Shown: positions 1 through 32,328 of the stretch, one piece after another
Layout of the letters: every line of letters begins with the position of its first letter
How positions within the stretch are numbered: the stretch's first letter is position 1
Source: Microbacteriaceae bacterium
Lineage (GTDB): Bacteria; Actinomycetota; Actinomycetes; Actinomycetales; Microbacteriaceae
Assembly (NCBI GenBank): GCA_022487185.1
Contig: JAKVJE010000011.1
Span: forward strand, 1-32,328
DNA: 32,328 nt
Direction of reading: 5' to 3'
Notes under the pieces: model-generated
What the model saw: the letters and a program-made list of their open reading frames with translations, nothing else
What the model was told of the DNA's origin: nothing
Databases searched by the model: none
Translations under genes and position numbers: made by a program

Positions 1-362
1 GCACGGTTGATCTCATCCGCCAAAAACAGATTGGTGAACACCGGGCCGGGGCGAAAGCGGAATTCTTCCGAGGCCCGATGAAAGATCACCGCCCCCGTGA
101 TATCCGCCGGCAGGAGGTCGGCGGTGAACTGCACACGGGTCTGAGAGCCTCCGAACAAGTCCGCAAGCGATCGGGCCAGGAGGGTCTTCCCAGTTCCGGG
201 GACATCCTCCAAGAGGAGGTGCCCGCCCGAGAGGAGTGCGGTCAGCGCGAGCCGAATCACACGGCCCTTTCCGAGCAGCACACCCTCCAGGGCGGCAATC
301 AGGCCGGCGCACACGTCTCGGAAGTCGGCGGCCTCCGCATCGGACAGAACCGTCTCATCCAT
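1..362 (-). CDS. MoxR-family AAA+ ATPase, N-terminal part (truncated by window edge)
   Basis: Minus-strand translation from ATG (rc of cat 360-362): MDETVLSDAEAADFRDVCAGLIAALEGVLLGKGRVIRLALTALLSGGHLLLEDVPGTGKTLLARSLADLFGG...RVQFTADLLPADITGAVIFHR...FRFRPGPVFTNLFLADEINRA: Walker A (GTGKT), Walker B (LADEINRA) and the MoxR signature QFTADLLPADITG. Not in the supplied track because it is open at the window edge. Confidence 0.93.
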   Translation of the reverse strand, partial: MDETVLSDAEAADFRDVCAGLIAALEGVLLGKGRVIRLALTALLSGGHLLLEDVPGTGKTLLARSLADLFGGSQTRVQFTADLLPADITGAVIFHRASEEFRFRPGPVFTNLFLADEINR

Positions 363-422
363 CCCACACCTCATCTCCGCTGTTCCAGGCGCACCGGCCG
401 TCCCCGCGATCTCCGCTCGTCA

Positions 423-3400
423 TCACAGTTCGCACACGATCTCCGCCAGTACCCCGACGCCGACAAGACCCCGCACCTGGACGACAATCCTCCCGCCGAG
501 CCCCTCTGGGACCCCCTCCAGCACGATCGCGCCGGCAGATGAGAGACGACCAGACCCGGCGGCCCCGGCAGCTCCGGCCCAGGTGATTTGCACCATCCCG
601 GGTCCGGCATCGGTGGTGCCCACAAAGTCCGGGCGGGGGACCTCGGCCGGGACCACCGTGGGGGCGTACGGCAGGGAATCGCTGTCGGGGACCGCCTCCA
701 CCGTGCCGCATTGCCCCAGGAGGCACAACCGGAACCGAGCCCGTTGAGTGCCGCGTGTCGGAGCCTCCACGAGGGTCGCTTCCATCCCATCGGGGACGCC
801 CCTCGGGGAGACGATGATCTCGCCATCACGCCTCCCGATCGCGTAGCGCAACTGGTCGGGGAGCTCCAGCGACATGACGCGCACCGTGCGCGGAACCCCC
901 AGATATGCATCTGGGTTGAGCCCCGCACCCTCCACCCGGGCGCAGATCGACAGGGCGACCTCCCGGTTCACCGGGATTTCGACGCTCACTTCGGCGGGGG
1001 CCGTTTTCTGGGGGCGGCAACTCCCATCCGCGGCGGCCCCGACCAGGCCCGAAACCCCCTCCCCCAGCCGGTCGGCCCCTTCCACCGTGAGCCGAACCCG
1101 GACGCGACCGGGAGAGACGATCTCCGGTTCGCCGAGTAGGACGGCATTCGGGATGGGGATCCCCCGTGCTTCCACAGTGGTGACGCCCGGGGAGGTGTCG
1201 GGCATCTCAGCGGCCGGCAGTGGCACGACATCCGAGAGCGCCGACACCGCCACCCGACGGGTCCCGCTGACCGGGATCTCAGAGGTCGCCTCCCCACCCG
1301 CTCCCGCCGCAACACGTTGCCCGTCCACGAGGAACGCCGTCGTCGAGGCATCTCCACGGATCCTGAGCACTGCCCAGCCCGGACGCTCCGGGTGGGGTGC
1401 AGTCTGGACATCGGGGGCCGCCGGGGGAGAATATGACATCACCTCCAGCTCCGTCTCCTGGAGAGATCGCCCAAGGGAGCTCACCGCCCGGACCAGGAGA
1501 CGCTCCCGTCGATTCGGAGACAGCTCGATCCGGCACAGCGTGACCCCGGGCCCTGCGGCGCAGCGCAGACGCTCACGCCCGCCCACCGAGAGTTCATACG
1601 CCGTCGTCGGCGGATCGTCTGCATCTCCGGCGACGAGGGCCACCGTCACCGAGGTCGCATCCACCCGCTGCAGTCGGGCAACGGGTGCCGCGGGCCTGGC
1701 CCGGTACTGGACCAGAAGGATCCCGGTCCCCCGATTGCCCTGCGCATCCACGAGGGTATAGAACCCCCGGATGAGCCCGGCCGGCGTCCCCGACGGAACC
1801 GAGATACGCACCCGGCCGCCCGACTGCGCCACCCCCACCCGCACGCCTGAGAACTGCACCGAGCCTGGGGGAACCGACACCGGACGGTACGGGGAGACTC
1901 CCCGGTTTGCCTCCAGGAGCTCCCCCTCCCCGGTTCCCGTCCCATCCTCCCGCTGGCCGATCGGTATCACCACAGTCTCCGCCTGAAGAACCAGAGACGG
2001 TACGGTGCCCACCCGAACCGAGAAGATTGCCTCCGAGTCACGGTCCCGTGCAGGTCGGTCAATCCAGGCGGAGACGCGGACGACACTCCCCTGGCGGGCA
2101 TATTCAGCGACGGAGATCCGAGCAGTGCTCCCCGAACAGGAGATGCGCACCGCCTCACTCCCGGGATCACATCCAATCGAGAGGTCGCCGTCCCACCCCC
2201 GCCGCTCCAGGACTCCCTCCAGACGGACCTCCCGGGATGCGCCCGGATCGACGACGGCGATCTGTGCACTCAGCAGAACCGGGGATGGGTCCCGAAGGAG
2301 AATCCGGAACGAGAGGAGGAGGACGGCCCTGGATGGGTTCCCCCGCCACCGGGCCTCGACCACACAGGCGTCCGTGGACGCGCTCCCGGAGCCCGTTTCG
2401 TACCGGAGCCTCGTCCCCTCCGCTACGCAGCTGGCACCTTCCCGCCGGCCGAGCGGTCTGGCCGAGAGAACCTCCAGCGGCTCTCCCAGCCCCAGCAGCA
2501 CCTCCTCGGCGAGCTCCACACGGATGGTCTCCCCCTCCCGCACCGAATAGGTCCGCTGCGGATCCCGCAGTTCGGGCAGCACCGCCGATCGAGCCGGAAC
2601 GAACAACACGCCGAACGACACCGCCGGCCGCTCTCCAGAGGCAGGAGGGGGAGCAGCCACCCGGAACACCACGGGAACCGGATGGTCCCGCAGCGTCCCC
2701 CGTACCACCGGCCCCTGAGCCCGGACACCCTCCCCGGACACCGGGGCGATCGACAGCTCTTCGGGGACGGCCCAGAGCACCCCGTCCGACAGCACATTCA
2801 CCGCAAAACGATCACCCCGGAGCTGGCCCGCGCGCAGATGCAGATCCGGTATCACCGGATGCGGAGGAGTCCCCGAGGGAGAGACCAGGAGGTGGATGCG
2901 GGCCCGCGCAGTCGCACCTGAGGGGGACTCAACTTCATACTCGTAGAGAAACCGCCCAGGAGAGGTCGGAGTGAAGGTGACTCTCCCGCCCTCCTGCTGT
3001 CGGGCCTCCGGCCCTCGACGTCTCCCGTCGAGCCCACGGATCTGATCGACCTTCCGAAGGCTCAGGGTCCCCTCACCGGCAGCCACGTCGTTCCCGAGCA
3101 GGTCGGCGGTCACTGCACGACCGGCATCGGTCTCGACCAGATCGGTGAACGCGATCGGGGCGATGGCCTCTCCCAACACCACAACCCGCACCGGGACAGA
3201 GGCGACACCGCCCCGTCCGTCGGAGACCTGCACGGTGGCGACGATCACGCCGGGCGCGCCAGCACTCACCACACGCACCGCCCCATCGAGCCCCAGCTGC
3301 ACAGCACCGGGCCCACGCTGGTCCAGAATCCGCTCAAACCGGAGCCGATCCCCCTCCGGGTCCTCGGCCTGCCCCGGCGGGGGAATATCGACGGCCCCGC

Positions 3401-6098
3401 CGCTGGGGACCCGTGCCACGATCTCACGCGGGGTCGGCGGGCTGTTGGAGGCGTCGGCGGGCAGCACCCGGACAAGCACCGTCCCCACATCCCCCTGCTC
3501 CGGCCTCCCCTCCACCGCCATTCGATAATCAACACGGAACACCCCGGGCTCAGAGCCGGCCAGATATCGCAGACCGGTTGCGGTGGGGAAGGCGACCGTG
3601 CCGCCATTCTCCGTTCGCCAGCTGGGGTCCATTCGGGCGAACCCGCCCCCGGAGACCAGGTCATTTTCCAGTGCCGGAATATCGGCCAGTTCCCCGGCCC
3701 GGACGGTGACGAAATCGGGCGCGGCCACTGCCTCGAGCGGGTCTCGGATACCTCCAAGGGAGGCCACGATCACCCCCTCCAGAACGCGCACCCCGTCCGA
3801 GACCGTGTAGTGCACCGTGCCCAGCAGCACAGGCTCCTCGTTCGGGGAGTCCCCCATCACCCGGATCCCAGCACCTGAGACTGCCTGCGCCTCGAGCCAC
3901 CCCTGCCCCGGTTCCATCCGAACTTCGAGCTCCTCCGCGACGAAGAGGTTGGGACCCATTCGGGACTGAAGTGCACGGAGCGGATCGACGACCACCTCCC
4001 GATCCCGGGGGACCAGTGCCAGCAGCGGGGAAACCAGCATCCGGGAGTCCGCCGCCCGGATTGCGATCAGCCTGACCCGCCCGGAGACGGTGCGCGAGCC
4101 GGACCGGATCTGCCAGAGGACGGTAGAGCTCCCCTCGGCAGCAGCCTCGGCGAAAAAGCCGAGAGCACCCGCCCCCGCTTCGACCCGGATGCTCCCGAGA
4201 TCCTGCGGCACGGTCTGTATGGCCGACAGAACCGGAATCTCGTCTGGACGCAGGCGCAGCCCGCGAACCGACCCTTCAAGGGACACCCATGTGCGGCGGT
4301 TTGCCGGAACCGTCCGGACGGCGTCGGTCCCGACAAGCTCCGGGTTCTCCCGCACCTCGACTGTCCAGGTCCTGGGCTCCGATACCTGTCCACCGGGATC
4401 CCGCACGGTGAACGTCACCGACGCCGGCCCCTCAGCCCCTTCCCTCGCTCGGACACGGATCTGCTCGCCGCTGGCAACCGCCGAAATCGGCCCCTCGGCC
4501 CTGACCCGGTCCACCATCAATGTGTCCGCCTCCGGATCGGCCCAGCCGAGGAGCCCATTCACCGTCGCGGTGCCACCGGGGGCCAGCTGGAGCACATCCG
4601 GCTCCACCCCTCCGGGAACCCGCCATTCGGGAGCCGTGTTCGGCGCACCCGAAGGCAGGACCGTCACCTCCGCGGAGGCCTCGACCGAGCATCCCCCGAT
4701 ATCGGAGACATGGAAGACGAGGGTCGAAGTGCCGCGCTGTGCCCCCGCCCGGAGGAGGAGTCCCCCACCGTCCGAATCGGCTTCGACCCGCCCCAAATCC
4801 GGCCCAGCCCACCGTGGAGCGGGAGACTCCTGCACGACAAGCGCATCCCCCCGATTCGGATCCGTCGCCCCAGCGAGCACCGCCAGCACCCCGGTCTGGC
4901 CAGCCCGGATGCCAAACCGGTTCCTCGTCGCCTCTGGCAGGGTCGGGCACTCGTTCCCCGAGGCCTCCCGAGGCCGAGAGTCGCTGCCGAGGCCCTGCCC
5001 CTCGCGAGATGGATGCCAGCGCGTGCTGCCCGCGATCAGGGACCATCGAGCCGGGGAAATATTTCTCCAGATCAGCCCCGCCCGGGCATCCCACAACACC
5101 AGTTCCTCCCCGGCATGGACGAAGACCGGGCGCAGCCCCGTCGCCTCCGGGACGCGGAGCTCTCGAAGCCTCCCGCACGAGCTGACCCAGAGACGGGTCC
5201 CCCTGGTCCACGCCAGATGCGTGCATCCCCTGGCCCGAATCGGTGTTGCGGGGGTTCCGGCACTCGGACCGGGCTGCCGGGACACCTTCCCGTCGACGAT
5301 TCGCAGCCCGCCCCCGGGAATGCCGATCACCAACACGTCCGACTGATCATTGGGTTCAGGCAACACCCCTCCCGAGGGGACGGTCACCCTCCTGGAGCCC
5401 GGAAGATAGACACGGCCGCGCTCTCCTGGAGACCCCAGCAGCACCACCCATCGCTCTCCGATCACCGTCAGTGCAGCCTCCGTGCCGGCGGGACGAGGCA
5501 CCTCCCCGACCCGCTGGAGCGCGGGGCGTCGCGCGCCGGTTCCCCGGTAGACCACGCCCCGATCGGAGAGCGCCCAGACGGTCCCCGAGGAGGTCATCGC
5601 GGCTGCCACCGCGCGCCCGCCGGGGATCGGGACTTCGGTCGCCGTTCCCCGGGCTGCCTCCTGCAGCGTGCCGACCGCCATCCGTCCCGTCGCCGAGTTC
5701 AGCAACACCACAGAACGCCCGGCGGCCTGGATCCGATCGGCCCCGAGCGGGATGCGGACCGGGCTGGGGCGCTCGGCCCCATCCAGCCGGAGCAGCGTGC
5801 CCTGTTCGCTCTGAGCCAGTGCCACGCCGCCGCCTTGGATCACTCGGATCGGGGTAAACTCCGGACCCTGGATCCGGACATCGGAGAGGCCCCAAACTGC
5901 AGTGTTCACCGCTCCCGTCGCCGACCCGCGTTCGCTGATCCCCCAGAGAGCCGGATCGGCGGGGTCCGACTGCTCTTTGACACCGGCCCCCAGTACGAAG
6001 CAGGCCCAGATCAGAGCCGCCACCGAAAGTACCGCCACCATCGTCACCGCGGCCCGGCGCCCGGCCACCCGGGAGAGAGCCCCACCGTTCCGGGTCAC
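423..6098 (-). CDS. Giant membrane-anchored protein with tandem Ig-like/cadherin-like/Fn3-like domains (1891 aa)
   Basis: Single uninterrupted ORF. N-terminal hydrophobic helix (VTMVAVLSVAALIWACFVLGAGV), propeller-like N-terminal part, then repeated Ig-like motifs such as 'ADPEADTLMVDRV...VTFTVRDPGG' and 'VSDGRGGVASVPVRV'. Lies between a kinase and MoxR. Confidence 0.88.
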   Translation of the reverse strand: MTRNGGALSRVAGRRAAVTMVAVLSVAALIWACFVLGAGVKEQSDPADPALWGISERGSATGAVNTAVWGLSDVRIQGPEFTPIRVIQGGGVALAQSEQGTLLRLDGAERPSPVRIPLGADRIQAAGRSVVLLNSATGRMAVGTLQEAARGTATEVPIPGGRAVAAAMTSSGTVWALSDRGVVYRGTGARRPALQRVGEVPRPAGTEAALTVIGERWVVLLGSPGERGRVYLPGSRRVTVPSGGVLPEPNDQSDVLVIGIPGGGLRIVDGKVSRQPGPSAGTPATPIRARGCTHLAWTRGTRLWVSSCGRLRELRVPEATGLRPVFVHAGEELVLWDARAGLIWRNISPARWSLIAGSTRWHPSREGQGLGSDSRPREASGNECPTLPEATRNRFGIRAGQTGVLAVLAGATDPNRGDALVVQESPAPRWAGPDLGRVEADSDGGGLLLRAGAQRGTSTLVFHVSDIGGCSVEASAEVTVLPSGAPNTAPEWRVPGGVEPDVLQLAPGGTATVNGLLGWADPEADTLMVDRVRAEGPISAVASGEQIRVRAREGAEGPASVTFTVRDPGGQVSEPRTWTVEVRENPELVGTDAVRTVPANRRTWVSLEGSVRGLRLRPDEIPVLSAIQTVPQDLGSIRVEAGAGALGFFAEAAAEGSSTVLWQIRSGSRTVSGRVRLIAIRAADSRMLVSPLLALVPRDREVVVDPLRALQSRMGPNLFVAEELEVRMEPGQGWLEAQAVSGAGIRVMGDSPNEEPVLLGTVHYTVSDGVRVLEGVIVASLGGIRDPLEAVAAPDFVTVRAGELADIPALENDLVSGGGFARMDPSWRTENGGTVAFPTATGLRYLAGSEPGVFRVDYRMAVEGRPEQGDVGTVLVRVLPADASNSPPTPREIVARVPSGGAVDIPPPGQAEDPEGDRLRFERILDQRGPGAVQLGLDGAVRVVSAGAPGVIVATVQVSDGRGGVASVPVRVVVLGEAIAPIAFTDLVETDAGRAVTADLLGNDVAAGEGTLSLRKVDQIRGLDGRRRGPEARQQEGGRVTFTPTSPGRFLYEYEVESPSGATARARIHLLVSPSGTPPHPVIPDLHLRAGQLRGDRFAVNVLSDGVLWAVPEELSIAPVSGEGVRAQGPVVRGTLRDHPVPVVFRVAAPPPASGERPAVSFGVLFVPARSAVLPELRDPQRTYSVREGETIRVELAEEVLLGLGEPLEVLSARPLGRREGASCVAEGTRLRYETGSGSASTDACVVEARWRGNPSRAVLLLSFRILLRDPSPVLLSAQIAVVDPGASREVRLEGVLERRGWDGDLSIGCDPGSEAVRISCSGSTARISVAEYARQGSVVRVSAWIDRPARDRDSEAIFSVRVGTVPSLVLQAETVVIPIGQREDGTGTGEGELLEANRGVSPYRPVSVPPGSVQFSGVRVGVAQSGGRVRISVPSGTPAGLIRGFYTLVDAQGNRGTGILLVQYRARPAAPVARLQRVDATSVTVALVAGDADDPPTTAYELSVGGRERLRCAAGPGVTLCRIELSPNRRERLLVRAVSSLGRSLQETELEVMSYSPPAAPDVQTAPHPERPGWAVLRIRGDASTTAFLVDGQRVAAGAGGEATSEIPVSGTRRVAVSALSDVVPLPAAEMPDTSPGVTTVEARGIPIPNAVLLGEPEIVSPGRVRVRLTVEGADRLGEGVSGLVGAAADGSCRPQKTAPAEVSVEIPVNREVALSICARVEGAGLNPDAYLGVPRTVRVMSLELPDQLRYAIGRRDGEIIVSPRGVPDGMEATLVEAPTRGTQRARFRLCLLGQCGTVEAVPDSDSLPYAPTVVPAEVPRPDFVGTTDAGPGMVQITWAGAAGAAGSGRLSSAGAIVLEGVPEGLGGRIVVQVRGLVGVGVLAEIVCEL

Positions 6099-6883
6099 GA
6101 GGACCGCCTCCGCTCGGATCGGGAGGCCGACCGTGCCGCCCAGCTCTTCAGATCAGAGACCAGTGCCCCAGCGTCTGGATACCGCTCCCCCGCGTTCCGC
6201 CGGGTGGCGCGCACGAGGATATCCCGGAGCCCATCGGGAAGCTCCCGAGGCCGGATCCTTCCCCTGCTCCCGGACAGGAGGACCTCCAGGATGCGCCCCA
6301 GAGACCAGACATCGGCGGCCGGAGACCCACAGCTCACTCCGGAACGCACCTCCGGCGCCGTCCACCGCCCCGAAACCCCAACCGGGGCATCAGCAAGCCC
6401 GCTGAGCCGCACCGCCAGCCCGAAATCCCCCAGTCTCGGTGCACCCTCTCCGGTGAGGAACACATTGCCCGGCTTCAGGTCTCGGTGCACCGCGCCAAGC
6501 CGATGAAGCTCGGCGACGGCACCGGCCACGGGAATGACCAGGGCAACCGCCCTCACTGCCTCAAACGGTTCCGGGGTGACCCGGAGTCGCCCGGGGCAGT
6601 ACTCCATGGCCAGGTACGGCCGCCCCCCGTCGCAGATCCCGACCTCATACAGCGACACCACGGGGACGCCCCCGCCCAGAGCGGCCAGCAGATCGGCCTC
6701 CGAGCGGAAGGCGGCAAAACCATCCGGAGTCAGGGCCTCCGAGCGGAGGACCTTGACCGCAACCTGCCTGAGCGGCAGATCCTGCTCACACAGGAAGACG
6801 TCGGCGAAGCCCCCGGCGCCCAGCGGACGGATGCAGGAAAAGCCGTCGAGCCGCGGGGGCGCACCGGGGATGCGGTGGGGCAT
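6095..6883 (-). CDS. Serine/threonine protein kinase (262 aa, kinase domain only)
   Basis: GAGGFADVFLCE (P-loop), VAVKVL, HRDLKPGNVFL, DFGLAV, TAPEV, DVWSLGRIL. ATGA overlap with the downstream giant ORF. SD-like aggGAGGtcccc before the ATG. Confidence 0.93.
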   Translation of the reverse strand: MPHRIPGAPPRLDGFSCIRPLGAGGFADVFLCEQDLPLRQVAVKVLRSEALTPDGFAAFRSEADLLAALGGGVPVVSLYEVGICDGGRPYLAMEYCPGRLRVTPEPFEAVRAVALVIPVAGAVAELHRLGAVHRDLKPGNVFLTGEGAPRLGDFGLAVRLSGLADAPVGVSGRWTAPEVRSGVSCGSPAADVWSLGRILEVLLSGSRGRIRPRELPDGLRDILVRATRRNAGERYPDAGALVSDLKSWAARSASRSERRRSS

Positions 6884-6973
6884 GGGGACCTCCCTGGGAT
6901 GGGAGGGACAGCGTATCGAGGGGCGGCACCGGCCACCGGGTTCTCCACAGCCCCCGGCGCTGGCCGGAGCCCG

Positions 6974-9598
6974 CTATTCCGCGCTGATGGCCGAGAGCAC
7001 CGGCATCCGCGCGGCACGCACCGCCGGGATGACCGCGGCAAGCACCCCGACAAGTGCCGAGAGCACCACAAACCAGAGCAGCTGCCCCCAGGGGATCGCC
7101 AGCGTGCTGAGTCCAGAGGAGGACAGCACCGACGGGAGCGCCGAAGCGACCCCCACCCCGATCCCGAGCCCCGCGAGGGCGCCGAGCACCGCGATGATCA
7201 CCGACTCGATCACGATCGTCCCGGCCAGCTGCAATCGTCCGAGCCCAACCGCGCGCATGAGCCCGATCTCCTGGGTGCGCTCGATGATAGAGAGGGCCAA
7301 GGTGTTGACGATTCCCAGCACCGCGATGACGATCGACATGGCCAGCAGGGCATAGAGGATGTTCAGGATGCTCTGCACCTGCTGTGCGCGCTCCGAGACG
7401 AATTGCTTCTGGTCGAGCACGCTGAGCACATAGAACGGTTTGGCCTCCGAAACCAGCTGCCGCCGCAGCTCGGCACGGGGCACCCCGGCCCGCGCGGTGA
7501 TGAGCACCGAGTTTGCCAGCCTCGACTGCGATGCCGGAAGCAGCGCATCAAAGGTCTCAGTGGAAATCGTCACGGGGACACCGAGGAACGACGAGTCATC
7601 GACAATGGCCCCGATGCGGACCCGACGTTCAATTTGCCCGTGCTGAGAGGTCAGCCGAAGCGTATCGCCGACCTTCCAGGAGTGGTCTTTCGCCGCCGTC
7701 TTCTGCACCACGGCCTCGCCCTGGTCATACGTGGACAGATCGCCATGAAGAGTGGGCATCCGGAGGGATTTCGCGAACGTTCCCCGGGTCACCGAAGCCA
7801 CCTGTACCGAGACTCCGTCGGCCTGGATGAGGCTGCCCGCACTGTAGCTCAGCACATCGGTGCGGGCCACGTCCGAGAGCTGTTCCACCTGCTGCTGGAA
7901 ACCGTCGGGAAGCCGGTACGTCGCCGACTGCACGATGAAGTCCGAGCGCAACGACTGGTCGACAATCGAGGAAACTGAGGCGGTCGTCGAACCCGCCAGC
8001 ACCGCCGCGGCACCAACCAGGGCCATCCCGATCATCAGGGCGCTCGCAGTCGAGGCGCTGCGCCGTGGGTTCCTCATCACATTGCCCTGGGCGATCGCCC
8101 CGAGCGGGCGCAGGAGGACACGGAATGGCCAGCCCAGAACGGTGGTCAGCGCACGAACTGCGAGCGGCAGAGCCAGCAGGGCGCCAAGGAGCACCGCCGC
8201 CGCCCCGAGGCCGAGCCACCAGCCAGCCCCATTCCCCTGGATGGCGGCGATGACGACAGCGGCACCCCCCAACAGGAGCAGTGCGACCCCAGCGGTCCCC
8301 CGTACCGTGAGGGGACGTTCAGGGCCAGACTGCTGCTGCATCGCGGCCACCGGCGGCACCTGCGCGGCCACGCGCGCGGGAGCCAGGGAGGCCAGCACGG
8401 TCACCAAGACCCCGGTGATCAACGCGATCAGGACCGTCTGAGGAGTGACCGGCGCCTGGAAGCGCAGCTCTGACCCCATCGCGGCGAGCACCGCCCGGAT
8501 CGCCGCGACCAGCCCGACACCGCCAGCGAGGCCGAGCAGGGATCCGATGAATCCCACGATCACCGACTGGAGAACCACTGAGAAGAAGACCTGCGCCGGG
8601 GAAGCCCCGATAGCACGGAGAACTGCAAACTCCCGGATGCGCTGCCGCACCGTCTGCGTGAACGTGTTCGCGATGATGAAGCCCCCCACGAAGAGGGCCA
8701 GAAGCGCGAACACCAGCAAAAAGGTGCTCACGAAACCGAGTGCCTGCTGGATCGACTCATTCGTCTCGGCCCGCATCTTCGCAGCGGTGCTGACGACGAC
8801 TCCACCGGAGACACCCGACACCCGGGACGCCGTGTAGCTGGCCTCAGCACCCGAGGTTCCCCGCACCGAGCCGGAGACCGCGAGCGCGGTGGCAACCCGT
8901 TTCGCCAGCGCTGCGTCGCTCTCGCCCCCTGACCCGTACACCATGAGGTTCGAGGTGGTCCCGTCCGAGTTGAAGGCCGACATCGCCAAGGACTTTGAGA
9001 TCCCGACCATGAGGACCCCAGATTCGGTGGACGCGTACCGGACCTTCCCGACCACCGTGACCGGGAGCACCGAGTCACCGACGATCACCTTCGTATGGTC
9101 ACCGATCGACAGCCCGGAGCGTTTGAGGGCTGGGGCCGTCAGCGCGATTTCCGAATCCGTTCGCGGGGCGTGCCCGTCGAGGACACGCAGCGCCTGCCGC
9201 GGCTCCGCGGAATCCATCCCCAGGAAGAGGGTGCTCGATCCCCCTTGCGCTACGGCCGTGCCGTTCTTTCCCACCAGGACACCGGTGCCCTGCATCGCCG
9301 GAGCCACATACGTGACACCGCGGATGCGTGAGACACGGTCCTCCAGGGAGAGGGGAACATTGCGGTGCCCGCTCAGGGAACTCGACAGCGATGTCCCGTC
9401 CGGAGTGGCCGTCTTGGCGCCTCGCACATAGACGTTGGCCACGTAGCCGGAATCCGTCAGCTGGGTGACGGTGCCCGAGAGGCTTGTCCGGAGGGCGAAT
9501 ACCCCGGTGATGAATGCGACCCCGAGGACGACGGCCAGCACCGAGAGGAGGAATCGCACCGGATGCTGAAGGATGCCCCGATACGTCGTCTTGAACAT
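6974..9598 (-). CDS. ABC transporter permease, FtsX/MacB-type (874 aa)
   Basis: Two FtsX-like regions, multiple TM segments, ends in ...IPAVRAARMPVLSAISAE; adjacent to a MacB/LolD-type ATPase. Confidence 0.92.
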   Translation of the reverse strand: MFKTTYRGILQHPVRFLLSVLAVVLGVAFITGVFALRTSLSGTVTQLTDSGYVANVYVRGAKTATPDGTSLSSSLSGHRNVPLSLEDRVSRIRGVTYVAPAMQGTGVLVGKNGTAVAQGGSSTLFLGMDSAEPRQALRVLDGHAPRTDSEIALTAPALKRSGLSIGDHTKVIVGDSVLPVTVVGKVRYASTESGVLMVGISKSLAMSAFNSDGTTSNLMVYGSGGESDAALAKRVATALAVSGSVRGTSGAEASYTASRVSGVSGGVVVSTAAKMRAETNESIQQALGFVSTFLLVFALLALFVGGFIIANTFTQTVRQRIREFAVLRAIGASPAQVFFSVVLQSVIVGFIGSLLGLAGGVGLVAAIRAVLAAMGSELRFQAPVTPQTVLIALITGVLVTVLASLAPARVAAQVPPVAAMQQQSGPERPLTVRGTAGVALLLLGGAAVVIAAIQGNGAGWWLGLGAAAVLLGALLALPLAVRALTTVLGWPFRVLLRPLGAIAQGNVMRNPRRSASTASALMIGMALVGAAAVLAGSTTASVSSIVDQSLRSDFIVQSATYRLPDGFQQQVEQLSDVARTDVLSYSAGSLIQADGVSVQVASVTRGTFAKSLRMPTLHGDLSTYDQGEAVVQKTAAKDHSWKVGDTLRLTSQHGQIERRVRIGAIVDDSSFLGVPVTISTETFDALLPASQSRLANSVLITARAGVPRAELRRQLVSEAKPFYVLSVLDQKQFVSERAQQVQSILNILYALLAMSIVIAVLGIVNTLALSIIERTQEIGLMRAVGLGRLQLAGTIVIESVIIAVLGALAGLGIGVGVASALPSVLSSSGLSTLAIPWGQLLWFVVLSALVGVLAAVIPAVRAARMPVLSAISAE

Positions 9599-9601
9599 GC
9601 G

Positions 9602-10375
9602 CTACTCCGCCCGGGCCGCAGCCACCGGAGAGTGACGCCGCAGCGCATCGAGAATGCCGTCCTCTGTGGGATGCACCAGATCCTCAACGATCTGCCCATC
9701 CGCGAGAAGCAGCACGCGGTCGGCATAGGCGGCAGTGGAGGGATCGTGGGTCACCATGATCACCGACTGCCGGAACTCATCCACACACGTGCGGAGGAAC
9801 CCGAGTACCTGCTGGGAGGAGACCGAGTCCAGATTGCCGGTCGGTTCATCGGCGAATACGACGGCCGGACGGCTCACGAGCGCACGAGCGCAGGCGACAC
9901 GCTGCTGCTGCCCGCCCGAGAGCTGGGACGGGCGGTGTTTGAGACGGCCCGCCAGCCCCACCACGCCGATAATGCGGTCGAGCCATTCCCGGTCGACCTT
10001 CTGCCGGGCAATGGTCAGCGGCAGGAGGATGTTCTCAAGCGCATTGAGCGTGGGGATCAGGTTGAAGGACTGGAAGATGAATCCCAGCCGAGAGCGCCGG
10101 AGACGGGTGAGCTGCCGTTCTGACATGCTGCTGGTTACTTCGCCATCGACCGTCACGGTGCCGGCCGTCACCCGGTCCAGACCCGCCATGCAGTGCATCA
10201 AAGTGGACTTACCCGACCCCGATGGCCCCATGATGGCCGTCAGGCGACCCCGTTCGAAGGTGACATCCACTCCCCTGAGCGCATGCACGAGGGTGTCGCC
10301 TTTACCGTAGGTTTTCACCAGCCCAGTTGCCTGAGCAATCGGCTCGGCCACCGCAGTCTCAGCCTCAGTCTCCAT
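9602..10375 (-). CDS. ABC transporter ATP-binding protein (LolD/MacB-type)
   Basis: GPSGSGKST Walker [16 protein letters not shown] signature, [12 protein letters not shown] Walker B. The supplied ORF extends to 11398, but the ATG at 10375 ([24 protein letters not shown]) is preceded by aggaggttcctgc. Confidence 0.93.
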
Positions 10376-10501
10376 GCAGGAACCTCCTGGCTCGTCTCCA
10401 CGTCTCGTACGGGGGGAGCCTAGCCGATGGGAGGTCTCCAAGGCTGAGGATCCGCCGCATCCCAGGGGCCCGCGGTGTCCCGATCGCCCTACTCTGGGGG
10501 C

Positions 10502-11251
10502 ATGACGAAAAACGCCGATCCAGGAATTCAACAACTTCATCGTCTCGTCGCAGCGGCGAATCGGATCGTCTTCTTCGGCGGGGCAGGCGTTTCGACGGAG
10601 TCCGGGATCCCGGACTTTCGGAGCGCGAACGGCCTGTACTCCCGCGAGTACCGGAGGAATCTGAGCCCCGAGGAAATCCTCTCGCACAGCTTCCTGGAGC
10701 GGGACCCTGAAACCTTCTTCGACTTCTACCGGGAGAAACTCATCCACCCGGAGGCTCGCCCCAATGCGGCGCACCGGGCGCTCACCCAACTCGAGCGCGA
10801 CGGGAAGCTCCTGGGCGTCATCACCCAGAACATCGACGGCCTCGACGAGATGTCCGGAACCCGGCAGGTCGCGGAGCTCCACGGGACGACGATGCGAAAC
10901 TACTGCGTCGACTGCGGTCGCACCTACACACGGGAATTCGTGGCCAGGACGACCGGCGTGCCCCGCTGCAAGGCCTGCGGCGGGCTGGTGCGGCCCGACG
11001 TCGTCCTCTATGAGGAGGCACTCGACGAACAGGTGCTCGACCGGGCGGTCTCCTGGCTTCAGGCGGCCGATCTGCTCATCGTGGCGGGGACCTCGCTCCG
11101 GGTCTACCCGGCGGCGGGACTCATCCGCTTCTACCGGGGCACAAACCTGGTGCTGATCAACAAGGACGCCACCCCGGCGGATGCCTCGGCCACGCTCGTC
11201 CTGCATGAGGCGGTTGGAACGGTGCTCGGCGGACTCATCGCGGCAGACTGA
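10502..11251 (+). CDS. NAD-dependent protein deacylase, Sir2 family
   Basis: GGAGVSTESGIPDFRS, TQNIDGLDEMSG, ELHGT, zinc cysteines CVDCG/CKACG, GTSLRVYPAAGL. ATG 10502 chosen over the upstream start of the 10475 ORF. Confidence 0.93.
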   Translation: MTKNADPGIQQLHRLVAAANRIVFFGGAGVSTESGIPDFRSANGLYSREYRRNLSPEEILSHSFLERDPETFFDFYREKLIHPEARPNAAHRALTQLERDGKLLGVITQNIDGLDEMSGTRQVAELHGTTMRNYCVDCGRTYTREFVARTTGVPRCKACGGLVRPDVVLYEEALDEQVLDRAVSWLQAADLLIVAGTSLRVYPAAGLIRFYRGTNLVLINKDATPADASATLVLHEAVGTVLGGLIAAD

Positions 11252-11410
11252 CCCGCGCCGCGACAGACAAGTGCGGCCATCTTGAGGGAAGATTGGAGAA
11301 CAACAATGGAACAGACGATAGCCGCATACACAAGAAAAGGCAGCGACAACTGAGTTTGATACCCCAGCGCACTTGAGACACTGAATCCACCGTGTCAAAC
11401 AGTAGACAGA

Positions 11411-11700
11411 CTACGAGTCGTTTCGGGAGTCGTTTTGCTGGGTGCAATGTTCAGGCCGGTTATTTTCGATCCAGTTGATGGGTATGGCCGCCGATGGCGG
11501 AGTGGCGCCGTAGCGATCGTAGATGTGCAACCAGCCGGGTAGTACGGTGCGGCGTTCAGACTCTGATCCCTGAACCTGGCGTGCGCCCAGTTGTCGGCGA
11601 GAATGCGGTGGAACCGCTCGATCTTCCCGTTGGGCTGCGGCCGGCGAGACTGTGAACATCTTTGCCGCGGCCCGTGGCGAGCAACTATCCTCGACGATCG
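11411..11700 (-). pseudogene. IS481-like transposase C-terminal remnant, frameshifted
   Basis: Two overlapping minus-strand frames each carry part of an rve/IS481-type tail: 'RPQPNGKIERFHRILADNWAHARF' in one, 'RRTVLPGWLHIYDRYGATPPSAAIPINWIENNRPEH' in the other. No intact N-terminus seen. Confidence 0.65.
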
Positions 11701-12011
11701 GGCACGCCAACCGGAGTCGGGCACACGGGGGTCGCGTAGCGCTCGTGTGAGACACGAGGGCCTGCAGGTTCGTGCAACGGTTGAGTTCAACAGCTCCACT
11801 CCACAACCGGAGGCCCCTCAGAGGCGTGTCGCCGAAACAACGTCGCCGGGCATCACGCCTTGGCTGACTTGTCTTCCATGTTCAGGGTGATTACGGGGGG
11901 GAAGGCCACCAGGCGAGTACATGCTTGACCCCCATATGGTAGTACTATCAACGTCTCGCCTCCTGAAATAGGCTCCACGCAAACATCCAGTGCCCTGTAA
12001 ACGTTCAGTAC

Positions 12012-12728
12012 CTAAGCATCGACCAACTGGAAGCTGTCCTCACCATATTTTGAAGCATAGTAATGAATCGAACGCGTACAAACATCAATCATAATGTCGC
12101 GCATTTCATCCTTTGACCAGGGCTCCTCACGAAAAAAGAAACTGCCACGATTGAACTCACCATGGTCGCCTTGATTGATTACATTAATCCGATTCAATTG
12201 GCCAAACATGGCTATAGTTCGAACCCGGTCCAAAATTGAACTGCCTTCCTGGAAGTCATATCCATATCCAAAACATACAAATGGAAAAATTCCTTGGTCC
12301 AACAAAGTTGTACGAAAGCCAATAATGTTTTTCCCTAAGCGCTCGATAGCATTTCCCATCGCTTGCTTCTTCTTGCCCTCCTTCAAACGAAGATCGTTTG
12401 TCCCTTGATTTTTCACCTCAGTTATCAGTATCGGCAAAAATGTCTTATCATTACCCCGTAGCTGAATCGACAATATGCCCCCATCAGGCTTCATTGTTGA
12501 TCGCTCAAAGGGATCTGCAAAATCAATGGTAGGAAAAACACTCCGCAGGTGACGTACAACAGCGGTCAAGTGAATTTCAGTCTCATGATGTAACGCGACA
12601 CGAAAGCGTTGTGTAATTGCCTCTGATGCCTGGACTAGCGAATCACCTAAATCCAATTCCTGAATGGAAGATTTTACATTAATAACCGTCCCGTAACGGT
12701 TCTTCCGTAGACGTGATTTCTGCGCCAT
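12012..12728 (-). CDS. EcoRI-family type II restriction endonuclease (238 aa)
   Basis: KPDGGI (cf. EcoRI KPDGGI with D91), ITEVKNQG (cf. EcoRI AEAKHQG with E111/K113), QAMGNAIERLGKN (cf. EcoRI MAAGNAIERSHKN recognition segment), IFPFVCFGYGYDF (cf. HFPYVLFLEGSNF), SSILDRVRT (cf. GILNRLDRLT), DIMIDVCTRSIHYY (cf. EIMFDISTTSLRVL). EcoRI sequence recalled from memory. Starts 2 nt after a DNA methyltransferase stop. Confidence 0.88.
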   Translation of the reverse strand: MAQKSRLRKNRYGTVINVKSSIQELDLGDSLVQASEAITQRFRVALHHETEIHLTAVVRHLRSVFPTIDFADPFERSTMKPDGGILSIQLRGNDKTFLPILITEVKNQGTNDLRLKEGKKKQAMGNAIERLGKNIIGFRTTLLDQGIFPFVCFGYGYDFQEGSSILDRVRTIAMFGQLNRINVINQGDHGEFNRGSFFFREEPWSKDEMRDIMIDVCTRSIHYYASKYGEDSFQLVDA

Positions 12729-12730
12729 GA

Positions 12731-13888
12731 CTACGACTCACCTTTCTTACTGTTTCTTCTCTCGAGCAAGAATAGATGCTCATCAACATGAATATCCCGA
12801 CTACGGAGGTTTCTGCTTCCACGAAACGTGTTATATGGGATGGTTATATCTTCATACCTTCCGAACTCACCGAGCAGATGATGGAAATCCGATATCGGAA
12901 TGAAACCCTCAGAATTGAAAGAGATTGCGACGAACCTCGACGACAATGTCGCCACAAGATCCCGCATCAAAGTTAGGGCTTCACGCTTCTTGTTATACCC
13001 AGACCGATTCCAGTCAGTGGGAATGCCCGAGACCGCGCTGATTTGAGCGGGGGGTTCGTAATTCACGATCAAATTCAACATAAAATAGTTCGACCCGTAA
13101 GGATGCTGATTATAGGGCGGGTCAATGTAAACAAGATCAACCGTTTCAAGCTCATGTGCTAATTTGTTCGCGTCTTTTCGTGTGACTTGGATGTCACATG
13201 AGAACCTGCTTGTAACAGGGCTTGAAAGACGTATTGGCTTCAATATTCGGGATAACGCATTTTGGCCAGATCCACCGAACTTTCCAACACCTGTAACCTT
13301 GTCCTTATAAAAACCCTTAAACACTCCACTTGTATTAGCATGAACTGAGGCTTCAGATAGTAAAGGTCCCAGCAAATAGGGACGAAGCTCGGGCTCTAGC
13401 TTCCGAATTTCCGAGGCAAAATAGTCAATTCGTCTGGCGTTATCGCTAGTGTAGAACGCTCTTTCACCCTTTTGAATATGATTGTCATCTTCGGGCGAAT
13501 ATAAGTGCTGGATGAACCCGTCTACACATTTCCCTCCGTCTGCCTCCTGGTTGAGTCTATCCACCGCTGAATTAACTCTTTTCCAAGGAATATCAGCATG
13601 GTTTGCCAAATAACACTTGGATATAGTCTCGGCGTATGGTTCTTGATCATTTGCGAGCACATATGACGCGTACTGTTTGAGTACACGGGAGACAACACCG
13701 GATCCAGAGAATAAATCAACAGCCCGAATGGGACGTCCGTTAAGTGCATTCTGAACACGTATAAAACACCGATTCAGTTGCGAAACTAACGACCTTTTAT
13801 TACCCAGATACGTGATCAACTGATCGGTGAGATAGGATGGATCCTCTTGTATCTCATTTGGGTATAGCTCAAGTTCGAGGGCTGACAT
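12731..13888 (-). CDS. DNA adenine methyltransferase, D12 (alpha) class, cognate of the downstream EcoRI-like nuclease (385 aa)
   Basis: ITYLGNKRSLV (motif X-like), VDLFSGSGVVSRVLK (motif I), VYIDPPYNQHPYGSNYFMLN (motif IV DPPY); order X-I-TRD-IV typical of D12 N6-adenine MTases. Same strand and near-contiguous with the nuclease. Confidence 0.9.
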   Translation of the reverse strand: MSALELELYPNEIQEDPSYLTDQLITYLGNKRSLVSQLNRCFIRVQNALNGRPIRAVDLFSGSGVVSRVLKQYASYVLANDQEPYAETISKCYLANHADIPWKRVNSAVDRLNQEADGGKCVDGFIQHLYSPEDDNHIQKGERAFYTSDNARRIDYFASEIRKLEPELRPYLLGPLLSEASVHANTSGVFKGFYKDKVTGVGKFGGSGQNALSRILKPIRLSSPVTSRFSCDIQVTRKDANKLAHELETVDLVYIDPPYNQHPYGSNYFMLNLIVNYEPPAQISAVSGIPTDWNRSGYNKKREALTLMRDLVATLSSRFVAISFNSEGFIPISDFHHLLGEFGRYEDITIPYNTFRGSRNLRSRDIHVDEHLFLLERRNSKKGES

Positions 13889-14526
13889 ATGTTCTTAAGA
13901 TATCATATATCCTTTATTGTTTCTAGTTCGTCCGACCTGGGTTGAGCATTCTTGCACTGCCACTACGACTTGCGGGGGCCTCAGACCAATGAGCAACAAA
14001 AGGACTTCTGCCAGAAACAACCCTACGGATCCTTCCTAAGGCGTATCTTCGCTATGAAGATGGTGGTTAATTATCCTATAAGCATGTGTTTTATGATAGT
14101 ACGTGTGCTCTGACCAAGAGACCAAGCCCGGTCGTCCGCTGATCGTTTCGCTCGCCTGATTTGACCCGCATATCCGGCCCGGTTCCGGGGAACATGCGGC
14201 TAGGCAGGGGCGTGACTGACCCCCGCTTTGGGGTCACTTCATGGGTCTGCTGGTTCCTCAACATTGAGGGCACACTCTCTGCCGCCTGACCTCTACCGCT
14301 TTCGGTGCACCCAGTCACTGCCACGACAACTCCGAGAGCCCCGGACAAATCCATCTGTTGCTTATTTCACATCAGCAACATTCGGCACACTGTTTTCGCC
14401 ATTTCACCCCCGTAACTAACCGTCGCGTCGAGCAGGGCTGTGTGGTAACAAGGACTTGATTGTTTTGGCCAGAAGAGCGACCATCCAAGACACCCTATGA
14501 ACACGTAGGGCAGAAAGGAGGTCCTC

Positions 14527-16425
14527 GTGAGTCACACAGCCATCAACTATCAGCCCGTTGTCGCCCACCATCGCCGGGAGACCAGTCGGCCCGTCGCCTT
14601 GCCCGACGAGCCCGTCTCTGCCACTGCCCTCATCTACCTGCGCGTGTCCACTTCCCGCCAAGCCCACAAGAATGGGGAAGCCGAGGGCTACTCCATTCCA
14701 GCCCAACGAGCCGCCTGCCTGAGGAAAGCCCGGGAACTCAGTTGTGAGCAGACCGAGGAGTTCGTCGACGCCGGGGCCTCAGCCAGATCAGCTGACCGGC
14801 CAGGCCTGCAGGCCATGCTGGAGCGCATCAAACAGGGCGGGGTGGGCTACGTCATCGTCCACAAACTCGACCGGCTGGCCCGGGACCGGTTCGATGACGT
14901 CACCATCGGGCTCACGATCCACCAGGCTGGTGCCCTGCTGGTCTCGACAAGTGAGCAGATCGATGAGAGCCCATCAGGCATGCTCATGCACGGCATCATG
15001 GCCACCATCGCCGAGTTCTACTCCCGCAACTTGAGCAACGAAGCCAAGAAGGGGATGGAGCAGAAGATCAAGAACGGCGGCACCATCGGGGTGGCCCCGA
15101 TCGGCTACCTCAATACCATTCAGCGGGTCAACGGCCGCGACATCAAGGGCATCGCCATCGACCCCGAGCGGGCCCCGTTCATCCAGTGGGCCTACGTTAC
15201 CTATGCGGCCGGTGAGTGCAGTATCGCCCGCCTGACCGCCGCCCTGGCCCAGCGCGGCCTCAGGAGCCGGCAGACCCGCTGCTACGCCAGCCGGCCCCTG
15301 TCCGAGGCCCAGATCCACCGGCTGCTGGCCAACCCGTACTACATGGGCAAGCTGGTCCACAAGGGTGTCATCTACGACGGCGCCCATCCGCCCCTGATCA
15401 ACCCCGAACTATGGTTCCAGGTGCAGCACGTCCGCGCCAATCGCCGACTGGCCGGGGATCGGTCCTGGAAACACGACCACTATCTGAAGGGAACTCTATT
15501 CTGCGGACACTGCGGGGCCAGGATCGGCTTCGGCTACTCCCACGGCAAAGGTGGCACCTACCCGTACCTGTTCTGCCTGGCCCGGCACACCGGCCGCAAC
15601 CGGGCCTGCCCCCTTCCCTACCTGCGCCCACAGGTGATCGAACACAAGGTCAGCCGCATCTGGCACACCCACGTCAGCTTCAGCGACAAGTTCATCGACG
15701 AGCTCCGGCCCATCCTGCACCAGCAGCTCCAAGACGTGCTCAAAGACAACCAGACCCTCATCCACCAGCAGCAGACCAGACTTCAGAAACTCACCAGACA
15801 GAAGGCCAAGCTCTACCAAGCCTTCCTCGACGACACCATCCCAGCCGGGGACCTCAAACCGCTGCAGGCCCGCATCGAAGCCGAGATCGCCGACACCACC
15901 CGGCTGATCCGTAGTGCCCACGCCGGCACCGACCTGGTTGAAGACCGGCTCGACCAAGTCCTCGACCTGCTCAAAGACGCCGGCACGTTCTACGACCAAT
16001 GCTCCAAAGCCGAGAAGCAGCGACTCAACCAGGCCATGTTTGAGCGCATCGAGATCACCATCGACAACGACCAGCAACCCCAAACCACCGGCAGGATCGA
16101 AGAGCCCATCAGCAGCGTCATCCACGTCCTCCGCCAAAACCAGGGCCAGACCAGGCCCAAACAGCAAGGAACCCCCGACAAGCTTTCGCTTGCCGAGGGT
16201 TCCAACCTGCAACATCTGGCGGGAACGGAGGGATTTGAACCCTCGGACCCCGAAACCGGGGTCTCCACCTTAGCAGGGTGGTGCACTAAGCCGGACTATG
16301 CGACGTTCCCTCGTGGTGCTCCGAGAAGAACCCCACAGAAGAAGTATCTTACACACCCCGGGCGGAATCGCTCACTTCTGCGCCTTCGCACAGGTCTGCG
16401 TCGCCGCGGTCTGGCCGCGCACTGA
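14527..16425 (+). CDS. Large serine recombinase/integrase; ORF C-terminus is probably host sequence (antisense tRNA-Ser and beyond)
   Basis: GTG start with aaaggagg SD. ALIYLRVSTSRQ (catalytic Ser), GYSIPAQRAA, HKLDRLARDRFD, zinc ribbon CGHCGARIGF...CLARHTGRNRACPLPYL and following coiled coil. The residues EGFEPSDPETGVSTLAGW are the antisense translation of the tRNA at 16220-16310. Confidence 0.9.
   Translation: MSHTAINYQPVVAHHRRETSRPVALPDEPVSATALIYLRVSTSRQAHKNGEAEGYSIPAQRAACLRKARELSCEQTEEFVDAGASARSADRPGLQAMLERIKQGGVGYVIVHKLDRLARDRFDDVTIGLTIHQAGALLVSTSEQIDESPSGMLMHGIMATIAEFYSRNLSNEAKKGMEQKIKNGGTIGVAPIGYLNTIQRVNGRDIKGIAIDPERAPFIQWAYVTYAAGECSIARLTAALAQRGLRSRQTRCYASRPLSEAQIHRLLANPYYMGKLVHKGVIYDGAHPPLINPELWFQVQHVRANRRLAGDRSWKHDHYLKGTLFCGHCGARIGFGYSHGKGGTYPYLFCLARHTGRNRACPLPYLRPQVIEHKVSRIWHTHVSFSDKFIDELRPILHQQLQDVLKDNQTLIHQQQTRLQKLTRQKAKLYQAFLDDTIPAGDLKPLQARIEAEIADTTRLIRSAHAGTDLVEDRLDQVLDLLKDAGTFYDQCSKAEKQRLNQAMFERIEITIDNDQQPQTTGRIEEPISSVIHVLRQNQGQTRPKQQGTPDKLSLAEGSNLQHLAGTEGFEPSDPETGVSTLAGWCTKPDYATFPRGAPRRTPQKKYLTHPGRNRSLLRLRTGLRRRGLAAH
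16168..16203 (-). terminator. Strong hairpin downstream of tRNA-Ser(GCT); probable tRNA terminator
   Basis: Minus-strand RNA: ggaaccctcggcaagc-GAAA-gcttgtcgggggttcc, a 16-bp stem with two G-U wobbles and a GNRA loop, followed by ttgctgttt. The two wobbles would be A-C mismatches in the plus-strand transcript. Confidence 0.7.
16220..16310 (-). tRNA. tRNA-Ser (anticodon GCT); CCA encoded at 16217-16219
   Basis: GGGAACG...CCCTGCTAAGG anticodon arm, long variable arm GGAGACCCCGGTTTCGGGGTCC, T-loop GGTTCAAATCC, acceptor CGTTCCC-G-CCA. Confidence 0.95.
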
Positions 16426-17631
16426 ATCGGGGAGATACGAGGAACTCGCCGAGGCCTCGGCGCTTGCACTCGCACTGGTCTCCGACTCTGCCGAGGCCGA
16501 GGCGGACGCACTGCCCTCGACAACGGAGCCGGCGCCTGTCTGTGCGGCTGGACTGAGCTGGAACACTTCATCGGCCTTGAGCTTGGCGAAGAGCTGATTG
16601 GCCAGAGGCTGGTCGAACACCACCCGGTTGGAATTCGTTGGGTCCGCAGCCGTCGGGGCCTGCAAAAACACCACGTTCTCGAGGGAGATATGACTTGCCG
16701 CCGTCGCCAGCTGAGCCAGGGTCGACACATCGCCCAGGTTGGACGAGAACTGCATATTCCGGGTTGCCGCGGAAGCGAGCTTGTAGACCTTGACCGGGTC
16801 CGACAGCGTCTTCTCCGAGTGGAGCTTGCGCACCAGGGAGGCCATGTACACCTGCTGTCCGCTGATCCGCCCCAGATCCGAGCCGTCGCCGATACCGTGC
16901 CGATCGCGCAGGAATGACAGCGCCTGCGCCCCCTGGATGACATGTTCGCCGGCACTGAGCTGCAGGCCGGACTGCCGGTCATTGATATCGGAGGTGACAC
17001 ACACGGAGACGCCACCCACGGCGTTCGTCATCTCCACAACGCCGTCGAAGCCGATCTCCGCCACAAACGGGATGTCGAGTCCAGTCAGCGACTCGATGGT
17101 CTTCGCGGTGCAGGAGGCCCCGCCATAGCTCAGCGTGCTGTTCAGCTGAACGCTCGACATCGCCGAATAGCTCTCCCCGGAGCCATCATTCTTCGGGCAG
17201 GACGGAACCGAAACCATCAGGTCCCGCGGAAAGCTCATCGCCACCGCGTTAGTGTGCGCCGAGTTCAGATGGATGAGGATCATCACATCCGCCGAGGCCG
17301 ACTGCTTGGAGGCGTCCCCATACGAGGACTTGTCCTGCCCGGCCCGGGAGTCCGAGCCGATCAGCAGCAGATTGACGGCACCTTTATAGGCCCGCAGATC
17401 GGGCTTAGCCGTCGATGAGTATCCCGCGATATAGGTGACGTTCTTGGCGACGTCATGGACCGCCAGCACAACCATACCGACGGCGATGACCAATACCGTG
17501 CTGACCCCCAGGGCCGCCCAGCGGAGCCAGCTGCGCCATCCCCCCGTCAGGGGTGCACGCCGGGCGTGCTGAACCGCGGCCTCGGGAGCCGTCCGGCTCA
17601 GGGGTGCCTCATCGCTGCGATGTCTGCCCAT
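16372..17631 (-). CDS. LytR-CpsA-Psr (LCP) family cell-wall transferase
   Basis: N-terminal TM helix, NLLLIGSDSRAGQ, DVMILIHLNSAHTNAVAMSFPRDLMV, LSYGGASCTAKTIESLTGLDI, ALSFLRDRHGIGDGSDLGRISGQQVYMASLVRKL. Confidence 0.95.
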   Translation of the reverse strand: MGRHRSDEAPLSRTAPEAAVQHARRAPLTGGWRSWLRWAALGVSTVLVIAVGMVVLAVHDVAKNVTYIAGYSSTAKPDLRAYKGAVNLLLIGSDSRAGQDKSSYGDASKQSASADVMILIHLNSAHTNAVAMSFPRDLMVSVPSCPKNDGSGESYSAMSSVQLNSTLSYGGASCTAKTIESLTGLDIPFVAEIGFDGVVEMTNAVGGVSVCVTSDINDRQSGLQLSAGEHVIQGAQALSFLRDRHGIGDGSDLGRISGQQVYMASLVRKLHSEKTLSDPVKVYKLASAATRNMQFSSNLGDVSTLAQLATAASHISLENVVFLQAPTAADPTNSNRVVFDQPLANQLFAKLKADEVFQLSPAAQTGAGSVVEGSASASASAESETSASASAEASASSSYLPDSVRGQTAATQTCAKAQK

Positions 17632-17711
17632 TACCTCTCCAACGCCCTGGGGAAGAACCGATTACCGGACGTATGCTACCCCCCGGCCCCTGCGGGTTCG
17701 CTGCGAGGCGA

Positions 17712-18155
17712 CTAGTCCTCGTCAATGAGCTTCTTGGCCTCGTCGAGCCGCAGCTCGGCGAGACGCTGCTGTTCCTTGAGTGCGGCCTGCTCGGACTCGG
17801 CCTGCTTGATAATCTTCGCCGCTGCATTCTTGAGGGTGCGGCGCAGACGCTGGGTCTCTTTCTTGGCAGCCTCGTACTCGTCCCGGATCTCGGCAGTCTT
17901 CTGCTCGCTCGCGGCGAGCTCTGCACGGATCTGCTCGATATCACTCTTCGCCACGACCTTGACAGCCGAGCGACGTGAACGGGGGGTTCCCAGAAGAGGA
18001 AGGGCACCCACCGGAATACGCCAGTTTGAGGCTTTCCCCTCGAAGCTTCCACCGTGCTGCTCAAGAAGTGCCCGCGTCTTCGAAGAAGTGAACTTCGTAA
18101 GAGAGAAGCCGCTCATACGCACGGCCTCATGACCATTGACAAAGCGTTCAGTCAT
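17712..18155 (-). CDS. Small protein: HTH-like N-terminus plus long C-terminal coiled coil; function unknown
   Basis: VRMSGFSLTKFTSSKTRALLEQHGGSFEGKASNWRIPVGALPLLG (short-HTH-like 'WRIPVGAL' pattern), then heptad-rich IEQIRAELAASEQKTAEIRDEYEAAKKETQRLRRTLKNAAAKIIKQAESEQ. Lies between two tRNA-Ser genes. Confidence 0.7.
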   Translation of the reverse strand: MTERFVNGHEAVRMSGFSLTKFTSSKTRALLEQHGGSFEGKASNWRIPVGALPLLGTPRSRRSAVKVVAKSDIEQIRAELAASEQKTAEIRDEYEAAKKETQRLRRTLKNAAAKIIKQAESEQAALKEQQRLAELRLDEAKKLIDED

Positions 18156-18269
18156 TATTTGTTCTCCCGCATTGAAACGTGTCGTGATTGAGTCGGTAAC
18201 AATATCTATATCCTAAATGAGAAAACTTTACAATAGCTGAAAAAGATGCTGTGGATATAGTTCTTCGTT

Positions 18270-18300
18270 TCCGTATAGATGATGTAAACCACTATACGGA
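18270..18300. repeat. Perfect 9-bp inverted repeat tccgtatag-N13-ctatacgga
   Basis: Read directly in the AT-rich intergenic region upstream of the 17712-18155 ORF. Confidence 0.6.
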
Positions 18301-18408
18301 TGATCCGGAATCAATGTCACATATATGTGTACTACTGCTGAGATATTCGGACATAATGATGACATTTCACCCTGTAGTTTCACCCCAGATATATGAAAAT
18401 CACCCTGG

Positions 18409-18493
18409 CGGAGAGACTGGGATTCGAACCCAGGGAGACTTTCGCCTCACTTGTTTTCAAGACAAGCTCCTTCGGCCGCTCGGACACCTCTCC
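18409..18493 (-). tRNA. tRNA-Ser (anticodon TGA); CCA encoded at 18406-18408
   Basis: GGAGAGGTGTCCGAGCGGCCGAAGGAGCTTGTCTTGAAAACAAGTGAGGCGAAAGTCTCCCTGGGTTCGAATCCCAGTCTCTCCG-CCA; full cloverleaf with class II variable arm. Confidence 0.96.
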
Positions 18494-18573
18494 AGGACGC
18501 GCACGGCGCAACAGCACTATCGTAGCCGAACCTAGCGCACGAGGGGGCCCAAAGGCTGGAGCAGCCCCCTATC

Positions 18574-19458
18574 TCAGGCCCGACGAACCACCTCCAGGGC
18601 TTCCGCTACGCCATCGTGCTCCAGATCCCCGACGAGCAGGTTCGCATGGGCGCGCACCTCCGCATCCGCATGGCCCATGGCCGCCCCGAGCCCTTCCTGC
18701 GAGGCCCACTCCAGCATCTCAATGTCGTTGTACCCATCACCGACCACGAGGACGCGGGACCGCGGGATGCCGACCCGGCGCCGGACCTTCTCCAGGGCCG
18801 TCGCCTTATTGACCCCGTGCGGGGCAATATCCAGCCACGCCGTCCACCCCACTGAATAGCTCACCTGGTGCAGGCCGATATCCTCCACGATGCGTAAAAA
18901 CTCATCCAGGTTGTCGTCATGGCTCGGCGAGACCACGATGACCCGCGTCACGGGTCGGGACTCCAAGTCCTCCAGCGAGACCTCCGCGATCGGGGCCCCG
19001 AAGGTGCCGGCCAGGAACGGCCTGGAGAACCGGTACCCGGCATCCCCGTCCTCCACGGCGAATCGGGCATCCGGGAGGTGGGGAACGATCGTCTCGATCA
19101 CCGGAGCAGGATCGAATGTGGTCATATCCACGATCCGATACCGTGCCCCCCGAGCGGCCTCGTTGAGCCCGATGACAATCGCCCCGTTCGAGCACACCGC
19201 ATACGGCGAGCGCAGCTCCAGCTGATCGGCCACCGGGAGCACTCCCGAGATCGGGCGGCCGCTGGCGATGATGACCATATGCCCCGCGGACTGGGCCGCG
19301 GAGACCGCCCGCCGGACCCGGTCGGAGGCTCGGTTATCGGCATCCACCGTGGTGCCGTCGAGGTCCACCGCGATGAGCCAGCGCCCATCATCGCGCTCCT
19401 CGGGCAACACCGAGATCGATTCAGTCAGGGGAAACGCACCGGTACTGGACGTACTCAT
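18574..19458 (-). CDS. HAD-superfamily hydrolase (Cof-type phosphatase)
   Basis: WLIAVDLDGTTVDADN, IIASGRPISGVLPV, VVGDGYNDIEMLEWASQEGLGAAMGHADAEVRAHA. Start trimmed to ATG 19458 from the longer ORF. Confidence 0.92.
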   Translation of the reverse strand: MSTSSTGAFPLTESISVLPEERDDGRWLIAVDLDGTTVDADNRASDRVRRAVSAAQSAGHMVIIASGRPISGVLPVADQLELRSPYAVCSNGAIVIGLNEAARGARYRIVDMTTFDPAPVIETIVPHLPDARFAVEDGDAGYRFSRPFLAGTFGAPIAEVSLEDLESRPVTRVIVVSPSHDDNLDEFLRIVEDIGLHQVSYSVGWTAWLDIAPHGVNKATALEKVRRRVGIPRSRVLVVGDGYNDIEMLEWASQEGLGAAMGHADAEVRAHANLLVGDLEHDGVAEALEVVRRA

Positions 19459-19466
19459 CAAACGAT

Positions 19467-20732
19467 CTACCCCTGCAGGGGTGGGATAACGTCGATGCCC
19501 AGGTACCGTTGCAGCGCCTTCGGCACCCGGACGCTCCCATCCGCGTTCTGATGCTGCTCCAGCAGCGCCACGATCCACCGGGTGGTCGCCAGGGTGCCGT
19601 TGAGCGTCGCAGCGGCCCGAGACGTACCCTGGCTGTCCCGATAGCGGATGTTCAGGCGCCGGGCCTGGAAGGTGGAGCAGTTCGAAGTGCTCGTGAGTTC
19701 CCGGAACCGCCCCTGCGTCGGCACCCAGGCCTCGCAGTCGTACTTCTTCGCCGCCGAGGATCCCAGGTCTCCGGCCGCCGTGACAATCACGCGATAGCAG
19801 AGCTCGCACTTGGCGAGCATCTCCTGCTGCCAAGCCAGAAGCCGCTCGTGCTCCGCAACCGCCTGATCCGGGGTCGTGTACACAAACATCTCCAGTTTGT
19901 CGAACTGGTGCACCCGCAGGATGCCACGGGTGTCCTTTCCGCCCGACCCGGCCTCCCGCCGATAGCAGGTAGACCAGCCCGCGTACCGCAGCGGCCCGGC
20001 CGAGAGATTCAGGATCTCGTCGGCGTGGTAGCCGGCCAGCGCGACCTCGCTCGTACCCGTCAGGTACTGATCGTCGGCGTCTAGGTGATAGATCTCGTCG
20101 GCGTGCGAGTCCAGGAAGCCCGTCCCACGCATCACCTCCGGGTTCACAATCGTCGGGGTCATCATCGGGGTGAAGCCATTCTCCACGGCCTGATCGAGCC
20201 CCATGGTGAGCAGGGCCAGCTGCAGGCGCATGCCCCAGCCCTTCAGGTAATAGAACCGGGCTCCGGCGACCTTCGCCCCGCGCTCCAGGTCGAACATCCC
20301 CAGTGATTCGCCGAGCTCCACGTGATCCCGGGGCGTGAAGTCGAACTCCTGGGGCGTCCCGACCTGCTCGCGCACCTCAAAGTCGTCCTCGCCACCGGAG
20401 GGCACGCCCTCCCCGATCAGGTTCGGAATGGCCCGGAGGGCAGTGATGAACGCCTCCTCGGCGGTGCGCACCTCGGCCCCGGCCGCCTTCACATCGGCGG
20501 CGAGATGCCGCACCTGCGCCACCAGTTCGGCCCGCTCCGCGGCCGGCGCCTGCGACACGGCCCGACCTGCCCGGTTCTGTTCAGCCCGCAGCCCGTCGTA
20601 TCGCGTGATGGCCTGACGGCGGGCGGTGTCGGCGGAGAGGGCCCGGTCCACCGCCCCCTCGTCGGCGCCTCTGGCGCGCTGACTGGCACGGACCGTCTCC
20701 GGAGCTGATCGCAGAATCTCAACATCAATCAC
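19467..20732 (-). CDS. serS: Serine--tRNA ligase
   Basis: Class II aaRS motifs: [109 protein letters not shown]. Probable GTG start ([16 protein letters not shown]). Confidence 0.96.
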
Positions 20733-20808
20733 CCCACCAGGATACCCGGCGGATGCGGCTGTGAGGCCGCTCCGAAGCAGCCGGAACAACGACCAGTAGT
20801 CTGAGAGC

Positions 20809-21786
20809 ATGCCGAATACCGAGAACCGCCACGCCGCAGTGGTCTATAACCCGGCCAAGATCGCTCGAGCCAGGCTCAAACCAGTGATCGACCGGTGCGC
20901 GGAGGAGTCCGGCTGGGCATCCACCAGCTGGTTCGAAACCAGCGTGTCGGATCCCGGAGAGCAAGCCGCAGGGAAGGCCCTGGACGCAGGGGCCGACCTC
21001 GTGCTCGCCGCCGGCGGGGACGGAACCATCCGCGCCGTGGCGGCGGTCCTGGCCGAGAGCGAGATTCCCCTCGGGATTCTGCCTCAGGGCACCGGGAACG
21101 TCTTCGCCAGAAACCTCGGGATCAAGGTGGTCGGCCTTCCCCGAATGGTCGAAACCGCATTCTCCGGGACGACCCGGGCCGTCGATCTCGGGGAGGCGGT
21201 CCTGACCGACACGGGCGGGACCCGCACCACGCACACCTTCCTGGTGGCCACCGGCGTCGGGGTGGATGCCGAGATCATGGCCCGGACCACATCCACCGAA
21301 AAGCGGCTCTTCGGCTGGATCGGCTACATCCTGGCGGGGGCGCGGGTCCTGGGACGTACCCAGAATGCCACGACGACCATCGAGGTTGCCGGACACCCCG
21401 CCCAGCGCACCCGGGCCGCCACCACGCTCGTCTGCAACTGCGGGTACCTGCCGGGGAACGTCCTGCTCGTGCCAGATGCCCGGATCGACGACGGCACCCT
21501 GGACGTGCTGTCCCTGTCTCCCCGCCGGCTCCGTGACTGGGTCGGCATACTGCGGCGCATCGTCGTGGAGCACCATCTCCGCCGTACACCGGCCGGGAAA
21601 GCGCTGATCCAGCTTGCGGGGACCCGGAAACTCCGGGCCCTCTCCTACGCCCAGGGCCCCACTGTCACCATCTCCCTGGAATCTCCCCGCGAGGTCGAGG
21701 TGGATGGCGATCCCGTCGGCCGGGCCGTGCGGTTGGAGTGCCGAACCCTCGCCCAGGCGCTGCGGGTGCAGGTCCCGCGCTCCTGA
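20809..21786 (+). CDS. Diacylglycerol/sphingosine kinase-like lipid kinase (YegS/LCB5 family)
   Basis: [49 protein letters not shown]-terminal VEVDGDPVG. Confidence 0.93.
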
Positions 21787-21826
21787 AACCACCGCTGCTA
21801 CACTGCGGTCAGATACTGGAGGCCCG

Positions 21827-22822
21827 ATGCGGACGAGACACTCGCTGCGCCTAGCCGCCGTCGGTGGACTTGTTACCCTCGCCCTGAGCGGCTGCGCCGC
21901 CGGGGCGCCACCCCAGTCTCAGGCCTCGACCCTCACGGTGCTCGTGGCCAAGGGCACCCCCCTCCCGCAGCAGACCCTCCGGGACTTCACCGCGCAGACC
22001 GGAATCTCGGTGCGGGTGCGGACCGCCGGCACCGATCTTCAACTCGCCCAGCGCGTCCGGGAGGGACGGGCCCGCGGAGATCTCGCCCTGGGGCTGCCGG
22101 CTCCGAACACCGCGGAGCTCGGGGAGAGCCGGCACCTCCTGCCCTACACCTCCACCAACTCCGGGAAGGGGGCCATCGACTTCCCCTATGTGCGCAGCAA
22201 CCGTCTCACCGCCACCTCCTACGACTACGTATGTGCCACGACGTCTGCGGCAACGCACCCCCGCACCCTGCAGGATCTGACCCGGTCCCGATACCGAGGG
22301 CAGCTGACCCTCCCCGACCCCAGGCGCTCCTCCGCGGGGCTCACCTTCGTCCTGACCGCGAATGCACATGTCGACTCCACCGGGACCGGTTCCTGGCAGC
22401 ACTACTGGCAGGCCCTCGGAGCCAACGGCCTCCAGGTGTCCAGCGATGCGGATCCGGCAGGAGCGGTGACCGCAACTACCCCCATCCGGGTCCTCTCTCC
22501 GACCCGGGCCAAGGTGCCCGCGTCCCGGACGATCGGCTCCACCTGCACACGTCGGACGTCGTACGCCGGGATCCTCGACACCGCCACCCACGTCAACCAG
22601 GCAAAACGGTTCATCGACGCCCTCCTCACCCGGAAGGCGCAGCGACGCCTGCCCAGTACCGGCGACTATCCGGTGACCGGCGGTACCGCGTTGACCGCAC
22701 AGCAGCGCAAGGTGCAGGGACTCTGGGAGCACAACGGGGAAGACAACACGGACACCTCGGTGTCCGACTCCGAGATCCCGGGCATGCTGCGCAGCTGGGT
22801 GCGGGCCGTCGGACGCGGCTAG
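21827..22822 (+). CDS. Extracellular solute-binding lipoprotein (ABC type, iron/thiamine-binding-like)
   Basis: Lipobox signal LVTLALSGCAAG; periplasmic-binding fold features including LTLPDPRRSSAGLTFV and NQAKRFIDALLTRKAQ. Confidence 0.78.
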   Translation: MRTRHSLRLAAVGGLVTLALSGCAAGAPPQSQASTLTVLVAKGTPLPQQTLRDFTAQTGISVRVRTAGTDLQLAQRVREGRARGDLALGLPAPNTAELGESRHLLPYTSTNSGKGAIDFPYVRSNRLTATSYDYVCATTSAATHPRTLQDLTRSRYRGQLTLPDPRRSSAGLTFVLTANAHVDSTGTGSWQHYWQALGANGLQVSSDADPAGAVTATTPIRVLSPTRAKVPASRTIGSTCTRRTSYAGILDTATHVNQAKRFIDALLTRKAQRRLPSTGDYPVTGGTALTAQQRKVQGLWEHNGEDNTDTSVSDSEIPGMLRSWVRAVGRG

Positions 22823-23676
22823 GCCGCATCCGCCGTGGAGACCAGCGCCTCCCCGAGACGGCCGCGGATAATCGGCCAGGCCTCCGGATTCTGCTCGGCG
22901 AGCACAAACCGTCGGCCCAGCGCCGCGCACACCGCCCCCGTCGTCCCCGACCCCGCGAAGGGATCCAGCACCCAGTCACCCCGGCGGCTCGAGGCCGCCA
23001 CCATCCGCCGCACGATGCCCTCCGGCTTCTGGGTGGGGTACCCGGTGCGTTCCCGGCCCGAGGTCGCCACGATCGTGTGCCACCAGACATCCGTGGGCAG
23101 CTTGCCCCGGGCCGCCTTCTCCGGGGTCACCAGGCCAGGGGCCATGTAGGGCTCCCGATCGACCTCCTCGGTATCGAAGAAATACCCTTTGGGATCCTTC
23201 ACGTACACCAGGATCGTCTGATGTTTCGGGGGCCAGCGCCGGCGGGTTCGGCCCCCGTAGTCATAGGCCCAGATGATCTCGTTCAGGAAATGCTCCCGGC
23301 CGACGAGCTCATCGGTCCACACCTTCGCGTAGTGGGCCTCTCGGTAGTCCAGGTGCAGATACAGCGTGCCCGTGTCGGAGAGCAGGCTCCAAGCGCGCGC
23401 CACCCGGGGCATCAGGAACGCCCGGTAGTCGTCGAAACGGTCCCCGTAGGATCGCTCGGGCTGCTGCTCGATCGCGTAGGTGCGCCCCTGGAACCCGGGC
23501 CGCCCGTCCACATCCGGTCGGGCGCGCTCCCGGTGGGCGCGCTGGCGCACCCCCGTGTTGAAGGGCGGGTCCAGATAGGCGACCTGGAAGGTGCCCTCGG
23601 GAAGTCCCGCGAGGATCGCCGAGTTCTCACCCTCGAAGAGCAGTCCCCTCCCCTCAGAGAGCTCGGGGAGCTTCAC
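22819..23676 (-). CDS. Site-specific DNA methyltransferase, beta class (solitary)
   Basis: VAYLDPPFNTG (motif IV) followed later by YPTQKPEGIVRRMV and WVLDPFAGSGTTGAVCAALGRRFVLAE (motif I). Probable GTG start at 23676, overlapping the upstream TGA as GTGA. Confidence 0.88.
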   Translation of the reverse strand: MKLPELSEGRGLLFEGENSAILAGLPEGTFQVAYLDPPFNTGVRQRAHRERARPDVDGRPGFQGRTYAIEQQPERSYGDRFDDYRAFLMPRVARAWSLLSDTGTLYLHLDYREAHYAKVWTDELVGREHFLNEIIWAYDYGGRTRRRWPPKHQTILVYVKDPKGYFFDTEEVDREPYMAPGLVTPEKAARGKLPTDVWWHTIVATSGRERTGYPTQKPEGIVRRMVAASSRRGDWVLDPFAGSGTTGAVCAALGRRFVLAEQNPEAWPIIRGRLGEALVSTADAA

Positions 23677-24722
23677 GGAACGCGATACAGCCACTCGTCG
23701 GAGCTGAACTTGTGATCCACCAGCCACTGGGCCCGGTCCCGCTCCTCGTCGGTGAGCGTGCCCTCCACCAGTCCATGCTCGTCGCGGAATGTATCGATGA
23801 GGTGTTCGATGATGTCCTGACGGCTCATCCCGGTCTGGGAGCGCAGCGGATCGACACGCTTCTTGGCCGACTTGATGCCCTTATCGCTGAGCTTCTCGCG
23901 CCCGATCCGGAGCACCTGCACCATCTTGTCCGCATCCATGTCGTAGCTCATGGTCACATGGTGGAGCACCCCGCCGTTCGCAAGCCGCTTCTGTGCCGCC
24001 CCGCCGATCTTGCCCTTGTCGGTGGCGATATCGTTCAGCGGCTGGTACTCGGCATGCAGACCGAGCGAGCGCAGCCCGTCCAGAACCCAGTCGTCGAGGA
24101 ACGCATAGGAATTCTCGATGCTCATGCCCTGCACCAGCTCGGCCGGCGCATGGATGGAGTACGTGACGATCGCATCCTTCTCCATGAACATCGCGCCGCC
24201 CCCGGTGATGCGGCGGACGACCTCGATGCCGTACTTCTTCGCATTCTCCTGGTCGACCTCGTTGCGCACCGACTGGAAGGACCCGATCACGACCGCGGGG
24301 TCGGAGAAATCCCAGAACCGCAGCGTCGGAGCGCGATTCCCCTTCCCAACCTCCTCGGTGAGGACCTGGTCGAGCGCCAAGTGCATGCGGGGCGGCAGGG
24401 AGCCGAGGCGCAGCAGCTGCCAGTCGTAGTCCTGCCAGGTCGTCGCCCGGGTGATGGCCCGGCGGATCGTCACCGCGACCGACTCCGGGCTGAACCCGAG
24501 CAGCACCGCATCCTTAGGCAGCGCCGACTCGATCGCGCGAGTGATGGACTCGGTCGGGGCATTCGCACTCAGGCCGTCGATGGCCGCATTGATCGCGTCG
24601 AGCGCATCGTCGGGCTCGAGGAAGAAATCCCCTGCGAGATGGAAATTGCGGATGTGCCCATCGGTGACGTCGAGGTCAACGACGACCAGCTTGCCACCGG
24701 GCACCTTGTATTCACCATGCAT
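23673..24722 (-). CDS. Lipoate--protein ligase family protein with N-terminal accessory domain
   Basis: YKVPGGKLVVVDLDVTDGHIRNFHLAGDFFLEPDDALDAIN (LplA accessory-domain-like) precedes the catalytic domain: LRFWDFSDPAVVIGSFQSVRNEV, VVRRITGGGAMFMEKDAIVTYS, GKIGGAAQKRLANGGVLHHVTMSYDMD. Confidence 0.9.
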   Translation of the reverse strand: MHGEYKVPGGKLVVVDLDVTDGHIRNFHLAGDFFLEPDDALDAINAAIDGLSANAPTESITRAIESALPKDAVLLGFSPESVAVTIRRAITRATTWQDYDWQLLRLGSLPPRMHLALDQVLTEEVGKGNRAPTLRFWDFSDPAVVIGSFQSVRNEVDQENAKKYGIEVVRRITGGGAMFMEKDAIVTYSIHAPAELVQGMSIENSYAFLDDWVLDGLRSLGLHAEYQPLNDIATDKGKIGGAAQKRLANGGVLHHVTMSYDMDADKMVQVLRIGREKLSDKGIKSAKKRVDPLRSQTGMSRQDIIEHLIDTFRDEHGLVEGTLTDEERDRAQWLVDHKFSSDEWLYRVP

Positions 24723-24732
24723 AGGCCCCAGC

Positions 24733-25605
24733 CTACCTGCCCGCCACCCCTCCCCGAGCGGATGAATCCATCAGCGTGATCTCAACACTGACGAACTGTT
24801 CGGCCGCAAAGGGCCCCGCATAGACTCCGCGCAACGGAGAGACATCGTCGTAGTCGCGGCCGCGGCCGACCACCACGTGGCTGCTCCCCGCCGGCTTATG
24901 GTTCGTGGGATCGAAGCCCACCCAGTCCCCGGTGAACCACTCCACCCACGCATGAGACTCCCCGACCACCGGGACTCCAACTGGCGCATCCACGTCCGGA
25001 TGCAGATACCCCGACACATATCGCGCGGGGATGCCCACCGCCCGCAGGGCCCCGATCGCGATATGGGCGATGTCCTGGCACACGCCGGCGCCCGTGCGCC
25101 ACGCATCCACCGCCCGCGAATGCACCGAGGTGGCCCCCGGCACATAGTCGATTCGCTCCCCGAGTACCCGGCAGATCCGCTCCGCGGCAACCCCGGGAGA
25201 AGCCCCTTCGGCGGCCTCCCGGGCCAGACGTACCACCTCCGGGTCGGGCCGGGTGCGGTCGGTCTGCTCCAGCTGCTGCATGATCGACACCTGGCGGCCT
25301 GCGAGCGCGGCGATCTCCTCCCACCCCAGCTCCACCGCCGGACGCGGGCGCTCCTGCACCTCGACCAGCGAGGTCGCGGTCAGGGTCAGATGGTCGTGGG
25401 GCGCCAACAGCTCGAAGGCGCTCACCCGCGTTCCCCAGTAGTCCTGATAGGTCAGCACACTCGCCTGCGGCTGGATGTCCAGGTGGGCCTCCAGGACCAG
25501 CTGCGGACCCGAGGTCTGGGGCAGCATCCGCGCCTCGTTATAGGAGGCTGCCACCTCCCCCGCATATCGGAAGCCGGTCGTGTGCACGATGCGCAGTCTG
25601 CTCAT
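24733..25605 (-). CDS. Transglutaminase-like protein (with bacterial transglutaminase N-terminal region)
   Basis: RIVHTTGFRYAGEVAASYNEARMLPQ, WRTGAGVCQDIAHIAIGALRAVGIPARYVSGYL, GESHAWVEWFTGDWVGFDPTN (Cys-His-Asp triad). Start trimmed to ATG 25605. Confidence 0.94.
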   Translation of the reverse strand: MSRLRIVHTTGFRYAGEVAASYNEARMLPQTSGPQLVLEAHLDIQPQASVLTYQDYWGTRVSAFELLAPHDHLTLTATSLVEVQERPRPAVELGWEEIAALAGRQVSIMQQLEQTDRTRPDPEVVRLAREAAEGASPGVAAERICRVLGERIDYVPGATSVHSRAVDAWRTGAGVCQDIAHIAIGALRAVGIPARYVSGYLHPDVDAPVGVPVVGESHAWVEWFTGDWVGFDPTNHKPAGSSHVVVGRGRDYDDVSPLRGVYAGPFAAEQFVSVEITLMDSSARGGVAGR

Positions 25606-26534
25606 GTCGCCGCTCCCCCCACCCAGCTGGGCATCGGATTCGTGGGGAAATACCGCTGGCGGATGGCGATGCTCGCCTCGTTCAATGCCGCCTGCAGGTG
25701 CTGCATCTGGGCGGGCAGATCGTCCAGGATCTCTTCGACCCCGCGATACTCCAGCTCCGAAGAGATCCGCCCGAGCGCCCGCCGGGCCCCGCCGGGGACC
25801 CCGACGCGACTCTGGACCGGGGAGAGCTGCCGCAGGCATTCGAGGGCCCGGTTCACCGAGAACTGGATCGAACGGGGGAACAGCCGATCCAGCAGGAGGA
25901 ACTCCGCGGCCCGGGCCAGGGCCGGGGACCCCTGGTACGTGCGCAGGAACGCCTCATAGGCGCCCACGGAGCGCAGGATGGCCGTCCAGCTCGGGCCCGA
26001 GGCCTCCGTCAGGGTCCGGGTCGCCAGAAGCCGCGCCGTCATATCCGCCCGCTCCAGAGAGCGCCCCAGCGTGAAGAACAGGAACGCATCGTCCCGGTTG
26101 GAGGAAGATTCCGTGATCCCGACCGCGAGCGCCGCACGCTCCCGAGCCCAGGTGAAGAAGTCGTGGGCGCGCTCGATGGAGAGGTGCCGGGGCATATGCA
26201 CCTTGGTGGCGTTCAGGCACTCCCAGAGCTCTGTGTTGATGACCTCCCGTGCCCGACGCCCGTTCTCCCGGGCCGAGCGGAGCGAAGAAGCGATCGACGC
26301 GGGATGGGACTGGTCGGCGGCCAGCGTTGCAAACACATCCGCCCGCGTGAGCGGGCTGGCCGCATCCACATCGTCCCCCATCACCGCGAGGAGCGCATGG
26401 CACGCACTGTCCTCGTCGATCCAGGGGTCCTCCAGCAGGAGCTGCAGATAGACGTCGAGGATGCGGGCGGTTCCGTCGGCCCGCTCCACATACCGGCCGA
26501 TCCAGAACAGGCTTTCCGCGATTCGGCTCAGCAT
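25602..26534 (-). CDS. Alpha-E domain-containing protein
   Basis: MLSRIAESLFWIGRYVERADGTARILDVYLQLLLED, FFTLGRSLERADMTARLL; ATGA overlap with the transglutaminase gene. Confidence 0.93.
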   Translation of the reverse strand: MLSRIAESLFWIGRYVERADGTARILDVYLQLLLEDPWIDEDSACHALLAVMGDDVDAASPLTRADVFATLAADQSHPASIASSLRSARENGRRAREVINTELWECLNATKVHMPRHLSIERAHDFFTWARERAALAVGITESSSNRDDAFLFFTLGRSLERADMTARLLATRTLTEASGPSWTAILRSVGAYEAFLRTYQGSPALARAAEFLLLDRLFPRSIQFSVNRALECLRQLSPVQSRVGVPGGARRALGRISSELEYRGVEEILDDLPAQMQHLQAALNEASIAIRQRYFPTNPMPSWVGGAAT

Positions 26535-28153
26535 GGCATCCGCCTCCCCATGCGCCCCTGTTGTTGTTGCTGCTGCTGGCCGGAGAGCCCACCGGCGTCC
26601 TGGCGCGCCACCTCCGGGGCCGAGGCGGGCAGCGGAGCGCGGGGAGCCGCCTGCTGGGCGACCAACGCGCGGACGTCGGTGGCCGGCCCCGGAGCAGCCC
26701 GGTCCTCGACCACCCAGGTGTCCTTCGACCCGCCGCCCTGTGACGAGTTCACAACCAGGGTCCCCTCGGGAAGCGCCACCCGGGTGAGTCCCCCTGGGAG
26801 GACCCACACCCCGGAGCCGTCGTTGACCGCGAAGGGGCGCAGATCCACATGTCTCGGCCCCACCCCGCCCTCGACGACGGTGGGGACGGTCGAGAGTTGC
26901 ACCACCGGCTGGGCGATCCATCCCCGGGGATCGGCGATCAGCTTGGCCCGGAGCGTCTCCAGCTCGGAACGGCTCGCCTGAGGCCCCACCACCAGGCCCT
27001 TCCCGCCGGCCCCGTCGACCGGCTTGAGTACCAGCTCGTCGAGGCGGTCCAGCACCTCTTCCAGAGCGCCGGGATCCTCGAGCCTCCAGCTGCGCACATT
27101 GGGGATAATCTGTTCCTCCCCCAGGAAGTACCGGGTCAGCTCGGGCATATACGTGTACACCAGCTTGTCATCCACGACGCCGTTGCCCACCGCGTTGCAG
27201 AGCGTCACATGCCCCAGCCGGGCCGCGGTCATCAGCCCCGGAGCCCCGAGCACCGAATCGGCACGGAACTGCAACGGGTCCAGAAAATCGTCGTCGACCC
27301 GGCGGTAGATCACATCCACCCGCTCCGGACCGGTGGTGGTGCGCATCCACACCCGCCCCTTGGAGCAGAACAGGTCCCGCCCCTCGACCAGCTCCACGCC
27401 CATCAGCCGCGCCAGCAGGGTGTGCTCGAAGTACGCGGAGTTGAACACGCCCGGGGTGAGCACCACGATTCTCGGATCGTCCACCCCCTCCGGGGCCGCA
27501 GCCCGCAGCGCCTGCAGGAGATGCACCGGATAGTCGCCGATCGGTTTGATGCGCATCTGCGAAAACAGCTCCGGGAGCGTCTGTGCCATCACCCGCCGGT
27601 TCGAGAGCACATAGCTCACACCCGAAGGGATACGGACGTTATCCTCCAGCACCCGCCAGTCGCCCCGGGAATCGCGGATCAAATCAATTCCGCTGACCTG
27701 GCACCGGGCGCCATTCGGCGGGACCACGGCACTCGCGCAGTGCAGATAGTTCTTCGACGACGCGACCAGATGGGCCGGGATCACCCCATCTGAGATCGCC
27801 CGCTGTGGGCCGTACACGTCGGCGAGGAGAGCCTCCAGCACCCGGACACGCTGCTGCACGCCCCGGTCCAGGACCTCCCAGCTCCCCGAATCGATGACCC
27901 GAGGGATGGAGTCCAGCGGAAACGGGCGCTCCTCACCGGCGAAGTCGAAGGTCACGCCCTGGGCAAGGTAGGAGTTCGCGAGCTCATCGGTTCGCCCTTT
28001 GAGCTCCTCCAGTGTCATCTCCGCGAGCGCGTCGAAGATGCGCCGGTAGGTATCGCGCGGCCGGTCCGATTCGACAAACATCTCGTCCCAGGCACTCTGC
28101 GTCCCCCCGGCGGTGCGCGCATGGGCGTCATAGCCTGTGAACAGATCCGCCAT
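26528..28153 (-). CDS. Circularly permuted ATP-grasp type 2 protein
   Basis: ISDGVIPAHLVASSKNYL, GIDLIRDSRGDWRVLEDNVRIPSGVSYVLSNR, DDPRIVVLTPGVFNSAYFEH, VLKPVDGAGGKGLVVGPQ; first gene of the alpha-E/transglutaminase operon; 7-nt overlap with the alpha-E gene. Confidence 0.94.
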   Translation of the reverse strand: MADLFTGYDAHARTAGGTQSAWDEMFVESDRPRDTYRRIFDALAEMTLEELKGRTDELANSYLAQGVTFDFAGEERPFPLDSIPRVIDSGSWEVLDRGVQQRVRVLEALLADVYGPQRAISDGVIPAHLVASSKNYLHCASAVVPPNGARCQVSGIDLIRDSRGDWRVLEDNVRIPSGVSYVLSNRRVMAQTLPELFSQMRIKPIGDYPVHLLQALRAAAPEGVDDPRIVVLTPGVFNSAYFEHTLLARLMGVELVEGRDLFCSKGRVWMRTTTGPERVDVIYRRVDDDFLDPLQFRADSVLGAPGLMTAARLGHVTLCNAVGNGVVDDKLVYTYMPELTRYFLGEEQIIPNVRSWRLEDPGALEEVLDRLDELVLKPVDGAGGKGLVVGPQASRSELETLRAKLIADPRGWIAQPVVQLSTVPTVVEGGVGPRHVDLRPFAVNDGSGVWVLPGGLTRVALPEGTLVVNSSQGGGSKDTWVVEDRAAPGPATDVRALVAQQAAPRAPLPASAPEVARQDAGGLSGQQQQQQQGRMGRRMPC

Positions 28154-28189
28154 AACGACAGCTTATTCCGGCTCTGTTGCCTGGGTGTT

Positions 28190-28230
28190 TCCCACACCCC
28201 GAGGCCCGAACCGGGTATCGGGGTGTGGGA
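28190..28230. terminator. Long near-perfect hairpin between M13 peptidase stop and ATP-grasp start
   Basis: tcccacaccccga-gg-cccg-aac-cggg-ta-tcggggtgtggga: 13-bp perfect outer stem, 4-bp inner stem. No clear U-tract. Confidence 0.5.
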
Positions 28231-28236
28231 TGCGGT

Positions 28237-30180
28237 TTACCAGATGCTCACACGGTCGGCGGGATCCATCCACATCCCGTCACCGGGATGCACCCCGAAG
28301 GCCTCATGGAATGCGTCGAGGTTCTTGGCGATCTGGTTGCAGCGCAGGTCGTTGGGCGAGTGCGGGTCGATGGTCAGCAGCCGCACCGCCTCCTCAGTGC
28401 GCCGCTTCTCGCACCAGACCCGCGCCCAGGCCAGGAAGAAGCGCTCGCCCGCGGTGCGCCCACCGATCACTGGGGCGGGGCTCCCGTCCAGGGTGGCAGT
28501 GTAGGCCTTCCATGCGATGGCAAGACCGCCGAGGTCTCCGATGTTCTCGCCCAGGGTGAGCTGTCCGTTGACCCGATGCCCTGGGGCATCGAGGGGCTCG
28601 AGGGCCGAATACTGGGCCACAAGGCGTTCCGTGAGCTCGCGGAACCGGGTGCGATCGGCCTCCGTCCACCAATCGTGCAGGGCACCGGTGCCGTCGTACT
28701 TGGAGCCCTGATCGTCGAACCCATGCCCGATTTCGTGACCGATGACGGCCCCGATCGCGCCATAGTTCTGCGCATCATCGGCCTCCGGGTCGAAGAAGGG
28801 GGGCTGCAGGATCGCCGCCGGGAACACGATCTCATTCATGCCGGGGTTGTAGTACGCATTCACTGTCTGGGGCGTCATGAACCATTCGTCGCGGTCGACC
28901 GGACGTCCGATCTTCGCAAACTCCCGCTCTGTCTCGAACCGTCCCAGGGCCCGCGCATTGCCCCACAGATCGGCCGGATCGAGGGTCAGTGCGGAGTAGT
29001 CCCGCCAGCGGCTGGGGTAGCCAATCTTCGGGGTAAACCGGTCGAGCTTCTCCAGCGCACGGGTCCGGGTCTCCGGACCCATCCACTCAAGGGCCGTGAT
29101 CGACGCCCGGTATGCCTCGATCAGAGTACCCACGAGCGCATCCATGCGCTGCTTGGCCTCGGGGGGGAAATGCCGACGGACATACTCACGGCCGACGGCC
29201 TCGCCCAGGCCGCCCTCGACGAAGCCCACCGCACGCTTCCAGCGCGGACGCTGCTCCGGGGTCCCCATCAAGGTCCTGCCGTAGAAGGAGAAATTCTCCT
29301 CCGAGAAGGCGCGCGGCAGGAGCGCCGCAGCCCCGTGGAGTACCTGGGCCAGAAGCCAGGACCGCCATGCCGGCAGTTCCTCTGGGACCAGCAGTGCGGA
29401 GAGCCCCTCGAACGCGGAGGGCTGTGCGACCACCACTTCATCGAAGGCCGCCCTCGGAAGACGTGCGGCGGCCAGATAGCGCTCCCAATCGAGCGCGGGC
29501 GTCAAGTGCTGCAACTGCGCGAAGGAGCGCAGATTGTAGATCTTGTCGATCTCCCGGTTGGCGACCCGATCCCAGTGGGTTGCGGCAAGTTTCGTCTCCA
29601 GGGCCAGAACCTCGTCGGCGCGAGCCCCCGGCCGTTCAATCCCTGCCAGGCTGAACATGCGCTCCAGGTGGGCACGGTATTCCTTCCGGACCCCAGCAAA
29701 ACTCTCCTCGCGGTAGTAGGACTCGTCGGGCAGCCCAAGTCCCCCCTGCGTGAGGAACACGATGTAGCGCTCCGGATGCCCCGGATCGGTGTCGACGAAG
29801 GCCCCGAAGAAGCCGGAAGCCCCCTCCTCCTCCAGTCGGCCGACCGTCTCGACGAGCTCGGGGACGCTCTGCACCGCATCCGCATCCCGAAGCGCCGGAG
29901 CAATCGGGGTCAGGCCCCTCCGCTCCACCTCTGCCTCGTCCATGAAGCTGGCGAAGGCCGCCCCGTACCGAGCACGGTCTCCCACCGCAGCCGGGTCGGC
30001 CGCAGCCTCCTCCACGATCTCCCGAACGGCCTGTTCCGCCCCTTCGGCGAGCAGGAGGAACTCTCCGTAGCGGGCCCGATCATCGGGGATCTGGGTCTGG
30101 CGCAGCCACGGGGCATTGACACTCAGGTACAGATCGTCCTGGGGGCGGGCATCTGGGAAATCGGTGGAGCTGTCTGTCAT
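28237..30180 (-). CDS. M13 (neprilysin-like) zinc metallopeptidase
   Basis: NAYYNPGMNEIVFPAAILQPPFF, VIGHEIGHGFDDQGSKYD, NGQLTLGENIGDLGGLAIA, C-terminal DGMWMDPADRVSIW. ATG at 30180. Confidence 0.95.
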   Translation of the reverse strand: MTDSSTDFPDARPQDDLYLSVNAPWLRQTQIPDDRARYGEFLLLAEGAEQAVREIVEEAAADPAAVGDRARYGAAFASFMDEAEVERRGLTPIAPALRDADAVQSVPELVETVGRLEEEGASGFFGAFVDTDPGHPERYIVFLTQGGLGLPDESYYREESFAGVRKEYRAHLERMFSLAGIERPGARADEVLALETKLAATHWDRVANREIDKIYNLRSFAQLQHLTPALDWERYLAAARLPRAAFDEVVVAQPSAFEGLSALLVPEELPAWRSWLLAQVLHGAAALLPRAFSEENFSFYGRTLMGTPEQRPRWKRAVGFVEGGLGEAVGREYVRRHFPPEAKQRMDALVGTLIEAYRASITALEWMGPETRTRALEKLDRFTPKIGYPSRWRDYSALTLDPADLWGNARALGRFETEREFAKIGRPVDRDEWFMTPQTVNAYYNPGMNEIVFPAAILQPPFFDPEADDAQNYGAIGAVIGHEIGHGFDDQGSKYDGTGALHDWWTEADRTRFRELTERLVAQYSALEPLDAPGHRVNGQLTLGENIGDLGGLAIAWKAYTATLDGSPAPVIGGRTAGERFFLAWARVWCEKRRTEEAVRLLTIDPHSPNDLRCNQIAKNLDAFHEAFGVHPGDGMWMDPADRVSIW

Positions 30181-30226
30181 GCTCACCAGGGTAGGCCAGG
30201 CCCACGTTGCGGCATAGCATGGGCCC

Positions 30227-30739
30227 ATGAGTCGCGATCCCTATGCTGGGCTGCCTGCCCTTCCCCGCTTCTTCCTCACGAGCACCGAGCTGGTGGATGG
30301 GAGCCCCCTCCCCCTCGCCCAGGTCGCCGCCGCACAGGGCGGCAAGGAGCTCTCCCCCCAGCTCAGCTGGTCCGGGTTCCCTGCATCGACCCGTTCGTTC
30401 GCGGTGACCGCGTATGACCCCGATGCCCCCACGGGAAGTGGATTCTGGCACTGGGCGGTGGCGGATATTCCGCTGGCCGTCACAGAGCTTCCAGAGGGGG
30501 CCGGGAACGGGGGTCCCCTCCCAGGGACGCCGCTGCGGAACGACTCCCGCAGCACCGCATTCGCGGGGGCCAATCCCCCCGCAGGCCATGGCCCGCACAA
30601 CTACTGGTTCGCGGTGCATGCCCTCGATGTGGAACGGCTCGGCCTCCCGGCCGATGCGACCCCCGCGAACCTCGGCTTCCAGCTCTTCCTGCACGGCATC
30701 GGCAGGGCCACGCTGCGCTGCCCATTCGAGCACCGCTAA
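30227..30739 (+). CDS. YbhB/YbcL family Raf-kinase-inhibitor-like protein
   Basis: [57 protein letters not shown]. Confidence 0.94.
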
Positions 30740-30741
30740 GC

Positions 30742-31803
30742 GTGGTGGGCCCCATTCTGACCCCGGGCATCCTGGCGATCCTGATCGGCAGTGCCGGGAT
30801 GGTGGTGGCCTTCGTCCCGCTGGTGGCTCTGGCCTATCGTAGGGATGGCCGACTCGGCGCCCTGCGCATCGTGGGATGGTTCGCGGCGGCCATCTATGGG
30901 GTGGCGCTGCTGACCTATACGCTGCTCCCCCTGCCGGCTCACCGGCAGCTGGCACACTGCACGGGCGCACAGCTCCATCCGCTCGGGAGCGTGCTCATCA
31001 TCGCCGACTACCCGCACGCCACGCTGCGGGAGCTGGCCGTGAATCCAGCGCTTCTGCAGGTCGTGCTGAATGTGGCGCTGTTCCTTCCGCTGGGGGCCCT
31101 GGTGCGCTGGTTCTGGGGCCGTGGGTGGCCCTGGGCACTGGGGATCGGGTTCGCGCTCTCGCTGTTCATCGAGACCACGCAGCTCACCGGGGTGTGGGGC
31201 ATCTATTCGTGCGCGTACCGGGTGTTCGACGTGGACGACCTGGCGGCCAACACCGCCGGGGCGGTGCTCGGATCTCTGCTCTCCATCCCCCTGACCTGGC
31301 GGGGGTGCCGCCATCCTGATGGAACCCGGGTCACCCTCTGGCGGGTGGGACTGGCGGTGGGATGCGACCTCCTGCTCATGCTCCTGGGTGGCGGGCTGCT
31401 GGTGCTCGGGGCACGGCTGTGGATAGTCGCTGCCGGGGGCACGATCAGCGCCTTCCCGCCGGAAGCTGAGACCCTTGTCTTCTTCGGGGTCCCGTTCGCC
31501 GGGCAGGCCGTGAGTATCTTGGCGGGTTCGCGCACCCTCGGAGAGGGGATCGTGCTGCTCCGGGGCAGGAAGGGGCGGTGGCCCGCCTGGGCGGCGCGCC
31601 CAGTGAAGCTGCTGACCGGCCCCGGGGGGTTCCTTGTGCTGCTGTGGGCGCCGAGGAGCGGGCCCTTCCCGATACTGTTCATACTGTTCGTCCTCGTCAG
31701 CGCCACAATGCTGCTGTTCACCCGGACCCATCGCGGCCTGCCCGGATGGGCCTCTGACCTGGATCTGGTGGATGTGCGCACCCCCGATCTGACGGCCGCA
31801 TGA
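30742..31803 (+). CDS. VanZ-like family membrane protein
   Basis: Multiple TM helices; VVLNVALFLPLGALVRWFWGR...LSLFIETTQLTGVWGIYSCAYRVFDVDDLAANTAGAVLGSLL is the VanZ core. Confidence 0.88.
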   Translation: MVGPILTPGILAILIGSAGMVVAFVPLVALAYRRDGRLGALRIVGWFAAAIYGVALLTYTLLPLPAHRQLAHCTGAQLHPLGSVLIIADYPHATLRELAVNPALLQVVLNVALFLPLGALVRWFWGRGWPWALGIGFALSLFIETTQLTGVWGIYSCAYRVFDVDDLAANTAGAVLGSLLSIPLTWRGCRHPDGTRVTLWRVGLAVGCDLLLMLLGGGLLVLGARLWIVAAGGTISAFPPEAETLVFFGVPFAGQAVSILAGSRTLGEGIVLLRGRKGRWPAWAARPVKLLTGPGGFLVLLWAPRSGPFPILFILFVLVSATMLLFTRTHRGLPGWASDLDLVDVRTPDLTAA

Positions 31804-32328
31804 CCCGGCCCTCCGCCGCCCGAACTCCCGGGGAGCCAGCCGTGGCGAGGGAGCGGGACCATCGCATCCTGACGCTGGCCCTCCCCGCCCTGGGCGCGGA
31901 GGCCGCCCAGCCGCTCTTCGTGCTCTGCGATACCGCCATCGTGGGGCATCTGGGGTCAGTTCAGCTGGGAGCGCTGTCGATCTCAGGGGCGGTGCTCAAC
32001 GCGACGGTTGGGCTGATGATCTTCCTCGCATACGCGACCACTCCGGCCGTGGCGCGTCTCCTCGGGGCGGGGGATCGGGCGGCCGCAGTGAGGGCGGGGT
32101 GGACCGGGATCTGGCTGGCGGGCGGGCTGGGACTGGTCCTGACCGCCTGCGGGGAGGCGGCGGCCGGAACGGTCGCCCGGATGCTCGGGGGCACCGGCCC
32201 GGTGTCCACCGCAGCCACCGGATATCTGCGCATCTCGCTGCTGGGGCTCACCCCGCAGCTGATGGCCCTGGCCGCCACCGGCCTGCTGCGAGGACTCCAG
32301 AACACCCGGCTCCCGCTGGCCGTGGCGG
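31800..32328 (+). CDS. MATE-family efflux transporter, N-terminal part (truncated by window edge)
   Basis: ATGA overlap with the VanZ gene. HRILTLALPALGAEAAQPLFVLCDTAIVGHLGSVQLGALSISGAVLNATVGLMIFLAYATTPAVARLLGAGD. Confidence 0.92.
   Translation, partial: MTRPSAARTPGEPAVARERDHRILTLALPALGAEAAQPLFVLCDTAIVGHLGSVQLGALSISGAVLNATVGLMIFLAYATTPAVARLLGAGDRAAAVRAGWTGIWLAGGLGLVLTACGEAAAGTVARMLGGTGPVSTAATGYLRISLLGLTPQLMALAATGLLRGLQNTRLPLAVA

What the first reader, a model, noticed from the sequence alone, without database searches (positions are those of the whole stretch)
12012..13888. EcoRI-family restriction-modification cassette in an AT-richer island of a high-GC actinobacterial chromosome
The 238-aa protein keeps EcoRI catalytic residues in order (KPDGG ... 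TEVKNQG) and the GNAIER recognition segment. It directly follows an adenine methyltransferase gene (2-nt gap, same strand). The GNAIER segment is associated with reading the inner AATT in the EcoRI/MunI group, so the target is predicted to be GAATTC or another NAATTN palindrome. By eye I found GAATTC at about 60, 10524, 10934, 16631 and 24109, all outside the island, and none inside it. Exact specificity cannot be set from sequence alone.
Basis: partly seen in the sequence, partly recalled or inferred. Interest (0 to 1): 0.78.

Follow-up and report, generated by a model that had tools for sequence, protein, structure and literature searches.

The report
EcoRI-like restriction-modification gene pair
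Two neighbouring bacterial genes encode a DNA-cutting enzyme related to EcoRI and the DNA-marking enzyme that should protect the host from it; such defence pairs are well known, but this branch uses a different type of marking enzyme from EcoRI's own and occurs, uncharacterised in the papers I could search, in bacteria of about 20 phyla.

Summary
The 238-aa protein (12012-12728, -) is an EcoRI-family PD-(D/E)XK endonuclease: Pfam EcoRI E=1.5e-14, and the AlphaFold model's only clear PDB matches are EcoRI structures (TM 0.76). The upstream gene (12731-13888, -) encodes a D12-class (alpha) adenine methyltransferase, not the type that accompanies EcoRI. The same M-then-R tandem occurs (R mostly 48-65% identical) in nearly all of 61 loci from about 20 phyla and on a small Paracoccus plasmid, so it is a real, mobile Type II restriction-modification unit. 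Catalytic residues are invariant, and residues that read the inner AATT in EcoRI are kept with rare exceptions. Residues assigned to EcoRI's outer G:C pair differ (Met137 to Gln, Arg203 unmatched). An AATT core is therefore likely, but GAATTC as exact target is not established. Neither the host genome nor pooled relatives clearly avoid a NAATTN palindrome, and the absence of GAATTC from the island is chance (0.7 expected). The cassette lies beside a serine recombinase whose frame ends antisense in a tRNA-Ser gene, as close homologues end in other tRNA genes, so the region is a likely integration site. Ordinary as a system; modest interest as an uncharacterised EcoRI subfamily.

The parts
12012..12728 (-). 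Type II restriction endonuclease of the EcoRI family (238 aa); active site D82, E104, K106; recognition segment Q122-A-M-G-N-A-I-E-R130
   Evidence: Pfam PF02963 E=1.5e-14; EcoRI in PDB 1.2e-9 by phmmer, 1.7e-22 by profile; AF2 pLDDT 88, Foldseek to 2oxv/1eri E about 1e-13, TM 0.76
12731..13888 (-). N6-adenine DNA methyltransferase, D12 (alpha) class, 385 aa; motif I DLFSGSG, motif IV DPPYNQHPYGSNY; cognate protection enzyme, upstream of and tandem with the nuclease gene
   Evidence: Pfam PF02086 E=2.9e-19; PADLOC MTase_II 2e-107; invariant columns in 30 relatives; only D12 gene detected in the host assembly
12729..12746 (-). M-R junction: 2-nt gap and Shine-Dalgarno-like AAAGGTGAG at the end of M, upstream of the R ATG
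   Evidence: read directly from the sequence; translational coupling is inference
13889..14526 (.). AT-rich intergenic region upstream of M, between divergent M and recombinase genes; expected to hold the M-R promoter
   Evidence: composition; the sigma-70 scan finds no convincing site
14527..16425 (+). large serine recombinase (Resolvase, Recombinase and zinc-ribbon domains); its frame runs antisense into tRNA-Ser; likely integrase of the island, link to the RM genes inferred
   Evidence: Pfam; CcrB/XisF-like NCBIfam hits below cut-off; homologues end in tRNA genes
16217..16310 (-). tRNA-Ser (GCT), likely attachment site of the recombinase
   Evidence: ARAGORN, Rfam RF00005

Best explanation
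A horizontally acquired Type IIP restriction-modification system. M methylates an adenine in a short palindrome of the host DNA. R is expected to act as a dimer of the EcoRI fold that reads AATT in the major groove with its GNAIER segment and cuts unmethylated invading DNA, probably leaving 5'-AATT overhangs. M lies first in the operon, so protection can be made before the nuclease; no controller gene is seen. Shown by computation: family membership, fold, conserved active-site and AATT-reading residues, conserved M-R tandem, patchy cross-phylum distribution. Inferred: activity, dimer, cut position, AATT core, role in phage or plasmid defence. Open: the outer base pairs of the target.
For: Pfam EcoRI E=1.5e-14 and D12 E=2.9e-19, both over cut-off; PADLOC REase_II and MTase_II; PDB matches to EcoRI; predicted fold matches only EcoRI entries at E<=0.001, TM 0.76. 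61 relatives in GTDB genomes, mostly 48-65% identity, with an M homologue found next to R in nearly all. D82, E104, K106, Q108, G125, N126, E129, I165 and R168 are invariant in 46 sequences, A127 and R130 in 45. R and M distances are correlated among 44 pairs (Mantel r=0.76, 0 of 2000 permutations). Paracoccus plasmid pCP157_17 carries the pair, annotated EcoRI-family REase and DNA adenine methylase. Only 4 of 300 sampled genomes of the host's family carry R.
Against: No activity or methylome data. No avoidance of any NAATTN palindrome in 432 kb of the host and none that stands out in 616 kb pooled from relatives, although a recent or well-protected system need not leave one. Identity to EcoRI itself is only about 23%.
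Confidence: 0.93

Rival explanations
1. The system is an EcoRI isoschizomer: M and R both act on GAATTC exactly, as RsrI and LraI do.
For: Inner-AATT residues conserved; Ala138 and Arg200 equivalents kept in most or all members.
Against: EcoRI Met137 is Gln in 45 of 46 members, Arg203 has no counterpart in the sequence alignment, and a loop of EcoRI before GNAIER is missing. The known isoschizomer RsrI is 50% identical to EcoRI (PMC5896346) while this protein is about 23%. The methyltransferase is not of the EcoRI_methylase family.
Confidence: 0.25
2. The target is degenerate or shorter, such as RAATTY or AATT, or another NAATTN palindrome.
For: AATT-reading residues conserved while outer-pair residues changed. 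RAATTY is a documented m6A motif in Campylobacter and in two spirochaetes, and spirochaetes carry many solitary methyltransferases about 50% identical to this M. That these are the RAATTY enzymes was not shown.
Against: No direct link between a sequenced member of this family and a measured motif; no shortage of AATT or of any NAATTN palindrome in the host.
Confidence: 0.6
3. The pair is no longer a functional restriction system: R is a decaying remnant and only M is active.
For: Several relatives have broken R with intact M, e.g. Canibacter L060/L098 and L059.
Against: Here R is full length with no stop or frameshift, and all catalytic positions are intact.
Confidence: 0.1

Closest known systems
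EcoRI restriction-modification system (R.EcoRI, M.EcoRI)
   Same: R has the EcoRI fold, active site PD...E-K and GNAIER recognition segment
   Different: about 23% identity, 238 instead of 277 aa, outer-pair residues changed; gene order M-R instead of R-M; M is D12 class, whereas M.EcoRI is Pfam EcoRI_methylase, with no significant BLAST match
EcoRI-family REase plus DNA adenine methylase of Paracoccus marcusii plasmid pCP157_17 (NZ_CP065909.1)
   Same: same M-then-R tandem, R 51% and M 44% identical
   Different: plasmid-borne in an alphaproteobacterium; M and R overlap by 1 nt instead of a 2-nt gap
D12 (alpha) methyltransferases annotated as FokI-type, LlaI-type and ulcer-associated (HpyI-like)
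   Same: shared domain; 22-33% identity
   Different: partners of unrelated nucleases with other targets (general knowledge)
MunI and MluCI
   Same: from the literature (PMC4081073): named with EcoRI as possible mosaics; MunI reads CAATTG
   Different: no sequence or Foldseek match to a MunI entry appeared at E<=0.001; not compared directly

Membership tests
EcoRI-family Type II restriction endonuclease (PF02963) | score above the curated Pfam cut-off | tested here: met
   54.2 bits against 22; matched region 24-163, profile 16-162 of 257
EcoRI-family Type II restriction endonuclease (PF02963) | catalytic D91, E111, K113 | tested here: met
   D82, E104, K106, invariant in 46 sequences
EcoRI-family Type II restriction endonuclease (PF02963) | GNAIER segment that reads AATT (G140-R145) | tested here: met
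   residues 125-130; nearly invariant in relatives
EcoRI-family Type II restriction endonuclease (PF02963) | EcoRI fold | tested here: met
   AF2 pLDDT 88.3, pTM 0.85; Foldseek E about 1e-13, TM 0.76 to EcoRI
EcoRI isoschizomer (GAATTC) | residues assigned to the outer G:C pair (Met137, Ala138, Arg200, Arg203; assignment from general knowledge) | tested here: inconclusive
   Met137 to Gln122, Ala138 to Ala123, Arg200 to Arg168, Arg203 unmatched
EcoRI isoschizomer (GAATTC) | cleaves and methylates GAATTC | not testable with these tools
   needs enzyme or methylome; avoidance test gives no signal
Type II restriction-modification system | nuclease and cognate methyltransferase encoded together | tested here: met
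   tandem genes, conserved in relatives, correlated distances
D12-class N6-adenine methyltransferase (PF02086) | score above cut-off and motifs I and IV | tested here: met
   70.3 bits against 22; D58, F60, G62, G64 and DPPY invariant
M.EcoRI family (PF13651) | match to the EcoRI_methylase model | tested here: not met
   M.EcoRI itself hits PF13651 at 1.6e-130; this M does not

The most novel reading that the evidence does not exclude
A distinct, widely spread EcoRI subfamily that keeps the AATT-reading core, has changed the outer-base contacts and works with an unrelated class of methyltransferase, with a target other than GAATTC. It would show modular change of outer specificity and partner swapping on one nuclease scaffold.
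Probability: 0.55. Interest if true: 0.4.

Novelty: new member of a known kind. Interest (0 to 1): 0.27.

Why it matters
EcoRI is the classic test case for how a nuclease reads DNA; mutating its base contacts generally costs activity without changing specificity (PMC4081073). A large natural subfamily with the same AATT-reading segment but altered outer contacts and a different methyltransferase gives ready-made comparisons, and possibly an enzyme with a related but different target. For the host it is one ordinary defence system.

Tried and rejected
Target from site avoidance: no NAATTN palindrome is under-represented in the host, and in pooled relatives AAATTT (0.79) and CAATTG (0.87) are no lower than many unrelated palindromes, so this route fails. 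Absence of GAATTC from the island as evidence: rejected, 0.69 expected. Target from literature: no paper found that ties a member of this family to a motif; RAATTY papers are only a lead. Left end of the mobile island by a repeat of the tRNA 3' end: none longer than 11 nt in the window. Promoter: no convincing sigma-70 site. M against PDB by profile: only chance hits. Linking spirochaete handles to the two species with measured RAATTY was not possible, because sizes are rounded and names withheld.

Full report
Observation. They lie in a trough of about 45% GC in a genome of about 66% GC. The window is a whole contig of an assembly of 1.29 Mb in 65 contigs, 83.8% complete. Its family appears to be Microbacteriaceae, judged from hits shared with named records, such as a Microbacteriaceae MAG and Canibacter (inference). 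All five GAATTC positions are right.

Identity of R. Pfam EcoRI (PF02963) scores 54.2 bits against a cut-off of 22; PADLOC calls it a Type II restriction enzyme. Sequence search of the PDB gives EcoRI as the only significant match: 1.2e-9 for the single sequence, 1.7e-22 for a profile of 46 relatives. AlphaFold with that alignment gives pLDDT 88 and pTM 0.85. Foldseek returns five EcoRI entries with E at most about 1e-12 and TM 0.73-0.76, then a drop to E=0.03.

Residues. Aligned to EcoRI (Met = 1), D91, E111 and K113 correspond to D82, E104 and K106, invariant in 46 sequences. Of the residues that the review PMC4081073 names for the inner base pairs (N141, A142, R145), all correspond, with one exceptional sequence each for A142 and R145. 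The Q115, G140, I197 and R200 equivalents are invariant. Met137 is Gln in 45 of 46, A139 is mostly Lys or Arg (Met here), and Arg203 falls in a gap. That Met137, Ala138, Arg200 and Arg203 serve the outer G:C pair is from general knowledge of EcoRI, not from a tool. The review warns that recognition is redundant, so residue identity alone cannot fix the outer bases.

Identity of M. Pfam D12 methyltransferase (PF02086), 70.3 bits against 22, PADLOC MTase_II at 2e-107, motifs I and IV invariant in 30 relatives. M.EcoRI on an E. coli plasmid belongs to another Pfam family (PF13651) and follows R instead of preceding it; BLASTP of the two gives nothing significant.

Distribution. A scan of 84,980 species genomes found 61 relatives of R, mostly 48-65% identical, in Actinomycetota, Planctomycetota, Poribacteria, Pseudomonadota, Bacillota, Spirochaetota, Chloroflexota and others. 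An M homologue lies next to R in nearly all of them, usually with M first and a gap of a few bases or a short overlap. Six full-length loci have a more diverged M (32-36% identity) beside a normal R, which points to partner exchange. Among the other 44 pairs, R and M distances correlate (Mantel r=0.76). The RM genes are on average 9 GC points below their flanks in 50 loci, so relative AT-richness is a trait of the family and not special to this contig. Only 4 of 300 sampled genomes of the host's family carry R. The pair also occurs on a 6-kb Paracoccus plasmid and on three IMG/VR contigs. This is the usual pattern of a mobile restriction-modification system.

Target. The host shows no shortage of GAATTC (72 observed, 63 expected in 432 kb), CAATTG, AAATTT or TAATTA. 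In pooled loci of relatives AAATTT is mildly low, but no lower than many unrelated palindromes, and GAATTC is at expectation. So avoidance says nothing. RAATTY is a known m6A motif in C. jejuni (M.CjeNI, PMC4889913) and in two spirochaetes (PMC7380536). In Spirochaetota about 58 of 296 sampled genomes carry close relatives of M (46-53% identity), and 19 of the 20 inspected have no R in the retrieved flank. That these are the RAATTY enzymes is a testable guess, no more.

Surroundings. Divergent from M lies a large serine recombinase (14527-16425). Its frame runs antisense into the 3' end of tRNA-Ser(GCT) at 16217-16310. In six of the seven other best homologues from the family the recombinase frame also runs antisense into or through a tRNA gene: Ser-GCT, Arg-TCT twice, Arg-CCG, Leu-CAG and Ala-CGC; the seventh lies at a contig end. 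This marks a group of serine integrases that probably use tRNA genes as attachment sites. The RM genes probably came with, or into, such an element, but its left end was not found, and no homologue of the recombinase was found beside other members of the RM family.

Verdict. A genuine, intact, EcoRI-family Type II restriction-modification pair of a widespread subfamily for which I found no characterised member in the searched papers. The kind of system is known; what remains open is the target sequence.

Noticed in passing
14527-16425 (+) and tRNA-Ser 16217-16310 (-); L135-L140: Large serine recombinases whose coding frame runs antisense into the 3' end of a tRNA gene, with different tRNAs in different genomes (Ser, Arg, Leu, Ala). 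Looks like a group of tRNA-targeting serine integrases in this family.
   Followed up: partly
L113-L132 (Spirochaetota genomes): Close relatives of M (46-53% identity) occur in about 58 of 296 sampled spirochaete genomes, almost always without a nuclease of this family next door: a widespread solitary methyltransferase, possibly the source of the RAATTY methylation reported in spirochaetes.
   Followed up: partly
L029, L037, L047, L048, L049, L051: A normal R of this family beside a diverged M (32-36% identity, 438-464 aa), in L051 in the opposite orientation: apparent exchange of the methyltransferase partner.
   Followed up: partly
L060/L098 (Canibacter), L059: R broken while M is intact, a sign of decay of the nuclease with retention of the methyltransferase.
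   Followed up: no
11395-11806: Remnants of an IS transposase (weak rve_3 match, below cut-off) left of the cassette, split over two frames.
   Followed up: no
10475-11251 (+): Sir2-family deacetylase gene next to the island; best match in sampled relatives only 53% identical.
   Followed up: no
L102-L108: Viral contigs encode a diverged EcoRI-like protein (35-38% identity over residues 77-227) with no relative of this M in the retrieved stretch.
   Followed up: no
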